Shown: positions 1 through 64,000 of the stretch, in pieces | Numbering within the stretch: position 1 is the first letter of the stretch | How the letters are laid out: each line of letters starts with the position of its first letter | NCBI RefSeq assembly: GCF_003633715.1 | Contig: NZ_RBIE01000002.1 | Coordinates: 1-64,000, forward strand | Origin: Thermovibrio guaymasensis | Lineage (GTDB): Bacteria; Aquificota; Aquificia; Desulfurobacteriales; Desulfurobacteriaceae | Direction: 5' to 3' | Length of the DNA: 64,000 nucleotides | Made by a program: the position numbers and the translations under genes | Notes under the pieces: generated by a model | Told to the model about the DNA's origin: nothing | Databases searched by the model: none | Seen by the model: only the letters and a program-made list of their open reading frames with translations

Positions 1-83
1 CCATTCCGAACTCGGAAGTTAAGCCCGCCAGCGCCGATGATACTGCCCGCGGGAGCGGGTGGGAAAGTAGGGCGGTGCCAGGC
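1..83 (+). rRNA. rrf: 5S ribosomal RNA, 3' part (cut by window edge)
   Basis: The window opens inside a 5S rRNA. The loop B/helix III segment CCATTCCGAACTCGGAAGTT is the universal 5S signature, and the gene closes with GGTGCCAGGC at about position 83, followed at once by a T-run. The 5' third and the rest of the rRNA operon lie upstream of the window. The 5S is the last gene of its operon. Confidence 0.93.
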
Positions 84-97
84 TTTTTTTATTTTTC
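83..97 (+). terminator. T-run ending the rRNA operon
   Basis: Seven T residues, one A and five more T residues directly follow the 3' end of the 5S. The terminal helix of 5S itself (its 5' arm lies outside the window) could act as the stem, so this is a plausible intrinsic end of the rRNA transcript. No separate hairpin is visible. Confidence 0.45.
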
Positions 98-141
98 CAC
101 CTTATCTCTTCTTCAAACATCTCCTATGTAGGAGGTGGAAA

Positions 142-387
142 ATGGAACTCTGGGTAAGAGTTAAAGAGGGAGAGAAAAGTCAAAAAATCCAAGGTTCTCT
201 AAAGAAAATCTTTGAACAAATAAAGGAAAATTACAACCAATCTCCTCAAATTCTCGCCTTCAACGGAACAAAGAGGGAAAGGAGACGCTTTAAGAGGGAG
301 CTCCGTCAAGCAGGAAAGGATTTACTTAAAGCTGCAGAGAACTATTTAAACTGGTACAGAAGGTGTAAAAGGTTCGCTAATAACTAA
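142..387 (+). CDS. Unknown basic protein, 81 residues
   Basis: I do not recognise this protein. It starts at ATG 142 behind a strong ribosome-binding site (AGGAGGTGG, 130-138); the open frame runs further upstream to 37, but that part overlaps 5S rRNA and is rejected. The product is highly charged, Lys/Arg-rich, predicted helical in its second half (about residues 47-78), with a short Arg-rich patch near residues 44-51 and no signal peptide or membrane segment. It sits alone between the rRNA operon and its own terminator at 393-421. The basic character would suit RNA or DNA binding, but nothing specific supports a function. Confidence 0.7.
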   Translation: MELWVRVKEGEKSQKIQGSLKKIFEQIKENYNQSPQILAFNGTKRERRRFKRELRQAGKDLLKAAENYLNWYRRCKRFANN

Positions 388-392
388 TAACT

Positions 393-421
393 GGGCGGGA
401 AAATCCGCCCTTTATTTTTTT
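393..421 (+). terminator. Intrinsic terminator after the 81-residue ORF
   Basis: A perfect 6-bp GC stem (GGGCGG at 393-398 with CCGCCC at 405-410, loop GAAAAT) is followed by TTTATTTTTTT. It lies five bases after the ORF stop codon and is a textbook rho-independent terminator. Confidence 0.9.
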
Positions 422-517
422 CCGACTTATTCAAGTAAGTTATTCACAAAAAAAATAAAAACCCAAACTTCCCCACTCCCAACAAGTTCCTCAGAGGAAA
501 GCATTTCCCTTTTGAGT

Positions 518-523
518 TATAAT
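518..523 (+). promoter_or_regulatory. Candidate -10 box for the pheS operon
   Basis: A consensus TATAAT lies 35 bases before the pheS start. The expected -35 region (about 495-500, AGGAAA) is poor, so this is only a candidate. A start site near 530 would leave a leader of about 28 bases, too short for a T-box or for a leader-peptide attenuator. The rest of 422-557 is AT-rich and shows nothing else I can name. Confidence 0.4.
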
Positions 524-557
524 TTCCCACCACACAAAACAAAAGAGGGAAACTGAA

Positions 558-1574
558 ATGATTGATAAGCTTAAAGAGGAGTTTACCGATAAGCTTAAAA
601 ATGTTTCAAACCTTGAAGAGTTAGAACAGTTAAGGGTTGAATACATCGGAAGGAAAGGAAAGGTCACAGAGCTCCTTAAGAAGATTCCTTCCTTACCTCC
701 TGAGGAGAGGAAAGAGTTTGGAAAAGCGTGCAACCAGCTAAAAAGGGAGATAGAAACCTTAATAAAGGAAAAGGGAAAAGAACTTAAAGAGAAGGGAAAG
801 GCTGAGAAGTTAAGAAAGGAGAGGATAGATATAACACTCCCTGGAAGGAAGAGAGGATTAGGAGCTCTCCACCCAGTAACGAGGACTTTAAAAGAGATAG
901 TAAGGATATTTACGAGTATGGGATTCTCAATAGCAGAAGGCCCAGAGATAGAGACGGACTTTTACAACTTTGAGGCCCTCAACATACCCAAAGGACACCC
1001 TGCAAGGGAGATGCAGGATACCTTCTACATTTCAGAGGATGTAGTTCTGAGAACCCACACCTCCCCCGTCCAAATAAGGGTAATGGAGAAGAACTCTCCT
1101 CCAATTCAGATAATCGCCCCCGGAAAAGTTTACAGGAAGGACGCCGACGTAACGCATACGCCGATGTTTCATCAGGTTGAAGGCTTAATGGTTGATCAAA
1201 AAGTTACATTTGCAGACTTAAAAGGCGTTTTAGAGGTCTTCTTAAGGGAGGTCTTTGGCTCAGATACGAAAGTCCGATTTAGACCGTCCTACTTCCCCTT
1301 TACCGAACCCAGCGCAGAAGTTGACATCGGATGCGTAATATGTGGAGGAAAGGGCTGTAAGGTCTGTAAAGGAACTGGTTGGCTTGAGATATTAGGTTGT
1401 GGAATGGTAGACCCAGCAGTCTTCAAGGCAGTTGGTATAAACCCTGAGGTTTACCAGGGCTTTGCCTTTGGAATGGGAGTTGAGAGAATTGCCATGCTCA
1501 AGTACGGTATTGACGATTTAAGGCTCTTCTTTGAAAACGACGTTAGATTTTTAAGACAGTTCAGGGGTGAGTAA
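558..1574 (+). CDS. pheS: Phenylalanine-tRNA ligase alpha subunit
   Basis: PheS is the catalytic alpha subunit of the cytoplasmic alpha2-beta2 enzyme that charges tRNA-Phe. The 338 residues match the usual bacterial length: an N-terminal coiled-coil arm (about 1-90) and a class II catalytic core with motif 2 around the Phe pocket (HQVEGLMVD) and motif 3 near the C-terminus ([18 protein letters not shown]). A Cys-rich insertion with [17 protein letters not shown] near residue 258 is seen in many bacterial PheS proteins. The start at ATG 558 follows GAGGG at 545-549. pheT follows two bases after the stop, so both subunits are surely co-transcribed. Confidence 0.98.
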
Positions 1575-1576
1575 AG

Positions 1577-3958
1577 ATGAAGATTACATACAGGTGGCTT
1601 AACGAGTTTATAGACGTTAGCGACTTAAGCGCTCAGGAAGTTGCAGATATACTAACCGACGTCGGTATAGAGGTTGACTCTGTCCGCTACGCTGGAGAAA
1701 ACCTTGAAAAGGTTGTAACTGGAAAGATCATTGAAATATCAAAACACCCAAACGCTGACAGGTTAAAGATCTGCCAGGTTGACGTTGGAGAAACTGTTTT
1801 ACAGATAGTTACGGGAGCTGATAACGTATTTGAAGGAGCAGTTGTCCCTGTTGCCCTTCACGGAGCTAAGCTTCCAATAGGAGTAAGAATTAAAAAGAGT
1901 AAGCTGAGGGGAGCTGTTTCAAACGGTATGCTCTGTTCAGAGGAGGAGCTGGGACTTACTGAATCTGCAAGCGGAATAATGATACTCCCAGATGATACAC
2001 CAATTGGAAGGGATATAAAGGAAGTCCTTAACCTTGACGACTGGATAATTGAGTATGAGATAACAACAAACAGGCCAGATGCTCTATCGGTTTTAGGGAT
2101 AGCAAGGGAACTTAGAGCAGTTTTAGGAAGGCAGATAACTCTCCCTGAAACTTCCTACAAGGAAGGGGACTTTGAGGCTCAGGAGGAGGTAAGCCTTAAA
2201 GTCCTTGACGGAGCAGCCTGCCCAAGGTATGAAGGATTTGTCGTTAAAGGAATAGAAAACAGGGAAAGTCCCCTTTGGCTCAAAGTTAGGCTCTACCTTG
2301 TAGGTTTAAGGCCGATAAATGCGGTAGTTGACGTAACAAACTACGTTATGTACGAACTGGGACAACCCCTCCACGCATTTGACCTTAGGAAGCTAGCTGG
2401 AAGGGAAGTTGTAGTAAGAAGAGCTAGGAAAGGAGAGAAAATAAGGACTTTAGACGGAGTTGAAAGGGAGCTCTCAGAAGAGGACCTCGTAATAGCAGAC
2501 TCTGAAAGGCCAGTAGCCATTGCTGGGATAATAGGAGGAGAGGAGAGCGGAACTGATTTCTCAACAGAGGAACTCTTTTTAGAGAGTGCCCACTTTGAAC
2601 CTATGACTGTAAGGAGGACTTCCAAGAGGCTCGGAATTTCAACTGACGCTTCCTACAGGTTTGAAAGGGGAGCAGACATTGAATCCTGTGAATTTGCAGG
2701 AAAGAGAGCTCTCCACCTAATCCAGAAGTTAACAGGCGGAGAGGTTGCAAAGGGGAAGGTCTCTTTCTACCCTAAGCCTTACACTCCAAAGGTAATCGTC
2801 TTTAACCCTGAAAGGGCAACAAAGCTCCTTGGAGTAAACATCCCTTCAAGGAAGGCATACGACATACTTACGGGCCTTGGATTTACAGTTAAAAAGGAGA
2901 GGGAATACGTAGTAGTTAAAGTCCCCTCCTGGAGGAAGTACGACGTAGGAAGGGAAATAGACCTCATAGAAGAGGTTGTAAGAATCTTTGGGATGAAAAA
3001 CGTTGTTAGCTCCTACCCCCTAATGCACTCTGAAGTAAAGAAGAACTTTGAACCATTTAGAGTAGAAAGGGTTAAAGAGCTTTTAAGTGACCTGGGGTTA
3101 ACTGAAGCAATCAACTACTCCTTCATTGGAGAAAGTTTATACAGTAAGTTCAACCTACAAACCGGCTCCCTCGTAAAGATTAAGAACCCGCTCTCTGAAG
3201 AGTGGGTCTACATGAGAAACTTCATCTTCCCAAGCCTGGTTCAAAACGCAGTAAACAACATAAACAGGAACGAGAAAGACGTATTCCTATTTGAAGCCGC
3301 AAAGGTCTTTGAGCCAACGGAGGGAGAACTTCCAAAGGAGATCTTAAAGCTCGGAATTGTAATGACGGGAGAGGTTCCCGAGGGGCTATTCTCCAAGAGA
3401 GAGGTAGACTTTTACGACCTTAAGGGAGTTATTGAGGAAGTACTCTCCTTCTTAAGACTAAAAGGAGAGTTTGAAAGGGAAGAGGAGAAAGATTACCTAC
3501 ACCCGGGACAGAGTGCAAGAGTTAAAGTAAAAGGAGAAACCGTCGGATTTTTAGGGAAACTCCACCCAGATGTCCTTGAAAGGTTTGATGTAAAACAGGA
3601 TATTTACGTAGCAGAAGTTGAACTTGGAAAGCTACTTGAAATGGCAAAAGAAGAGAGAATAGAGTTTAAGCAAATTCCAAAGTTCCCTCCGGTCATGAGG
3701 GACATTGCAGTAATAGTTGACGAAGACGTCCCCGTTGCACAAATTGAAGGTGTAATAGAGAGAGCCGCTAAGTACCTTTACAAAGTGGAACTCTTTGACG
3801 TCTACAAAGGAAAGGGAGTTCCTGAGGGTAAAAAGAGCGTAGCCTTTTCTTTAACCTTCAGAGCTCCAGACAGAACCCTTTCAGACGAAGAGGTTAACAG
3901 GGTTCTAGATGCTATAATTGAGGAGCTTGAAAAAGTAGGAGCTAAACTAAGGGGCTAA
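1577..3958 (+). CDS. pheT: Phenylalanine-tRNA ligase beta subunit
   Basis: PheT is the structural and editing beta subunit of phenylalanyl-tRNA synthetase. Its 793 residues show the family layout: an N-terminal EMAP/OB-fold tRNA-binding domain (about 40-150), the B3/B4 editing domain that hydrolyses Tyr-tRNA-Phe, the B5 domain, a core resembling a class II fold, and a C-terminal anticodon-binding FDX-ACB domain (about 700-793, IPKFPPVMRDIAVIV). ATG 1577 is two bases after the pheS stop, and the ribosome-binding site GGTGAG lies within the end of pheS. Nothing is missing or broken. Confidence 0.98.
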   Translation: MKITYRWLNEFIDVSDLSAQEVADILTDVGIEVDSVRYAGENLEKVVTGKIIEISKHPNADRLKICQVDVGETVLQIVTGADNVFEGAVVPVALHGAKLPIGVRIKKSKLRGAVSNGMLCSEEELGLTESASGIMILPDDTPIGRDIKEVLNLDDWIIEYEITTNRPDALSVLGIARELRAVLGRQITLPETSYKEGDFEAQEEVSLKVLDGAACPRYEGFVVKGIENRESPLWLKVRLYLVGLRPINAVVDVTNYVMYELGQPLHAFDLRKLAGREVVVRRARKGEKIRTLDGVERELSEEDLVIADSERPVAIAGIIGGEESGTDFSTEELFLESAHFEPMTVRRTSKRLGISTDASYRFERGADIESCEFAGKRALHLIQKLTGGEVAKGKVSFYPKPYTPKVIVFNPERATKLLGVNIPSRKAYDILTGLGFTVKKEREYVVVKVPSWRKYDVGREIDLIEEVVRIFGMKNVVSSYPLMHSEVKKNFEPFRVERVKELLSDLGLTEAINYSFIGESLYSKFNLQTGSLVKIKNPLSEEWVYMRNFIFPSLVQNAVNNINRNEKDVFLFEAAKVFEPTEGELPKEILKLGIVMTGEVPEGLFSKREVDFYDLKGVIEEVLSFLRLKGEFEREEEKDYLHPGQSARVKVKGETVGFLGKLHPDVLERFDVKQDIYVAEVELGKLLEMAKEERIEFKQIPKFPPVMRDIAVIVDEDVPVAQIEGVIERAAKYLYKVELFDVYKGKGVPEGKKSVAFSLTFRAPDRTLSDEEVNRVLDAIIEELEKVGAKLRG

Positions 3959-3968
3959 GAGGAAGATT

Positions 3969-4265
3969 GTGAGCTTACCAAATACTGTTGAAGTAATAAT
4001 TTCCGGCAGGAAATTTACGATAAAGACGGATAAAGACCCAGATTACGTAAAGAGCCTCGCCCAGCGCCTTGAGGTTATGATAGAGAAAATAAAGGCAGGC
4101 AACAGCAGGGTTACGTTTGACAAAGCCCTGATTGTTGCCTGCTTCTACTTACTCGATGAGAACGAATCGCTGAAAGGTCAAATCAGGGAACTCGGAGAAG
4201 AGATAAAGAGGCTTGAAGAGGGAGCAAAACTGCTTGTTACCACCGGTAAGAAGCTTGCCCCCTAA
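3969..4265 (+). CDS. zapA: Cell division protein ZapA
   Basis: This 98-residue protein fits the ZapA family of FtsZ-ring stabilisers: an N-terminal globular part (EVIISGRKFTIKTDKDPDYV) followed by a helix that would form the tetrameric coiled coil. The GTG start at 3969 follows GAGGAAG with good spacing, ten bases after pheT. The order pheT-zapA-5-formyl-THF cyclo-ligase-rny occurs in several bacteria and supports the assignment. The family is small and weakly conserved, so the call rests partly on context. Confidence 0.88.
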   Translation: MSLPNTVEVIISGRKFTIKTDKDPDYVKSLAQRLEVMIEKIKAGNSRVTFDKALIVACFYLLDENESLKGQIRELGEEIKRLEEGAKLLVTTGKKLAP

Positions 4266-4278
4266 CAATCTTCCTTGA

Positions 4279-4301
4279 AGCCCCTAGAAAACTTAGGGGT
4301 T
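4279..4301 (+). promoter_or_regulatory. Hairpin masking the ribosome-binding site of the cyclo-ligase gene
   Basis: CCCCTA (4281-4286) pairs perfectly with TAGGGG (4294-4299), and flanking A-T and G-T pairs extend the stem to about eight pairs around a seven-base loop. The 3' arm contains the only Shine-Dalgarno-like bases (AGGGG) ahead of the GTG start at 4308. There is no T-run, so it is not an ordinary terminator. It could limit translation of the cyclo-ligase unless ribosomes leaving zapA, or high temperature, open it. That role is inference. Confidence 0.45.
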
Positions 4302-4307
4302 ATCAAT

Positions 4308-4880
4308 GTGTCTAAAAAAGAGATAATAAGACAGAAGCTAAAAGAGAAAAGGCTTCTCCTAACACCCGACGAAGTCAAAAGGAAAAGCCAGAAAATAGTT
4401 CAGGAGCTGGAAAGGTTAGTCAAGGAACTAAAAGCCTCCTCTTTCCTCTTTTACCACCCCATAAAAAACGAGCCCGACATCACCCCCCTTGCTGAAAAGC
4501 TAATTCGGGAAGGTAAAACTGTGGCCTTTCCCAAAGTGATAGGAAGGGAGATTACCCCCTTAAGAGTCAAATCGCTCTCAGAACTCCTACCGGGAAGGTT
4601 TGGAATAAAAGAACCTCCATACAGACCGGATTTCATTTTGAGGGAAGTTGAAGTAGTTTTCGTTCCAGGAATCGCCTTTGATAAAAAGGGCTACAGAATA
4701 GGCTTTGGAGGAGGCTACTACGACAGGTTACTTGAAAAATTCCCGGTAAAGTCCAAAATTGGAGTTTGCTTTGACTTCCAACTTACAGAGGAAGTACCTA
4801 AAGAACCCTTTGACATACCAGTTGACGTTATAGTTACAGACAAAACAACTGTAAGGAGGAAAGAATGGAAACAATCTTAG
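4308..4880 (+). CDS. 5-formyltetrahydrofolate cyclo-ligase
   Basis: This ATP-dependent cytoplasmic enzyme converts 5-formyl-THF to 5,10-methenyl-THF and so returns a dead-end folate to the one-carbon pool. About 190 residues; the C-terminal motif [11 protein letters not shown] is the family signature, preceded by [14 protein letters not shown] place the start at GTG 4308 (MSKKEIIRQ); an in-frame TTG at 4275 has no ribosome-binding site and would lie across a hairpin. It overlaps the start of rny by 16 bp. Its position after zapA matches the widespread zapA-ygfA linkage, but no room remains for a 6S RNA between them. Confidence 0.93.
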
Positions 4881-6538
4881 TTGCGATATTTGCCGTTCTA
4901 ACAGGCCTAGCAGGAGGCTACGTTGTAGGAACTAAAAAAGGACAGGCAATAAAAGAGGACATTGAAAAGAAAGTCTTAGAAAAGGCTGAAAGGGAAGCAG
5001 AGGAGCTAATCAAAAGGGCCGAGAGGGACGCTCAGGAGATAAAGGAAAAGGCTCAAAAGCTTCTAGAAGAGGCAAGGGAAAAGTACGAGGATATGAAGAA
5101 AAAAGCTCTCCTTGAGGCAAAAGAGGAAGTCTTAAAGGAAAAGGAGAAGGTAGAGGAAGAGCTCAGAGAAAAGAGGAAGGAGTTAAGTGAGCTTGAGAAA
5201 AGGCTCCTAAGGAGGGAAGAGTACTTAGATAAGAGGGAAACGACCCTTGACAAGAGAGAGGAGAACCTTGATAGGCGAGCAGACTTCCTTGATAAATTAG
5301 AGGCAGAGCTTGAGGAGAAGAGAACAGAGGTAGAAAAGCTTGAAGCAGAGCTCCTTGAAAAGGAGATGAAAGTTAACCAGCTAATTGAGGAAGAACTGAA
5401 GAAACTTGAAGAGATATCCGGAATGACAAGGGAAGAAGCCCAGGAAGAGCTCATGAGAAGGATGGAAGACGAAATAAGGAGAGACCTTGCAGTAAGGTAT
5501 AAGAGAATTGAAGAGGAATTTGAGTCTACAGTTGATAGAAGGGCAAAAAAGATACTTGCAACTGCAATCCAGAGGTTATCAACCGATATCGTAGCCGAAA
5601 CAACAGTTTCAGTAGTTGACCTTCCAAACAACGAGATGAAGGGAAGAATTATAGGTAGAGAAGGAAGGAACATAAGGGCCTTTGAGCTTGCCACAGGAGT
5701 TGACCTCATCATTGACGACACCCCCGAAGCTGTAACTATCTCAAGCTTTGATCCTGTAAGGAGGGAAATTGCAAGGATAGCACTTGAAAGGCTCGTGGCT
5801 GATGGAAGGATTCACCCTGCAAGGATAGAGGAGGTAGTTGAAAAGGTTAAGGGGGAAATTGAACAGGAAATCCTCAATGCAGCAGAGGAGGTCCTGTTTG
5901 AACTTGGAATAGATAACGTTCACCCAGAGCTAAAGAAACTCCTCGGTAAACTTAAGTTCAGGACTAGCTACGGCCAGAACGTCCTACAGCACGTAAAGGA
6001 GGTAGCCTACCTTTCTGGAATGATAGCTGCCGAAATTGGCGCAGACGTTCAGCTTGCAAAGAGGGCAGGACTCTTCCACGATATAGGAAAGGCCGTAAGC
6101 CACGAAGTTGAGGGATCCCACGCAATAATCGGTGCAGACATACTTAAGAAGTACGGAGAGCCTGAGGCTGTGGTAAACGCTGCTGCTGCCCACCACGGAG
6201 AGGTTGAGTTTACCTGCATTGAGTCAATATGCGCAGCCACTGCCGACGCCCTATCTGCAGCAAGGCCTGGAGCAAGGAGGGAAAGTTTAGAGGCCTACAT
6301 TAAGAGGATTGAGAAGCTAGAGAGTATCGCTGAATCGTTCCCCGGAGTTATGAAGGCCTTTGCAATTCAGGCAGGTAGAGAGATTAGGATAATGGTTGAA
6401 CCAGACAAGATAACAGACGAGGAGGCTGCATTCCTCGCCCACCAAATTTCAAAGAAGATTGAAGAAGAGGTTCAGTACCCAGGACAGATTAAAGTTACAG
6501 TCATAAGGGAAACGAGGGCCGTTGACTATGCAAAGTAA
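4865..6538 (+). CDS. rny: Ribonuclease Y
   Basis: RNase Y is a membrane-tethered endoribonuclease that initiates mRNA decay. The 557 residues show an N-terminal transmembrane helix (about 2-20), a long Glu/Lys/Arg-rich coiled coil (about 25-200), a KH domain with [15 protein letters not shown] (about residue 257), and an HD domain with the metal-binding FHDIGKAV (about residue 403) and AHHGE. ATG 4865 follows AGGAGGAA and lies within the end of the cyclo-ligase gene. Its 3' end overlaps selB. The repetitive Lys/Glu coding of the coiled coil creates a spurious Ser-rich frame on the other strand. Confidence 0.97.
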
Positions 6539-8432
6539 GAAATTCCTCGTAGTTGGAACTGCCGGACACATAGACCACGGGAAAACCAGCTTAATTAGAG
6601 CTCTAACCGGAATTGACACGGACAGGTGGGAAGAGGAGAAGAGAAGGGGAATGACTATTGACTTGGGGTTTGCCCACCTTCAGCTCCCCTCTGGAGTTTC
6701 AGCCGGAATAGTTGACGTTCCAGGACACGAGAAGTTCATAAAGAACATGCTTGCAGGTGCCCACGGCCTTGACGTAGTCCTCTTCATAGTTGCGGCAGAC
6801 GAAGGAATTATGCCCCAGACAAAGGAACACTTAACAGTGTGCCAAAGCTTAGGAACGAAAAAAGGGATAGTTGTTTTAACGAAAAAGGACCTGGTTGATG
6901 AGGATTGGCTTGAACTTGTAAAGGAAGAAGTTAAGGAGTTTTCTAGGGGAACTTTCTTAGAGGGAGCTCCAATAGTTACCGTTTCCTCAAAGACTGGAGA
7001 GGGAATAGATGAACTAATTAAAGAGCTTGATAGAATTGCCATTGAAACCGAACCTAAAGAGAGTGGAGGAATTTTAAGGCTTCCAGTTGACCGCTCCTTT
7101 ACGGTAAAGGGCTTTGGAACGGTTATAACCGGAACCCTCCTATCTGGAAAGGTTAAAGTGGGAGATGAAGTTGAGATCCTTCCACCAGGGAAAAGGGTAA
7201 AGGTAAGGGGAATTCAGGTTCACGGGGAGAAAGTAGAGGAAGCAGTGGCCGGCCAGAGAACGGCCCTCAACTTATCGGACGTTAAGAAAGAGGAGATTAC
7301 AAGGGGAGACTTAATAGCAACTCCCGGATATCTTAAACCTACAAATATGGTTGACGTTCTAGTGGAACTCTCTAAGGACGCAGAGGTCATAGTAACTTCT
7401 GGATTTAAGCTTCACTTCCACCACCTTACGAGTGAATCGGAAGGAGAGCTCTTTTTAATAGACAAGGACGAACTCCTACCTGGAGAGAAGGCTCTAGCCC
7501 AAATAAGGTTGAAGGACGAAGTTGTTCCCGTTTACGGGGATAGGTTTGTAATTAGGAACTACTCTCCAGCAACCGTGATTGGAGGAGGGAAAATCTTAGA
7601 CCCCCTCCCCCACAGGAAGTTTAGAAGGAGGTTAAGGGAGGAATTTAAAGAGAAGCTAGAGAAAATAATTGGTGGTAGTTTGAAGGAAAGAGTCCTTGCC
7701 CATTTAAGGTTAAAGGAACCAATTACGACAAAAGAACTAATACAGCTACTAAACTTAAAACCAGAAGAAGCTGATAAGACCGTTGAGACTCTACTAAGTG
7801 AAGGTCTTGTAGTTAAAGCGGGTCAGGAAATCTACACTAGGGAAAAGTTAGAAGAGATAAAGAAAAGGGTTTTGGAGCTCCTAGACAGAACCCACAGTGA
7901 GACTCCAATAGCTGAAGGATTAACTCTTCAGGAGATAAAGAGTAAACTGAAGGAGAGCAAAGAGCTCATAGAAATGGCAGTGAGGGAGCTCCTGAAAGAA
8001 TCTAAAATAGAGGAAAACCAAGGATTCCTAAGGATAAGGGGATTTGAGCCACGGGAGGAAGGAGTTTACAAGGAACTCGTTCCAAAAGTTGAAGCTCTAA
8101 TCTGTAAAGGCGAATTTACTCCACCATCGGTTAAAGAGATAGGGAAATTGGTTGGAACAGGCGAGGAAAAAGTTAACACAATAGCCTCTTACCTCGTTAG
8201 AAGGAAAGGCTACCATAGAATAGGAGAACTGCTAATCTCCCCTGAGAGCTTTAACAGGATAAGGGAGATTCTGAAGAGACACTTTTCAAAGAAAGAGACC
8301 CTCTCTGTTGGAGAGTTTAAAGATTACTTGGGAGTTAGCAGGAAGTTTGCCATTCCCCTCTTAGAATACCTTGACTCCCTTGGTCTAACTCAGAGAAGGG
8401 AAAGTGAAAGGGTAAAAGGGGAAAGGCTGTAG
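6528..8432 (+). CDS. selB: Selenocysteine-specific elongation factor SelB
   Basis: SelB delivers Sec-tRNA to UGA codons marked by a SECIS hairpin. The protein (634 residues from ATG 6528) has an EF-Tu-like GTPase domain with P-loop [19 protein letters not shown] and the NKxD variant TKKD, then two beta-barrel domains and a C-terminal string of winged helices (about residue 380 on) that read the SECIS. An in-frame TTG at 6522 is a weaker start. It overlaps the rny stop by 11 bp. It implies selenoproteins in this organism, although I found no selA, selC, selD or UGA-interrupted gene in this window. Confidence 0.97.
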
Positions 8433-9319
8433 TGGAACAGCTCCTAATAAACGTAGTACTTCCCCTATACCTGCTAATCGGAACAGGTTATCTCTTTGGT
8501 AAGTTAAAAACTGAACTTGAGACAAATACAATCTCATTCATCGTTCTATACCTGTTTGCCCCTTCCCTAATATTTTCGTCATTTAGGAAAGTTGAGATAA
8601 CACCGGAGAACTTCATTCATATATCACTAACGGCACTCTTTGTCTTTGCCTTCTCCTACCTACTTTCAGTTTTAACCGAAAAGGCAGTTTTGAAGGCGAA
8701 AGAGCCGGCATTTGAGATCTCAGCAACTGTAATGAACGCTGGATACTTAGGAATTCCTCTGATTTACCTGATGTTCGGTGAGGGAGCTCTTCCCTACGCA
8801 ATTTCGTTCATGGTAGTTATGGCAGTCTACCACTTTACCTTCGGGATTTTAATCTTAAAGGGAAACGAAATTAAAGAGGGGCTAGTTGCAATCTTTAAAA
8901 TACCCCTCATCTACGCAGTTCTCCTTGCCTTTCTACTAAAGGAAGTGGAGCTCCCGCCAGGAATAGAGAAGGTTCTTAAGCTAACAGGTGATTCAACTAT
9001 GCCCCTGATGCTCGTATCAATAGGGATTTCCCTCTCAAGAGTTTCGGTAGACCAGGTTAAAGAGGCCTTCTTGGCCTCAGCCGTTAGGTTCATAGGAGGA
9101 ACCTTAGGGGCACTAATTGCAGTCTTACTCTTTAAGAGCCCTCCCCTTTTAAAGAAGGTCTTAGTAGTCCAGTCCTCCCTTCCCTCAGCAGTCCTCAACT
9201 ACGTTCTCTGTGAGGAGTTTAAAACAAATTCAAAGCTTGCTGCATCAATAATCTTTATATCTACTCTCCTCTTCCTCCTCTACTTCCCGCTTTTAGCCTA
9301 CGTTATCTCTTTTCTATAA
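8432..9319 (+). CDS. AEC-family membrane permease
   Basis: A polytopic inner-membrane protein of 295 residues with about ten hydrophobic segments in two halves (residues 3-150 and 155-295), characteristic of the auxin efflux carrier/malate permease family. The first half has VMNAGYLGIPL and the second VVQSSLPSAVLNYVL, the paired helix-break motifs of the inverted repeat. The GTG start at 8432 shares one base with the selB stop. The substrate cannot be told from sequence; small organic anions are known for relatives. Its operon neighbours do not point to one. Confidence 0.85.
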   Translation: MEQLLINVVLPLYLLIGTGYLFGKLKTELETNTISFIVLYLFAPSLIFSSFRKVEITPENFIHISLTALFVFAFSYLLSVLTEKAVLKAKEPAFEISATVMNAGYLGIPLIYLMFGEGALPYAISFMVVMAVYHFTFGILILKGNEIKEGLVAIFKIPLIYAVLLAFLLKEVELPPGIEKVLKLTGDSTMPLMLVSIGISLSRVSVDQVKEAFLASAVRFIGGTLGALIAVLLFKSPPLLKKVLVVQSSLPSAVLNYVLCEEFKTNSKLAASIIFISTLLFLLYFPLLAYVISFL

Positions 9320-9347
9320 TTAGGAAAAGCTTACAGGAGATTAGGTT

Positions 9348-10022
9348 ATGATGTGGCTAGCAACCTTATTAACCTTCATACTCGTAGGAACCTCCTACGG
9401 AACAACAATCTCAGACTCTATTACGGTCTGGGAGTGGACTCAACCGGACAGCTACAAAATCTCAATAACTGTAAAGGCCCGGGGCAACCGGGAGGAGGAA
9501 GTTCTAAAAGCCCTTCAAACGGCAGATGACTACTTAAGGAGGACTGAACTTGAGTACACAGGAGGAAACTTCTCCCTCTGGCCGGTTAGGGAGTGGGATC
9601 CACAGGAAAAGAGGTACGTTGACTTAGGTTTTAGAGGTAGCTGCGTCTATACGTTCCACCTTAAGAGTCCCAAAGAGCAGGGAAAGATATTTAAGGCCCT
9701 TGAAGAAGCCCAAGGGATTTCAAGCTTCAAGTACACAGTTAACAGCACAAAGTGGGAAGTTTCGTGGGAAAAGAGGGAAAGGACCCTTCAAAAGCTTAAG
9801 AGTAAAGCCCTAAAGGAAATCCTCTTCCAAAGTAACAGATTTGGGAAAATACTAAAAGAGAAGTGTACTTTAAAGGAAGTTTCATTCTCTCCAAAGTATA
9901 GCCCTTCCTTCTCTACGTATAAGTTGGTAAGGACGCCTACTACACCTGCTCCTCAGCCAAAGAGAAGCCCTGAGAGAATTGAACTAAAGGCTTCATATAA
10001 ACTTGAATGTAACACTAAGTAG
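9348..10022 (+). CDS. Exported SIMPL-domain (DUF541) protein
   Basis: A 224-residue protein with an N-terminal signal peptide (hydrophobic residues 3-15, probable cleavage after GTSYG) followed by a SIMPL-like domain. The opening of the mature part, DSITVWEWTQPDSYKISITV, and the alternating strand/helix pattern with a paired Lys-rich helix resemble that family. The C-terminus (about 180-224) is Pro-rich and low in complexity before a last strand. It would be periplasmic. The function of the domain is poorly known; assignment is by fold pattern only. It stands between the permease and purT on the same strand. Confidence 0.65.
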   Translation: MMWLATLLTFILVGTSYGTTISDSITVWEWTQPDSYKISITVKARGNREEEVLKALQTADDYLRRTELEYTGGNFSLWPVREWDPQEKRYVDLGFRGSCVYTFHLKSPKEQGKIFKALEEAQGISSFKYTVNSTKWEVSWEKRERTLQKLKSKALKEILFQSNRFGKILKEKCTLKEVSFSPKYSPSFSTYKLVRTPTTPAPQPKRSPERIELKASYKLECNTK

Positions 10023-10044
10023 AAAAAACTAAAGAGGAGGAAAG

Positions 10045-11232
10045 ATGAGAATAGGAACTCCCCTTTCCCAAAACGCCACAAAGGTACTCCTTCTCGGTAG
10101 CGGAGAACTCGGAAAAGAGTTCGTTATAGAGGCCATGAGGCTGGGAATTGAAGTGGTGGCAGTTGACTCATACCAGTTTGCACCTGCACAGCAGGTTGCC
10201 CATAGGTACTACGTAGTAGACATGAGAGATGGAAGGCAGATAAAGAACATAGTTTATAGGGAAAAGCCGGACTTTATAGTTCCCGAAATTGAGGCCATTG
10301 ATACCGATACACTCCTTGAACTTGAGAAGGAGGGCTTTACGGTCGTTCCAAGTGGAAAGGCAGTAAAGTACACAATGGACAGGATAGGAATAAGGAGGCT
10401 CGCTGCCGAAGAGCTAGGCCTTAAGACCTCAGCCTACAGGTTTGCCGAGAGCTTTGATGAGTTTAAGCAGGCAGTTAAGGAGTTAGGATACCCGGTGGTT
10501 GTTAAGCCGGTCATGAGCTCCTCAGGTAAAGGACAGAGCGTAGTGAAGGATGAAAGCCAGCTAGAACATGCCTTTAAGTACGCAAAGGAAAACGCCAGAG
10601 GGAAAGGGAATGCCCTAATAGTTGAGGAGTTTATAAACTTTGACTTTGAGATAACGCTACTAACCGTCAGGACTAAGAACCAAGGAACTCTTTTCTGCCC
10701 GCCGATAGGCCACTTCCAGGTTGAAGGGGACTACCACGAGAGCTGGCAACCTCAACCTATGAGTGAGGTAGCCTTGGAAAAGGCTAAGGAAATGGCAAAG
10801 GCAGTAACAGATGCCCTTGGAGGTTATGGAATCTTTGGATGTGAGTTCTTCGTTAAGGGAGATACAGTTTGGTTCAGCGAAGTTTCACCGAGACCTCACG
10901 ATACGGGAATGGTCACAATGGCAAGCCAGAATATGAGCGAGTTTGAAATTCACCTGAGGGCAATTCTGGGACTTCCGATCCATATAGAACTCCTCTCACC
11001 TGGAGCGTCCTACTGCTTCCACGCCAAAGAGAACGGAGTAGCCCCCCTTTACGAGGGACTGGAAGAGGCCCTTAAGGAACCAAACGTTTGGGTAAGGATC
11101 TTTGGAAAGCCAACAACAAGGCCAAAGAGGAGAATGGGAGTAGCCGTAGCAAGGGCTGAGACAGTTGAAGAGGCAAGGAGAAAGGCTAGAGAAGCTGCTA
11201 TGAAAATGAGGGTTATTGAAAATGGAAGTTAA
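10045..11232 (+). CDS. purT: Formate-dependent phosphoribosylglycinamide formyltransferase
   Basis: PurT is an ATP-grasp enzyme that makes formyl-GAR from GAR, formate and ATP in purine synthesis, without folate. The 395 residues match the family: N-terminal pre-ATP-grasp domain with [14 protein letters not shown]-binding lid with [11 protein letters not shown], and the metal-binding end with [17 protein letters not shown] 10045 follows GAGGAGG. Use of free formate fits an organism with formate and one-carbon metabolism. The 3' end overlaps msrA by 11 bp. Confidence 0.97.
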
Positions 11233-11779
11233 AGTTGCAACTTTCGGAGGAGGATGTTTCTGGTGCCTTGAAGAGGCCTTCAGTAAGGTTGAAGGGGTTA
11301 TTAAAGTAACTCCCGGCTACGCTGGGGGAGATGTTGAAAACCCAACTTATGAGGAAGTCTGCAGTGGAAAAACCGGTCACGTTGAAGCAGTCCAGCTATT
11401 TTACGACCCTGAAAGAGTCTCCTTTAGGGAACTCCTAATTACCTACTTAACCAACATTGACCCAACAGATTCAAAAGGTCAGTTTGCAGACAGAGGGAGC
11501 CAGTATAGGCCCGTAATCTTTTACCATGATGAAGAACAAAGGAGATTATCGGAAAAGGCTCTAAGAGTACTTAGCGAAAGTTCTCTATTTGAAGAACCGG
11601 TATCTGTTAAAGTCGAACCCTTTAAGAACTTCTATCCGGCAGAGGAGTACCACCACCGCTACTACCAGAAGGAACCTATGAGGTACTACCACTACAAGGT
11701 AAACTCCGGAAGGAAAACCTACTGCGAAATCGTGTGGGAAAAGAAGGGTGGAAGGAAGTTACTGGAGGAGAAACTTTGA
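11222..11779 (+). CDS. msrA: Peptide-methionine (S)-S-oxide reductase MsrA
   Basis: MsrA reduces the S epimer of methionine sulfoxide in proteins and free methionine. The catalytic motif [11 protein letters not shown] is at the very N-terminus, with nucleophile Cys in GCFW, and the family motifs GYAGG, GHVEAV and [11 protein letters not shown] follow. ATG 11222 is preferred over an upstream in-frame TTG at 11216. At 185 residues it is an MsrA-only protein with no MsrB fusion. It overlaps purT upstream and shares TTGA with the nitrilase gene downstream. Confidence 0.96.
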
Positions 11780-12513
11780 GGTTCAAGGCTTACGTCCTTC
11801 AGTTTGAAAGTCAGCCCTGCTCATTCAGTAAGAATTACTCTACTCTCTTAACTCTTCTAAACCTCTGTTCACCAAACTCCTTGGTGGTAGTTCCGGAAGT
11901 TGCAGTAACCGGCTTCTGTTATCAGGAGAAGGAAGAAGCAGTTAAGTTCTCTGAGAAAGTATTCTTGGAGCTCCTATCCTTCTCAGAAGGCCTTTCACTA
12001 ACTATTGTAATAACAGGATTTGAGAAGATTAACGGCAAGATTTTCAACACAGTTAAGGTCTTTGATAGAGGAAGGGAAGTCCTTTCAAGGCCAAAAGTTA
12101 AGCTCTTCCTTCCGGGAGGAGAGGGAAAACACTTTTCTGCCGGAAGCTTTGAAAGTGTAAAGGTTGTAGAAACTTCAGTTGGGGTTTTAGCTCCTGTAAT
12201 CTGTTTTGAATTAAGGTTCTACGAGATAATAAAGAGGTTAAAAGAACAGGGAGGAGAAGTCTTTACAGTTCCAGCCCAGTGGGGAAGGGCAAGGAGAGAC
12301 CACTGGGAGACTTTAATAAAGGCAAGGGCTATAGAGTTCCAACGCTTCTTCATAGGGGCAAACGGTAGTGGCCAGATGGCAGGAAGTTCCAAGATTGTAG
12401 ACCCATGGGGAAGGGTAATTTCAGAGTGTAAGGACGGAACTGCAGTTATAGAGGGAGAGGTTGACCTCTCCCTCATTAAACAGGTTGAGAGGAAACTTCC
12501 ACTTAACAGTTAA
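11776..12513 (+). CDS. Carbon-nitrogen hydrolase (nitrilase superfamily)
   Basis: An amidase-type hydrolase of 245 residues with the nitrilase Glu-Lys-Cys triad: Glu in VVPEVAVTGF, Lys in RPKVKLFLP and Cys in PVICFELRF. The start is TTG 11776 behind GGAGGAG (11764-11770), sharing bases with the msrA stop; the open frame extends upstream only through msrA. Close relatives include omega-amidase and other small amidases; the exact substrate is undetermined. It ends the long plus-strand operon and its last 11 bp overlap the convergent CCG-subunit gene. Confidence 0.9.
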   Translation: MRFKAYVLQFESQPCSFSKNYSTLLTLLNLCSPNSLVVVPEVAVTGFCYQEKEEAVKFSEKVFLELLSFSEGLSLTIVITGFEKINGKIFNTVKVFDRGREVLSRPKVKLFLPGGEGKHFSAGSFESVKVVETSVGVLAPVICFELRFYEIIKRLKEQGGEVFTVPAQWGRARRDHWETLIKARAIEFQRFFIGANGSGQMAGSSKIVDPWGRVISECKDGTAVIEGEVDLSLIKQVERKLPLNS

Positions 12514-13363
12514 CAGGAACGATGTTCCTGTGAAGCCCTAGCCTCTTTGGTTCTATTCCAAGTGCAAGGCCCAAAAGCTGAGGAACGTGAAGAACGGGAA
12601 TTGAAAAGCTCTCTCCAACCTCTTTAAGGGCCCTTCCCTGATTTGCATCAAGGTTCATGTGACACAAGGGACAGGGAGTAACTATACAGTCTGCACCGCA
12701 AAGCTTTGCATCTTTAAGGTTAAGCCCTGTTAAAATCATAGAACCGTTTGGGTTTGGCCAGAAGGCGTGGAAACCGCAGCACTCTAACCTCCTCTCTCCC
12801 GAAACCGGCTGAGCCCCAACAGCCCTTATTAACCTCTCCAGCGACTGGGGATTCTCAGAAGGCTCATAGCCTAGGATCTCGTAAGGTCTAACTGTGTGAC
12901 ATCCGTAGTAGGGATAAACTTTAAGGCTCTGAAGAGGTTTTTTAACCCTCCTCCTCAGCTCGTCCTCTCCAAACTCGTCAAGAAGGAACCAGTGGAAGTG
13001 CTTAACGTCAACTTCCCCTTTATACTCAAGACCTTCCTTCTCAAGTAGGTTATTTACCTTCTCCTTTAAATCATCATCGTTATCAAGGTGGTACTTTGTC
13101 CTCTTTAAGACTAAAAGACAAGTACTACAGACCGTAACTATCGTTTTAAATCCCTCTCTCTCTGCAAGAGCGAGGTTCCTTGCGTTCACCACTATATCAA
13201 GGATATCCTTCACCTCCTCAAGGACTCCAGCACCACAACAGCTGAACTGGGGGAGCTCTACAAGAGGAATTCCAAGTTCCTCAGAAACTGCAACCGTTGA
13301 CTCGTAGAGCTCCTTTGAAGCCCCCTTTGCCGCACATCCGGGATAAAAGGCAACCATCTCCAT
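12503..13363 (-). CDS. HdrB-like CCG-domain subunit of the first complex-II-like operon
   Basis: A 286-residue soluble protein with two CCG domains, as in heterodisulfide reductase subunit HdrB and the C-terminal half of archaeal thiol:fumarate reductase TfrB. Repeat one has FYPGC, SCCGAG and CSTC; repeat two has YYGCH, ECCGFH and TPCPLC. In HdrB these Cys sets hold non-cubane [4Fe-4S] clusters (established). It is the last gene of the minus-strand operon, with its start overlapping the FrdB-type stop. It takes the place of the SdhC/D membrane anchor, so the complex is probably soluble or peripheral and uses a thiol, ferredoxin or other donor (inference). Confidence 0.9.
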   Translation of the reverse strand: MEMVAFYPGCAAKGASKELYESTVAVSEELGIPLVELPQFSCCGAGVLEEVKDILDIVVNARNLALAEREGFKTIVTVCSTCLLVLKRTKYHLDNDDDLKEKVNNLLEKEGLEYKGEVDVKHFHWFLLDEFGEDELRRRVKKPLQSLKVYPYYGCHTVRPYEILGYEPSENPQSLERLIRAVGAQPVSGERRLECCGFHAFWPNPNGSMILTGLNLKDAKLCGADCIVTPCPLCHMNLDANQGRALKEVGESFSIPVLHVPQLLGLALGIEPKRLGLHRNIVPVNC

Positions 13364-14328
13364 TATTCAACCTCCATAGCCGCTTTCATCAACTTAATTA
13401 GGCTCTCGTGCTCGCTAATCGGCTTCATAATCGGGCTGTGAGCCTTACCCTTTAAGATCATCTTTATTCCAACAGGTAAGTTCTCAAGAACTCCTTTAAT
13501 CCCTTTAGCCCTTAAAGGAAGGAGAACTTCGTTTAAAAGGCCACTTTCCATGAGAGATTTGTAGAAGGCAAGGACGTGGCGAGCTCCTGGGTTATCTTTC
13601 AAGCCGATGTCTATTGAAATTCCCCTTAAACGCATAATAGCGTCAACGGGACCAACGTGCTTCGGACAGACGTCGGCACACTTTTCACATCTTACACAGT
13701 TCCACATATCGTAAGCATAGCCGATCTTTGCTCTCTCCTCCTTTAGACCGTCCCTCTTATCAACTGCAAACCTGTAAAGCCTTGCTAGCTGGAAAGGTCC
13801 TCCATAGCCCTCGTCTATCTGTGTGGCAGTGCAAATTGAGTAACAGCTGGTACAAAGAATACAGTCAGTAAACTTGTCGTACTTCTTAAGCTCTTCTGGG
13901 TAGACTCTCGTCTCCTCATCAAGTGTATCGGGAACAACCTTAGGGTCTGGAATCAGGTAAGGCTTTAACTCTTTCATCCTCTCAAAGGCACCGTCCCAGT
14001 CAACGATTAAATCCCTGATTACTTCCATGTTATCAAGGGGTTCAAGGGTCAAAAGGCTGGTTTTAAACTTATCAAGCTCAGTAAACACTTGAGTTTTACA
14101 GGCAAGCTTTGGGAAACCGTTCACCTTAATGGCGCAAGAACCACAAATTGCGCTCCTACAGAAAGCCCTAAAGGCTAAAGTAGGGTCAATTTCATCTTTT
14201 ATAAACTGAAGGGCCTCAAGGATAGTCATTCCCCTGGGAACCGTTAACTTATACTCCTGGTAGTACGGCCTTACGTCCTTTTTAGGGTTAAACCTCTTTA
14301 TCCTAAAAGTAACTTCCCTCCTTTCCAT
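13363..14328 (-). CDS. sdhB: Iron-sulfur subunit of succinate dehydrogenase/fumarate reductase (copy 1)
   Basis: The electron-transfer subunit with a plant-type [2Fe-2S] domain (Cys57, Cys62, Cys65, Cys77 in FCRSAICGSCAIKVNG and LACKT) and a C-terminal ferredoxin-like domain with CILCTSCYSIC and CVRCEKCADVCP for the other clusters. At 321 residues it is longer than E. coli SdhB (about 240), the extra being a C-terminal tail. It passes electrons between the flavoprotein and the CCG subunit. It lies between those two genes with 9-bp and 1-bp junctions. Confidence 0.94.
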   Translation of the reverse strand: MERREVTFRIKRFNPKKDVRPYYQEYKLTVPRGMTILEALQFIKDEIDPTLAFRAFCRSAICGSCAIKVNGFPKLACKTQVFTELDKFKTSLLTLEPLDNMEVIRDLIVDWDGAFERMKELKPYLIPDPKVVPDTLDEETRVYPEELKKYDKFTDCILCTSCYSICTATQIDEGYGGPFQLARLYRFAVDKRDGLKEERAKIGYAYDMWNCVRCEKCADVCPKHVGPVDAIMRLRGISIDIGLKDNPGARHVLAFYKSLMESGLLNEVLLPLRAKGIKGVLENLPVGIKMILKGKAHSPIMKPISEHESLIKLMKAAMEVE

Positions 14329-14337
14329 TTCTCCTCC

Positions 14338-16038
14338 TTAGTACTTCCTCTCCTCTGGTGGGAACTTTGTAATCACTACAGGCTTCCAGGAAACTCGGAG
14401 CTCTCCATCGTCACCCTTCCTTATTATTGAGTGTTTAAGGAACTTCTCATCATCCCTTTTAGGGTAATCGGTTCTTGAGTGAGCCCCTCTACTCTCCTTC
14501 CTCTCAAGGGCACCAAGGGCTATAGTCTCAGCAACCTCAATCATGTTCAAGAACTCCAAAGTCTGCTGAAGGTTAGTATTAAACGTAAGCTCCGTATCGT
14601 AAACCTTCAGTTTCTTAGCCCTCTCTTTAATCTCCCTTACCTTGTTTAGAGCTCTCCTTATACCCTCTTCACTCCTAAAGATTCCAACCCCTTCACTCAT
14701 TACATCGCTTAGCTCATTTCTAAGCTGAGAGAGCTTCTCAGAACCATCAGAGTTAAAGAGGGCCTTTATTCTCTCTCCTTCATCCTTCACTTTACTTTCG
14801 GGGAAACTTACAAAATCAAGGCCTTCAATTGATTCAACCGCATCTTTTCCAGCTATCTTTCCAAAGACAACTATATCAAGTAGGGAGTTACCTCCGAGCC
14901 TGTTTGCGCCGTGAACAGAAACGCATCCACACTCACCAACTGCATAAAGCCCTTTAATAGAGGTCCTTCCAAATTTGTCAGTATCAATTCCACCCATTGA
15001 GTAGTGGGCAGTAGGCCTTACTGGTATAGGCTCCTCAATTGGGTCAACCCCTTCAAAATCAATAGCAAGCTCTCTAATTTGAGGGAGCCTCTCTAAAATC
15101 TTCTTCCTTCCAAGGTGCCTCAAATCAAGGTAAACGAACTTATTACCCTCTTCATCTTCAAATCCCCTTCCCTCCATTATCTCAGTCTCAATTGCCCTTG
15201 AAACTAAATCTCTCGGGGCAAGCTCCATCTTTTCAGGAGCGTACCTTTCCATAAACCTTTCACCTTTTGCGTTTATCAGGTATCCACCCTCTCCCCTTGC
15301 ACCTTCAGTGACGAGTATCCCGGTCCTCCTAAGTCCAGTAGGGTGGAACTGAACAAACTCCATGTCCTTAAGAGGAACTCCGGCCCTCAAAGCCATAGCC
15401 GGACCGTCCCCCGTATTTCCAAGGGCGTTTGAAGTTCTCTTCCAGTAAATCCTTGCATGGCCGCCGGTGGCAAGTATTACTGCTCTAGCCCTTATTCCAA
15501 CAATACTTCCAGTTCTAAGGTTTACTGCAGTTAAACCAGCTATCCTCTCACCGTTATGAACGAGAGAGAGGGCAAACCACTCGTTTAAAAATTCAACTCC
15601 AAACCTAATACACTGTTCGTAAAGTGTTTGTAGCATAACGTGACCGGTCTTATCTGCAGCATAACAGGTTCTGGGAAAGGAAGCTCCGCCAAAAGGCCTT
15701 TGGGCAATCCTCCCGTCAGACAACCTTGAAAAGGGAAGTCCCATGTGTTCCATCTCTCTGATTACTTTCGGAGCCATCTCACACATGAGTTCAACAGCAT
15801 CCTGATCTGCTAAGAAATCACTTCCCTTTACCGTATCGTAGGCGTGCTTTTCAGGACTATCTGGAGCTACGTTCCCTAAAGCTGCATTTATTCCTCCTTG
15901 GGCTGCTCCTGTATGGGAACGGGTTGGATAAACTTTCGTTAAAACGGCAACCCTTAACCCTTTGCAACGGCTAGTTTCAAGGGCAGCATAGAGCCCACCA
16001 CCTCCTGCTCCTACAATTACTATGTCGTAAGTCAGCAT
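14338..16038 (-). CDS. sdhA: Flavoprotein of succinate dehydrogenase/fumarate reductase (copy 1, Gln47 type)
   Basis: The catalytic FAD subunit interconverting succinate and fumarate. It has the dinucleotide motif IVGAGGGGLYAAL, covalent-FAD histidine His42 in SHTGAAQGG, substrate motifs HPTG, HYSMGG and RLGGNSLLD, and 566 residues as expected. Residue 47 after the FAD histidine is Gln, as in E. coli SdhA, while the divergent paralogue at 16223 has Glu, as in FrdA. In a reductive TCA organism either copy could run as fumarate reductase, so the sdhA label is an inference from this residue. First gene of a three-gene minus-strand operon, start at ATG 16038 behind GGAGGA. Confidence 0.94.
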   Translation of the reverse strand: MLTYDIVIVGAGGGGLYAALETSRCKGLRVAVLTKVYPTRSHTGAAQGGINAALGNVAPDSPEKHAYDTVKGSDFLADQDAVELMCEMAPKVIREMEHMGLPFSRLSDGRIAQRPFGGASFPRTCYAADKTGHVMLQTLYEQCIRFGVEFLNEWFALSLVHNGERIAGLTAVNLRTGSIVGIRARAVILATGGHARIYWKRTSNALGNTGDGPAMALRAGVPLKDMEFVQFHPTGLRRTGILVTEGARGEGGYLINAKGERFMERYAPEKMELAPRDLVSRAIETEIMEGRGFEDEEGNKFVYLDLRHLGRKKILERLPQIRELAIDFEGVDPIEEPIPVRPTAHYSMGGIDTDKFGRTSIKGLYAVGECGCVSVHGANRLGGNSLLDIVVFGKIAGKDAVESIEGLDFVSFPESKVKDEGERIKALFNSDGSEKLSQLRNELSDVMSEGVGIFRSEEGIRRALNKVREIKERAKKLKVYDTELTFNTNLQQTLEFLNMIEVAETIALGALERKESRGAHSRTDYPKRDDEKFLKHSIIRKGDDGELRVSWKPVVITKFPPEERKY

Positions 16039-16222
16039 TCCTCCTCCAAACCTACTTTTATTGTTTAGATTTAGTCAACTATGAAAATTGTATTAAATTC
16101 GCAAATCCTTGAATTCAAAAGGTTAAAAAAATTCCTTCAATTAGATGTAAAATTTTTGTAAAATTTTTGATATCCCAGGTCATTAATAAAATGCGAATAA
16201 AACTATCTTCTGGAGGTTTTTT
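16039..16222. promoter_or_regulatory. AT-rich divergent control region between the two complex-II-like operons
   Basis: This 184-bp stretch separates the two operons and must hold both promoters. It is very AT-rich with several A and T tracts. Possible elements are TTGATA (16167-16172) reading right and, on the minus strand, TTGAAT followed by TACAAT, but spacings are off and I cannot place either promoter with confidence. Clear ribosome-binding sites (GGAGG) lie at both ends. The tandem repeat at 16148-16169 is the only ordered element. Confidence 0.6.
16148..16169. repeat. Tandem 11-bp direct repeat TAAAATTTTTG (two copies)
   Basis: TAAAATTTTTG occurs twice head to tail at 16148-16158 and 16159-16169, one copy per helical turn. 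Each copy contains the symmetrical AAAATTTT. Phased A/T tracts bend DNA, and tandem sites spaced by one turn are typical of operator pairs, so this may be a regulator site or a curvature element for the plus-strand operon. Confidence 0.7.
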
Positions 16223-17917
16223 ATGCTTGATTACGATATAGTAATCGTTGGAGGTGGAGGAGCCGGCCTCTACGCTGCCCTCTGGGCGGCAGAAAATACG
16301 ATTTTAAAAGTTGCAGTTATGACTAAGGTATATCCGACTCGCTCCCACACAGGCGCTGCAGAGGGAGGAATAAACGCTGTTTTAACCCACTCTGTAGGAG
16401 ACAGTCCCGAGGCCCACGCCTACGATACGGTAAAGGGAAGTGATTTCTTAGCAGATCAGGATGCAGTTGACATAATGTGTAAAATGGGAGCTGCTGTAAT
16501 CTACGATATAGCCCACAGGGGAGTTCCTTTCTCAAGAAGGCCAGACGGAAGGATCGCTCAGAGGCCCTTTGGAGGGGCATCCTTTCCAAGAACCTGTTAC
16601 GCTGCAGATAAAACGGGATTTTATATCCTTCAAACTCTATACGAACAGTGTTTAAAGAACAACGTAACTTTCTTAAACGAATGGTTCCTCCTCTCCATTA
16701 TTCATAACGGAGAAAGGGTAGAAGGTATAACCGCCTGGGACATTAGGAATGGAGGAGTTCACCTAATTAAGACAAAAGCTGTAATCCTAGCTACCGGAGG
16801 TCACGCAAGAGTTTACTGGAACAGGACCTCAAACGCCCTTGGAAACACAGGAGATGGAACGGCAGCCGCTTTAAGGGCAGGCCTTCCCTTAAAGGATATG
16901 GAGTTCATTCAGTTCCACCCAACAGGTCTTGCAAAAACGGGAATACTCGTTACTGAAGGCGCAAGGGGAGAAGGTGGATACTTAAGGAACAAGGATGGTG
17001 AAAGGTTTATGAAGAGGTACGCTCCTGAGAAGATGGAGCTCGCCCCCAGGGATATTGTTGCAAGGGCAATTCAGACTGAAATTGATGAAGGCAGAGGTTG
17101 TGGGCCAAATGGTGACTACATCTGCTTAGACCTTACACACCTTGGAGAGGAGAGAATTAAAGAGAGACTTCCTCAAACTAGGGAACACGCAATCCTCTAC
17201 GAAGGTGTTGATCCGGTTAAAGAGCCAATTCCAATTGCTCCAACGGCCCACTACTCAATGGGTGGAATTGATACTGATAAACTGGGAAGGACTCCAATAA
17301 AGGGACTTTATGCAGCTGGTGAGTGTGCGTGTATCTCTGTTCACGGTGCAAACAGGCTCGGAGGTAACTCCTTACTTGACATACTAGTTTACGGAAGGTT
17401 AACCGCCCTTGAAGCGGTTAAGTATGCCGACGATGCTCCAGAAACTAACCCATCGGTAGCAAAGCTAAAGGAAGACGAGAAGAGAATCCTAGAACTTATG
17501 GAGGCAAGCGGAAAGGAAAAAGTACCCCAGCTCAGAAGAGAGCTTGGAGAAACAATGATGAAGCACTTTGGGGTCTTTAGGGAAGAGAGCTCCATGAAAG
17601 AAGGCCTTGAAAAACTGTACGAAATAAAAGAGAGAGCAAAAGAGGTGAAAGTTTACGATACGAGCAAAAAGTTCAACACAGATTTAATTTCAACATTAGA
17701 GTTCTTAAACCTCGTTGACCTTGCCCCTGCAATTGCCATTCCTGCAATTGAAAGGAGGGAAAGTAGAGGCTCCCACGCAAGGAAAGACTATCCCAAGAGG
17801 GACGATAAGAACTTTTTAAAGCATTCTGTAGTTAATCTTGAAGAGGACGGAAGTTATAAGCTCTCCTGGAAGCCTGTAGTAATTACAAAGTTTCCTCCAG
17901 AGGAGAGGAAGTACTAA
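16223..17917 (+). CDS. frdA: Flavoprotein of fumarate reductase/succinate dehydrogenase (copy 2, Glu47 type)
   Basis: A paralogue of the flavoprotein at 14338-16038, 564 residues, clearly similar throughout and with almost the same C-terminal ending (KPVVITKFPPEERKY). It has IVGGGGAGLYAAL, His42 for covalent FAD, HPTG, HYSMGG and RLGGNSLLD. Position 47 is Glu (SHTGAAEGG), the residue found in E. coli FrdA at this site and shown there to affect the balance of fumarate reduction and succinate oxidation. This supports fumarate reductase in the reductive TCA cycle, though the direction is inferred. ATG 16223 follows GGAGG. First gene of a three-gene operon. Confidence 0.94.
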   Translation: MLDYDIVIVGGGGAGLYAALWAAENTILKVAVMTKVYPTRSHTGAAEGGINAVLTHSVGDSPEAHAYDTVKGSDFLADQDAVDIMCKMGAAVIYDIAHRGVPFSRRPDGRIAQRPFGGASFPRTCYAADKTGFYILQTLYEQCLKNNVTFLNEWFLLSIIHNGERVEGITAWDIRNGGVHLIKTKAVILATGGHARVYWNRTSNALGNTGDGTAAALRAGLPLKDMEFIQFHPTGLAKTGILVTEGARGEGGYLRNKDGERFMKRYAPEKMELAPRDIVARAIQTEIDEGRGCGPNGDYICLDLTHLGEERIKERLPQTREHAILYEGVDPVKEPIPIAPTAHYSMGGIDTDKLGRTPIKGLYAAGECACISVHGANRLGGNSLLDILVYGRLTALEAVKYADDAPETNPSVAKLKEDEKRILELMEASGKEKVPQLRRELGETMMKHFGVFREESSMKEGLEKLYEIKERAKEVKVYDTSKKFNTDLISTLEFLNLVDLAPAIAIPAIERRESRGSHARKDYPKRDDKNFLKHSVVNLEEDGSYKLSWKPVVITKFPPEERKY

Positions 17918-17932
17918 GGAGGACAGTAAGAG

Positions 17933-19048
17933 ATGGAAACTGTTAAGTTACAAGTGTTCAGATATGACCCAGAGAAAGACAGCTCTCCCTACTACAAGGA
18001 GTACGAAGTCCCAGTAGAAGGCACTCTCCTTAATGCCCTGTTGTACATAAAAGACAACATTGACCCGACCCTTTCATTCAGGGCCTTCTGTAGGAGTGAA
18101 GTCTGCGGTTCCTGTTCAATGAGAGTTAACGGTAAAGTAAAGCTTGCCTGCAAAACGTCCATGAAGGAGTTAGTTGAAACCTGGAAAGGAAAGCCCTTAA
18201 GGATTGATCCTTTAAAACACATGAACGTAATAAAGGACCTAGTTGTTGACATAGACAAGCCCGTTGAGAAGATGAAAACTCTAATTCCTTGGCTGGTTCC
18301 AGACCCAAGGGTAGTTCCAACAGACCCTATGCACGAAAGCATCATCTACCCCGAGGAGATGAAGGCCTACAAAGATCAGATAAACTGTATGCTCTGCTTC
18401 TCCTGCTATTCGGCCTGTGAAGCAGTTGAGGATAACTCAAGGTACAGAGGTCCATTTGCTTTTTCAAGAGCTTACAGGTTCCAGGTTGATAGAAGGGATA
18501 TAGAAACTGCTAAGGAAAGGAGGATCAGGTACTCAATCTCAGGAGGTCTATGGAGCTGTGTTCAGTGCCAGAAGTGCCTCTACGTATGCCCTAAAGGGGT
18601 TAAGCCTGCTGAGGACATACAGAACTTAAGAGGTCAGGCTATTAAGAAAGGTTTCACAGACAAGCCTGGTGCTAAGAAGCTCAAGCACTACGTAGACTGG
18701 ATCTACGCCACAGGACAAATCAATAGACTCTACCTTCCAGAGGAAGTTTACGGGAATAAAGAAGCAAAAGATAAGTTAACTAAAGCCTTTCAGGAGATGG
18801 GAGTTGAGGTCTGGGAAGTTCCTAAGCCAACAAAGGGACTTATGAAGTTCAGGGATATTTACCTTGAAATCCTCTCTAAAGAGGATAAAGCCCTTGACCT
18901 TGACTTTTCCCACGTAAGGAAGATTGACAAAATGGTTAGCGACATCTTTAAGGCAGACATATGCACAATCGTTGACAGAGTTCATGAAAGGGAGGATAAA
19001 GCAAAGGGGCTCATCGGGAAACTGAAAGGTCTAATTGGAGGTAAATAA
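17933..19048 (+). CDS. frdB: Iron-sulfur subunit of fumarate reductase/succinate dehydrogenase (copy 2)
   Basis: Paralogue of the subunit at 13363-14328, with [2Fe-2S] ligands Cys53, Cys58, Cys61 and Cys73 (FCRSEVCGSCSMRVNG, LACKT) and cluster motifs CMLCFSCYSAC and CVQCQKCLYVCP. It is 371 residues, 50 more than copy 1, because of a longer charged C-terminal tail (from about 260) rich in Lys and Asp. That tail is not a CCG domain; the CCG domains are in the next gene. Its stop overlaps the next start by one base (TAATG). Confidence 0.93.
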   Translation: METVKLQVFRYDPEKDSSPYYKEYEVPVEGTLLNALLYIKDNIDPTLSFRAFCRSEVCGSCSMRVNGKVKLACKTSMKELVETWKGKPLRIDPLKHMNVIKDLVVDIDKPVEKMKTLIPWLVPDPRVVPTDPMHESIIYPEEMKAYKDQINCMLCFSCYSACEAVEDNSRYRGPFAFSRAYRFQVDRRDIETAKERRIRYSISGGLWSCVQCQKCLYVCPKGVKPAEDIQNLRGQAIKKGFTDKPGAKKLKHYVDWIYATGQINRLYLPEEVYGNKEAKDKLTKAFQEMGVEVWEVPKPTKGLMKFRDIYLEILSKEDKALDLDFSHVRKIDKMVSDIFKADICTIVDRVHEREDKAKGLIGKLKGLIGGK

Positions 19049-19896
19049 TGGTTAAAATTGGTTTTTATCAGGGGTGCTGCTTTCAGGGGCAGGACGCCCA
19101 CATGTTTGACACTATGAAAGAGACCTTTAAAAAGCTAGACGTTGAGCTGGAGCTCCTTGAAGAAACTACCTGCTGCGGCGGGAATACAATAGATGAAGAA
19201 AACAGGAAGCTCTCTTACGCAATAAATGCGAGGAACATTGCCCTTGCAGAGGCGAAAGGCCTTGATATGTTAATCTCCTGCAACACCTGTTACATGGTAA
19301 TTGCAAAGGCAAAGAGGGCCCTTGACGAGGATAGGGAACTTAGGAAGGAGATAAATGAACTTTTAAAGGAAGAAGGTCTGGAGTATAGAGGAACTAACAA
19401 GATTTATCACCTCCTTGACTTCTTTAGGGACGTAGTAGGGTATGAAAGGATAAAGAAAGCAGTTAAGAGGCCTTTAAAGGACTGGAAAGTTGCTGCCTAC
19501 TACGGATGCCACGTTCTCTACCCTAAGGAAATTGCAATAGATAACAGCGACAACCCTTCCTCTCTACAGGAAATCTTAAGAGCTCTGGGAGCAGAAGTCA
19601 TTGATGAGTATGAGCATAAAGACGCCTGTTGCGGTTATCACTCCTTCTTCACAGATAAAAGCATGACCTTAAAGAAGCTCAGTAAGATTCTAGGAAGCGT
19701 AAAGGAGACAGGTGCAGATATAGTCGTTACCCCATGTCCTTTATGTTTTAAATCCTTTGATATATACCAGTTAAACCTGGAAAAACCTCCAATGGTTCCA
19801 TCCTCATTCCTACCAGAACTGATGGCGTACGCTTTCGGGTTAGACAAAAGGGAAAGTGGCCTCGGCCACCACTTAGTTAAGGTTGAGAAAGGTTAG
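19048..19896 (+). CDS. HdrB-like CCG-domain subunit of the second complex-II-like operon
   Basis: Counterpart of the protein at 12503-13363, 282 residues with two CCG domains: FYQGCC, TTCCGGN and SCNTC in the first; YYGCH, ACCGYH and TPCPLC in the second. Together with the two preceding genes it gives a flavoprotein/Fe-S/CCG set like the parts of archaeal thiol:fumarate reductase and soluble Aquificota fumarate reductase. No hydrophobic anchor gene is present. The last 20 bp overlap the 3' end of the convergent nth gene. Confidence 0.9.
   Translation: MVKIGFYQGCCFQGQDAHMFDTMKETFKKLDVELELLEETTCCGGNTIDEENRKLSYAINARNIALAEAKGLDMLISCNTCYMVIAKAKRALDEDRELRKEINELLKEEGLEYRGTNKIYHLLDFFRDVVGYERIKKAVKRPLKDWKVAAYYGCHVLYPKEIAIDNSDNPSSLQEILRALGAEVIDEYEHKDACCGYHSFFTDKSMTLKKLSKILGSVKETGADIVVTPCPLCFKSFDIYQLNLEKPPMVPSSFLPELMAYAFGLDKRESGLGHHLVKVEKG
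19846..19869 (-). terminator. Possible nth terminator inside the opposite gene
   Basis: Read on the minus strand, GTGGC-CGAG-GCCAC (19869-19856) forms a 5-bp GC stem with a four-base loop and is followed by TTTCCCTTTT. It lies eight bases after the nth stop codon but within the coding end of the plus-strand CCG gene. The stem is short and the T-run interrupted, so termination here is possible, not proven. Confidence 0.4.
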
Positions 19897-20533
19897 AGTA
19901 GTAAGAGCATAAATCCCCTAAAGGGCAGATATCACAGCGGGGCTTTCTGGCCCTGCATATCTCCCTTCCCAACCTGATTAAGTTGTAGTGGAAAACCCTG
20001 TTAAACTCTGCAGTAAAGTTTTCCTCCATGAAACGGGAAATATCCTCTAGGCTCCAATCGGCTGGAAACAGACCGAGCCTTTTAAGGACTCGCTTACAGT
20101 GGGTATCTATCGGAAAGGCGTTTTTCCCAAAACCGAAGGTTAGAATTACCCTTGCCGTTTTAGGGCCTATGTACGGAAAAGAGGTTAACAACTTAACTCC
20201 TTCCTCGGGAGAGAGCTCCTTTAACTTCCTTTCAACTTCCGGCCAGTCCTTGAGGAACTCTACTAGGGCCTTATACTTCTGATTAAACATTCCGCAGGGG
20301 CGAATTGCGTTAACTACTTCCTCCTTCGGAAGAGAAGGAATTTTAAGGAAATCCCCACCCGTTAACTCCCTTAACCTCTCAACGCACCTGTTTGCGTTCT
20401 TATCGGTAGTATTTTGACTTAAAACGGTAAATACTGCCTGCTCCAAAGGAGTTCTGTTTGGTTTGTGCGGATTGGGGTAGAGCTTAAGGAGCCTTCTATA
20501 AACTTCCTCTATTCTCTCCTTCAGTTTCCTCAT
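19877..20533 (-). CDS. nth: Endonuclease III (DNA glycosylase/AP lyase)
   Basis: A base-excision repair enzyme removing oxidised pyrimidines and cleaving AP sites. The 218 residues contain the helix-hairpin-helix with catalytic Lys (FPYIGPKTARVIL), the catalytic Asp in FPIDTHCKRVLKRL, and the C-terminal [4Fe-4S] loop Cys-x6-Cys-x2-Cys-x5-Cys (CRARKPRCDICPLGDLC). The start overlaps the stop of the uracil-DNA glycosylase gene (ATGA), so two repair enzymes are translationally linked at the end of a long minus-strand operon. Confidence 0.95.
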   Translation of the reverse strand: MRKLKERIEEVYRRLLKLYPNPHKPNRTPLEQAVFTVLSQNTTDKNANRCVERLRELTGGDFLKIPSLPKEEVVNAIRPCGMFNQKYKALVEFLKDWPEVERKLKELSPEEGVKLLTSFPYIGPKTARVILTFGFGKNAFPIDTHCKRVLKRLGLFPADWSLEDISRFMEENFTAEFNRVFHYNLIRLGREICRARKPRCDICPLGDLCSYYSNLSQP

Positions 20534-21201
20534 TTAATAAAACCTGCAATCCTCAGAGCATTTTCAAGGTCTTTCTGGAACTCAGGCTCTCCTCTCCTAT
20601 TCCTCAATAGGTAGGCCGGGTGAAACGTAGGAATAACTACGATTTCCCTTTCCCCAAACTTAACTCTATGCTTCTTTCCCCTTATCCTTGAAATTGGGGT
20701 CTTTTCAGGTAAGTTTAAGATCGTCCTTGCAGCAAAGGCCCCGAGGCAGAGAATTACTTCAGGGGCTATCAGTTCTATCTGCTTTTCAAGGAAAGGGTAA
20801 CAGGCCTCTATCTCATCAGGGGCAGGATTCCTGTTGTTCGGGGGCCTGCACTTAACAACGTTAGTTATGTATACCTTATCCCTACTAACGCCGTAGAGGT
20901 TTAGGAACTTTGTTAGGAGCTGGCCGGCCCTACCTACAAAAGGTCTACCCTGAAGGTCTTCCTGTTCACCTGGAGCTTCACCTACGAACATTAAATTCGT
21001 CTGAGGATCACCTTCCCCAAATACAACGTTAGTTCTTGTCTTACACAGTCTACACCTGCAACACTCTTTAGCCTCTTCCTCAAGCTCCTTCAGTAAACTT
21101 AAAGCATCCTTTCCTTTTTGAGCCAAGCTAACCTCCCCTATCCTAACTTCATCGTAACCTAAAAGGTTAAGAAACTCTATCGCTTTCCTTAACTGCATCA
21201 T
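20530..21201 (-). CDS. Uracil-DNA glycosylase, family 4 (Fe-S type)
   Basis: A thermophile-type uracil-DNA glycosylase that removes uracil formed by cytosine deamination. The 223 residues have motif GEAPGEQEDLQGRPFVGRAG for uracil binding, the motif HPAYLLRN near the C-terminus, and four Cys (in CCRCRLCKTR, KCRPP and CYPF) that would hold a [4Fe-4S] cluster. The N-terminal 34 residues precede the usual core. Its first 35 bp overlap the end of dapF, and nth follows by ATGA overlap. Confidence 0.94.
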   Translation of the reverse strand: MMQLRKAIEFLNLLGYDEVRIGEVSLAQKGKDALSLLKELEEEAKECCRCRLCKTRTNVVFGEGDPQTNLMFVGEAPGEQEDLQGRPFVGRAGQLLTKFLNLYGVSRDKVYITNVVKCRPPNNRNPAPDEIEACYPFLEKQIELIAPEVILCLGAFAARTILNLPEKTPISRIRGKKHRVKFGEREIVVIPTFHPAYLLRNRRGEPEFQKDLENALRIAGFIK

Positions 21202-22006
21202 TTAGTATCTCCTTCCGGAGTTCCCCATCGTAAACCCAGAGAGTAGGGCCTTCAAGGTAAACTTCCCTCATCTGAGAGTCAAAGTAAACCTTCAACCTCT
21301 CACCGCTCCTAACCTCAACCTCAACAGGGGAGGGAAGTGAGAAAACTTTAGCAGAGATTAATGCAGACGCAACAGCTCCAGTTCCACAGGCCAAAGTCTC
21401 AGACTCAACTCCCCTCTCGTACGTCCTAACGATAATCCTATCCATTCTAACTTCAACGAAGTTAACGTTAGCCCCTGAAGGAGCAAAGAGAGGACTAAAC
21501 CGAAGTTCCCTTCCGACTCTGTTAACGTCTACCTGACCTACCCTATCAACAAAGACAACAGCGTGGGGAACTCCCGTGTTTACAAAGTGAACAGTTAAAC
21601 CGTTAACTTCTAGCCCCAATTTAAAATCTGTGGGGGAAGTAAGCCTAACCTTTACGTTCCTTCCCTTAACTTCAGCCTCAACTATTCCTACATCGGTCTC
21701 AACAGCCATCCTTGAAGGGGCAAGCCCCTCCTCAAAGGCATAACGGGCAACACACCTCATTCCATTTCCACACATCTCAGCACGGCTACCGTCAGAGTTG
21801 AAGAAGCGCCACTTAAAGTCGGCAACTTCTGAACCTTCAATCAGTATCAGCCCGTCAGCCCCTACACCGGTTCTCCTTGAACAGAGGACCCTAACTACTG
21901 CTTCCTCCTTAACTCCGTTAAGGAATTCGTTAAAAGCTCCTGATAGGTTATTAATAATTATGAAGTCGTTTCCCGTTCCCTGAATCTTTGCAAACTTTAA
22001 ACCCAT
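21167..22006 (-). CDS. dapF: Diaminopimelate epimerase
   Basis: DapF converts LL- to meso-diaminopimelate for lysine and peptidoglycan. Its 279 residues show the two half-domains, each with one catalytic Cys: EMCGNGMRC in the first and ETLACGTGAVA in the second. The N-terminus FAKIQGTGNDFIII is the family hallmark. Cofactor-independent and cytoplasmic. It sits between the acyl-CoA ligase gene (10 bp upstream) and the glycosylase gene (35-bp overlap). Confidence 0.97.
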   Translation of the reverse strand: MGLKFAKIQGTGNDFIIINNLSGAFNEFLNGVKEEAVVRVLCSRRTGVGADGLILIEGSEVADFKWRFFNSDGSRAEMCGNGMRCVARYAFEEGLAPSRMAVETDVGIVEAEVKGRNVKVRLTSPTDFKLGLEVNGLTVHFVNTGVPHAVVFVDRVGQVDVNRVGRELRFSPLFAPSGANVNFVEVRMDRIIVRTYERGVESETLACGTGAVASALISAKVFSLPSPVEVEVRSGERLKVYFDSQMREVYLEGPTLWVYDGELRKEILNDAVKESDRVS

Positions 22007-22015
22007 TCCTCACTC

Positions 22016-23599
22016 CTAGAACTCTCTCCAAACTTGAGGCAACAAGAACCTCTTAAGCTTCCCTATTCTGGTCCTGGGTAGCTCCCTATCAACGACCTTA
22101 AACTCCTTAACCCTCTTGTAGGGCTGAAGGTGCTTAGTAGCTCTCAGTATCTCCTCCCTTATAAACTCCCTAACGTTATCAATACCCTCTTGAACTAGGA
22201 GTTCAAAGTCGGGGCGAACCAGAGCTCTAATCTTCCCTTCCTCACAGAAAACTCCAACTTCAAGTATGTAGGGACTCTTTAAAATCTCAAGCTCAATGTC
22301 TTCAGGGTAAACGTTCTTTCCGCTCTCCAGGACTATCACATCCTTAGCCCTTCCGGTAATGTGGATAAATCCATCTTCATCTACATAGCCAAGGTCACCG
22401 GTATAAAACCACCCATCCCTTATGACTCTCCTAGTCTCCTCCGGCTTGTTGTAGTAACCTTTCATAACGTTTGGACCTTTAACGGCAATCTCGCCACTTT
22501 CGGTAACCTTCACTTCAACCCCATCAACCGGTACTCCAGCAGAACCTATCTTCTTCTTATCAGGCCTGTTAACAGAGATAAGTGGAGAAGTCTCCGTTAA
22601 ACCGTAACCTTCAAGTACGTTAAATCCCATAGCCTCAAAATCCCTCCAGACCTCTTCACTCAGTTTTGCTCCTCCACTAATCATAAACCTAAGGTGTTTT
22701 CCTATCCTATCGTGAACTTGCTTAAAGAACTTCCTTTTAAGAGGCTGCGCTCCTACTTTCCTAAAGAGCTTTAGAGCTCCCTCTACAGCTTTCCTCTTTA
22801 GGGAAGGAAGTCTTTTTATTTCCGCCATTATGTTGTGGTGAATTACCTGGTATAGCTTTGGAACACCTATCATTATTGTAATTCTCTGCTCGTTCATCGT
22901 AGAGAGAATTTCCGCTGGAGTAAGCTTTTCAATGAAAACTACCGGAAGCTTAAGTGAAAGGGGAAGTAAAACTGTAGTCATTAGAGGATAGGTGTGATGG
23001 AAGGGCAAAATCGCTATGAATCTATCCTTGTCGTTAAGGAAACCCAATTTTTCAACGGCCTTAACGTTATGGTCAAGGTTACCTAAGGTCAACATAACTC
23101 CCTTAGGGTTTCCGGTAGTACCGGAAGTGTAGAGAATAACCAGCACGTCTTCCTCATTCCTGTCTACAAACTCAAGAGAGTTTGTGGGAGGTCTCAAATC
23201 TTTATCTACGTTTATAACCTTTACGTGGTAACCTATATCTTTAACCGCTTCCCTTACCTTTCCTTCGTTCTGACTACTCGTTATAACGTAACGGGGTTGT
23301 GAATCCTTAAAGATGTTAAAGAGCTCCTCACTTGAAAGGAGGTAGTCAACCGGAACGGCAATTCCCCCCTTGAAAATAACGGCGTAGAAGGAGGAAATCC
23401 ACTCTGGCCTGTTCTCCATGAAGATAACAGCCCTATCCTCCTTTGAAAGGTCCTTTAAAGCCTCCTGAAGGGAAATTACCTGTTTCTTAAAATCACTGTA
23501 AGTTATGGGGTAATACTTACCGCCCCTCTTTCCAATTAAGATTTCCTTTTCGGGATTCTCTTTGATATTTTCATAGACCTTCTCGTAGAAAGTTTTCAT
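22016..23599 (-). CDS. AMP-binding long-chain acyl-CoA ligase-type enzyme
   Basis: An ANL-superfamily adenylate-forming enzyme, 527 residues. It has the P-loop-like LYTSGTTGNPKGVML, the motif GYGLTETSP, and the hinge GWFYTGDLGYVDEDGFIHITGR split over two segments, with a C-terminal domain ending in a Lys-rich stretch (RTRIGKLKR) that carries the likely catalytic Lys. The closest type is FadD/long-chain acyl-CoA synthetase, probably activating fatty acids for lipid recycling. The acyl chain length cannot be read from sequence. The start is ATG 23599. Confidence 0.88.
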   Translation of the reverse strand: MKTFYEKVYENIKENPEKEILIGKRGGKYYPITYSDFKKQVISLQEALKDLSKEDRAVIFMENRPEWISSFYAVIFKGGIAVPVDYLLSSEELFNIFKDSQPRYVITSSQNEGKVREAVKDIGYHVKVINVDKDLRPPTNSLEFVDRNEEDVLVILYTSGTTGNPKGVMLTLGNLDHNVKAVEKLGFLNDKDRFIAILPFHHTYPLMTTVLLPLSLKLPVVFIEKLTPAEILSTMNEQRITIMIGVPKLYQVIHHNIMAEIKRLPSLKRKAVEGALKLFRKVGAQPLKRKFFKQVHDRIGKHLRFMISGGAKLSEEVWRDFEAMGFNVLEGYGLTETSPLISVNRPDKKKIGSAGVPVDGVEVKVTESGEIAVKGPNVMKGYYNKPEETRRVIRDGWFYTGDLGYVDEDGFIHITGRAKDVIVLESGKNVYPEDIELEILKSPYILEVGVFCEEGKIRALVRPDFELLVQEGIDNVREFIREEILRATKHLQPYKRVKEFKVVDRELPRTRIGKLKRFLLPQVWREF

Positions 23600-23609
23600 C
23601 CCAGAGCTC

Positions 23610-23897
23610 CTAAATGAGGTCTATTATCTCTCTGATATCCTTCTTCCTATCCTCTAGAACCTGTATGAGCTCTTTTGCTTTTTTCTTTGAAACGTTCTTC
23701 CCCTGAGGGATTTCAACGACTTTAAACTTAAAGTATCTGGTCAACGTATCTATTTCAACTTCATCGCCGACTGAAATCTCCCTTGAGGCCTTAACGCTCT
23801 TTCCATTAACCTTTACCATTCCCTTGTCGCACATCTCCTTTGCTAAGCTCCTCCTCTTTACCACCCTGCTTAACTTGAGAAACTGGTCTATCCTCAC
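23610..23897 (-). CDS. S4-domain RNA-binding protein (RqcP/Hsp15-like)
   Basis: A 95-residue protein made of a single S4 RNA-binding domain (MRIDQFLKLSRVVKRRSLAK, then GMVKVNGKSVKASREISVGD) and a Lys-rich C-terminal tail. Relatives RqcP (YabO) and Hsp15 bind stalled 50S-peptidyl-tRNA complexes in ribosome rescue, a likely role here. The GTG start at 23897 has GGAGAGGAC upstream. Its first 92 bp overlap the 3' end of lapA in another frame, an unusually long overlap. Confidence 0.88.
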   Translation of the reverse strand: MRIDQFLKLSRVVKRRSLAKEMCDKGMVKVNGKSVKASREISVGDEVEIDTLTRYFKFKVVEIPQGKNVSKKKAKELIQVLEDRKKDIREIIDLI

Positions 23898-24138
23898 TCT
23901 GTCCTCTCCTTTTAAGGTTTGAAGGGATTGAGAAGATTTTGAGTATTAGGGACAAAAACCCTGCCGTTAGAAAGCCTGAAACGAAGGAGAAAACTATAAC
24001 GACGAAGAGCTTAGTATGAAAGACTCCTACGAAGGGAACTGATACGTCAACGTCCTGAAAGTTCTGAAGGGCAAAGAGGGAAACTCCCACAACTATTACA
24101 GCAACGATAATAGAGTACAGGTTCTGCTTAAAAGTCAT
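23806..24138 (-). CDS. LapA/DUF1049-type membrane protein
   Basis: A 110-residue inner-membrane protein with two hydrophobic helices (about 7-24 and 40-66) joined by a short loop with the family-like spacing (ALQNFQDVDVSVPFVGVF), then a hydrophilic charged tail (about 73-110). This matches LapA, which in E. coli helps couple LPS synthesis to LpxC proteolysis, though distant members have no tested role. The tail (from about residue 80) is encoded in the region shared with the S4 gene, so its composition may be constrained by the overlap. Confidence 0.75.
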   Translation of the reverse strand: MTFKQNLYSIIVAVIVVGVSLFALQNFQDVDVSVPFVGVFHTKLFVVIVFSFVSGFLTAGFLSLILKIFSIPSNLKRRGQSEDRPVSQVKQGGKEEELSKGDVRQGNGKG

Positions 24139-24147
24139 GATAAACCT

Positions 24148-24609
24148 CTAAAAGGTCAAGTAAAGTCCGGTTATGCCAACTACCATAAGCCCCAAAACCA
24201 GCGTAAGGCCGTTAAGGGCCATTGATAGTCCGTGGAGTTTAAGGAAATTATCGTAGTAACTCTTGTCTTTAGTCCTGTAGTACTCAACCTTTAAAAGGGA
24301 AGCCTTTGGAACTATTAAAAGACCATTTAAGAAGTTTAAGAGGTTCATTAAGAGAAGCAGAGAAAGGTTGAGCCAACTTATGGCATTTAGTGAACCTTTA
24401 GTAAGGACGTAGAAAGAGAGTAAAGCAGTCAGGCCAAAAATGTAGCCAACACCGAAGTACTTTGGGAAAACTGCCCCTGTGTACTTACCGGCTTCCTCCT
24501 TCGGAAGGACTTTAAAGGCCATTGGAGCTCCAATAACTGTAAAGAAAAAGAGGCCTCCAACCCAAAGAGAAACCGAGTAAATGTAGAGGGACTTTAGCAG
24601 AAAGTACAA
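24148..24609 (-). CDS. DUF4149-type integral membrane protein
   Basis: A 153-residue protein with four hydrophobic helices. The N-terminal LWVGGLFFFTVIGAPMAFK and the following VFPKYFGVGYIFGL match the DUF4149 (TMEM205-like) pattern of an early Gly/Pro motif and a Pro-Lys-Tyr loop. The function is unknown. The TTG start at 24609 is supported by a TGAGGTGAGG sequence. It is separated from the upstream ferredoxin gene by 53 bp, the only real gap in this minus-strand operon, so a secondary promoter may lie there. Confidence 0.75.
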   Translation of the reverse strand: MYFLLKSLYIYSVSLWVGGLFFFTVIGAPMAFKVLPKEEAGKYTGAVFPKYFGVGYIFGLTALLSFYVLTKGSLNAISWLNLSLLLLMNLLNFLNGLLIVPKASLLKVEYYRTKDKSYYDNFLKLHGLSMALNGLTLVLGLMVVGITGLYLTF

Positions 24610-24662
24610 ACCTCACCTCATTAATAGTTTTTCGTTAGAGAAATAATAACAAAGGACTTCAA

Positions 24663-24857
24663 TCAGAGGTCTGTCCACTTTAACGTTATTACGTCAACGG
24701 GACAGTTCTCAACGCAGATTCCACACCCGTTACAGAGCTCAGGGTACATAACGACGGCCTTATCTGAGCTCATAACAAAAACGCCGTTCGGACAAACCTC
24801 AACACAAATTCCGCAACCTATACAGCCTTCACTCTCAATGTAAGGGATAACCTTCAA
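24663..24857 (-). CDS. Ferredoxin, two [4Fe-4S] clusters
   Basis: A 64-residue bacterial-type ferredoxin with two CxxCxxCxxxCP motifs: CIGCGICVEVCP and CNGCGICVENCP. Both clusters appear complete. It would carry low-potential electrons for oxidoreductases such as those fixing carbon in the reductive TCA cycle. The TTG start (24857) shares bases with the folD stop (TTGA). Confidence 0.95.
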   Translation of the reverse strand: MKVIPYIESEGCIGCGICVEVCPNGVFVMSSDKAVVMYPELCNGCGICVENCPVDVITLKWTDL

Positions 24858-25711
24858 ATACCGTGCCTCATCTTAAATGCTTTTACAGTGTTGTAAAGGA
24901 GCATTGTTATAGTCATCGGCCCAACTCCACCAGGAACGGGAGTAATTGCCGAAGCCTTCTCCTTCACAGCTTCAAAATCTACATCTCCCACTATCTTACC
25001 ATTTAACCTGCTGATTCCAATATCAATAACGACTGCTCCATCTTTGACCATCTCTGCTTTAATTAAGTGTGGAACTCCGGTAGCAACACAGAGGATATCT
25101 GCCTTTTTAGTGTAGAATGCTAAGTCCTGGGTGTATACGTGGCAGACGGAGACTGTAGCGTTTGCGTTTAGGAGCATATTTGCAAGGGGCTTTCCGACAA
25201 TATTACTGTGACCCACCATCACAGCGTTCTTTCCTTGGAGCTCTATACCGTACTCCTCAAAGAACTTCATAACCCCTGCAGGAGTGCAGGGCATTAAACC
25301 CTCATCGTAGAGACCAAGCATACACTTACCTGCGTTAAGGGGATGAAAACCGTCAACGTCCTTCTCGGGAGAGATGTAGTTTATAACCTCTCTACAGGAT
25401 AGGTGTTTAGGAAGGGGAAGCTGAACTATTATTCCATCTACATCTTTGTTATCGTTAAGCTCCTTTACAACCCTGTTTAACTCCTCTTGAGTAATCGTTT
25501 CTGGTAGTTTCTTGTCAAGAGAGTTTATCCCTACCTTCTGGCAGGCCTTTATCTTATTCCTCACGTAAATCTCACTTGCAGGGTCGTTTCCAACTAAAAC
25601 CACCGCAAGGGTAGGCGCCCTTCCAAACTTCTCCTTTAAGTACTCTACCTCTTCCTTTAACTCCCCTCTAATCTTCTCAGAGAGAACTCTCCCGTCTAGT
25701 ATAACTGCCAT
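24854..25711 (-). CDS. folD: Methylene-THF dehydrogenase/methenyl-THF cyclohydrolase
   Basis: FolD is bifunctional, oxidising 5,10-methylene-THF and hydrolysing methenyl-THF to 10-formyl-THF with NADP. The 285 residues (from ATG 25711, MAVILDGRVLSEKI) include SEIYVRNKIKAC with the catalytic Lys (Lys53), DVDGFHPLN, the Rossmann segment GHSNIVGKPLANML and the C-terminal TPVPGGVGPMTI. The longer open frame upstream belongs to the ymdB overlap and is not used. The first 35 bp overlap ymdB. Confidence 0.97.
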   Translation of the reverse strand: MAVILDGRVLSEKIRGELKEEVEYLKEKFGRAPTLAVVLVGNDPASEIYVRNKIKACQKVGINSLDKKLPETITQEELNRVVKELNDNKDVDGIIVQLPLPKHLSCREVINYISPEKDVDGFHPLNAGKCMLGLYDEGLMPCTPAGVMKFFEEYGIELQGKNAVMVGHSNIVGKPLANMLLNANATVSVCHVYTQDLAFYTKKADILCVATGVPHLIKAEMVKDGAVVIDIGISRLNGKIVGDVDFEAVKEKASAITPVPGGVGPMTITMLLYNTVKAFKMRHGI

Positions 25712-26489
25712 CTCCTCTCCTCTCGTAAACTTGGTAAACTCTTTCGTAGTTCCTAACCTCAAGCTCCTCATCAACTTCAAACGTGACTCCGCAGACCTGA
25801 ATTAGGGGGGCCTTCTCGGGAACTTTAAACCTAACCGGAAGCTGCTTTATAAACCTCTCTATCCCTTCCTGAGACTCCATACCGATAACTGTGTTAACCG
25901 CTCCAGTCATACCTGCATCTGTCATGTAGAGGGTTCCTTTTGGCAGTAGCCTTAGGTCTGCAGTCTGAACGTGGGTATGGGTTCCGAAAACTGCAGTAGC
26001 TCTTCCATCAACGTAGAAACCGAAAGCCTGTTTCTCAGAAGAGGCCTCCCCGTGAAAGTCAACTATAACTAAATCAGCCTTTTCCTCCTCAAGGATAGAG
26101 TCAAAAACCCTAAAGGGGTTATCAAGACACTCCATAAAGACCCTTCCCATTAAATTGACAACTAAAACCTTTACTCCCTTAACCTCAAGAGTCATATAGC
26201 CCTTACCGGGAGTTCCAGGAGGGTAATTTGCAGGCCTTAGAATTGGAAAGTCGTCTATAAATTGAAAGACATCTTTTTTATCAAACGTGTGATTTCCGCC
26301 GGTTATCACGTTTACGCCGAAACTTAAAAGAGCCCTAACTGTCTTCTCAGTAAGGCCGAATCCCCCGGCAGCGTTCTCACCGTTGGCTATAACCAGGTCA
26401 AACTCCCCTTTTCTCTCCTCAAGCCAAATTTGAAGGGCCCTCCTGCCCGGCCTTCCGACGATGTCACCTATAAATGCTATCCTAAGCAA
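25677..26489 (-). CDS. YmdB-family metallophosphoesterase
   Basis: A binuclear metallophosphatase of the YmdB family (270 residues), with metal ligands in IGDIVGRPGRRAL, ANGENAAGGFG, TGGNHTFD, DFHGEASSEK and FGTHTHVQTAD. Relatives act as cyclic nucleotide phosphodiesterases affecting RNA turnover and development. The start is TTG 26489, after GGAGGAAAG. It overlaps coaE by 13 bp upstream and folD by 35 bp downstream. In many bacteria ymdB lies next to rny; here they are 19 kb apart. Confidence 0.92.
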   Translation of the reverse strand: MLRIAFIGDIVGRPGRRALQIWLEERKGEFDLVIANGENAAGGFGLTEKTVRALLSFGVNVITGGNHTFDKKDVFQFIDDFPILRPANYPPGTPGKGYMTLEVKGVKVLVVNLMGRVFMECLDNPFRVFDSILEEEKADLVIVDFHGEASSEKQAFGFYVDGRATAVFGTHTHVQTADLRLLPKGTLYMTDAGMTGAVNTVIGMESQEGIERFIKQLPVRFKVPEKAPLIQVCGVTFEVDEELEVRNYERVYQVYERRGDGSYTRRESSL

Positions 26490-27064
26490 CTTTCCTCCAG
26501 TTCAGCCAAAAGGTAATCTACCTGCTCCTTCAGGTGAAGGAGATCTCTAGTGTTACATATAAAGAAGTTGGAGTATTTTAACTTTTCTGAGTAAGGAAGT
26601 TGAAGAGAATCTCTCCTCAAAGCCTCTTTTAGTCCAAACCTCCTTGCAGCCCTTAAGAGCCTCTGGCCTTTATAGGCAAAAACTAAAACAACCTTATCAA
26701 AAAGGTAAGTCCAGCCATACTCAACCATTACTGCTGCTTCTACAAAGGCCAACTTGCCGGAAAACTCTTCCTTAACTCTTAGAATTCTCTCTTTTATAAG
26801 TGGGTGGGTAATTGAAGTTAGGAGCTTTAGCTTTTTTTGGTCTGAAAAAACGATACTTCCAAGCTTCCTCGTATCAATTTCCCCGTTGTTCTTTAAGATT
26901 TCACTCCCAAAGGCTTTAACGACTAAAGGGTATGCCTTTCCCCCCTTCTTCAAAACCTCTTTCCCAAAATCGTCTGCACTGTAAACGGGATAGCCTCTCA
27001 GAGATATAAACTTAGATAGAGTTGACTTTCCGGAACCTATATTACCCGTTATCCCCACAAGCAA
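26477..27064 (-). CDS. coaE: Dephospho-CoA kinase
   Basis: CoaE phosphorylates dephospho-CoA in the last step of coenzyme A synthesis. The P-loop GNIGSGKST is at the N-terminus, followed by DDFGKEVLK and a CoA-domain region. I choose TTG 27064 (start MLVGITGNIG) because GGAGAG lies six bases upstream; the open frame extends further to 27139, but that part lies inside the transporter gene and reads as nonsense. The protein would be 195 residues, normal for the family. Confidence 0.93.
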   Translation of the reverse strand: MLVGITGNIGSGKSTLSKFISLRGYPVYSADDFGKEVLKKGGKAYPLVVKAFGSEILKNNGEIDTRKLGSIVFSDQKKLKLLTSITHPLIKERILRVKEEFSGKLAFVEAAVMVEYGWTYLFDKVVLVFAYKGQRLLRAARRFGLKEALRRDSLQLPYSEKLKYSNFFICNTRDLLHLKEQVDYLLAELEESCLG

Positions 27065-28103
27065 CGCCGCTCTCCTTCTTCGTAAGGAAACTCTCAAAGA
27101 TTGGAACCAAAGTAACGGCAAGGGGAACGGAAATAACAATTCCGAGAAAGCCTCCCAAGTAACCGCCGACGAAAAGTGAAAAGAGGATTAAGAGGGGGTT
27201 AACTCCTGTAGTTCTACTCATTATAACTGGGTAGATTAAGTTCTCAAGGCCTGCCTCTGTTAGGAAAACTATCACAACTCCTATAACTGCTCCCAAGGTT
27301 CCGTTGTCAAAGATAGCTAAGAGAAGGGAGGGAATGAGGCCAGAGAAGAAGCCAACGTAGGGTATCATGTTGAGGGCTCCTGCGATAAAACCGATTAAAA
27401 AGGCATACTTTATCCCAACCAGGTAGAGGCCAAAGGCTATGTAAAAACCTACAAAAACAGCTACGGCAAGTTGACCAATAAGGTAGCTAGATAGGGAATC
27501 GTGAACCTTTTGAAGGAGCTCCTTAAGCTCACACTGTATTTTCTTAGGGGCAAGAACAATGTAGAGTCTCACGAGCTTATCGGCATTAGTTAAGAAGTAA
27601 TAGGTTAAAAACGGAATTAAAACTACGTTAATTACGATGGAAATTACCGAAAAAACACCTGAAAAGAACCTTGAAACTAAGTTACCTATGGGAAGGTTTC
27701 CCAGCCTCTGATAAACCTCCTTTATTACTAACTGAAGGGTTTCCGAGTTAAAGTGCAGTTTCTTGGAAAAATGTTGACCAAAATACTTGTAGAAGAAGTA
27801 ATCAAGCTTTTTCCCGAGAGTAGGAAGGTAGTCTATAAAGCTTTGAACCTGAGTAATCACTGTAGGCAAAATCACAAAGATAGCAATAAAGAGGATTAAG
27901 AAAAGGGTTAAAATAGTTAAAATTGCAGAAATAGTTTTCCTACCCTTTGTATTCCTCTTAAAGAAGAGGTAAACCGGCCAGGAGACGTAAGAGAGGGCCA
28001 TTGCAATAAAGAAGGGAAGTAGAGCAGGCTTAAGTATAAAGAGGGTCAATATCAAAATAGCGATAGTAAGGAACAGGTAAATTTCTGCAAAGTACTTACT
28101 CAC
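27042..28103 (-). CDS. AI-2E/PerM-family membrane transporter
   Basis: A 353-residue polytopic protein with about eight hydrophobic segments: an N-terminal pair, a middle soluble stretch (about 105-175) and a C-terminal block with GALNMIPYVGFFSGLIPSLL and FLGIVISVPLAV. This is the pattern of the AI-2E exporter/PerM family, whose members export signals or act as Na+/H+ antiporters; the substrate here is unknown. The GTG start at 28103 has GGGAG at the right spacing; ATG 28151 lies inside pgsA. Confidence 0.87.
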   Translation of the reverse strand: MSKYFAEIYLFLTIAILILTLFILKPALLPFFIAMALSYVSWPVYLFFKRNTKGRKTISAILTILTLFLILFIAIFVILPTVITQVQSFIDYLPTLGKKLDYFFYKYFGQHFSKKLHFNSETLQLVIKEVYQRLGNLPIGNLVSRFFSGVFSVISIVINVVLIPFLTYYFLTNADKLVRLYIVLAPKKIQCELKELLQKVHDSLSSYLIGQLAVAVFVGFYIAFGLYLVGIKYAFLIGFIAGALNMIPYVGFFSGLIPSLLLAIFDNGTLGAVIGVVIVFLTEAGLENLIYPVIMSRTTGVNPLLILFSLFVGGYLGGFLGIVISVPLAVTLVPIFESFLTKKESGVACGDNG

Positions 28104-28635
28104 TGCTAAGCTCCCTAATCCCCCTAAAAGTGTAGATAACAGCCGATACAACGGTAAAGAACCCGGTCAAAACAAACAGGACTTCAAAAATGTACCTTGG
28201 AATGAACTTAAAGTTCAAGTTAAAGAGAACCAGAAAGAGGGTAAAGAATTGAAAAAATGCAGTTAGCTTACCTAAGAAGTTAGGCCTTATTCTGTCAAGC
28301 CTTCCAAAAGCTGAGAGTAACCACCCTCCAAAAAGTAATAGAACGTCCCTACTGATAACAGTAATGCTCAACCACACGGGAATTGCCCTATCAAAGTAGG
28401 AAAGTAAGAAAAACCCTGAGTCTATAAGGGCCTTATCCGCAACAGGGTCAAGGATTACCCCCAGTTTTGTTATTTGGTTTAAACGCCTTGCTAGGAAACC
28501 ATCAAGGGCATCGCTTAAAGCTGCCATAACGAAAACGGCAAAGGCCAACTTGAAATTGTGGTAGAAAGAGGCCATAATGAAAACCGGTATCAAGAAAACC
28601 CTTACAAGAGTTATAAGGTTAGGAACGCTGAGCAA
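28096..28635 (-). CDS. pgsA: CDP-diacylglycerol-glycerol-3-phosphate phosphatidyltransferase
   Basis: PgsA makes phosphatidylglycerol phosphate at the inner membrane. The 179 residues contain the CDP-alcohol phosphotransferase motif DALDGFLARRLNQITKLG ending in DPVADK, with four to five transmembrane helices around it. The N-terminus LSVPNLITLVRVFLIP is typical of the family. The start is TTG 28635, 21 bases from the divergent nadC start. First gene of the thirteen-gene minus-strand operon running to nth. Confidence 0.93.
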   Translation of the reverse strand: MLSVPNLITLVRVFLIPVFIMASFYHNFKLAFAVFVMAALSDALDGFLARRLNQITKLGVILDPVADKALIDSGFFLLSYFDRAIPVWLSITVISRDVLLLFGGWLLSAFGRLDRIRPNFLGKLTAFFQFFTLFLVLFNLNFKFIPRYIFEVLFVLTGFFTVVSAVIYTFRGIRELSSE

Positions 28636-28642
28636 TACTCTT

Positions 28643-28652
28643 CCTCCGGAGG
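28643..28652. promoter_or_regulatory. Palindromic ribosome-binding site shared by divergent pgsA and nadC
   Basis: CCTCCGGAGG is a perfect 10-bp palindrome. Read rightward, GGAGG is the ribosome-binding site of nadC (ATG 28657); read leftward, the other arm is the ribosome-binding site of pgsA (TTG 28635). Only 21 bp separate the two start codons, so neither promoter can lie between them; each must be inside the opposite gene. Confidence 0.75.
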
Positions 28653-28656
28653 TTTT

Positions 28657-29497
28657 ATGAATACTTTAGTACTCAGGGAGACAATTTTAAACTTTCTGAA
28701 GGAGGATCTGGGAATAACCGGTGACTGGAGCTCTCTAAACCTAAAGGGAAAGAAATTAAGGGGAACAATAGTTGCAAAAGAAGAGTTTATACTCTGCGGA
28801 ACCTTCCTATTTGAAGAAGTAATTAGAACACTTGATACTGAGGCAGCCTTCAGGTGGAAGTTTAAGGATGGGGAAAGGGTTAAAAAAGGGGTAATCGGAG
28901 AAGTAGAGGCTGATGGGTGCGCCCTCTTATCTGCTGAAAGGACCGCCCTAAACCTTCTTCAAAGGCTAAGCGGAATTTCAACAAAGACTAGAGAAATGGT
29001 AGAAATCCTCAAAGGCAGTAGGGTAAAACTACTTGATACGAGGAAAACAACTCCCGGACTGAGGGTACTTGAAAAGTACGCAACGAAGGTAGGAGGAGTC
29101 TTGAACCACAGGTTCGGCCTTTTTGATGCAGTGATGGTGAAGGATAATCACATAAAGGCCTACGGAAGCCTTGAAAGGGCGGTCGTTGAAATAAGGAAGT
29201 CAATTCCCGTAACGATGAAAGTTGAAGTAGAGGTTGAAAGTGAGGAACAGTTAAATCAGGCCCTAGCAGTTATTGATCTTATTGATATCGTAATGCTTGA
29301 CAACTGGGAAATAGGTAAGGTTGAAGAAGCAGCGAGGAAGTTAAAGGAGAGGAAACCTTCACTTAAAGTAGAGCTCTCAGGCGGCATTAACGAGGAGAAG
29401 CTAAAACTAGTTAAGGACTTACCGATAGATTTTGTCTCAACCAGCAAGGTAATAACAGGTGCTAAGTGGGTAGATATAAGCCTGGAGGTGGAAAGAG

Positions 29498-29520
<23 letters not shown>
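28657..29520 (+). CDS. nadC: Nicotinate-nucleotide pyrophosphorylase (carboxylating)
   Basis: NadC (quinolinate phosphoribosyltransferase) makes nicotinate mononucleotide from quinolinate and PRPP in NAD synthesis. The 287 residues show ERTALNLLQRLSGIST, the active-site KLLDTRKTTPGLR, the NHRFGLFDAVMVKDNHI segment and ELSGGIN. ATG 28657 with GGAGG is clear; the upstream open frame reads backwards through pgsA and is ignored. It overlaps cvpA by 23 bp. Confidence 0.96.
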
Positions 29521-32296
<2,776 letters not shown>

Positions 32297-32331
32297 TATT
32301 ATTACCGCCAAGTAAGTAGCCTGGGGGCAGT

Positions 32332-34629
32332 ATGAGAAGAATTGCTCTTTTAATAGTCTTAGTTCTGGGGATACTATCACAGGGAGCTCCTGCACAGGAA
32401 GAGTTTAAAGGGAAAGTCGTTGAAAAAGTAATAGTAATAGGAAACGAAGCCGTCCCAAAGGAAACTATCCTCTACTACATATCTGAAAAGCCGGGAAAGA
32501 AGTTCTCACCCAAACAGGTGGCAAAAGATATTAAAAACCTATTTAAGCTGGGATACTTTGAAAATATCTCCGTTGACGTTAAAGAGGGCAAAAGAGGGGT
32601 AATCCTCAGGTACTTCGTAAAGGAAAAACCGGTAATTACAGACATTGTCTTTAAAGGAAACAAGGCAATAAGCTCAAAGAAGCTCAAAGAGGAACTTGGA
32701 CTTATCAGCGAAGAGGGAGAAGAGACAAAACTTCAAAAACCCTTAGACTACAAATACCTAGACCAGTTAAAGCAGAAAATAGAGGAAATCTACCTCAAAA
32801 AGGGATATCCGGGAACAGAGGTTTACTACACAATAGAGAGGGTTTCACCGACAAAAGCAGTTGCAACCTTTGTAATATCTGAAGGTCAGAAGGCAAACGT
32901 CTGCTCAATTGAGGTAAAGGGAAATAGGGAGATAAGTTCAGGTGAAATTGAAAACGTTCTAGTAACAAAGCCTAAATCAATACTAAGACTCAGGTTCAAC
33001 GCTCCACTTTCCCAGTCCAATCTGGAAGAAGACGTAAAGAGAATAAGGGAGCTCTACTACAAGGAAGGTTACCTTGACGTAGAGGTTGGAGAACCTCAGG
33101 TAGTTAAGGTTGGAAAGGGATGTTACAAGGTTATCTACCAGATAGTTAAGGAAGGAAAGCCCTACAAGTTTGGAAAGGTAGAGTTTGAAGGGAATAGGCT
33201 CTTTTCAAGGAAGGACCTCCTTAAGCTCAGTAAGAAGGTAAGGCCCGGAAAGAGGTTTAACAGGGAAGCCGTGGACAAACTAGTAAGAAAAATAATTAGG
33301 AAGTACGGGGAGCTCGGCTTTATCTTTGCAAACGTAGTTCCTGAAGTTAAAGTCCACCCTGAAACCTACACGGCAGACGTTACCTTCCACATCTACGAGG
33401 GAGAAAGGGCTTACGTAAGGTGGATAAACATTAAAGGGAACGTCTCAACAAGGGACAGGACAATAAGGAGAGAACTAGACCTTTACGAAACTGGAATATT
33501 CAACACGATAAGGCTTGAGCGTTCAATAAGGAGGCTGTTTAACACAGGTTACTTTGAGAACGTTGACGTAAAGCCAAAGGTAGTTGAGGGAACGAATAAG
33601 GTAGACGTAAACGTTAACGTTAAGGAAAGGCTTACAGGAATGTTCTCAGTAGGAGCAGGCTACAGCTCCGTTTCAAGACTTGTGGCAATGGTAGGACTAT
33701 CAAAGGGCAACCTTTTCGGAACAGGAGATTCAGGCTCAATAAACCTTCAGGCGGGCTCAAAGGTATTTGACTTCTCCTTTTCTTACAACCACAAGTGGTG
33801 GCTTGACAAACCTCAAACCCTTTCCATAGGGCTTTACAACACAAGGTACGAGTACTTTACGTACACAAGTAAGAAAACGGGCTTTTCAGCACTGGTTAGC
33901 AGAAGATTCTGGGAAGACTGGAAGGCCGGAGTAGGCTACACGATAGAGAAGGACAAGATTACAGACATTGATGAAGACGCTCCAAACATAATTAAAGAGG
34001 AAGAGGGAAGCGAAACGATAGGCCTTGCAACCGCCTTCGTTTCAAGGGACTTAAGGGATAACAGGTTCCTTCCCCATAAAGGGGACTACATAAAGTTAAC
34101 AACTCAAGTTGCAGGGGATTACCTCTTCGGAGATAAGAACTTCTACAAGGTAATCGGTGAGTACGCCTACTACTTCAACTTTAACGATTTACCAATAGAT
34201 TTGGAGCTGCCCTTCATAGCATCGGTCCACGCTAAAGTAGGTTATGCAGAGGCCTTTGGAGATACCTCAAGGCTCCCAATTGACTACAGGTTCTACGTTG
34301 GAGGGGACACGAGCGTGAGGGGATTTAAGTGGGGTGAAGCCGGTCCAAAGGACAAAGACGGCGACCCCGAAGGTGCCAACAGGGAACTCATCTTTAACTT
34401 TGAACTCGGATACGACGTAACGAGGATGCTAAGGCTAATCTCATTCGTTGACGTAGGAGGAGGTTGGTGGGATAAGTACAAACTTGGAGACATGAGGAAA
34501 TCTGCAGGACTTGGTATAAGGGTCTTAACTCCAATGGGACCGATCAGGCTTGATATAGGCTGGAAGTTAGATAGGAAAAGTGGAGAGAGCTCTTCCCAGT
34601 GGCACTTTGGAATGGGAAGTTACTTCTAA
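32332..34629 (+). CDS. bamA: Outer membrane assembly factor BamA
   Basis: BamA folds beta-barrel proteins into the outer membrane. The 765 residues carry a signal peptide (cleavage near QGAPA, about residue 21), a periplasmic series of POTRA domains (about 24-420; repeated I-x-G-N motifs such as VIGNEAVPKETILYYI, FKGNKAISSKKLKEEL and VKGNREISSGEIENVL) and a C-terminal 16-strand barrel with GGDTSVRGFKWGEAG and final Phe. It heads bamA-skp-lpxD, the common envelope-biogenesis order. It proves an outer membrane. Confidence 0.97.
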   Translation: MRRIALLIVLVLGILSQGAPAQEEFKGKVVEKVIVIGNEAVPKETILYYISEKPGKKFSPKQVAKDIKNLFKLGYFENISVDVKEGKRGVILRYFVKEKPVITDIVFKGNKAISSKKLKEELGLISEEGEETKLQKPLDYKYLDQLKQKIEEIYLKKGYPGTEVYYTIERVSPTKAVATFVISEGQKANVCSIEVKGNREISSGEIENVLVTKPKSILRLRFNAPLSQSNLEEDVKRIRELYYKEGYLDVEVGEPQVVKVGKGCYKVIYQIVKEGKPYKFGKVEFEGNRLFSRKDLLKLSKKVRPGKRFNREAVDKLVRKIIRKYGELGFIFANVVPEVKVHPETYTADVTFHIYEGERAYVRWINIKGNVSTRDRTIRRELDLYETGIFNTIRLERSIRRLFNTGYFENVDVKPKVVEGTNKVDVNVNVKERLTGMFSVGAGYSSVSRLVAMVGLSKGNLFGTGDSGSINLQAGSKVFDFSFSYNHKWWLDKPQTLSIGLYNTRYEYFTYTSKKTGFSALVSRRFWEDWKAGVGYTIEKDKITDIDEDAPNIIKEEEGSETIGLATAFVSRDLRDNRFLPHKGDYIKLTTQVAGDYLFGDKNFYKVIGEYAYYFNFNDLPIDLELPFIASVHAKVGYAEAFGDTSRLPIDYRFYVGGDTSVRGFKWGEAGPKDKDGDPEGANRELIFNFELGYDVTRMLRLISFVDVGGGWWDKYKLGDMRKSAGLGIRVLTPMGPIRLDIGWKLDRKSGESSSQWHFGMGSYF

Positions 34630-34641
34630 GGAGGTTCTAAT

Positions 34642-35181
34642 ATGAAGAAACTATTTACTGTAGGCCTTATAGCGACTTTAGCATTTGGAACTCTTAACCC
34701 AGCAGTGGCTAAAACTTCAAAGGCTCAAAACCAGCAGTTTGTAGTTTACTACGTTGATATGCAGAGGATAGTTAACGAGTCTGCAAAGGGCAAACAGGCA
34801 AAGAGTCTCCTTGAGGCTAAAATAGCAAAGGCAAGGAGGAAGATAGAGTCCCTCCAGAAAGAAATTGAGAAGATAAAGAAAGACCTCTCCTCTCCTGTCC
34901 TCAGCAAAGAGGCAAAAGAGCAGAAAGAGACAGAGCTTCAGCAGAAGATAAGGGAGCTCCGAAGGTTTCAACAGGATGCCCAGATAGAGATAGCAAACCT
35001 TGAGAAGAAGTACACCTACGAAATTATTAACGAGGCGGTTAAGGTAATAAAGAACTACCAGAAGGATCACAGGATACCGATGATAATAGAGGCCAGAGAG
35101 GCAGGAATAATTGCTGCTGACCCTAAGTACGATCTTACAGAGAAGATAATTAAACTCTACGACCAGCAGGCAGGAAAATGA
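34642..35181 (+). CDS. skp: OmpH/Skp-like periplasmic chaperone
   Basis: A 179-residue periplasmic protein with a signal peptide (probable cleavage after NPAVA, residue 23) and a long helical coiled coil rich in Lys, Glu and Gln (about 50-130). This is the Skp/OmpH fold that holds unfolded outer-membrane proteins in a trimeric jellyfish-like cavity. The sequence [20 protein letters not shown] is the typical beginning. It is 12 bp after bamA and overlaps lpxD by 4 bp. Confidence 0.9.
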
Positions 35182-36179
35182 AGTTAAGAGAGCTTGCCGA
35201 GAAGTTCGGGTGCAGATTAGTTGGAAACGGAGAAACTGAGATAACGGGAGTTGCAGAAATTCACAGGGCTGGTCCCGGCCAGATTACCTTCTTAACAAAC
35301 CCCAGGTATAAAAAGTTCCTCAAAGGAACAAAGGCCTCTGCAGTTCTAACCGGTAGCGAAATTAAGGAGATAAAGATACCTCAGCTTATCTGCGAAGAGC
35401 CCTACGTCGTCTTTGCAAAGCTCCTAGCCCTCTTTTACCCGGAAAAGCTGCCTGAACCTCAGATCTCACCTAAAGCTTCAATTTCCAAAACAGCTAATAT
35501 AGGTAATAACTGCTACGTAGGGGATTTTGCCTTTATAGGGGAAAACACGACCATAGGGGACAACTGCTTCATATTTCCCGGCGTTTACGTAGGTAACAAC
35601 TGTCAAATAGGTAAGGGAACGGTTATCTTTCCCAACGTTTCAATCTACGACGGAACGGTAATAGGAAGGGGAGTGAGGGTTCACTCTGGAACCGTAATCG
35701 GCTCAGACGGTTTCGGATACGCCTTCAGCAAAAAGGAGATGAAAATATACAAAGTTCCTCAAAGGGGAAGGGTAGTTATTGAGGACTTCGTTGAAATAGG
35801 CGCCAACACGACGATAGACAGGGGAACGATAGGGGAGACCTTAATAGGTGAAGGAACGAAAATAGATAATCTAGTTCAAATAGGCCACAACGTAAAGATA
35901 GGAAAATACTGTTTCATAGTCTCCCAAGTTGGAATTTCCGGAAGTACGAAGATAGGGAACTTCGTTACCCTTGCAGGGAAAGTCGGAGTTGCCGGCCACA
36001 TTGAAGTTGGGGATAACATAACCGTAGGCGCCAAGTCAGGGATTACAAAGAGCCTAAAAGAGCCGGGAACTTACGCAGGATTTCCAGCAAGGCCCTACAG
36101 GGAATGGAGGAAAATTCAAGCCTTAATTGATAGGCTTCCGGAAATTTACGAAAAGGTAAAAAGACTCTTAAAGAGCTAA
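35178..36179 (+). CDS. lpxD: UDP-3-O-(3-hydroxyacyl)glucosamine N-acyltransferase
   Basis: LpxD adds the second acyl chain in lipid A synthesis. The 333 residues have an N-terminal uridine-binding domain (about 1-95), a left-handed beta helix of hexapeptide repeats (about 96-280, runs such as [13 protein letters not shown]) and a C-terminal helix. The catalytic His is in QIGHNVKIG. It starts within the skp stop (ATGA). A lipid A pathway therefore exists, consistent with a true outer membrane. Confidence 0.96.
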
Positions 36180-37448
<1,269 letters not shown>

Positions 37449-37466
37449 GGTAAGAAACGCAAATAA

Positions 37467-37492
37467 AAAAGCCCCGCTTAAGCGGGGCTTTT
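37467..37492. terminator. Bidirectional terminator between ahcY and the tRNA genes
   Basis: A perfect 26-bp inverted repeat: AAAAGCCCCGCTT at 37467-37479 and its complement AAGCGGGGCTTTT at 37480-37492, giving a GC-rich stem with A-tract on one side and T-tract on the other. It can stop ahcY transcripts rightward and tRNA transcripts leftward. The 45 bp to the first tRNA hold nothing else I recognise. Confidence 0.92.
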
Positions 37493-37537
37493 CATTTTTA
37501 AGGGAATTGGCGCCCGCAATGGACGATTAAGGCTTGA

Positions 37538-37632
<95 letters not shown>

Positions 37633-37644
37633 AAAAAAATAAAG

Positions 37645-37720
<76 letters not shown>

Positions 37721-37725
37721 ATTAG

Positions 37726-37820
37726 TGGCGGAGGGGGAGGGATTTGAACCCCCGGAGGGCTGGTTAGGCCCTCAGGTGATTTCAAGTCACCCGCCTTCAG
37801 CCAGACTCGGCCACCCCTCC
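37726..37820 (-). tRNA. tRNA-Ser (TGA anticodon)
   Basis: A 95-base class II tRNA with encoded CCA. Acceptor GGAGGGG/CCCCTCC, anticodon stem GGTGA/TCACC around CTTGAAA (anticodon TGA), and a long variable arm with GGGC...GCCC identify serine. First gene of the array, nine or so bases after the predicted transcription start. Confidence 0.97.
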
Positions 37821-37823
37821 GCG

Positions 37824-37852
37824 TTGCGATTAAGAAAGATATGCCCTATGTT
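37824..37852 (+). promoter_or_regulatory. Candidate promoter of the trm112-rlmN operon
   Basis: TTGCGA (37824-37829) and TATGTT (37847-37852) with a 17-bp spacer read rightward (4/6 matches each). Start site about 37859, with the GGAGGT ribosome-binding site at 37874. It overlaps the oppositely directed tRNA promoter almost completely, so the two cannot be used at once on the same DNA. Confidence 0.5.
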
Positions 37853-37864
37853 TTAGTGTGTCAA
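37836..37864 (-). promoter_or_regulatory. Strong sigma70-type promoter of the tRNA array
   Basis: On the minus strand, a perfect TTGACA (37864-37859) and TATCTT (37841-37836) are separated by exactly 17 bp. Transcription would begin near 37829, just before tRNA-Ser(TGA). It is the best promoter in the window. Confidence 0.85.
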
Positions 37865-37883
37865 GCCATCTTTGGAGGTAATT

Positions 37884-38054
37884 ATGATTCCTGAAGAGCT
37901 CCTAAAAGTCCTTGCATGCCCAAAGTGTAAGGGAGACCTGGAGTACAGAGAGAAGGAGCAAAAGCTCATATGCCATAAGTGTAAGCTGGCATACCCGATA
38001 GTTGACGACATTCCAGTAATGCTCATAGACGAGGCTGAGGAAATTGATGAGTAA
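37884..38054 (+). CDS. Trm112-like zinc-binding small protein
   Basis: A 56-residue protein with the Trm112 pattern: [16 protein letters not shown], a second CHKC pair, and [13 protein letters not shown] at the end. The Cys pairs form a zinc ribbon. In eukaryotes and archaea Trm112 activates methyltransferases; bacterial members are uncharacterised. It overlaps the tiny membrane protein gene by 8 bp and shares an operon with rlmN, an RNA methyltransferase, which suggests but does not prove a link. ATG 37884 follows TTGGAGGT. Confidence 0.9.
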
Positions 38055-38157
38055 GTTAAGCCTTGGCCTTTCTGTCCTCATAACGGTTGTCTTTATCGGT
38101 TCAACCCTTTACGGAATCTACAGAACTATTAAGAGGAGAAGAGATGGAGAAAGTTGA
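38047..38157 (+). CDS. Small single-pass membrane protein, 36 residues
   Basis: ATG 38047 begins a 36-codon frame that fills the space between the Trm112-like gene and rlmN. It starts inside the Trm112 stop region (8-bp overlap), has a GAGGA ribosome-binding site five bases upstream, and ends within the first codons of rlmN (14-bp overlap). The product has one hydrophobic helix ([20 protein letters not shown], residues 4-23) followed by a basic tail ([12 protein letters not shown]), the shape of a positive-inside membrane anchor. No family is recognised. Confidence 0.65.
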
Positions 38158-39196
38158 TATAAAGAGTTTGACTATGGAAGAACTAAAGGACTTTGTAAAG
38201 GAACTGGGGCTTGAAAGCTACAGGGCAAAGCAGATAGCCCAGTGGCTCTACAAAAAGAGAGTTTCCTCATTTGAACAGATGACCAACCTATCAAAGGAGG
38301 TAAGGAAGCTCCTTTCGGAAAAAGCTGAACTCCACCCCCTTAAACTAGTCAAAGTAGAGGAATCCTCAGACGGAACGAGAAAGTACCTATTTGAGCTAAG
38401 AGATGGAAACAGAATAGAGAGCGTATTCATTCCGGAAAGGGGATGGAACACCATTTGCGTTTCCACACAGGTCGGGTGCCCCATCGGATGTAAGTTCTGC
38501 TTAACTGCAAAGGACGGGTTCACCAGGAACCTTACTCCATCGGAAATCGTTGAACAGTACATAGCAGTCCAGAGGGACGTAGGAGAGGAGAGGAGGATTT
38601 CAAACGTCGTTTTTATGGGAATGGGAGAGCCCCTTTTAAGCTTTGATAACGTTAAGAAAGCCGTTGAAATCATGACCAACAGAGATATGCTGGACTTATC
38701 AACCAGGAAGTTAACTATTTCAACCGTTGGAATAGTTCCGGGGATTGAAAGAATGGCAAAGGAGATGAACAGAGTAAAACTTGCAATCTCCCTACACGCA
38801 ACGACCGATGAGGTAAGGAACTACCTGGTTCCCGTCAACAGAAAATACCCGATTAGCAGGATAATGGAAGTTCTAAGGAAATACCCTGCAGATAACAACA
38901 GGAGAATAATGATTGAGTACGTTATGCTGAAAGACGTTAACGATTCTCTGGAAGACGCAAAAAGGCTTGCAAAGATGGTCAAAGGCCTACCAGTTAAGGT
39001 AAACCTGATACCCTTCAACCCTTACCCTGGAGCTCCCTTTGAGCCAACACCGAGGGAAAAAATTGAAGAGTTTCAGAAAGTTCTGTGGGACAGGAACATA
39101 GCAGCCTTCATTAGGGAATCAAGGGGCCAAGACATATCGGCAGCATGCGGAATGCTAAGGACGAAGGAGAGAGGCTGTAAAATAACAGAAAACTAG
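38144..39196 (+). CDS. rlmN: Dual-specificity RNA methyltransferase RlmN
   Basis: RlmN is a radical SAM enzyme that makes 2-methyladenosine at 23S rRNA A2503 and tRNA A37. The 350 residues show the cluster-binding CPIGCKFC, MGMGEPLLSFDNV and the methyl-accepting Cys near the C-terminus in GQDISAACGMLR. ATG 38144 is preferred over the longer frame from 38087, which would overlap the small membrane protein. The ribosome-binding site AGAGGAGAAG is upstream. Second or third gene of its operon. Confidence 0.96.
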   Translation: MEKVDIKSLTMEELKDFVKELGLESYRAKQIAQWLYKKRVSSFEQMTNLSKEVRKLLSEKAELHPLKLVKVEESSDGTRKYLFELRDGNRIESVFIPERGWNTICVSTQVGCPIGCKFCLTAKDGFTRNLTPSEIVEQYIAVQRDVGEERRISNVVFMGMGEPLLSFDNVKKAVEIMTNRDMLDLSTRKLTISTVGIVPGIERMAKEMNRVKLAISLHATTDEVRNYLVPVNRKYPISRIMEVLRKYPADNNRRIMIEYVMLKDVNDSLEDAKRLAKMVKGLPVKVNLIPFNPYPGAPFEPTPREKIEEFQKVLWDRNIAAFIRESRGQDISAACGMLRTKERGCKITEN

Positions 39197-39211
39197 AGCG
39201 GGGAGGAAAAG

Positions 39212-40147
39212 ATGGCCGTTCCACTTTCAGTTTACCTGTTTCAGAAGAAGGAAGAGATGGAGTGGCTGGACGATGAACTCATACTCCTATTAAACGAGAT
39301 AGCCACCGCTACAAAGGAAATTGCAGGAAAAGTAAGGAAAGCAGGACTCCTCGGAGTACTTGGAAGTGCCGGAAAGGTTAACGTTCAGGGAGAGGAAGTC
39401 CAAAAGCTTGATGAACTTGCAAACGAAATCCTGATTGAGAGCTTAAAGAACTGCGGCAAAGCATGCCAGATAACATCGGAAGAGGTAGAGGACTGCCTCA
39501 TAGTTTCTGAGAAGGGTTACGCAGTAGCCTTTGACCCCCTTGACGGTTCCTCAAACATTGACGTTAACGTAAGCATCGGAACAATCTTCTCAATACAGAA
39601 GGACAGTATTATGAAACCTGGTAGAGAGCAGGTTGCTGCAGGCTACGTAATTTACGGACCGTCAACTATGCTCGTAATGAGCCTAGGAAGGGGAGTCGTT
39701 GCCTTTACACTCGATCCAGAAAGCGGCAATTACCTACTCTCCCACCCAGAAGTAAAGATGCCTGAGAAAGGAAAGATCTACTCAATAAACGAGGCCAACA
39801 GGAACAAGTGGACAAATGAAGGTTTGAGGAGGTTCGTAGATTCACTAAAAGAGGAGAAGTACACGCTAAGGTACGTCGGTTCAATGGTTGCTGACGTCCA
39901 CAGAACCCTATTTAAAGGTGGAATCTTCATTTACCCTGCAGATAAGAAGAACACCAGCGGTAAACTTAGGCTCCTTTACGAGGCAAACCCAATGGCCTTC
40001 TTAATTGAACAAGCCGGTGGAATGGCCTCAACCGGAGAGAAACCGATTTTAGAAGTCGTTCCTAAGGAGCTCCACCAGAGAGTCCCGGTGATTTTGGGAA
40101 GTAAGTGGGAAGTAGAAAAGTGCCTTGAGTTTATAGGGCAGGAATAA
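39212..40147 (+). CDS. fbp: Fructose-1,6-bisphosphatase, class I
   Basis: Class I FBPase catalyses the irreversible step of gluconeogenesis, fructose-1,6-bisphosphate to fructose-6-phosphate. The 311 residues contain the metal-binding DPLDGSSNID, IFSIQKDS, and YVGSMVADVHR near the C-terminus with phosphate-binding residues. It fits autotrophic growth, as does GAPDH at 30075. ATG 39212 has GGGGAGGAAAAG upstream. Slightly short compared with E. coli (332) but complete. Confidence 0.95.
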   Translation: MAVPLSVYLFQKKEEMEWLDDELILLLNEIATATKEIAGKVRKAGLLGVLGSAGKVNVQGEEVQKLDELANEILIESLKNCGKACQITSEEVEDCLIVSEKGYAVAFDPLDGSSNIDVNVSIGTIFSIQKDSIMKPGREQVAAGYVIYGPSTMLVMSLGRGVVAFTLDPESGNYLLSHPEVKMPEKGKIYSINEANRNKWTNEGLRRFVDSLKEEKYTLRYVGSMVADVHRTLFKGGIFIYPADKKNTSGKLRLLYEANPMAFLIEQAGGMASTGEKPILEVVPKELHQRVPVILGSKWEVEKCLEFIGQE

Positions 40148-40166
40148 CCTATCTGAGGAGGAGGAG

Positions 40167-41474
40167 ATGGAGTTTTACGATGTAGTAATCGTTGGAGGAG
40201 GACCTGCAGGGTTTAACGCTGCAAAAACAGTAAGGGGGCTCTACCCCGAAAAGGAACTTTTACTGATAAACGACAGGGAAGACCTGCAAATTCCCTGTTC
40301 AATTCCCTACGTAATCGGTGGAAAGGTCCCTTTAGAGAAGAACGTATATCCCCTTGAAAAGGTTAGGGAGTTCGGCAAGCTTCTAATTGATAGGGTAACA
40401 GCTGTTGAGCCTAGCTCCGGCACCATCTTTACTCCAAAAAAGAGGATAAGGTACGAAAAGCTCATCCTATCAACCGGCTGGCTACCAAGGAGGTTAAACG
40501 TACCCGGCTGCGACCTAAAAGGTATCTACTACATAGACACAACGACGCAGGGAGTTAGAAGGATAAAGGAAGAGGTTGAACGGGCAGAGAAAATTACACT
40601 TATTGGGGCTGGTTTTATCTCACTGGGTTTTGCAGACCAAATAAGCCAAAACTTTAAAGGAAAGGATATTTTTGTAATTGAGGCATCAAATCACATTGCT
40701 TCTGGAGTCTTTTCAGAGGAAACTGAGAGGGAGATAGAGGAAAAACTCAGGAAACAGGGAGTAAAGGTTCTAAAGAACCAAAAGGTGGAAGGGTTTAAAG
40801 GAAAGGAGAGAGTAGAGGAGGTCATCACTAAAGAGGGAAGCATTAAAACAGACCTGGTTTTAACCTTCATAGGGTTTATTCCAAATACAAAACTTGCAGT
40901 TGATGGAGGAATAAAGGTAGACAACCGTGGCTTTATAGAGGTTGACCATTTCCTAAGGACATCTGCAGATAACGTTTTAGCTGCTGGAAACTGCATATCC
41001 CACCTGTGCTCCATTGACGGGAAGAAAATCCCAGGAATGCTCGCCTCAGTCTCGGCAAGAGACGGAAGAATTGCTGCTATAAACCTTTTAGGCCCCCAAG
41101 TTAAGGATAGGGGAATAGTTCCATCGGGAATAACCGAAGTTGGCGGAGAGTTCTTTGGTTTCTCAGGTTACACTAAAGGAGAGTTTAAAGGGAACAAAGT
41201 AATTTCTACAGATGCTTATCCGGGGTCATTCCCTGGGTGTAATCCCTTAACCGTTAAGCTCTTCTTTAACGACAAGGGCGAGCTGGTAGGAGGGGAGTTT
41301 AAAGGAAAGAGCAGGAGCGTTTGGGCACTCGTTGAGGTCGTAAACAGGTTAATTGAGGAGAGGAAGAGGGCAGTTGAGATTGCAAGTCTCCTTAACTCAG
41401 CCTTTCCACCAACAACTCCACCGCCTCTACTCCAGCCTCTTCAGGAGGTAGCCTTAAAAGCACTTAGGAGTTGA
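40167..41474 (+). CDS. FAD/NAD(P)-dependent disulfide oxidoreductase, CoA-disulfide-reductase type
   Basis: A 435-residue flavoprotein with VIVGGGPAGFNAAK for FAD and ITLIGAGFISLGFADQ for NAD(P)H. The single redox Cys (Cys44 in PCSIPYVIGG) is in the position used by CoA-disulfide reductase, NADH oxidase and persulfide reductase. A third domain (about 330-435) is the dimer interface of that family. Disulfide, polysulfide or oxygen are possible substrates; a sulfur-reducing organism would suit polysulfide or CoA persulfide, but this is inference. Confidence 0.87.
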   Translation: MEFYDVVIVGGGPAGFNAAKTVRGLYPEKELLLINDREDLQIPCSIPYVIGGKVPLEKNVYPLEKVREFGKLLIDRVTAVEPSSGTIFTPKKRIRYEKLILSTGWLPRRLNVPGCDLKGIYYIDTTTQGVRRIKEEVERAEKITLIGAGFISLGFADQISQNFKGKDIFVIEASNHIASGVFSEETEREIEEKLRKQGVKVLKNQKVEGFKGKERVEEVITKEGSIKTDLVLTFIGFIPNTKLAVDGGIKVDNRGFIEVDHFLRTSADNVLAAGNCISHLCSIDGKKIPGMLASVSARDGRIAAINLLGPQVKDRGIVPSGITEVGGEFFGFSGYTKGEFKGNKVISTDAYPGSFPGCNPLTVKLFFNDKGELVGGEFKGKSRSVWALVEVVNRLIEERKRAVEIASLLNSAFPPTTPPPLLQPLQEVALKALRS

Positions 41475-41477
41475 ACT

Positions 41478-42347
41478 TTGAAAAAGGTTGCAGTAGTTGA
41501 TATAGGCTCAAACACTGTAAAACTGTTTGTCTACCAGGTTAAGGGTGAGAAAATTAAGAAAATCTACTCAGAGTCAATATACTTAAGGCTTCTAAACTTC
41601 GTAGAAGGGAAGAGACTAAAGAAGGAAGGAGTAGAGAAGTTAAGGCTCGTCCTTGAGAGTTTCAGGGAGAGCCTTAAGGAGGTAAAACCCGACTGCACCA
41701 TAGCCGTTGGTACTTACACCCTTAGGGTCATAGAGAACAGGAAGGAAGTTCTTGAGGCAATTGAAGACCTTTTTAAAGTGAAAGTTCTATCTGGGGAGGA
41801 AGAGGCCTACTACTCTGCTCTAGGAGCTCTCCTTGACGTAAAGCTGAAGGAAGGGCTTTTGTTTGACATCGGAGGTGGAAGTTTAGAGATCTGCGAAATT
41901 AAAGGGGGTAAGCCTAACTTCTGTAAGAGCTACCCCTTAGGAACCCTTGAGTTTAAAGAGGCTGTAAGGGAAGGGAGAGTTGAAGATCCTATCAGGATAA
42001 GGTGGAAAGTACGCCACTACGTTAACCCTTACGACTTTTCAATTTACGAGAGCGACAAGTTGGTAGGTGTAGGGGGAAGTATAAGGGCCCTTAAGAAAAT
42101 TTCGGGGAAAAAGAGGATAAAAAAGAAACAGCTCAAAGAAATTACAGGAAGGTTAACTAAGATGAGCCCTGAAGAGATATCCAAAGCCTTCGGAGTTTCA
42201 ATAAAGAGGGCCCAAACCGTTGCGGTTGCCTCAATTGTTGCTCTTGAGCTAATGGATATCTTTAAGTGTAAGGAACTGATAATTTCAAAGTACGGTTTAA
42301 GGGAAGGACTCGTCTACGAGACGGTAGTTCTAAAGGGGGAGTGCTAA
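41478..42347 (+). CDS. ppx: Ppx/GppA phosphatase (exopolyphosphatase)
   Basis: An ASKHA-fold phosphatase that removes phosphate from polyphosphate or pppGpp. The 289 residues include DIGSNTVKLFVYQ, GTYTLRVIENRKEV, GEEEAYYSALGAL and DIGGGSLEICE, the core N- and C-terminal ASKHA lobes, but no HD-type extension. The TTG start 41478 lies three bases after the preceding stop. The neighbour is ppk, so polyphosphate breakdown is the likely role. Confidence 0.9.
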   Translation: MKKVAVVDIGSNTVKLFVYQVKGEKIKKIYSESIYLRLLNFVEGKRLKKEGVEKLRLVLESFRESLKEVKPDCTIAVGTYTLRVIENRKEVLEAIEDLFKVKVLSGEEEAYYSALGALLDVKLKEGLLFDIGGGSLEICEIKGGKPNFCKSYPLGTLEFKEAVREGRVEDPIRIRWKVRHYVNPYDFSIYESDKLVGVGGSIRALKKISGKKRIKKKQLKEITGRLTKMSPEEISKAFGVSIKRAQTVAVASIVALELMDIFKCKELIISKYGLREGLVYETVVLKGEC

Positions 42348-42351
42348 AGGA

Positions 42352-44355
42352 ATGGGAGAAGGAAAGCCAAAGGTAGATTTAAAGTCCCCGAAACTTTACA
42401 TAAATAGGGAGCTCTCCTGGCTTGAGTTTAACAGGAGGGTCTTAGAGGAAGCTCAGGACAAAACGAACCCTCTACTAGAGAGGTTAAAGTTCATAGCAAT
42501 TTTCTTTACAAACCTTGACGAGTTCTTCATGATAAGAGTTGCAGGCCTTAAGAAAATGGTCTCCGCAGGAATAAACAAACCTTCCTTTGACGGTTTAACT
42601 CCAAAAGAGCAGCTGAAGAAAATTTCAAGGAAGACGAGGGAGCTCCTAAAGGAAACTGAAAAAACCTACAAGGAACTCTTAACCCTCTTAAAGAAAGAAG
42701 GTATTCACATCTACACTTATAGGGAGCTCCCATCCAGGTTAAAGAAGAAGGCAGATAAGTACTTTAAAGAGTTTATCTTCCCCGTTTTAACTCCTCTTGC
42801 AGTTGACTTAACCCATCCCTTTCCTCACCTTCCATCCCTCTCCTTCAACATAATAGTTGAAATGATAGGGGAGGAGCTCCGCTTTGGCCTCGTTCCAATA
42901 CCAAAAGTTCTCCCTCGCTTCGTTGAGCTTGAAGAGGGAAAGTTCGTCTACCTTGAGGAGGTAATCGTTAACCACCTTAAAGAGCTCTTCCCCCAACAGG
43001 AGATAAGGAGTTACGCCACCTTTAAAGTAACAAGAGATGCAGACATAGTAATCCAGGAAGACGAGGCTGACGACCTACTAGAGGCAATAGAGAAGGGGCT
43101 TAGGAACAGGAAATTTGGAGAGCCGGTTAGACTTGAAATAAACGGTGGTTCAGAGCTAACTATCTCCCTCTTAAAAGATGAACTTGAGTTGGGCGAAGAT
43201 GACATTTACAGGATGAGAATTCCCCTCAAGCTATCGGACCTCTGGAGCCTTTATAAACAGGTAGATAGGCCAGACCTTAAGTTTACCCCTTACGTCCCGT
43301 ACTACCCTCCTCAGTTTGAAGTTGAAGTATTCACGGCACTGAAGAACAGCAGTTCAATTCTCTTCCACCCTTACGAGTCCTTTGACCCAATAGTTGAGCT
43401 CATAGAAGAAGCTGCAGAAGACCCTAACGTCCTTGCAATAAAACAGACCCTATACAGGGTTGGAAGGAACTCCCCGATCGTTGAAGCCTTAAGTAAGGCA
43501 GCCCAAAAGGGCAAAGAGGTAACTGCAGTAGTTGAGCTAAAGGCCCGCTTTGACGAGGAGAGCAACATAGTTTGGGCAAGGAAACTTGAAGAGGACGGTG
43601 TACACGTAGTTTACGGAGTTCCCGGCCTTAAAACCCACGGAAAACTCCTAATGATAGTGAGGAAGGAAGAGGGAAAGATAAAGCGCTACGTTCACATAGG
43701 AACCGGCAACTACAACGTTGAAACGGCGAAGGTTTACTCGGACGTCAGCTACCTAACGAGCGATGAGACAATCGGAAGGGACGTTTCAAGGATATTCAAC
43801 GTTATAACAGGCTACTTCCACCCTCCAGAGCTTAAAAAGCTCTACATATCCCCCGTTAACCTGAAGGAGAAAGTCCTATCCTTGATTGAAAATGAGAGGG
43901 AGAGGATAGTTGCAAAGATGAACTCCCTAGTTGACCCTGAAGTAATTCAGGCCCTCTACAGGGCCTCTCAGAGGGGAGTAAAGGTAGAACTCTTAGTCAG
44001 GGGAATATGCTGTTTAAGGCCCGGAATTGAAGGAATAAGTGAAAACATAAAGGTTATAAGTATCGTCGGGAAATACCTTGAACATGCAAGGATATTCTTC
44101 TTCCAGGGCCAAGATGAAGTCTACATAAGCAGTGCAGACTGGATGCCCAGGAACTTCCACAGGAGGGTTGAAACCCTTACTCCTATTGAGGAACCAAAGT
44201 TGAAAGAGAAGCTTAAGGAAATTCTGGAAATCCAGTTAAAGGATACTGCAAAGGCCAGAATCCTTCAGCCAGACGGTACGTACACAAGGCCAAAGAAGAG
44301 GGACTTTAACTCACAGGAGTACTTTGAAAGATGGGTAAGAGAGTATTCATTGTAA
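42352..44355 (+). CDS. ppk: Polyphosphate kinase PPK1
   Basis: PPK1 makes polyphosphate from ATP. The 667 residues have the N-terminal domain (YINRELSWLEFNRRVLEEA), the head domain, and two PLD-like catalytic domains with active-site His in LKTHGKLLMIV and YVHIGTGNYNVETAKV. It follows ppx with 4 bp and overlaps sixA by 25 bp, so synthesis, breakdown and a phosphohistidine phosphatase are in one operon. Confidence 0.97.
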   Translation: MGEGKPKVDLKSPKLYINRELSWLEFNRRVLEEAQDKTNPLLERLKFIAIFFTNLDEFFMIRVAGLKKMVSAGINKPSFDGLTPKEQLKKISRKTRELLKETEKTYKELLTLLKKEGIHIYTYRELPSRLKKKADKYFKEFIFPVLTPLAVDLTHPFPHLPSLSFNIIVEMIGEELRFGLVPIPKVLPRFVELEEGKFVYLEEVIVNHLKELFPQQEIRSYATFKVTRDADIVIQEDEADDLLEAIEKGLRNRKFGEPVRLEINGGSELTISLLKDELELGEDDIYRMRIPLKLSDLWSLYKQVDRPDLKFTPYVPYYPPQFEVEVFTALKNSSSILFHPYESFDPIVELIEEAAEDPNVLAIKQTLYRVGRNSPIVEALSKAAQKGKEVTAVVELKARFDEESNIVWARKLEEDGVHVVYGVPGLKTHGKLLMIVRKEEGKIKRYVHIGTGNYNVETAKVYSDVSYLTSDETIGRDVSRIFNVITGYFHPPELKKLYISPVNLKEKVLSLIENERERIVAKMNSLVDPEVIQALYRASQRGVKVELLVRGICCLRPGIEGISENIKVISIVGKYLEHARIFFFQGQDEVYISSADWMPRNFHRRVETLTPIEEPKLKEKLKEILEIQLKDTAKARILQPDGTYTRPKKRDFNSQEYFERWVREYSL

Positions 44356-44804
44356 GACACGCTAAGGCTTTAAAGAGGGAAGAGTGGAAGGGTGATGACT
44401 GCAAAAGGCCCTTAACCAGAGAGGGTATTGAAGAGTTTAAGGCCTTTATTAAATGGCTTAAACCGATCTTCCCAAAGAAAGTTAAAGTCATCTCCTCTCC
44501 ATGTGAAAGGGCCCTAAAAACCGCCGAAATCATATCAGAGCTCTTGAATGTAAAAGTTAAGGTTGACGAAAGGCTAAAGCCTGATGCCGAACCTGATGAT
44601 TACCTATCTGTAATAAAGGAAAACAGGGGAAATTTAGCCTTAATAGGCCACGAGCCGGACATTTCGCTCTTTTTAAACTCAATTACCTGTATATCACCTG
44701 CAAAGCTTGCGTTTAAAAAGGGAGCAGTCGCAGAAGTAAGGAAGAAGGGAAGGGATTGGGAACTCTATTCAATCTTTAACCCAAAGAGCTTTTCTAGCTC
44801 TTAA
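44331..44804 (+). CDS. sixA: SixA-like histidine phosphatase
   Basis: A 157-residue histidine phosphatase with the catalytic motif VRHAKALKREEW at the N-terminus and IGHEPDIS in the second half, the RHG and GH signatures. SixA dephosphorylates His-phosphoproteins. The ATG 44331 start overlaps ppk by 25 bp; TTG or GTG alternatives nearby would not change the core. The gene's end overlaps the convergent ORF by 11 bp. The substrate is not evident. Confidence 0.88.
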   Translation: MGKRVFIVRHAKALKREEWKGDDCKRPLTREGIEEFKAFIKWLKPIFPKKVKVISSPCERALKTAEIISELLNVKVKVDERLKPDAEPDDYLSVIKENRGNLALIGHEPDISLFLNSITCISPAKLAFKKGAVAEVRKKGRDWELYSIFNPKSFSSS

Positions 44805-45135
44805 AAGAACTGAAAGAGCTAATCGTTTTCTCCGATAGGCTCTTATACCTCAAGCTCTTCACTTCCTCTATATACTTTCTATATATAGGATTTTCCTCAT
44901 CAAGCATTGATATAAAAACTAAATTTGAATAGTAAATCTCAATAGTATCAAGGAATGCAAGGAATCTCAAAGGATCAAGAGATATCAAAAATGCATAGTC
45001 TAAAACCTTCACGCTTCCTAGCTCTCCGTAAGTTTTTATATCCCCAGCATTCACCCCTACAATCTTATCTCCGTTGGCAAGGGATATTAAAATAGCCTTT
45101 GTCTTTCCAACCTCTTTGCTCTGATAACTACTCAT
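44794..45135 (-). CDS. Unknown protein, 113 residues
   Basis: I do not recognise this protein. It begins at ATG 45135 behind GGGGGAAG; the N-terminal part alternates short hydrophobic strands (TKAILISLANGDKIVGVNAG, residues 12-31) in a pattern that could form a small beta-barrel, and the rest is mixed helix with Tyr/Leu-rich segments and a Ser-rich end. The coding DNA is AT-richer than its neighbours with more ATA and TAT codons, a weak hint of transfer. It lies 57 bp from the TrmN6-like gene and converges with sixA. Confidence 0.65.
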   Translation of the reverse strand: MSSYQSKEVGKTKAILISLANGDKIVGVNAGDIKTYGELGSVKVLDYAFLISLDPLRFLAFLDTIEIYYSNLVFISMLDEENPIYRKYIEEVKSLRYKSLSEKTISSFSSFKS

Positions 45136-45192
45136 ACTTCCCCCTCTCCAAAGATGTTAAAAATTAAAGCTCTTACTTTAAATTTAGGAAAC

Positions 45193-45933
45193 CTAAAGGA
45201 AAGAGGAATACTTCCTTTCAACCTCTTCAGTGTAAACCCTCTTAACTGCGTCTTTATAAACGATCAAGGGAGGTCCAACGGTAATCCCTTTACCTCCTCC
45301 CTTTAAACACTCTAGAAGAAAGAGGTTGGCCTCCCTACCTTCTTCAGGATAGATGAAGCGAAGCCTCTTAGGTTCAAGGGAGTACTTCCTGCAGAGACAA
45401 AGTCCATCAACAAACCGAACTGTAGGCAAAAGAAGGTAAAACCTTCCCTTATTTTTAAGTAGGTAAGAGGCAGCCTTAATGAAGTCCTCAAGAGTTGCAA
45501 AGAGCTCCTGCCTTGCAACTGCCCTATGGCCTCCTTTTGATAGACTTCCCCTTCCAACCTCTACAAAGGGCGGATTTGAGACTGCAACGTCAAACTCACC
45601 TGAACGGAAGAGCTTCTTAACGTCTCTAACGTTAAGGTGAACGGCCTCAAACCTATCTGAAACTCCGTTAACTTCAGCGTTCCTCTTTGAGAGGTAAACG
45701 TTTTCCTCAAGGACGTCAATACCTACAGCAGTAAGGTTGGGGTATTTAAGGAGAAGGAGGATAGGTATAACCCCACACCCTGTTCCAAGGTCAACTAACC
45801 TCTCTTCCCCCTTAACCCTAACAAAATCTGCAAGGAGAAAGGTATCAGTTCCAAACCTAAAGCCGTCCTTAAACTGATAGAACTTGCACTTTTCCTTTAA
45901 AAAAGTAGATAGGTCAAGCTTATTCCTATCCAC
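45193..45933 (-). CDS. TrmN6-like methyltransferase (COG4123)
   Basis: A Rossmann-fold SAM methyltransferase of 246 residues, with motif I DLGTGCGVIPILLL and the catalytic NPPF (SNPPFVEVGRG) of enzymes that methylate exocyclic amines. FKDGFRFGTDTFLLADFV matches the tRNA1(Val) A37 N6-methyltransferase (YfiC/TrmN6) opening. tRNA is the probable substrate. The GTG start at 45933 overlaps the immunity-type gene by 8 bp, so all three minus-strand genes may be one transcript. Confidence 0.88.
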   Translation of the reverse strand: MDRNKLDLSTFLKEKCKFYQFKDGFRFGTDTFLLADFVRVKGEERLVDLGTGCGVIPILLLLKYPNLTAVGIDVLEENVYLSKRNAEVNGVSDRFEAVHLNVRDVKKLFRSGEFDVAVSNPPFVEVGRGSLSKGGHRAVARQELFATLEDFIKAASYLLKNKGRFYLLLPTVRFVDGLCLCRKYSLEPKRLRFIYPEEGREANLFLLECLKGGGKGITVGPPLIVYKDAVKRVYTEEVERKYSSFL

Positions 45934-46237
45934 AGAGCTTCCCTTTTATAGACAGGATGTACCTCTTAACCTGCCCCATCCACCTGAGAAAATCGTTGGT
46001 GTCGTCAAAGTAATAGTTTGCAACGTCACCCACAACGTGCTCAAAGTTTGCAGGATTGTTCTTTAAGAAATCTTCTATTTCCCTTATAAGTTCTTCAGCC
46101 TTTTCGCACTCTGTAACCTCTTCTCTTACTATATCCCAGTCAGATTTCCCCTCCTCTACACCGTAAGCAAAGGCTGCTAGGAGCGAATAGAGGTAAGGGT
46201 ACTTCTCCTCAAAAACCCTCTCCTTCTCGTAGTCCAC
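45926..46237 (-). CDS. Putative immunity protein (CdiI-like)
   Basis: An acidic cytoplasmic protein of 103 residues (23 Asp/Glu against 13 Lys/Arg by my count). Its pattern, EKYPYLYSLLAAFAYG..., a run of helices with charged faces and a terminal WMGQVKRYIL, resembles CdiI immunity families in which an FP-x-L-x-x-hydrophobic start precedes several helices and a terminal Trp-Leu helix. It begins at GTG 46237, ten bases after the toxin-like gene, behind GGAGG. No signal peptide, so it would act in the cytoplasm. The identity with CdiI is by pattern recognition and context. Confidence 0.7.
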   Translation of the reverse strand: MDYEKERVFEEKYPYLYSLLAAFAYGVEEGKSDWDIVREEVTECEKAEELIREIEDFLKNNPANFEHVVGDVANYYFDDTNDFLRWMGQVKRYILSIKGKLCG

Positions 46238-46247
46238 CTCATCCTCC

Positions 46248-46742
46248 CTACGAAGGATATGCAGTTAGAACTATAAAGCCGTAAGAATCATCCTTCTTTA
46301 ATATAACCCTAACTCTATGGGAAGTAATCTTTCTGAATTTATTCCTAGTCACTCTCTCTACCTTAATTCCTACAGGTTCAGAGCAACTGTAAGTCAAAAC
46401 CAGCTTGTCAGGAGAGTGTGGACTTTTCAACCAGGACACAATCTTATCCCTGTTAAAGTAAATAGCCCTTCTAACACACCTTTCAGCAGTGGCCAAATCG
46501 TAAAAGGAACTTGCCGCCCTTAACCTAGGCTCTTCCCTCAGCCTGTTTACCAGCCAACTGTAGTCCTTTCCAACGTGGCGGCGTATCGTGTGGCCCCCTA
46601 CCCTCTCGTAAAATTCAAGCCCCTTGTATCCAAGTTCAGTTAATACCTTAACTTCCGAACTTTCACCAGTTTTACTTTCCTCAAAACACCCTCCTATGAG
46701 AAGGAAAGGAATGAGAAGTAAGAAAACTAAAATTTTCTTCAC
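46248..46742 (-). CDS. Lipoprotein with bacterial RNase A-like toxin domain (CdiA-CT type)
   Basis: A 164-residue protein with a lipoprotein signal (MKKILVFLLLIPFLLIGGC, lipid on Cys19, residue +2 Phe, not Asp). After a short linker the rest (about 45-164) matches the RNase A-like domain of CDI toxins: GGHTIRRHVGKD, AASSFYDLATAE and the ending LTAYP. The domain was described for Yersinia CdiA-CT, with a catalytic His, an Arg 11 residues on, and a Thr-x-Tyr pair; His56, Arg67, Thr160 and Tyr162 would fit. It has two Cys (89, 120) and a net charge of about +10. GTG start at 46742 behind GGAGGAGGAT. The next gene is the putative immunity gene. Confidence 0.82.
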   Translation of the reverse strand: MKKILVFLLLIPFLLIGGCFEESKTGESSEVKVLTELGYKGLEFYERVGGHTIRRHVGKDYSWLVNRLREEPRLRAASSFYDLATAERCVRRAIYFNRDKIVSWLKSPHSPDKLVLTYSCSEPVGIKVERVTRNKFRKITSHRVRVILKKDDSYGFIVLTAYPS

Positions 46743-46753
46743 ATCCTCCTCCG

Positions 46754-46782
46754 TTGAAAGGATAAGGTTAAAAAACTATTTT
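46754..46782 (+). promoter_or_regulatory. Promoter of obg
   Basis: TTGAAA (46754-46759) and TATTTT (46777-46782) are 17 bp apart and point to obg, with transcription starting near 46789. It lies in the 69-bp gap between the divergent toxin gene and obg. I could not find an equally good promoter for the toxin gene on the other strand. Confidence 0.65.
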
Positions 46783-46784
46783 AA

Positions 46785-48878
<2,094 letters not shown>

Positions 48879-48882
<4 letters not shown>

Positions 48883-49706
48883 TCTGTAGAAGGTTTTTAA
48901 AGAGAAAGAGTTTCATAAACTACTTCTTCTTTGCCGTCTGCGATACCTTTGAAAGCGACTATCAGTTCTTTGCTGCCTCAATAGCCTACTACACCCTAAT
49001 GTCAATTATCCCCCTCTTCATCTTCCTATTCTTCCTTGGAATGGTGGTATTTCACGTTGACTTTAAAAACCTAATTCCAAAGGAGCTCTTTGAATCACCG
49101 CTAAAGCCGATTTTCCTTCAGATAGAAAAGGTTCTAGATAAGTCAGGAGTAATAAGCGGAACTGCAGCACTCGTCATGTTGTGGTTTTCAAGGGGAATCT
49201 TCCTCTCCCTTGAGCGTTCATTTTCTGAAATCCTCAAAGTTGAAAACCCGGCAGGTTTTATTTACAGACACACAGTAATAATCCTCTCTATCTTCCTCCT
49301 GTGGATCTTAATGTTCCTACTTTACATCGCCAAGTACGTCCTTGCCTTACTCCTTCCTCAGTTCCCGGAGCTCTCCTTCCTTTCTTCACTGTTAGTTCTC
49401 CTTCTGCTCTTCATAACCTTAGTTTTCGTCTACTATTTCCTCCTACCGGTTAGCATAGAGTTTCCTTTTATATTAAAGATTTCAGGAGTAATATTTTTTA
49501 TACTAATCCTGGTTGAAAAGGCCTTCATCTGGTTCGTCCTTAACGTTTCAAAAGTAAGTATCCTTTACGGTTCCTTTGCCGCCCTTATAATTTTCCTAAT
49601 GTGGATCTACTACTCGGCAACAGTAGTCCTGCTTGGAGCCGGAATAGTAAAGGGAAAACTAATCGCTGAGGGAGAAATAGGAAATGAGAATAATCAGCTC
49701 AGTTAA
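48879..49706 (+). CDS. YihY/BrkB-family membrane protein
   Basis: A 275-residue inner-membrane protein with about six hydrophobic helices. The opening [20 protein letters not shown] matches the YihY/BrkB (formerly 'RNase BN') family. These are not ribonucleases; the function is unknown, perhaps transport. The start ATG 48879 overlaps the proB stop by four bases. It ends in panC with a 23-bp overlap. Confidence 0.88.
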
Positions 49707-50541
49707 AGAGATGCAGGCAATAGGTGAAAGTTACAGGAAAATAGGGAGAGAAATAGGCTTTGTCCCAACAATGGGATACCTTCACGAAGGACACTTATCC
49801 CTTGTTAGAAGGGCTAGGAAGGAAAACGACATCGTCGTTGTGAGTATATTCGTTAACCCTACCCAGTTTGGACCGAACGAGGACTTTGAAAAGTATCCAA
49901 GGGATCTAGAAAAGGACTCTCGGCTCCTTGAGAGGGAAGGAGTTGACTACCTCTTCCACCCTTCCTCCGAGGAGATGTACCCTACAGGCTACTCAACCTT
50001 CGTTGAAGTTACAGGGTTAACAGAGGGACTGTGCGGAGCAAAGAGGCCGGGCCACTTTAGGGGAGTGGCAACGGTAGTAACAAAACTACTTAACATAGTC
50101 AGGCCTCACAGGGCCTACTTTGGAAAGAAGGACTTTCAGCAACTCCAGGTCATTAAGAGATTAGTCAGGGACTTAAACATACCTGTAGAGATAGTAGGCT
50201 GTCCGATAGTGAGGGAAGAGGACGGACTGGCCCTATCCTCAAGGAACACCTACCTCTCCCCTAAGGAAAGGGAAAGTGCCGTTGCACTATACAGAGGAAT
50301 TAAGCTGGCAAAGGAACTCTTTGAAAGAGGAGAAAGGAGAGCGGAAGAGATAAAGAGAGAAGTTGAAAAACTAATCTTTTCATACCCTCTAGTAAAGAAG
50401 ATAGATTACGTAGAAATAGTTGATTCGGAAACTTTAAAGCCAGTTAAAGAAGTTAAGGAAGGGGATACCATTGCTCTAGCGGTCTTTGTAGGGAATACAA
50501 GGCTAATAGACAACTACCAGTTTGGGCAAGATTTAGACTGA
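49684..50541 (+). CDS. panC: Pantothenate synthetase
   Basis: PanC joins pantoate and beta-alanine using ATP. The 285 residues have the class I-type HxGH motif in [16 protein letters not shown] and the [11 protein letters not shown] motif plus SSRNTYLS, all complete. It supplies pantothenate for CoA, consistent with coaE elsewhere in the window. ATG 49684 has AGGAA at the right spacing, within the YihY coding end. Confidence 0.96.
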
Positions 50542-50576
50542 TAAAATTTAAGAAAAGGACAAACGAGGAGGATGCC

Positions 50577-50978
50577 TTGGTCTACGAAATTACCCTAAAA
50601 ACTACAGGTAGAAACCAGTTTATTGACATTACAAGACAGGTTGAATCAATAGTTATACAGTCTGGGGTAAAGAGCGGTATATGCGTTATCTACGTTCCCC
50701 ACACAACTGCAGGAGTAACAATTAACGAAAACGCAGATCCAACGGTAAGGAAAGACATAATTAACTCTCTTGAAAAGTTAGTTCCATGGAGAGAGCCCTT
50801 CTACGAACACGCAGAAGGGAACTCTGCAGCCCACATAAAGTCAAGTCTAATAGGGTGTAACCAGACGGTAATAGTCCAAAATGGAAAGCTCCTTCTTGGA
50901 ACCTGGCAGGGCATATACTTCTGTGAGTTTGATGGACCAAGGACGAGAAGAGTCTTCGTTAAAGTAATTGAGGGATAA
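50577..50978 (+). CDS. YjbQ-family protein
   Basis: A 133-residue protein of the YjbQ/UPF0047 family. The features are FIDITRQVESIV, the conserved VIYVPHTTAGVTINEN and the HAEGNSAAHIKSSL segment with family His residues. One member has thiamine-phosphate-synthase-like activity; the true role is unclear. The TTG start (50577) is chosen for its GAGGAGG five bases upstream; an ATG at 50572 is out of frame. The rnpB gene converges just after it. Confidence 0.88.
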   Translation: MVYEITLKTTGRNQFIDITRQVESIVIQSGVKSGICVIYVPHTTAGVTINENADPTVRKDIINSLEKLVPWREPFYEHAEGNSAAHIKSSLIGCNQTVIVQNGKLLLGTWQGIYFCEFDGPRTRRVFVKVIEG

Positions 50979-50983
50979 TTTCT

Positions 50984-51303
50984 GCGGAGCAGGCCGTAAG
51001 CCGGGTTCTGTTTTCTGGGGTCATTTATCTGTGCGGCTTACCCGCTGGCATCGGGCGGGCCACCCTCAAGCGCCAGCCTATTTAGCCTTGCTCCGGAAGG
51101 GGGTTGCCGTGCCTTCAACCCTTGCGGGTTGAAGCGGTGGTCTCTTACACCACCCTTTCACCCTTACCACCTTATAGGTGGCGGTTTCGTTTCTGTGGCC
51201 CTTCCGCAGGGTCGCCCCTGCCCGGCTCAACGCCGGCTCCCTGCCCTGTGGAGCCCGGACTTTCCTCTGGCCTCAAGGCCAGCGACCCCTCGTCCTGCTC
51301 CGC
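50984..51303 (-). ncRNA. rnpB: RNase P RNA (bacterial type A)
   Basis: A complete RNase P RNA, about 320 bases on the minus strand. The 5' end GCGGAGCAGG pairs with the 3' CCTGCTCCGC as P1; the universally conserved GAGGAAAGTCCGGGCTC and the late ACAGAACCCGGCTTA are both present, with GGTGAAAGGGTGGTGTAAGAGA in the core. The RNA cuts 5' leaders from pre-tRNAs. No protein gene overlaps it; frames on either strand here are chance. Aquifex aeolicus lacks this RNA, so the organism is not Aquifex. Confidence 0.96.
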
Positions 51304-51310
51304 ACCAAAT

Positions 51311-51316
51311 AATATA
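51311..51316 (-). promoter_or_regulatory. Likely -10 box of rnpB
   Basis: On the minus strand TATATT lies seven bases before the RNase P RNA 5' end, as a -10 should. The -35 region at 17 bp (TAGCAA) is weak and falls within the end of the upstream gene, which could also supply transcripts by read-through. Confidence 0.5.
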
Positions 51317-51329
51317 GGCCAAACAATAC

Positions 51330-51644
51330 CTACTTGCTAACCTCCTTTCCTATCTTCTCCTCCACAGACTTTATCTTCTGAACCAGCCTTCCACTCTTAC
51401 CCTTCCTGATGTCAAACTTAGCTACGCAGTAAACTCTGTTACAGTCTGGCTCAAGAAGAGAGTAAGCTTTCTCAATAATTTTTAAGGCTTCGGCCATGGT
51501 TTCGGTTTCAAAGACCGTTCCCATAGGAGTTAACTTGTAAGGAACTCCGCTCTCATCAATCATCTTTATAATTCTTGCAACGTAAGGACTGACGCTTTCT
51601 CCCTTATCCGTAGGGAACATGGCAAATTCAACTAAAACAGACAT
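51330..51644 (-). CDS. Thiamine-binding-type protein (MTH1187/YkoF-like)
   Basis: A 104-residue protein of the MTH1187/DUF77 family, small proteins with a ferredoxin-like fold that bind thiamine-related ligands in known cases. VLVEFAMFPTDKGESVSPYV and KLTPMGTVFETETMAEALKI are the two conserved stretches. The start is ATG 51644, after GAGGAGGG; a TTG-type extension to 51659 is not needed. It is followed by rnpB on the same strand, and the YjbQ-type gene is just beyond. Confidence 0.88.
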   Translation of the reverse strand: MSVLVEFAMFPTDKGESVSPYVARIIKMIDESGVPYKLTPMGTVFETETMAEALKIIEKAYSLLEPDCNRVYCVAKFDIRKGKSGRLVQKIKSVEEKIGKEVSK

Positions 51645-51671
51645 CTTTACCCTCCTCAAAGTATAACTTCT

Positions 51672-51677
51672 TATAAT
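51672..51677 (+). promoter_or_regulatory. Candidate -10 box for the herA operon
   Basis: A consensus TATAAT sits 27 bases before the HerA start, with GGAGGAAAG between. I see no good -35 partner at 16-18 bp, so it is a candidate only. Confidence 0.4.
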
Positions 51678-51704
51678 TTTAAGTATTCCAACTTAGGAGG
51701 AAAG

Positions 51705-53219
51705 ATGGAACCTCTTGGGATATGCATAGGGGAGCCAACAACTAGGGAAATAGAGTTCGTAAGCTCAAAGAGGGTCCAGCTTGGAGACTACGTTGAGATA
51801 GAGCACGAAAACGGAAGGGTCCTAGCCTTCGTTAAAGAGGTTAAAAGGGTTAACAGGACTTTCGCAGAAGACCTTGAGCCGGAAGAGGCCGAGAAGTTAA
51901 GGAAGTTAACCGGAAACCCATCCTTCTTTAGGGGAAAACTCTCAATCCTCGGAAACCCCGATAGAAGAATGGAGATTCCAAGGGTCCCTCCTGAACCGGG
52001 GACTTACATATATCCAGCCTCAACAGAGACTCTAAGGAAAGTCTTTGGAGAGGATGACGGGAGAAAGATACACTTAGGACACCTCTTAACGAGGCCTGAC
52101 GTTGACGTATTCATAGATATAGACAGCATTGTTTCAAGACACCTTGCAGTCCTTGCAGTTACTGGAGGTGGTAAGTCAAACACGGTTTCGGTAATTCTTG
52201 AGGAGCTCCTAAAAAAGAGTGGAACCGTTCTCGTCTTTGACATGCACGGAGAGTACGTCAACTTTGACCTTAAAGTTGACGGTGCTTCCGTTGTTAACAG
52301 TATAAGGTTAACACTAAACCCTTTAAAGCTAAACTACTACGAGTTTAGACAGTTTGCAAACGTTGATGACAGCTCATACATCCAGGACAGGTACTTAAGA
52401 AGGGCTTTTAAGGAAGCAGTTGAGGACTACAGAAACGGAATTTACGAGGCAGACGAGTTCTGGGGAGTTCTCCTTGGAAAACTCAGGGAGTGGACAGATC
52501 CAGAAGTACACCCAGAGTACAAGGAGGACAGGAAGTCAATAACTGGGGTAATAAACAAAGTTGAGGATATGCAGGAGCTCTACGCAGAGCTCTTTGACCT
52601 TCAGCAGTCAACGATAGTTGAACAGATTGAATTTGGAAGGCTTAACGTTATAGACCTATCCCACGTTGACGAGAAAATAGCAGACATAGTAGTAAGCCAC
52701 GTCCTGAGGAATATCCTTGACGCAAGGAAGAAATACGTAAGGGAGAAGGAAGGAGGCCTTGAGTTTCCCCTCTTAACGGTCCTTGAAGAGGCCCACATAC
52801 TTGCATCTTCAACAATCAACACAAAGTCAAGGTACTGGATCTCAAGAATCGCAAGGGAAGGAAGAAAGTTTGGACTTGGGCTATGCCTCGTAACTCAAAG
52901 GCCTAAAGCCCTTGACTCAAACGCCCTCTCCCAGGCCAACAATATGGTAATTCTCAAGTTAGTTGAACCTGGAGACCAGAAACACGTTCAACAGGCTTCA
53001 GAATCCTTAAGTTCCGACCTCGTTGAACAGCTTCCTTCACTTAACGTAGGTGAAGCCTTAGTTATGGGAACAATGATACCAGTACCTGCCCTGGTAAAGG
53101 TTAAACTTGCAAAATCAAAGAGAGGGGGAACAGACATAAGTGCAGTTGAGGAGTGGAAGAAATTGAAGGAAGATAGGAGTTCAACAAAAAAGGAGCTTGA
53201 CGACTTCTTGGGGTTTTAA
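51705..53219 (+). CDS. herA: HerA-like DNA-translocating ATPase
   Basis: A 504-residue FtsK/HerA-type hexameric ATPase. It has an N-terminal HAS-barrel (about 1-60, GICIGEPTTREIEF), Walker A AVTGGGKSNTV (about residue 151), an Asp/Glu Walker B (LLTVLEEAHILA) and the arginine-finger region RKFGLGLCLVTQRPKALD. HerA works with nuclease NurA in archaeal end resection; no NurA-like gene is next to it. First gene of a plus-strand operon of seven genes ending at 57398. Confidence 0.9.
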   Translation: MEPLGICIGEPTTREIEFVSSKRVQLGDYVEIEHENGRVLAFVKEVKRVNRTFAEDLEPEEAEKLRKLTGNPSFFRGKLSILGNPDRRMEIPRVPPEPGTYIYPASTETLRKVFGEDDGRKIHLGHLLTRPDVDVFIDIDSIVSRHLAVLAVTGGGKSNTVSVILEELLKKSGTVLVFDMHGEYVNFDLKVDGASVVNSIRLTLNPLKLNYYEFRQFANVDDSSYIQDRYLRRAFKEAVEDYRNGIYEADEFWGVLLGKLREWTDPEVHPEYKEDRKSITGVINKVEDMQELYAELFDLQQSTIVEQIEFGRLNVIDLSHVDEKIADIVVSHVLRNILDARKKYVREKEGGLEFPLLTVLEEAHILASSTINTKSRYWISRIAREGRKFGLGLCLVTQRPKALDSNALSQANNMVILKLVEPGDQKHVQQASESLSSDLVEQLPSLNVGEALVMGTMIPVPALVKVKLAKSKRGGTDISAVEEWKKLKEDRSSTKKELDDFLGF

Positions 53220-53222
53220 AGT

Positions 53223-54497
53223 ATGGAATTACTTAAAGAGAAAAAAAGAGTAGCCCTCTACTCAATTCTAGTAAACCTGTTCCTATCTATCTTAAAAATC
53301 TCTGCAGGCATTCTGTCTGGCTCAAAGGTTCTCTTGGCAGACGGCATCCACTCCCTTGCAGACCTTGCTGCAGCCTTTTCTGTCTATGCAGGAATAGTAA
53401 TAGCAAACATGAAAGTAAAGGGTTTTCCCTACGGACTCTACAAAGTTGAGAACATAATCTCCCTAGTTAGTGCCTTTGCCATATTCTTTGCAGGCTATGA
53501 AATAGCAAAAGACTCCCTCTTCTCAGACGAGGTAATCAGAGTAAAGAACCTTCCCCTAGCAGTAGGAGCCGTAGTTTTAACGATCGTCATAACTTACTTC
53601 TTCTCAAGGTATGAGAGAAAAAAGGGAGAAGAACTTAACTCCCCAAGCCTCATCGCCGATTCAGAACACATAAAGACGGATATGTTTTCCTCTCTAGTCG
53701 TTCTGGCTGGAATTGTTGGAAACTACTTAGGCTTCCCAATTATAGAAAAGATAGCAGTAGTAATAATCCTCCTCTTCATATTCCACGCAGGCTATGAAAT
53801 TATGATTGAGGCCTTAAAAGTCCTCCTTGATGCCTCAATAGACAAAAAGACCCTTGATAAAATCAAGGAAACCATACTTTCCCACCCGTTGGTCTACGAA
53901 GTAAAAAGTATCACAGGTAGGAGCTCAGGAAGTTATAAGTTCATAGAGGCAGAAGTCTCCGTCCTTACAAACGACCTTGAAAAGGCCCACAACATAGTTC
54001 ACGAAGTAGAGGCAAAAGTAAAGAGAGATCACCCCTTCATAGAGAAGATACTAATTCACTTTGAACCTGTTGAGAAGAAGGAAAAGCTCTTTGCAGTTCC
54101 CGTTGAAGGGGATAGAGTCTGCGGTAAGTTTGCAGAGTGTCCAGAAATACTCTTTTTAAAGAACGAAAACGGGAAATTAAAAGAGATTAAGAGAATAAAG
54201 AATCCTGTAGCTAACCTGAAGTTTGGAAAATGTATAGAACTAACGGAGTTATTAGCTAAAGAGGGTGTAGACTGTGTAGCAGTTAACAACTTACCCTTAG
54301 GTAAGGGGGTAATTTACGCCCTTTCGGCTTACAATATAGGTATGAAACTGATACCTACTGAGGAACTAACGAGTTTCATTAAACAGCTGGAGAGAGAACC
54401 TTACTGTGAACCTCCACTGGCAGTTTGGAACTCCCACGCTTGTGACATCAATCCGGAGGAGAGAGTTGAAGGCACAGGAACTGATAGAGAGAGATAG
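53223..54497 (+). CDS. Cation diffusion facilitator fused to a NifX/FeMo-Co-binding-like domain
   Basis: The N-terminal 200 residues are a CDF transporter with six transmembrane helices and the metal motifs DGIHSLADLAAAF and ADSEHIKTDMFSS, followed by a cytoplasmic regulatory domain (about 205-285) with LDASIDKKTLDKIKETIL. The C-terminal 110 residues (about 290-424) resemble the dinitrogenase iron-molybdenum cofactor-binding fold: AVPVEGDRVCGKFAECPEIL then GKCIELTELLAKEGVDCVAV. The metal is likely Fe, Zn or Mn. The fusion is uncommon. It overlaps the NYN gene by 32 bp. Confidence 0.87.
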   Translation: MELLKEKKRVALYSILVNLFLSILKISAGILSGSKVLLADGIHSLADLAAAFSVYAGIVIANMKVKGFPYGLYKVENIISLVSAFAIFFAGYEIAKDSLFSDEVIRVKNLPLAVGAVVLTIVITYFFSRYERKKGEELNSPSLIADSEHIKTDMFSSLVVLAGIVGNYLGFPIIEKIAVVIILLFIFHAGYEIMIEALKVLLDASIDKKTLDKIKETILSHPLVYEVKSITGRSSGSYKFIEAEVSVLTNDLEKAHNIVHEVEAKVKRDHPFIEKILIHFEPVEKKEKLFAVPVEGDRVCGKFAECPEILFLKNENGKLKEIKRIKNPVANLKFGKCIELTELLAKEGVDCVAVNNLPLGKGVIYALSAYNIGMKLIPTEELTSFIKQLEREPYCEPPLAVWNSHACDINPEERVEGTGTDRER

Positions 54498-55014
54498 GCA
54501 CCTAAACAACCTATCTGTTGGAGTTCTTGTAGATATGCAGAATATCTACTACGGTGCAAAGAACTCCTTAAGGAGGAGAGTTGACTTTAAAAAGCTCCTT
54601 CAAGTAGCCGTTAGAGGTAGGAAGCTATATAGAGCCATAGCTTACTTAGTTGACCTTGAAAGGGTCAACCAAGACGGTTTCATCCACGTTTTAAGGAGTA
54701 TAGGCTACGAGGTAAAGTTAAAGGAACCGAAGAAGTTTTACAACTGGGACAGAGTAGAGTACAAAGCCGACTGGGACATGGGAATTGCAATAGACGCAAT
54801 TGCAATGGCAGAAAACGGAAAAGTTGACGTTGTCGTTTTAATGAGCGGAGACGGAGACTTTATAGACCTTATAAACTTCCTTAAAGCAAAAGGAATAAAA
54901 GTAGAAGTAATTTCATTTAAAAGCATAACGGCAAAGGAGATAATTCAGTCGGCAAACGAGTACATTGACCTTGAGGAAATTGCAGACTTCATAATATTAG
55001 GGGAAGAATCATGA
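54466..55014 (+). CDS. NYN/LabA-like PIN-type nuclease
   Basis: A 182-residue protein with the NYN fold, related to PIN and FLAP nucleases. Acidic residues in VLVDMQNIYYG, ADWDMGIAIDAIAM and LMSGDGDFIDLINFLKAKG form the presumed metal site for RNA cleavage. TTG 54466 has GGAGGA at the right spacing; an upstream ATG (54406) lies inside the CDF gene and would add an unlikely tail. It overlaps that gene by 32 bp and the next by ATGA. The substrate is unknown. Confidence 0.88.
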   Translation: MKAQELIERDRHLNNLSVGVLVDMQNIYYGAKNSLRRRVDFKKLLQVAVRGRKLYRAIAYLVDLERVNQDGFIHVLRSIGYEVKLKEPKKFYNWDRVEYKADWDMGIAIDAIAMAENGKVDVVVLMSGDGDFIDLINFLKAKGIKVEVISFKSITAKEIIQSANEYIDLEEIADFIILGEES

Positions 55015-55655
55015 AGGCAGTAATAATACCCAGCGGTCCAATTTTAGTAAACACTGCTTTAGCCTGGGACGAAGAGAGCAGAGAAGCCATGTTAGTTGAC
55101 CCTGGAGATAAAAGGTCTGTTGAAGAGGCTAAGGACATAATCGATAGGGAAGAACTAACCGTTAAGTACATAGTTAATACCCACGAACACCCTGATCATA
55201 CAGCTGCAAACTCATGGGCAAAGCTCTACTTCCCAAATGCTGAACTGCTAATGCACCCTCAAGCTGCCAAAGACCTTAACTTCTGGACTGAGAGCGAGAT
55301 CGGACAAATGGCTGGAGCAGAGTACTCCCCTCAACCTGACAGGACAATTGAAGAAGGAGACGAGTTAAAGCTTGGGAGTAAAAGTTTTAAAGTACTCCAC
55401 ACTCCCGGTCACTCCCCAGGAAGTATAGTCCTATACTGTCCCCAAGAGAAGATAGCCTTGGTAGGAGACCTAATCTTTAAAGGAAGTATCGGAAGGTACG
55501 ACCTGCCTAAGAGCGATTACTCCCAACTAAAGAGCTCTATCTTTAAAGTCTTAAACGAGCTTGATCCCAAAACGAAGTTAATCACCGGCCACGGGGAAAG
55601 CACAACTTTGGAGAGAGAACTTAAGGAAAACCCCTTTATCTCAGGGCTATTTTAG
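55011..55655 (+). CDS. Metallo-beta-lactamase-fold hydrolase (glyoxalase II-like)
   Basis: A 214-residue zinc hydrolase with THEHPDHTAANSWA, HTPGHSPGSIVLY, VGDLIFKGSIGR and TGHGEST. The order of metal ligands is that of hydroxyacylglutathione hydrolase-like proteins, but the specific substrate (thioester, persulfide or other) is not decidable. It starts in ATGA overlap with the NYN gene and ends one base before the next start. Confidence 0.87.
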   Translation: MKAVIIPSGPILVNTALAWDEESREAMLVDPGDKRSVEEAKDIIDREELTVKYIVNTHEHPDHTAANSWAKLYFPNAELLMHPQAAKDLNFWTESEIGQMAGAEYSPQPDRTIEEGDELKLGSKSFKVLHTPGHSPGSIVLYCPQEKIALVGDLIFKGSIGRYDLPKSDYSQLKSSIFKVLNELDPKTKLITGHGESTTLERELKENPFISGLF

Positions 55656-56168
55656 ATGACGGCAGGAACCCATATAATTGGAGCAATAGTTTTGGCCTCA
55701 GCACTTAAACTTCCCCTTATTCCGGCTGTTGTCGGAGCTCTCATTCCAGACGTTGACCTCAAGAAGGGCCTTCCAAAGTTTAGGCAAAATAGAACCCTCT
55801 TTAACAGCCATAGGGGAATAACTCACCACATTTTAATACTTCCAGTTCTCCTCTTTATCAGTGTTGTCGTTAAAGACTTCCTAAATCAACAGATAGGAAT
55901 CTACTTACTATCCTTCTCCGTAGGTTACGCTTCTCACCTACTCCTTGACTTGTTAACTCCTTTAGGAATCCCTTACAAAACAAAATACTACCCACGACTT
56001 TCATTAAAACTTTTTAGAACGGGAAGAATCGGTGAGATTTTTGTTATACTTGCACTTGTAGCTTTAATGATAGTTCAGGTAAAAACTGGCAGTCTTAACT
56101 TCAACTCTTTCTTCGGGGAAAAGATAACAAAAACTTTAAAGGAGGTTTCGTATGAAATTCTTCATTGA
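55656..56168 (+). CDS. YdjM-type membrane-bound metal-dependent hydrolase
   Basis: A 170-residue membrane protein with [11 protein letters not shown] and [14 protein letters not shown], the His/Asp-rich motifs of the YdjM/LexA-regulated membrane-bound metal hydrolase family (DUF457). Three to four hydrophobic helices. E. coli YdjM is SOS-controlled; no LexA box is visible here. ATG 55656 directly follows the stop codon of the MBL gene. It overlaps the aldolase gene by 17 bp. Confidence 0.86.
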
Positions 56169-56814
56169 TACTGCAGATATTAACGAGATAAGAGAAGCCC
56201 TTGAAATGGGCATGGTAGATGGAGTTACTACAAACCCTACCTTAATATCAAAGACAGGAAGACCTTTTATGGAAGTTGCTAAGGAAATAGTTGACCTTGT
56301 TCCAGGACCAGTCAGCCTTGAAGTGGTAAGCCTTGATACTCAAGGAATGGTTGATGAAGCAAGGATCCTTTCAAAGTTGGGAGAGAACGTAGTAATAAAG
56401 ATCCCTATGACGACGGAAGGCTTAAAGGCAGTTAAAATACTCTCAGAGGAAGGAATAAAGACAAACGTTACCCTCGTATTCTCTCCCTTACAGGCACTTT
56501 TAGCTGCAAAGGCTGGAGCTACTTACGTTTCACCCTTCGTAGGTAGGCTTGACGATATAGGACACAACGGAATGGAACTTATAGAGCAGATAGTTCAGAT
56601 CTTTGATAACTACATGTTTGACACCGAAATAATCGTAGCTAGTATAAGACACCCTCAACACGTCCTCCAAGCGGCATTAATCGGTGCAGATATCGCAACT
56701 ATTCCATTTAAAGTAATCAAACAGCTTTCAAAACATCCGTTAACCGACACAGGAATAGAGAGGTTCCTTGAGGACTGGGCAAAGGTTCCAGATAAGGATG
56801 AAATTTTTAAGTAA
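56152..56814 (+). CDS. Transaldolase-like fructose-6-phosphate aldolase family protein
   Basis: A small transaldolase (TalC/FSA family) of 220 residues, forming a Schiff base with Lys83 in [12 protein letters not shown]. The conserved [21 protein letters not shown] and [11 protein letters not shown] begin the barrel; [27 protein letters not shown] follows across two lines of the fold. It may act as transaldolase in the non-oxidative pentose phosphate pathway or as an aldolase on fructose-6-phosphate; sequence cannot decide. ATG 56152 follows GGAGG. Confidence 0.93.
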
Positions 56815-56840
56815 CCTTAAAGGTGGGAGGCGGGAAATAG

Positions 56841-57398
56841 ATGAATACTGGAATTGAGAAGATAAAACAAGCTTTTAGGCTCCTTAAAGAGAGTTTAAAG
56901 GAACTTGATGAAGTTGAGTACTTAGTGGAGCTCCTTGGAAAGGAACTTGAAGAGTACAGAGAGTTAATAGATAAAGAGTCCTTCATTCCTAAAGCGAAAT
57001 TCGTTAAGCAAAGAATTTATAGGATGATAGAAAGGTCAAAGTATACTAGTGAAGAGAGCTTAGGATGTGTAGGAGTTAAGCTTTCTTTGGTAGGGGAAAT
57101 CCCACCAGCAGACAGGCATTCTATAATAACCTACATAGCAACCTACATTGACGGTCACATAAGACCTTACGATATGCTCTTCCTCGTTGATGAAACGTTA
57201 ATTGGAATAGTCTTCCCACTGAAGAACAGAGGAGATATAGAAGTTGTCTTAGATAGACTTAAAAACATGCTCTTAAACTTAAGAGCAAAAACTTACAGCG
57301 ACAGAAATGTCCTAATAAACTTTAAGCTTGGATCTTTCTTTATTGATAAAGATTCAACCGCTGACGATGTATTTAACAAGCTAAGACAAATGGGGTAG
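56841..57398 (+). CDS. Degenerate GGDEF-domain protein
   Basis: A 185-residue protein with an N-terminal helical segment (about 1-70) and a C-terminal domain that aligns with GGDEF. The stretch beginning at Arg108 (RPYDMLFLVDETLIGIVFP) lines up residue by residue with the usual RPxDxxxRxGGDEFxxxxP, so the GGDEF signature reads DETLI. The domain cannot make c-di-GMP and may be a sensor or protein-binding remnant. ATG 56841 behind GGGAGGCGGG. Last gene of the herA operon; its stop codon is inside the terminator hairpin. Confidence 0.75.
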   Translation: MNTGIEKIKQAFRLLKESLKELDEVEYLVELLGKELEEYRELIDKESFIPKAKFVKQRIYRMIERSKYTSEESLGCVGVKLSLVGEIPPADRHSIITYIATYIDGHIRPYDMLFLVDETLIGIVFPLKNRGDIEVVLDRLKNMLLNLRAKTYSDRNVLINFKLGSFFIDKDSTADDVFNKLRQMG

Positions 57399-57414
57399 CA
57401 ATGCTACCCCATTT
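57388..57414. terminator. Bidirectional terminator between the GGDEF-type gene and khpA
   Basis: AAATGGGGTAGC (57388-57399) and GCTACCCCATTT (57403-57414) form a perfect 12-bp stem with loop AAT. It contains the stop codon of the upstream gene and ends just before khpA's stop on the minus strand, so it probably serves both. The T-run is short (ATTTATTA). Confidence 0.75.
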
Positions 57415-57423
57415 ATTAGGGAA

Positions 57424-57663
57424 CTACTCAATAATTTCAAGAACGGCCCTTTTACCCATCTTAGTAGCAGCAGCTGAAAGGAGCGTTCTTAAAGCTTTTG
57501 CAGTCCTACCCTGCCTTCCAATAACTTTACCCAGGTCTGCAGGTGCAACCTTCAGTTCAATAACAATAGTCCTCTCTCCTTCAGTTTCTGTTACCTGAAC
57601 CTGATCCGGATTATCAACGAGCCTCTTTGCTACACACTCTACCATCTCTTTGAGCGCAGACAT
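57424..57663 (-). CDS. khpA: KH-domain RNA-binding protein KhpA
   Basis: A 79-residue one-domain KH protein. The RNA-binding [18 protein letters not shown] loop is intact. KhpA binds RNAs and, in Streptococcus, controls cell elongation with KhpB; its position just after rpsP in the ffh-rpsP-khpA order is typical across bacteria. ATG 57663 has GGAGGTAGGAG upstream. Confidence 0.94.
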
Positions 57664-57674
57664 CTCCTACCTCC

Positions 57675-57905
57675 TTACTGAAGAACCTTCTTAATTAGTG
57701 AAGCAACTCTCGGAGTCGGTTTAGCACCTTTACTGAGCCACTCCTTAACTTTTTCAACGTCCAGCTGAAGTTCTTTAGACTTAGGGTTATAGGTACCGAG
57801 GATATCAACGGCCCTTCCGTCCCTCTTTGACATAGCTTCTGCTACAACTATCTTGTAGATAGGGAGCTTCTTCCTTCCCATCTTTTTAAGCCTTATCTTA
57901 ACCAA
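57675..57905 (-). CDS. rpsP: 30S ribosomal protein S16
   Basis: S16 of the small ribosomal subunit, 76 residues. The start MVKIRLKKMGRKKLPIYKI is unmistakable and the KEWLSKGAKPT stretch follows. The neighbour order ffh-rpsP-khpA is standard; rimM and trmD, often next, are absent here. ATG/TTG near 57905 with GGAGGAGAG upstream. Confidence 0.97.
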   Translation of the reverse strand: MVKIRLKKMGRKKLPIYKIVVAEAMSKRDGRAVDILGTYNPKSKELQLDVEKVKEWLSKGAKPTPRVASLIKKVLQ

Positions 57906-57965
57906 GGCTCTCCTCCTTTGAAGTTTTGATGGGTAATTTTATCCCAAAACTAATTTAGTTCAAGC

Positions 57966-59312
57966 TTAAATAAAGGGAAAGGGAAACTTTCCTCCTTTCT
58001 TTGCCATCTTCTTCTGCATCTTCCTCATCTGCTTCATTGCCATCTTTGCCTGAACAAACTGCTTTAAAAGTGCGTCAACTTCTTTAACACTCGTACCGCT
58101 ACCCCTTGCTATTCTCCTCTTCCTGCTTGCATTTATTATCGCGTGGTTCCTCCTCTCCTCAGGGGTCATTGAGTTAATTATGGCCTCTATTCTCTTTAGC
58201 TTCTTATCGTCTATAACCTGCTGAAGCTGTTTAAGCATCTTTTGACTACCAAGCCCAGGAATCATCCTGATTATCTGCTGTATTGGTCCAAGCCTCTGAA
58301 TCATCTTCAACTGTTGACGGAAGTCCTCAAGGGTAAACTCTCCAGAGAGTAACTTTTCCTGCATAGAAAGAGCTTCTCTCTCATCTATAACCTCTTGAGC
58401 TTTCTCAACCAGAGAAACTATATCTCCCATTCCTAAAATCCGTGAAGCTACCCTTTCAGGGTAGAAAGGCTCAAAGTCCTCTATCTTCTCACCAGTACCG
58501 GCAAACTTTATAGGCTTACCGGTAACTCCTTTTACTGAGAGGGCAACACCTCCGCGAGCGTCTGAATCCATTTTTGTTAGGATTATTCCGGTCATACCAA
58601 CCGATTCGTCAAAGGCCTTAGCAATGTTAACTGCCTCCTGACCGGTCATTGAATCAATAACGAAAAGGGTCTCATCAGGGTTAACCTCCTCCTTGATCCT
58701 CCTCGCTTCTTCCAGGAGCTCCTGGTCAATGTGGAGCCTTCCAGCAGTATCAACTATAAGGACATCGTAACCTTCATCCTTTGCCTTCTTTAAGGCATCC
58801 TTAGCTATCTTTACAGCATCCCTCTCCCCCTCTTCTAGGAAAACAGGAACGCCTATTTTATCCCCGAGCTTTTTAAGCTGTAGCATAGCAGCAGGCCTAT
58901 AGACGTCTGCCGATGTAGCTAAAACCTTCTTTCCCTGCTTTTTCAAGTAGTTAGCAAGCTTTGCAGCCGTCGTCGTCTTACCTGAACCCTGAAGTCCAAT
59001 TAGGAGGATAACTGCAGGTTTACCTTTTAGCTCTAGCTTGGCTGACTCTCCACCAAGGACTTCAACGAGCTCATCGTGGACTATCTTTACAAGCTGCTGA
59101 GCTGGATTAACACCCTTAATAACCTCTGCTCCAAGGGCCTTTTCCTTAATATCCTTTATAAAGTTTGAAACAACCTTATAGTTTACGTCAGCCTCAAGGA
59201 GTGCAAGCTTAATTTCCCTCAAACCTTTCTCTAAGGTCTCCTCATCTATCCTACCCTTCCTTCCTATTTTCTCTATTACGGACTGAACTCTCTCAGCCAA
59301 AGCATCAAACAT
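57966..59312 (-). CDS. ffh: Signal recognition particle GTPase Ffh
   Basis: Ffh is the protein of the bacterial SRP, which targets membrane proteins cotranslationally. The 448 residues include the N domain, the G domain with GLQGSGKTTTAAKLA, DTAGRLHID and TKMDSDARGG, and the Met-rich M domain (about 300-430, MIPGLGSQKMLKQL) that binds 4.5S RNA and signal peptides. No 4.5S RNA gene is seen in the window. Start at ATG 59312, one base after the upstream stop. Confidence 0.97.
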   Translation of the reverse strand: MFDALAERVQSVIEKIGRKGRIDEETLEKGLREIKLALLEADVNYKVVSNFIKDIKEKALGAEVIKGVNPAQQLVKIVHDELVEVLGGESAKLELKGKPAVILLIGLQGSGKTTTAAKLANYLKKQGKKVLATSADVYRPAAMLQLKKLGDKIGVPVFLEEGERDAVKIAKDALKKAKDEGYDVLIVDTAGRLHIDQELLEEARRIKEEVNPDETLFVIDSMTGQEAVNIAKAFDESVGMTGIILTKMDSDARGGVALSVKGVTGKPIKFAGTGEKIEDFEPFYPERVASRILGMGDIVSLVEKAQEVIDEREALSMQEKLLSGEFTLEDFRQQLKMIQRLGPIQQIIRMIPGLGSQKMLKQLQQVIDDKKLKRIEAIINSMTPEERRNHAIINASRKRRIARGSGTSVKEVDALLKQFVQAKMAMKQMRKMQKKMAKKGGKFPFPFI

Positions 59313-60032
59313 TTAGACCTCCTCTAAGGGAATTTCTACTCCCGCCCTTGCATCTATAAACTTATCACCAAAAACTTCAGCGAAAACCTCTATTCCAAGC
59401 TCACCGGTACAGTGGCAAGGAGCAACGAACTCTGTAAACCTAGAAAGCTCCTTAGCAACTTCCTCAATCTCCTCCCTAGTTGACTTGTAAAGGTGGAAAC
59501 CTCCAACTGTCAAAAACAAGTTCTCGCCCACTATAGAGACTGCCCTCCTAGCTATTTCAACAATTCCTGGATGGGAACAACCAACGACGAGAACCGGCCC
59601 CATTTGGGTAGCTACAATTAAGGAATGTTCGTACTCCGGTTCTTCAAGGCCTGTGAGCATAATTCCCGTTGAAATAGTCCTCTGAGTAAGGTAAGTAGGA
59701 GCAGAAACTGGAACGCAAACTACACTTTCAGGTAGTTTTTCCTCATACCCATAGCAGTCCGGTTCTGGCATGTAAAGTTCAAAGTGTTCAACCCTTTCAA
59801 CTATTAAGGGTAATCCCCCTACGTGATCCCAGTGGTTGTGGGAGATGAAAACTGCATCTATACTGCTAATTGGAAAGTCTGCACACTTTAAGTTGTGTTC
59901 CAGAACATCCGGCTTTGCTCCAGTATCAAAGAGGATTACTTGATCCTCCAGTTCAATGAGGGTTGAAAAGCCCCAGTCTGCCTTAAAAGGAGCAACAGCT
60001 CTGTTGTCGTAAACTATAGTTAACCTTTCCAT
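59313..60032 (-). CDS. Metallo-beta-lactamase-fold hydrolase (COG1237-like)
   Basis: A 239-residue zinc hydrolase with ILFDTGAKPDVL, SHNHWDHVGGLP, VGCSHPGIV, VGGFHLYKST and PCHCTGE. This arrangement matches the COG1237 group that includes enzymes named 7,8-dihydropterin-6-methyl-4-(beta-D-ribofuranosyl)aminobenzene-5'-phosphate synthase; the actual substrate here is unknown. ATG 60032 (MERLTIVYDN) is chosen for GGAGGGAGAG; the frame extends to 60080. It precedes ffh with no gap. Confidence 0.87.
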   Translation of the reverse strand: MERLTIVYDNRAVAPFKADWGFSTLIELEDQVILFDTGAKPDVLEHNLKCADFPISSIDAVFISHNHWDHVGGLPLIVERVEHFELYMPEPDCYGYEEKLPESVVCVPVSAPTYLTQRTISTGIMLTGLEEPEYEHSLIVATQMGPVLVVGCSHPGIVEIARRAVSIVGENLFLTVGGFHLYKSTREEIEEVAKELSRFTEFVAPCHCTGELGIEVFAEVFGDKFIDARAGVEIPLEEV

Positions 60033-60062
60033 CTCTCCCTCCAGCTTTAGTTTAAGAGCCAA

Positions 60063-60107
60063 TATAGTCATATAAGACAAACTTGACTATATTATAGTTT
60101 GCAAACT
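60063..60107. repeat. Inverted repeat and palindrome upstream of tRNA-Leu
   Basis: TATAGTCA (60063-60070) and TGACTATA (60084-60091) are an 8-bp inverted repeat with a 13-base spacer, followed by the 12-bp perfect palindrome AGTTTGCAAACT (60096-60107) touching the tRNA 5' end. AT-rich -10-like sequences (TATATT, TATTAT) lie between. The region must hold the tRNA-Leu promoter and the promoter of the divergent MBL gene. The symmetrical parts could be operators or overlapping promoter elements. Confidence 0.55.
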
Positions 60108-60108
60108 T

Positions 60109-60195
60109 GCCCGGGTGGCGGAATTGGCAGACGCGCAGGACTCAGGATCCTGTGGCCGCAAGGCCGTGCGGGTTCAAATCCCGCCCCGGGCACCA
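60109..60195 (+). tRNA. tRNA-Leu (CAG anticodon)
   Basis: An 87-base class II tRNA with encoded CCA. Acceptor GCCCGGG/CCCGGGC, D-loop with GGCAGACGC, anticodon stem CAGGA/TCCTG around CTCAGGA (anticodon CAG), long variable arm (TGTGGCCGCAAGGCCGT), T-loop GGTTCAAATCC. Its end is one base before the stop codon of the convergent transporter gene. No T-run follows. Confidence 0.97.
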
Positions 60196-60196
60196 A

Positions 60197-61519
60197 CTAT
60201 AGGTAGAAGTAGAAAAACAGAGAAATAACAAGGGCAAAGGTTAAGTTTAGGATAATTCCAGCTCTGATCATTTCCCCCTGTCTAACAGCCCCCGTTCCGT
60301 AAACAATTGCGTTTGGCGGCGTAGCAACCGGAAGCATAAAAGCACACGAAGCAGCAATTCCAGCCGGAAGGGCCAGTAGCTGAGGAGGAAAGTTTAGGGA
60401 GTTAGCAGTAGAAATTAAGATAGGAATAAAGATGGCAGCAGTAGCAGTGTTGCTCATAAGCTCAGTGATAAAAATCATAAAGAGGACAACGGAAAGGATA
60501 AGTAAGAAGATTGGAAGGGGCGAAACTACTTTTATTAAAGTTGTAGCAATGAATTTACTGGTTCCGGTTACCTTTAAAAAGTGAGAAAGGGCAATTCCTC
60601 CACCGAAAAGACAAAGGGTTCCCCAGTCCGTTCCCTCCTCAACTTCCCTCCAGTTAACGAGTTTAAAGGCAAAAAGGAGGGAAACTCCAACAACGGCAAC
60701 AACAGAGTCAAAGTACTTCCCCACTCCCAAAAAGTGAGATAGCGGCTTACTGAACAACCACCCAAGAACGGTTAGTCCGAAAATAAACAGGACAAGGAGT
60801 CTCTCTCTACTGATGGAAAGATCAACTTTCTCAATCTCAACTTTTTGGAAAACCTTCGGCCTAAACAGGAAGTATAGAAGTAGGAAGAGGAGAGGGAAGA
60901 GGATAATAAAAATAGGAATGCCCACTTTAAGCCAATCGGCAAACCCCATTCCAAGCTCTGCAGCAGTAATTCCGTTAGGAGGACTTCCGACTAGGGTTCC
61001 AATTCCCCCAACGCTTGCAGAGTAGGCAACACCTAGAAGGATGAAGTGTTTCACCCTTTCATCTGAAGAGATCGCCCCTATAAGCCCCAGAGCAAGGGGA
61101 AGAACCATTGCAGTTGTTGAGGTATTACTTATCCACATTGAGATAACGGCTGTAGCTAAGAAGAGCAGGAAGGATGTCAAAAGGAATGAACCCTTTGATA
61201 GGGAAATAATCTTAGAGGCTATTAACCTGTCAAGGGAGTACTTTGAAAGGGCAGTTGCTAAGGCAAAACCTCCGAAAAACAGGAAGATTATCGGATGAGC
61301 AAAGGAAGAAAAAGCCCCTTTAACAGAACTAACTCCAAGGAGAACTCCAAAAGCCGGTATAAGTAGGGAAGTAACAGGAAGGGGAAGTAGTTCGGTAATC
61401 CAGAAGACCGCTCCAAACTCAAGGAGAATCAGTCCTTTCTTAACAGACAAATCAAGATCACTTAAAGCCGTTAAAAGGGAAAGGAAAGCAAAAATAGAAA
61501 GAGAAATCGTCCTTTTCAC
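60197..61519 (-). CDS. DASS-family (SLC13) anion transporter
   Basis: A 440-residue transporter with about eleven hydrophobic helices. The repeated SNT motifs, [18 protein letters not shown] in the first half and [15 protein letters not shown] in the second, are the sodium and dicarboxylate-binding hallmarks of the divalent anion:Na+ symporter family; [11 protein letters not shown] near the end agrees. Substrates in relatives are succinate, malate, fumarate, sulfate or phosphate. Given the two succinate/fumarate operons, a C4-dicarboxylate is an appealing guess. Start ATG 61519. Confidence 0.9.
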
Positions 61520-61529
61520 CCCGTCCCTC

Positions 61530-62930
61530 TTACCTAACGGTTAAAACTTTAAGGAGATTTGTAGTTCCCGGAACTCCAGTTGGAGCTCCCGCCAGCACTA
61601 TAATCCTATCACCTTTTTTAGCTATCCCCTTCTTCTTAGCAACCTTCATAGACTCCTCAATAACCTTATCAGTAGTTGTAGCAGGAAGGGTTAGGAAAGG
61701 ATAAACTCCCCATAGGAGATTAAGCCTTCTAAAGGTTTTCTCATCGTGGGTAACGGCATAAATGGGAACAGACGGTCTAAACTTTGAAACAGCCTGAGCA
61801 GTCGCTCCACTCCTCGTAAAAGGAACTATTGCCTTAACCTTTATCTCCCTTGAGAGGTTGCAGGCAGATTTTGAGAGGGAATCCTGAAGAGTCTTTGCAG
61901 TAAGTTTTGAATACCTCTCGTAGGGATAAATTTTCTCAGCTTCAGACGCTATCTTTGCCATTGTCTTTATAACTCTAACCGGGTACTTGCCGACTGCTGT
62001 CTCCTCTGAGAGCATCAGGGCATCCGTTCCATCAAGGACTGCATTTGCAACGTCTGTAGCTTCAGCCCTCGTGGGAGAGGGAAGATCAACCATCGTCTTT
62101 AACATCTGAGTTGCAGTTATTACAGGTTTACCAGCCTCGTTGGCCTTCTTTATGAGCATCTTTTGAACTACTGGAACTTTCTCTATGGGGAGCTCCACCC
62201 CTAAATCTCCCCTTGCAACCATTATCCCATCGGCAACCTTTAAAATCTGATCAATGTTCTTTACAGCCTCTGGCTTCTCTATCTTCGCTATAACCGGAAT
62301 ATCTGAGCCTAAAGAGGATATCAGGTCTTTCAGCTCCTTGACGTCGTCGGCCCTTCTGACAAAGGACAGGGCAATAAAGTCTGCTCCCATTTCAACTGCA
62401 AACTTAACGTCATCCCTATCCTTGTCGGTTAAGGCAGGAACTGAGAGCTTACTGTGGGGAAGGTTAACCCCTTTATGAGAGGTTAAAGGTCCCCCGACTA
62501 AAACCTCACAGACGATATCCCTTCCTTTAACCTCCTTAACCTTCAACCTGAAAGCTCCGTCAGCTAGGAGAATTACTTCCCCCCTCTTTACCTCTCTGTG
62601 GAGGTTCGGATAATTAACGGGAATCCTGTTTTTAACAGGTTCTCCGGTGGTCAAGACTATAGTATCCCCCCTGTGGAGGAAGAGGGGCTCTTTAGGTAGC
62701 TTACCTATCCTTATCTTTGGACCGCACAGGTCAACTAAAACAGGAATTGGAAGACCCGTTTTCCTCTCAACCTCCTTAACAAGGTTAAACCTCTCCTCAT
62801 GCTCAGCGTGACTTCCGTGACTCATGTTCAACCTTACAACGTTGAGGCCCGCCTTAACCATCTTAGTAAGAGTTTCCTCATTTGAAGAGGCAGGCCCTAA
62901 AGTAGCAACGATCTTTGTTCTCTTTTTCAT
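61530..62930 (-). CDS. pyk: Pyruvate kinase
   Basis: Pyk converts phosphoenolpyruvate and ADP to pyruvate and ATP. The 466 residues contain TKIVATLGPASSNEET, NMSHGSHAEHEE, the active-site IAKIEKPEAVKNIDQIL, GDLGVELPIEKVPVVQK and MLSEETAVGKYP. No C-terminal PEP-utiliser domain is fused. In a gluconeogenic autotroph it could recycle PEP. The start is ATG 62930, eleven bases before the DASS gene. Confidence 0.97.
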   Translation of the reverse strand: MKKRTKIVATLGPASSNEETLTKMVKAGLNVVRLNMSHGSHAEHEERFNLVKEVERKTGLPIPVLVDLCGPKIRIGKLPKEPLFLHRGDTIVLTTGEPVKNRIPVNYPNLHREVKRGEVILLADGAFRLKVKEVKGRDIVCEVLVGGPLTSHKGVNLPHSKLSVPALTDKDRDDVKFAVEMGADFIALSFVRRADDVKELKDLISSLGSDIPVIAKIEKPEAVKNIDQILKVADGIMVARGDLGVELPIEKVPVVQKMLIKKANEAGKPVITATQMLKTMVDLPSPTRAEATDVANAVLDGTDALMLSEETAVGKYPVRVIKTMAKIASEAEKIYPYERYSKLTAKTLQDSLSKSACNLSREIKVKAIVPFTRSGATAQAVSKFRPSVPIYAVTHDEKTFRRLNLLWGVYPFLTLPATTTDKVIEESMKVAKKKGIAKKGDRIIVLAGAPTGVPGTTNLLKVLTVR

Positions 62931-62996
62931 CTTCTCCCTCTTAAACTTTTTCTTTTAGCTTTAAAATTAAAGCAAAACCTATCAAGAGGAGCTAAA

Positions 62997-63539
62997 GTGA
63001 GAAAAAGGCTCTTTATCGGAACCTTTACGCCGATAGACTACGGACAGGTAAAGAAAGAAGTTGAAAGTTTAGGAATTGAGGGAAAGTGGGTTGAACCTAA
63101 AAACCTTCACATCACTTTCCGATTCCTAGGAGACGTTGAAGAGGAAAAGATTCCCCAAATTGCAAAGATGTTGAGGGGAAAACTCAAGAACGCCCAGAAG
63201 TTTAAAGTTCAGTATAAGGGGCTGGGCACGTTTAAAAGGAACGGAATAGATAGGGTTCTATGGGTTGGAGTCCTCTCTGAGGGAATAGAAGAGGTTAAGA
63301 GAGTGGTTGACCGAGCCTTAATGCCGTTTGGTTTTACCCCTGAAGAGAGCTACACTCCTCACCTAACCCTCTTGAGAATTAAGAAGTTAAGGAGGAGAAT
63401 AAAGTTTAAAAATTACCTTCACCGTATGAAGGATTACCTCTTTAAAGAGAGGGAAGAAAGTAGCGTATGCTTAATAGAGAGTAAGTTAACTTCTAAAGGT
63501 CCCGTTTACAGTATAGTGGAGGAGTTTCACCTTGATTGA
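62997..63539 (+). CDS. thpR: RNA 2',3'-cyclic phosphodiesterase (2'-5' RNA ligase family)
   Basis: A 180-residue 2H phosphoesterase with the paired HxT motifs: HITFRFLG (about residue 39) and HLTLLRIKKL (about residue 130). These enzymes open RNA 2',3'-cyclic phosphates; the historical ligase activity is reversible. GTG 62997 is used after GAGGAGC. Divergent from pyk (66-bp gap). The stop overlaps the next start by eight bases. Confidence 0.93.
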   Translation: MRKRLFIGTFTPIDYGQVKKEVESLGIEGKWVEPKNLHITFRFLGDVEEEKIPQIAKMLRGKLKNAQKFKVQYKGLGTFKRNGIDRVLWVGVLSEGIEEVKRVVDRALMPFGFTPEESYTPHLTLLRIKKLRRRIKFKNYLHRMKDYLFKEREESSVCLIESKLTSKGPVYSIVEEFHLD

Positions 63540-64000
63540 GTATATAGTTCCCCCGACAGTTGGAGCCCTCATAGGTTATTTCACAAACTACATTGCAATA
63601 AAGATGCTCTTTAAACCGGTTAAACCATACTACCTATTTGGAAAGAAAGTACCCTTTACTCCGGGACTCATTCCAGCAAAAAGAGAGAAACTTGCAGAGG
63701 CCATAGCGAAGGTCGTAAAAGAGAACCTCCTAACAGAAGAGAGTATAAAGAGAAGGCTCAACCACTCAAAAGTAAGGGAAAGCCTACTTAACTTTACAGA
63801 GAACTTTCTCTCAGAGTTGAGCAGGAACAGCTCCCTCTACGTAAAGCAGTTTATTGAGAAAGTAGAGGACAAAAAGCTAAAAAATGTAATACCCCAGGAA
63901 TTAGTTGACCAGAAGGCTGAACAGCTAATTGAAAAAGGCTTTAGGAAGCTCCACGGAAGGAGCTTGAGGGAACTCCTCCCCGATCGGGTAGAAAGAGAGC
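63532..64000 (+). CDS. DUF445-family membrane protein, 5' part (runs off the window)
   Basis: The first 156 residues of a DUF445 (YheB-like) protein: an N-terminal hydrophobic helix IVPPTVGALIGYFTNYIAIK, then MLFKPVKPYYLFGKKVPFTP and LIPAKREKLAEAIAKVV, the diagnostic motifs. The function is unknown. TTG 63532 with GGAGGAG seven bases upstream is the start; it overlaps thpR by eight bases. The rest, perhaps 250 further residues with a second transmembrane helix, lies beyond 64000. Confidence 0.9.
   Translation, partial: MIEYIVPPTVGALIGYFTNYIAIKMLFKPVKPYYLFGKKVPFTPGLIPAKREKLAEAIAKVVKENLLTEESIKRRLNHSKVRESLLNFTENFLSELSRNSSLYVKQFIEKVEDKKLKNVIPQELVDQKAEQLIEKGFRKLHGRSLRELLPDRVERE

What the first reader, a model, noticed from the sequence alone, without database searches (positions are those of the whole stretch)
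45926..46742. Lipoprotein-borne RNase A-like toxin with CdiI-like immunity gene, without a CdiA/CdiB carrier
Seen: gene one encodes a 164-residue lipoprotein (LIGGC, +2 Phe) whose mature part is almost entirely a domain with GGHTIRRHVGKD, AASSFYDLATAE and LTAYP. Gene two starts 10 bp later and encodes an acidic 103-residue protein. Net charges by my count are about +10 and -10. Known: bacterial RNase A-like toxins occur at the C-terminus of CdiA (Yersinia kristensenii CdiA-CT), and lipoprotein toxins with immunity partners (SitA/SitI) exist in Myxococcus. Inference: a short lipoprotein toxin presented on the outer membrane or periplasmic face of a thermophile, with a cytoplasmic immunity protein, would be a little-described delivery design. 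His56, Arg67, Thr160 and Tyr162 fit the recalled catalytic spacing (His, Arg 11 on, Thr-x-Tyr).
Basis: partly seen in the sequence, partly recalled or inferred. Interest (0 to 1): 0.9.

Follow-up and report, generated by a model that had tools for sequence, protein, structure and literature searches.

The report
Lipoprotein RNase toxin with immunity partner
A hot-vent bacterium carries a tiny lipid-anchored version of a bacterial RNA-cutting toxin next to a distant relative of the protein that neutralises such toxins, and sister species have lost the toxin but kept the antidote, which is what one would expect if neighbours poison each other with it.

Summary
Both genes are real and lie exactly where described. 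Gene one (46248-46742, minus) is a 164-aa lipoprotein. Residues 50-163 are a bacterial RNase A domain (PF18431, E 3.8e-30), the predicted fold matches Y. kristensenii CdiA-CT (5e3e, TM 0.87), and the four catalytic residues are invariant in 10/10 orthologues. Gene two (45926-46237, minus) has no curated family hit and no fold hit. However, a profile I built from 15 immunity proteins ranks all 17 orthologues of gene two above 1,208 decoy segments from the same genome; profile-profile probability is 85%, in register, robust to dropping members. It is therefore most likely a divergent CdiI_2-type immunity protein.

The pair sits at one syntenic site in two genera of Desulfurobacteriaceae. Seven relatives lack the toxin but keep the immunity gene; one still holds a toxin relic beside it. 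Orphan immunity genes evolve faster but remain under purifying selection. This fits intercellular competition better than self-protection alone.

The delivery route is unproven: no two-partner-secretion or T6SS marker was found, and there is no SitA-like escort domain. NCBIfam already names an 'RNase A-like domain-containing lipoprotein' family, so the toxin architecture is catalogued. Verdict: new variant of a known kind.

The parts
46248..46742 (-). RNase A-like lipoprotein toxin gene, 164 aa, GTG start preceded by GGAGGAGGAT
   Evidence: ORF; PF18431 3.8e-30; NF041883 62 bits end to end (cut-off 200); 5e3e_B 1.3e-13
46686..46742 (-). Type II (lipoprotein) signal peptide with lipobox LIGG-C19; +2 residue Phe
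   Evidence: Cys19 invariant in 10 orthologues, +2 is Phe or Leu, never Asp; LolA in own genome
46254..46595 (-). RNase A domain, residues 50-163; catalytic His56 (46575-46577), Arg67 (46542-46544), Thr160 (46263-46265), Tyr162 (46257-46259)
   Evidence: profile, 36% identity and TM 0.87 to 5e3e; all four residues invariant and aligned to His175/Arg186/Thr276/Tyr278 of CdiA-CT Ykris (PMC9086364)
45926..46237 (-). Immunity gene, acidic 103 aa, all-helical, divergent CdiI_2 relative
   Evidence: hhalign probability 85%, 85 columns in register; 17/17 orthologues above 1,208 decoys; no curated hit and no fold hit
45193..45933 (-). TrmN/PrmC-like methyltransferase, translationally overlapping neighbour; context, not part of the toxin-immunity pair
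   Evidence: present throughout the phylum; adjacent to the immunity gene in 17/17 genomes that have it

Best explanation
This is a vertically inherited toxin-immunity pair. The toxin is a minimal outer-membrane-type lipoprotein: a Sec/type II signal peptide and lipobox, a linker of about 30 residues, then a complete bacterial RNase A domain of the CdiA-CT Ykris type. The partner is a cytoplasmic, all-helical, divergent CdiI_2 immunity protein that most likely binds and blocks the RNase active site. It protects the producer from RNase that folds before export or arrives from kin. Shown here: the domain, catalytic residues, fold, lipobox conservation, fixed toxin-then-immunity gene order, remote homology of the partner to RNase A-linked immunity proteins, toxin loss with immunity retained, and slower immunity evolution when the toxin is present. 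Inferred: RNase activity, binding, outer-membrane location, and transfer to neighbouring cells (by vesicles, contact or proteolytic release) followed by RNA cleavage in their cytoplasm.
For: Toxin: PF18431 3.8e-30, 5e3e_B 1.3e-13, Foldseek 3.7e-11 with TM 0.87, catalytic residues invariant in 10/10. Immunity: CdiI_2 profile versus partner profile, probability 85%, P 6e-6, 85 columns in register; 17/17 orthologues above 1,208 native decoys; robust when members are dropped, 0/300 shuffles, reversed 13 versus 35. The same gene order, RNase A domain followed by CdiI_2, occurs in Pantoea, Rhizobium and viral-contig loci. Evolution: toxin in 10 genomes of one clade, immunity in 17; toxin relic beside an intact immunity gene in G130; partner evolves about 2.8 times faster on toxin-less tips, permutation p 0.0015, with an ObgE control showing no effect; orphan pairs still omega 0.06-0.08. 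Orphan CdiI expressed and protective is known in E. coli (PMC3150448). LolA present.
Against: The partner scores below every curated CdiI model, and Foldseek of its model does not find the 5e3e immunity chain. Simple parsimony puts the partner before the toxin, which requires several toxin losses if the two arrived together. The partner is linked to the methyltransferase in 17/17 genomes but to the toxin in only 10/17. Tip rates are not independent samples, and one toxin-bearing tip (G135) breaks the rate pattern. No delivery system was identified.
Confidence: 0.7

Rival explanations
1. Barnase/barstar-like exoenzyme: the lipoprotein is an envelope RNase for scavenging or degrading outside RNA, and the partner only protects the producer's own cytoplasm. 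No interbacterial killing is involved.
For: No secretion system or escort domain was found. The toxin is single-copy and not polymorphic among relatives. It evolves under ordinary purifying selection at one syntenic site.
Against: Seven genomes keep the immunity gene without the toxin, still under purifying selection. A self-protection gene should decay once its enzyme is gone. Relatives of both domains sit in T6SS loci and phage-head protein fusions.
Confidence: 0.22
2. The partner is an old operon gene of the methyltransferase, unrelated in function to the lipoprotein. The lipoprotein is a lone RNase inserted upstream of it.
For: The partner is adjacent to the methyltransferase in 17/17 genomes, overlapping it by 8 bp here. 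It is present without toxin or relic in g3, g5 and g7. Parsimony favours partner first. No curated or fold match.
Against: Remote homology to CdiI_2, the family paired with this very toxin, would be a large coincidence. Slower evolution in toxin-bearing lineages.
Confidence: 0.1
3. Inactive or decaying remnant: the domain no longer cuts RNA or is not expressed.
For: One lineage (G130) has only a relic.
Against: Catalytic quartet, lipobox and frame are intact in 10/10 genomes; omega 0.09-0.18.
Confidence: 0.03

Closest known systems
CdiA-CT/CdiI of Yersinia kristensenii (PDB 5e3e)
   Same: RNase A domain, 36% identity, all four catalytic residues; CdiI_2-type immunity gene directly downstream
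   Different: There the domain is the tail of a large CdiA secreted by CdiB; here it is a 164-aa lipoprotein. The immunity protein is too divergent for the curated model.
NCBIfam NF041883 RNase_A_lipo (RNase A-like domain-containing lipoprotein)
   Same: Same architecture aligned end to end, 62 bits; all 10 orthologues match the model
   Different: The window protein is far below the 200-bit cut-off, so it is a separate branch. The host range and partner genes of NF041883 members could not be examined here.
SitA/SitI lipoprotein toxins of Myxococcus (PMC5562445, PMC8546572)
   Same: Lipobox-borne nuclease toxin with a cognate cytoplasmic immunity gene
   Different: SitA has an N-terminal escort domain of about 375 aa, TraA/B outer-membrane exchange and polymorphic tails; here the linker is about 30 aa and the toxin is monomorphic.
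Barnase/barstar
   Same: Exported RNase with a small acidic cytoplasmic inhibitor (own knowledge)
   Different: Different RNase fold; here lipid-anchored, and orphan inhibitors persist without the enzyme.

Membership tests
Bacterial RNase A toxins (PF18431) | Profile match over the curated cut-off | tested here: met
   105 bits versus 27
Bacterial RNase A toxins (PF18431) | RNase A-type fold | tested here: met
   Model pLDDT 86, 5e3e TM 0.87
Bacterial RNase A toxins (PF18431) | Catalytic His/Arg/Thr/Tyr | tested here: met
   Invariant in 10/10, aligned to 5e3e; residues from PMC9086364
Bacterial RNase A toxins (PF18431) | RNase activity | not testable with these tools
   Needs an enzyme assay
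CdiI_2 immunity proteins (PF18593) | Score over the curated cut-off | tested here: not met
   No hit for any of 17 members; none at the partner place in 136 genomes
CdiI_2 immunity proteins (PF18593) | Homology to immunity proteins next to RNase A domains | tested here: met
   hhalign 85%, decoy ranking 17/17
CdiI_2 immunity proteins (PF18593) | Fold like 5e3e chain A | tested here: inconclusive
   Six-helix model, pLDDT 92, but no Foldseek hit to 5e3e chain A
CdiI_2 immunity proteins (PF18593) | Gene directly downstream of its toxin | tested here: met
   10/10 toxin-bearing genomes
CDI system (cdiBAI) | CdiA filament and CdiB transporter | tested here: not met
   The toxin is a 164-aa lipoprotein. 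ShlB and TPS profiles found nothing in the own genome, but these profiles also rang in no control genome
SitA/SitI | Escort domain of about 375 aa | tested here: not met
   Only about 30 residues between lipobox and domain; PMC8546572
SitA/SitI | TraA/TraB outer-membrane exchange | not tested
NF041883 RNase_A_lipo | Score over 200 bits | tested here: not met
   62 bits for the window protein

The most novel reading that the evidence does not exclude
A stripped-down weapon in vent Aquificota: a lipid-anchored RNase A domain with no carrier or escort domain, passed between cells through the outer membrane or vesicles. Related species that lost the toxin keep the immunity gene as a shield against neighbours.
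Probability: 0.42. Interest if true: 0.72.

Novelty: new variant of a known kind. Interest (0 to 1): 0.55.

Why it matters
[quoted passage not shown] Here is one with immunity but only a lipid anchor. It asks how little a delivered toxin needs. It also offers a natural experiment in toxin loss with orphan immunity across a well-sampled family, and a potentially heat-stable RNase/inhibitor pair.

Tried and rejected
Mid-way I judged the partner unrelated to immunity: no curated hits, no fold hit, presence in 7 toxin-less genomes, tight link to the methyltransferase. Single-sequence hhalign against two known immunity proteins gave under 1% probability. A five-sequence profile gave 14%, but above 200/200 column shuffles and above nearly all native segments, which prompted the larger profile and the reversal. 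Charge complementarity was rejected as evidence. The phage collection and the first viral-contig scan gave no relatives of the lipoprotein. The genome-contig scan returned only one near relative. No paper on RNase A-like lipoproteins was found. The whole genome was not available as a file, so decoys came from 400 kb of contig 1 plus the window.

Full report
Observation. The second overlaps the start codon of a TrmN/PrmC-like methyltransferase gene by 8 bp, and upstream lies the divergent obgE gene. The genome is a member of Desulfurobacteriaceae (Aquificota): a named relative at 77% identity is a Desulfurobacteriaceae MAG, and a same-genus genome with a 1,682,965-base replicon matches, from memory, Thermovibrio ammonificans.

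Toxin. The lipoprotein matches PF18431 over its whole domain, the Y. kristensenii CdiA-CT sequence and its structure (Foldseek E 3.7e-11, TM 0.87). His56, Arg67, Thr160 and Tyr162, equivalent to His175, Arg186, Thr276 and Tyr278 (PMC9086364), are invariant in 10 orthologues, as is the lipobox cysteine. The +2 residue is Phe or Leu, which under the E. coli rule means outer membrane (own knowledge; the rule is unproven here). LolA is present.

Distribution. PF18431 occurs in 10 of 136 genomes of the phylum: all of genus g1 (4/4) and g2 (6/6), one copy each, always at the same place next to obgE. The partner occurs in 17, including seven without the toxin (g3, g5, g6, g7), and is always next to the methyltransferase. 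On a tree of ObgE, methyltransferase and Ppk, the toxin is confined to one clade (support 99) in which only G130 lacks it. The partner reaches deeper. In G130 a relic of the toxin's last strand (RLILKRRGKFGFIVFTAYP) lies directly before an intact partner gene. Spacers of the other toxin-less genomes that could be read carry no relic.

Is the partner an immunity protein? Curated models say nothing and its six-helix model (pLDDT 92) has no fold match. I collected immunity proteins from Pantoea and Rhizobium plasmids and from viral contigs, nearly all encoded beside RNase A domains (the Pantoea piersonii one has no annotated toxin beside it), plus 5e3e chain A; most are Pfam CdiI_2. Against this 15-member profile the partner profile gives probability 85%, P 6e-6, over 85 columns in register. 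That is better than two of the 15 members score when left out (26% and 74%). All 17 partner orthologues rank above 1,208 native protein segments. Dropping any single member leaves 16 or 17 above the first decoy. Reversed and 300 shuffled profiles score at most 19 against 35. I therefore take it as a divergent CdiI_2 relative. The homology is remote and should be confirmed by structure or binding.

Evolutionary behaviour. Relative to methyltransferase plus ObgE, the partner evolves about 2.8 times faster on toxin-less tips (permutation p 0.0015; Mann-Whitney p 0.005-0.014 by normaliser), while ObgE against methyltransferase shows no such effect. The toxin-bearing genomes are related, so this is suggestive rather than conclusive, and G135 is an exception. 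Orphan pairs still show omega 0.06-0.08, so the orphan is kept for something. Orphan CdiI proteins that are expressed and protect are known from E. coli EC93 (PMC3150448).

Mechanism. The most likely reading is a toxin-immunity pair in which the RNase is exported by Sec, lipidated and carried to the outer membrane, while the immunity protein stays in the cytoplasm. The persistence of orphan immunity favours use between cells over a private barnase-like arrangement. The delivery step is not shown. No two-partner secretion profile was found (without a working control), the T6SS sheath profile was negative with a working control, and there is no room for a SitA-type escort domain (PMC8546572).

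Novelty. The domain, its immunity family and even lipoproteins with this domain (NF041883) are catalogued. The new parts are the minimal lipoprotein paired with a divergent CdiI_2 gene, its stable vertical inheritance in a thermophilic family, and the documented loss of toxin with immunity retained.

Noticed in passing
L143:1564-3411 and 3849-4956 (IMGVR_UViG_3300036901_000141): A phage portal protein (PF04860) fused at its C-terminus to an RNase A toxin domain, followed by a small immunity-like ORF. A second, broken-up copy of the same arrangement follows it.
   Followed up: partly
L144:2320-3387 and L146:2332-3390: Phage Mu protein F domain fused to an RNase A toxin domain (Pfam checked for L144), with a 100-aa downstream immunity-like ORF that Pfam does not recognise.
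   Followed up: partly
L145:3350-4764 (IMGVR_UViG_3300012090_000197): Four tandem CdiI_2 immunity paralogues downstream of an apparently frameshifted RNase A toxin gene, next to an integrase-like ORF.
   Followed up: partly
L020:1420-1482 (G130:C33), approximate: Relic of the lost RNase A lipoprotein gene, only the last strand kept, just upstream of an intact immunity gene.
   Followed up: yes
G123 and genus g4 genomes: The methyltransferase is no longer beside obgE and the immunity gene is absent, so presence of the immunity gene tracks this genomic arrangement.
   Followed up: partly
Window 42352-44355 (ppk) and relatives: Polyphosphate kinase was not found in genera g5 and g7 and in the sister family f2, although it is conserved elsewhere in the family.
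   Followed up: no
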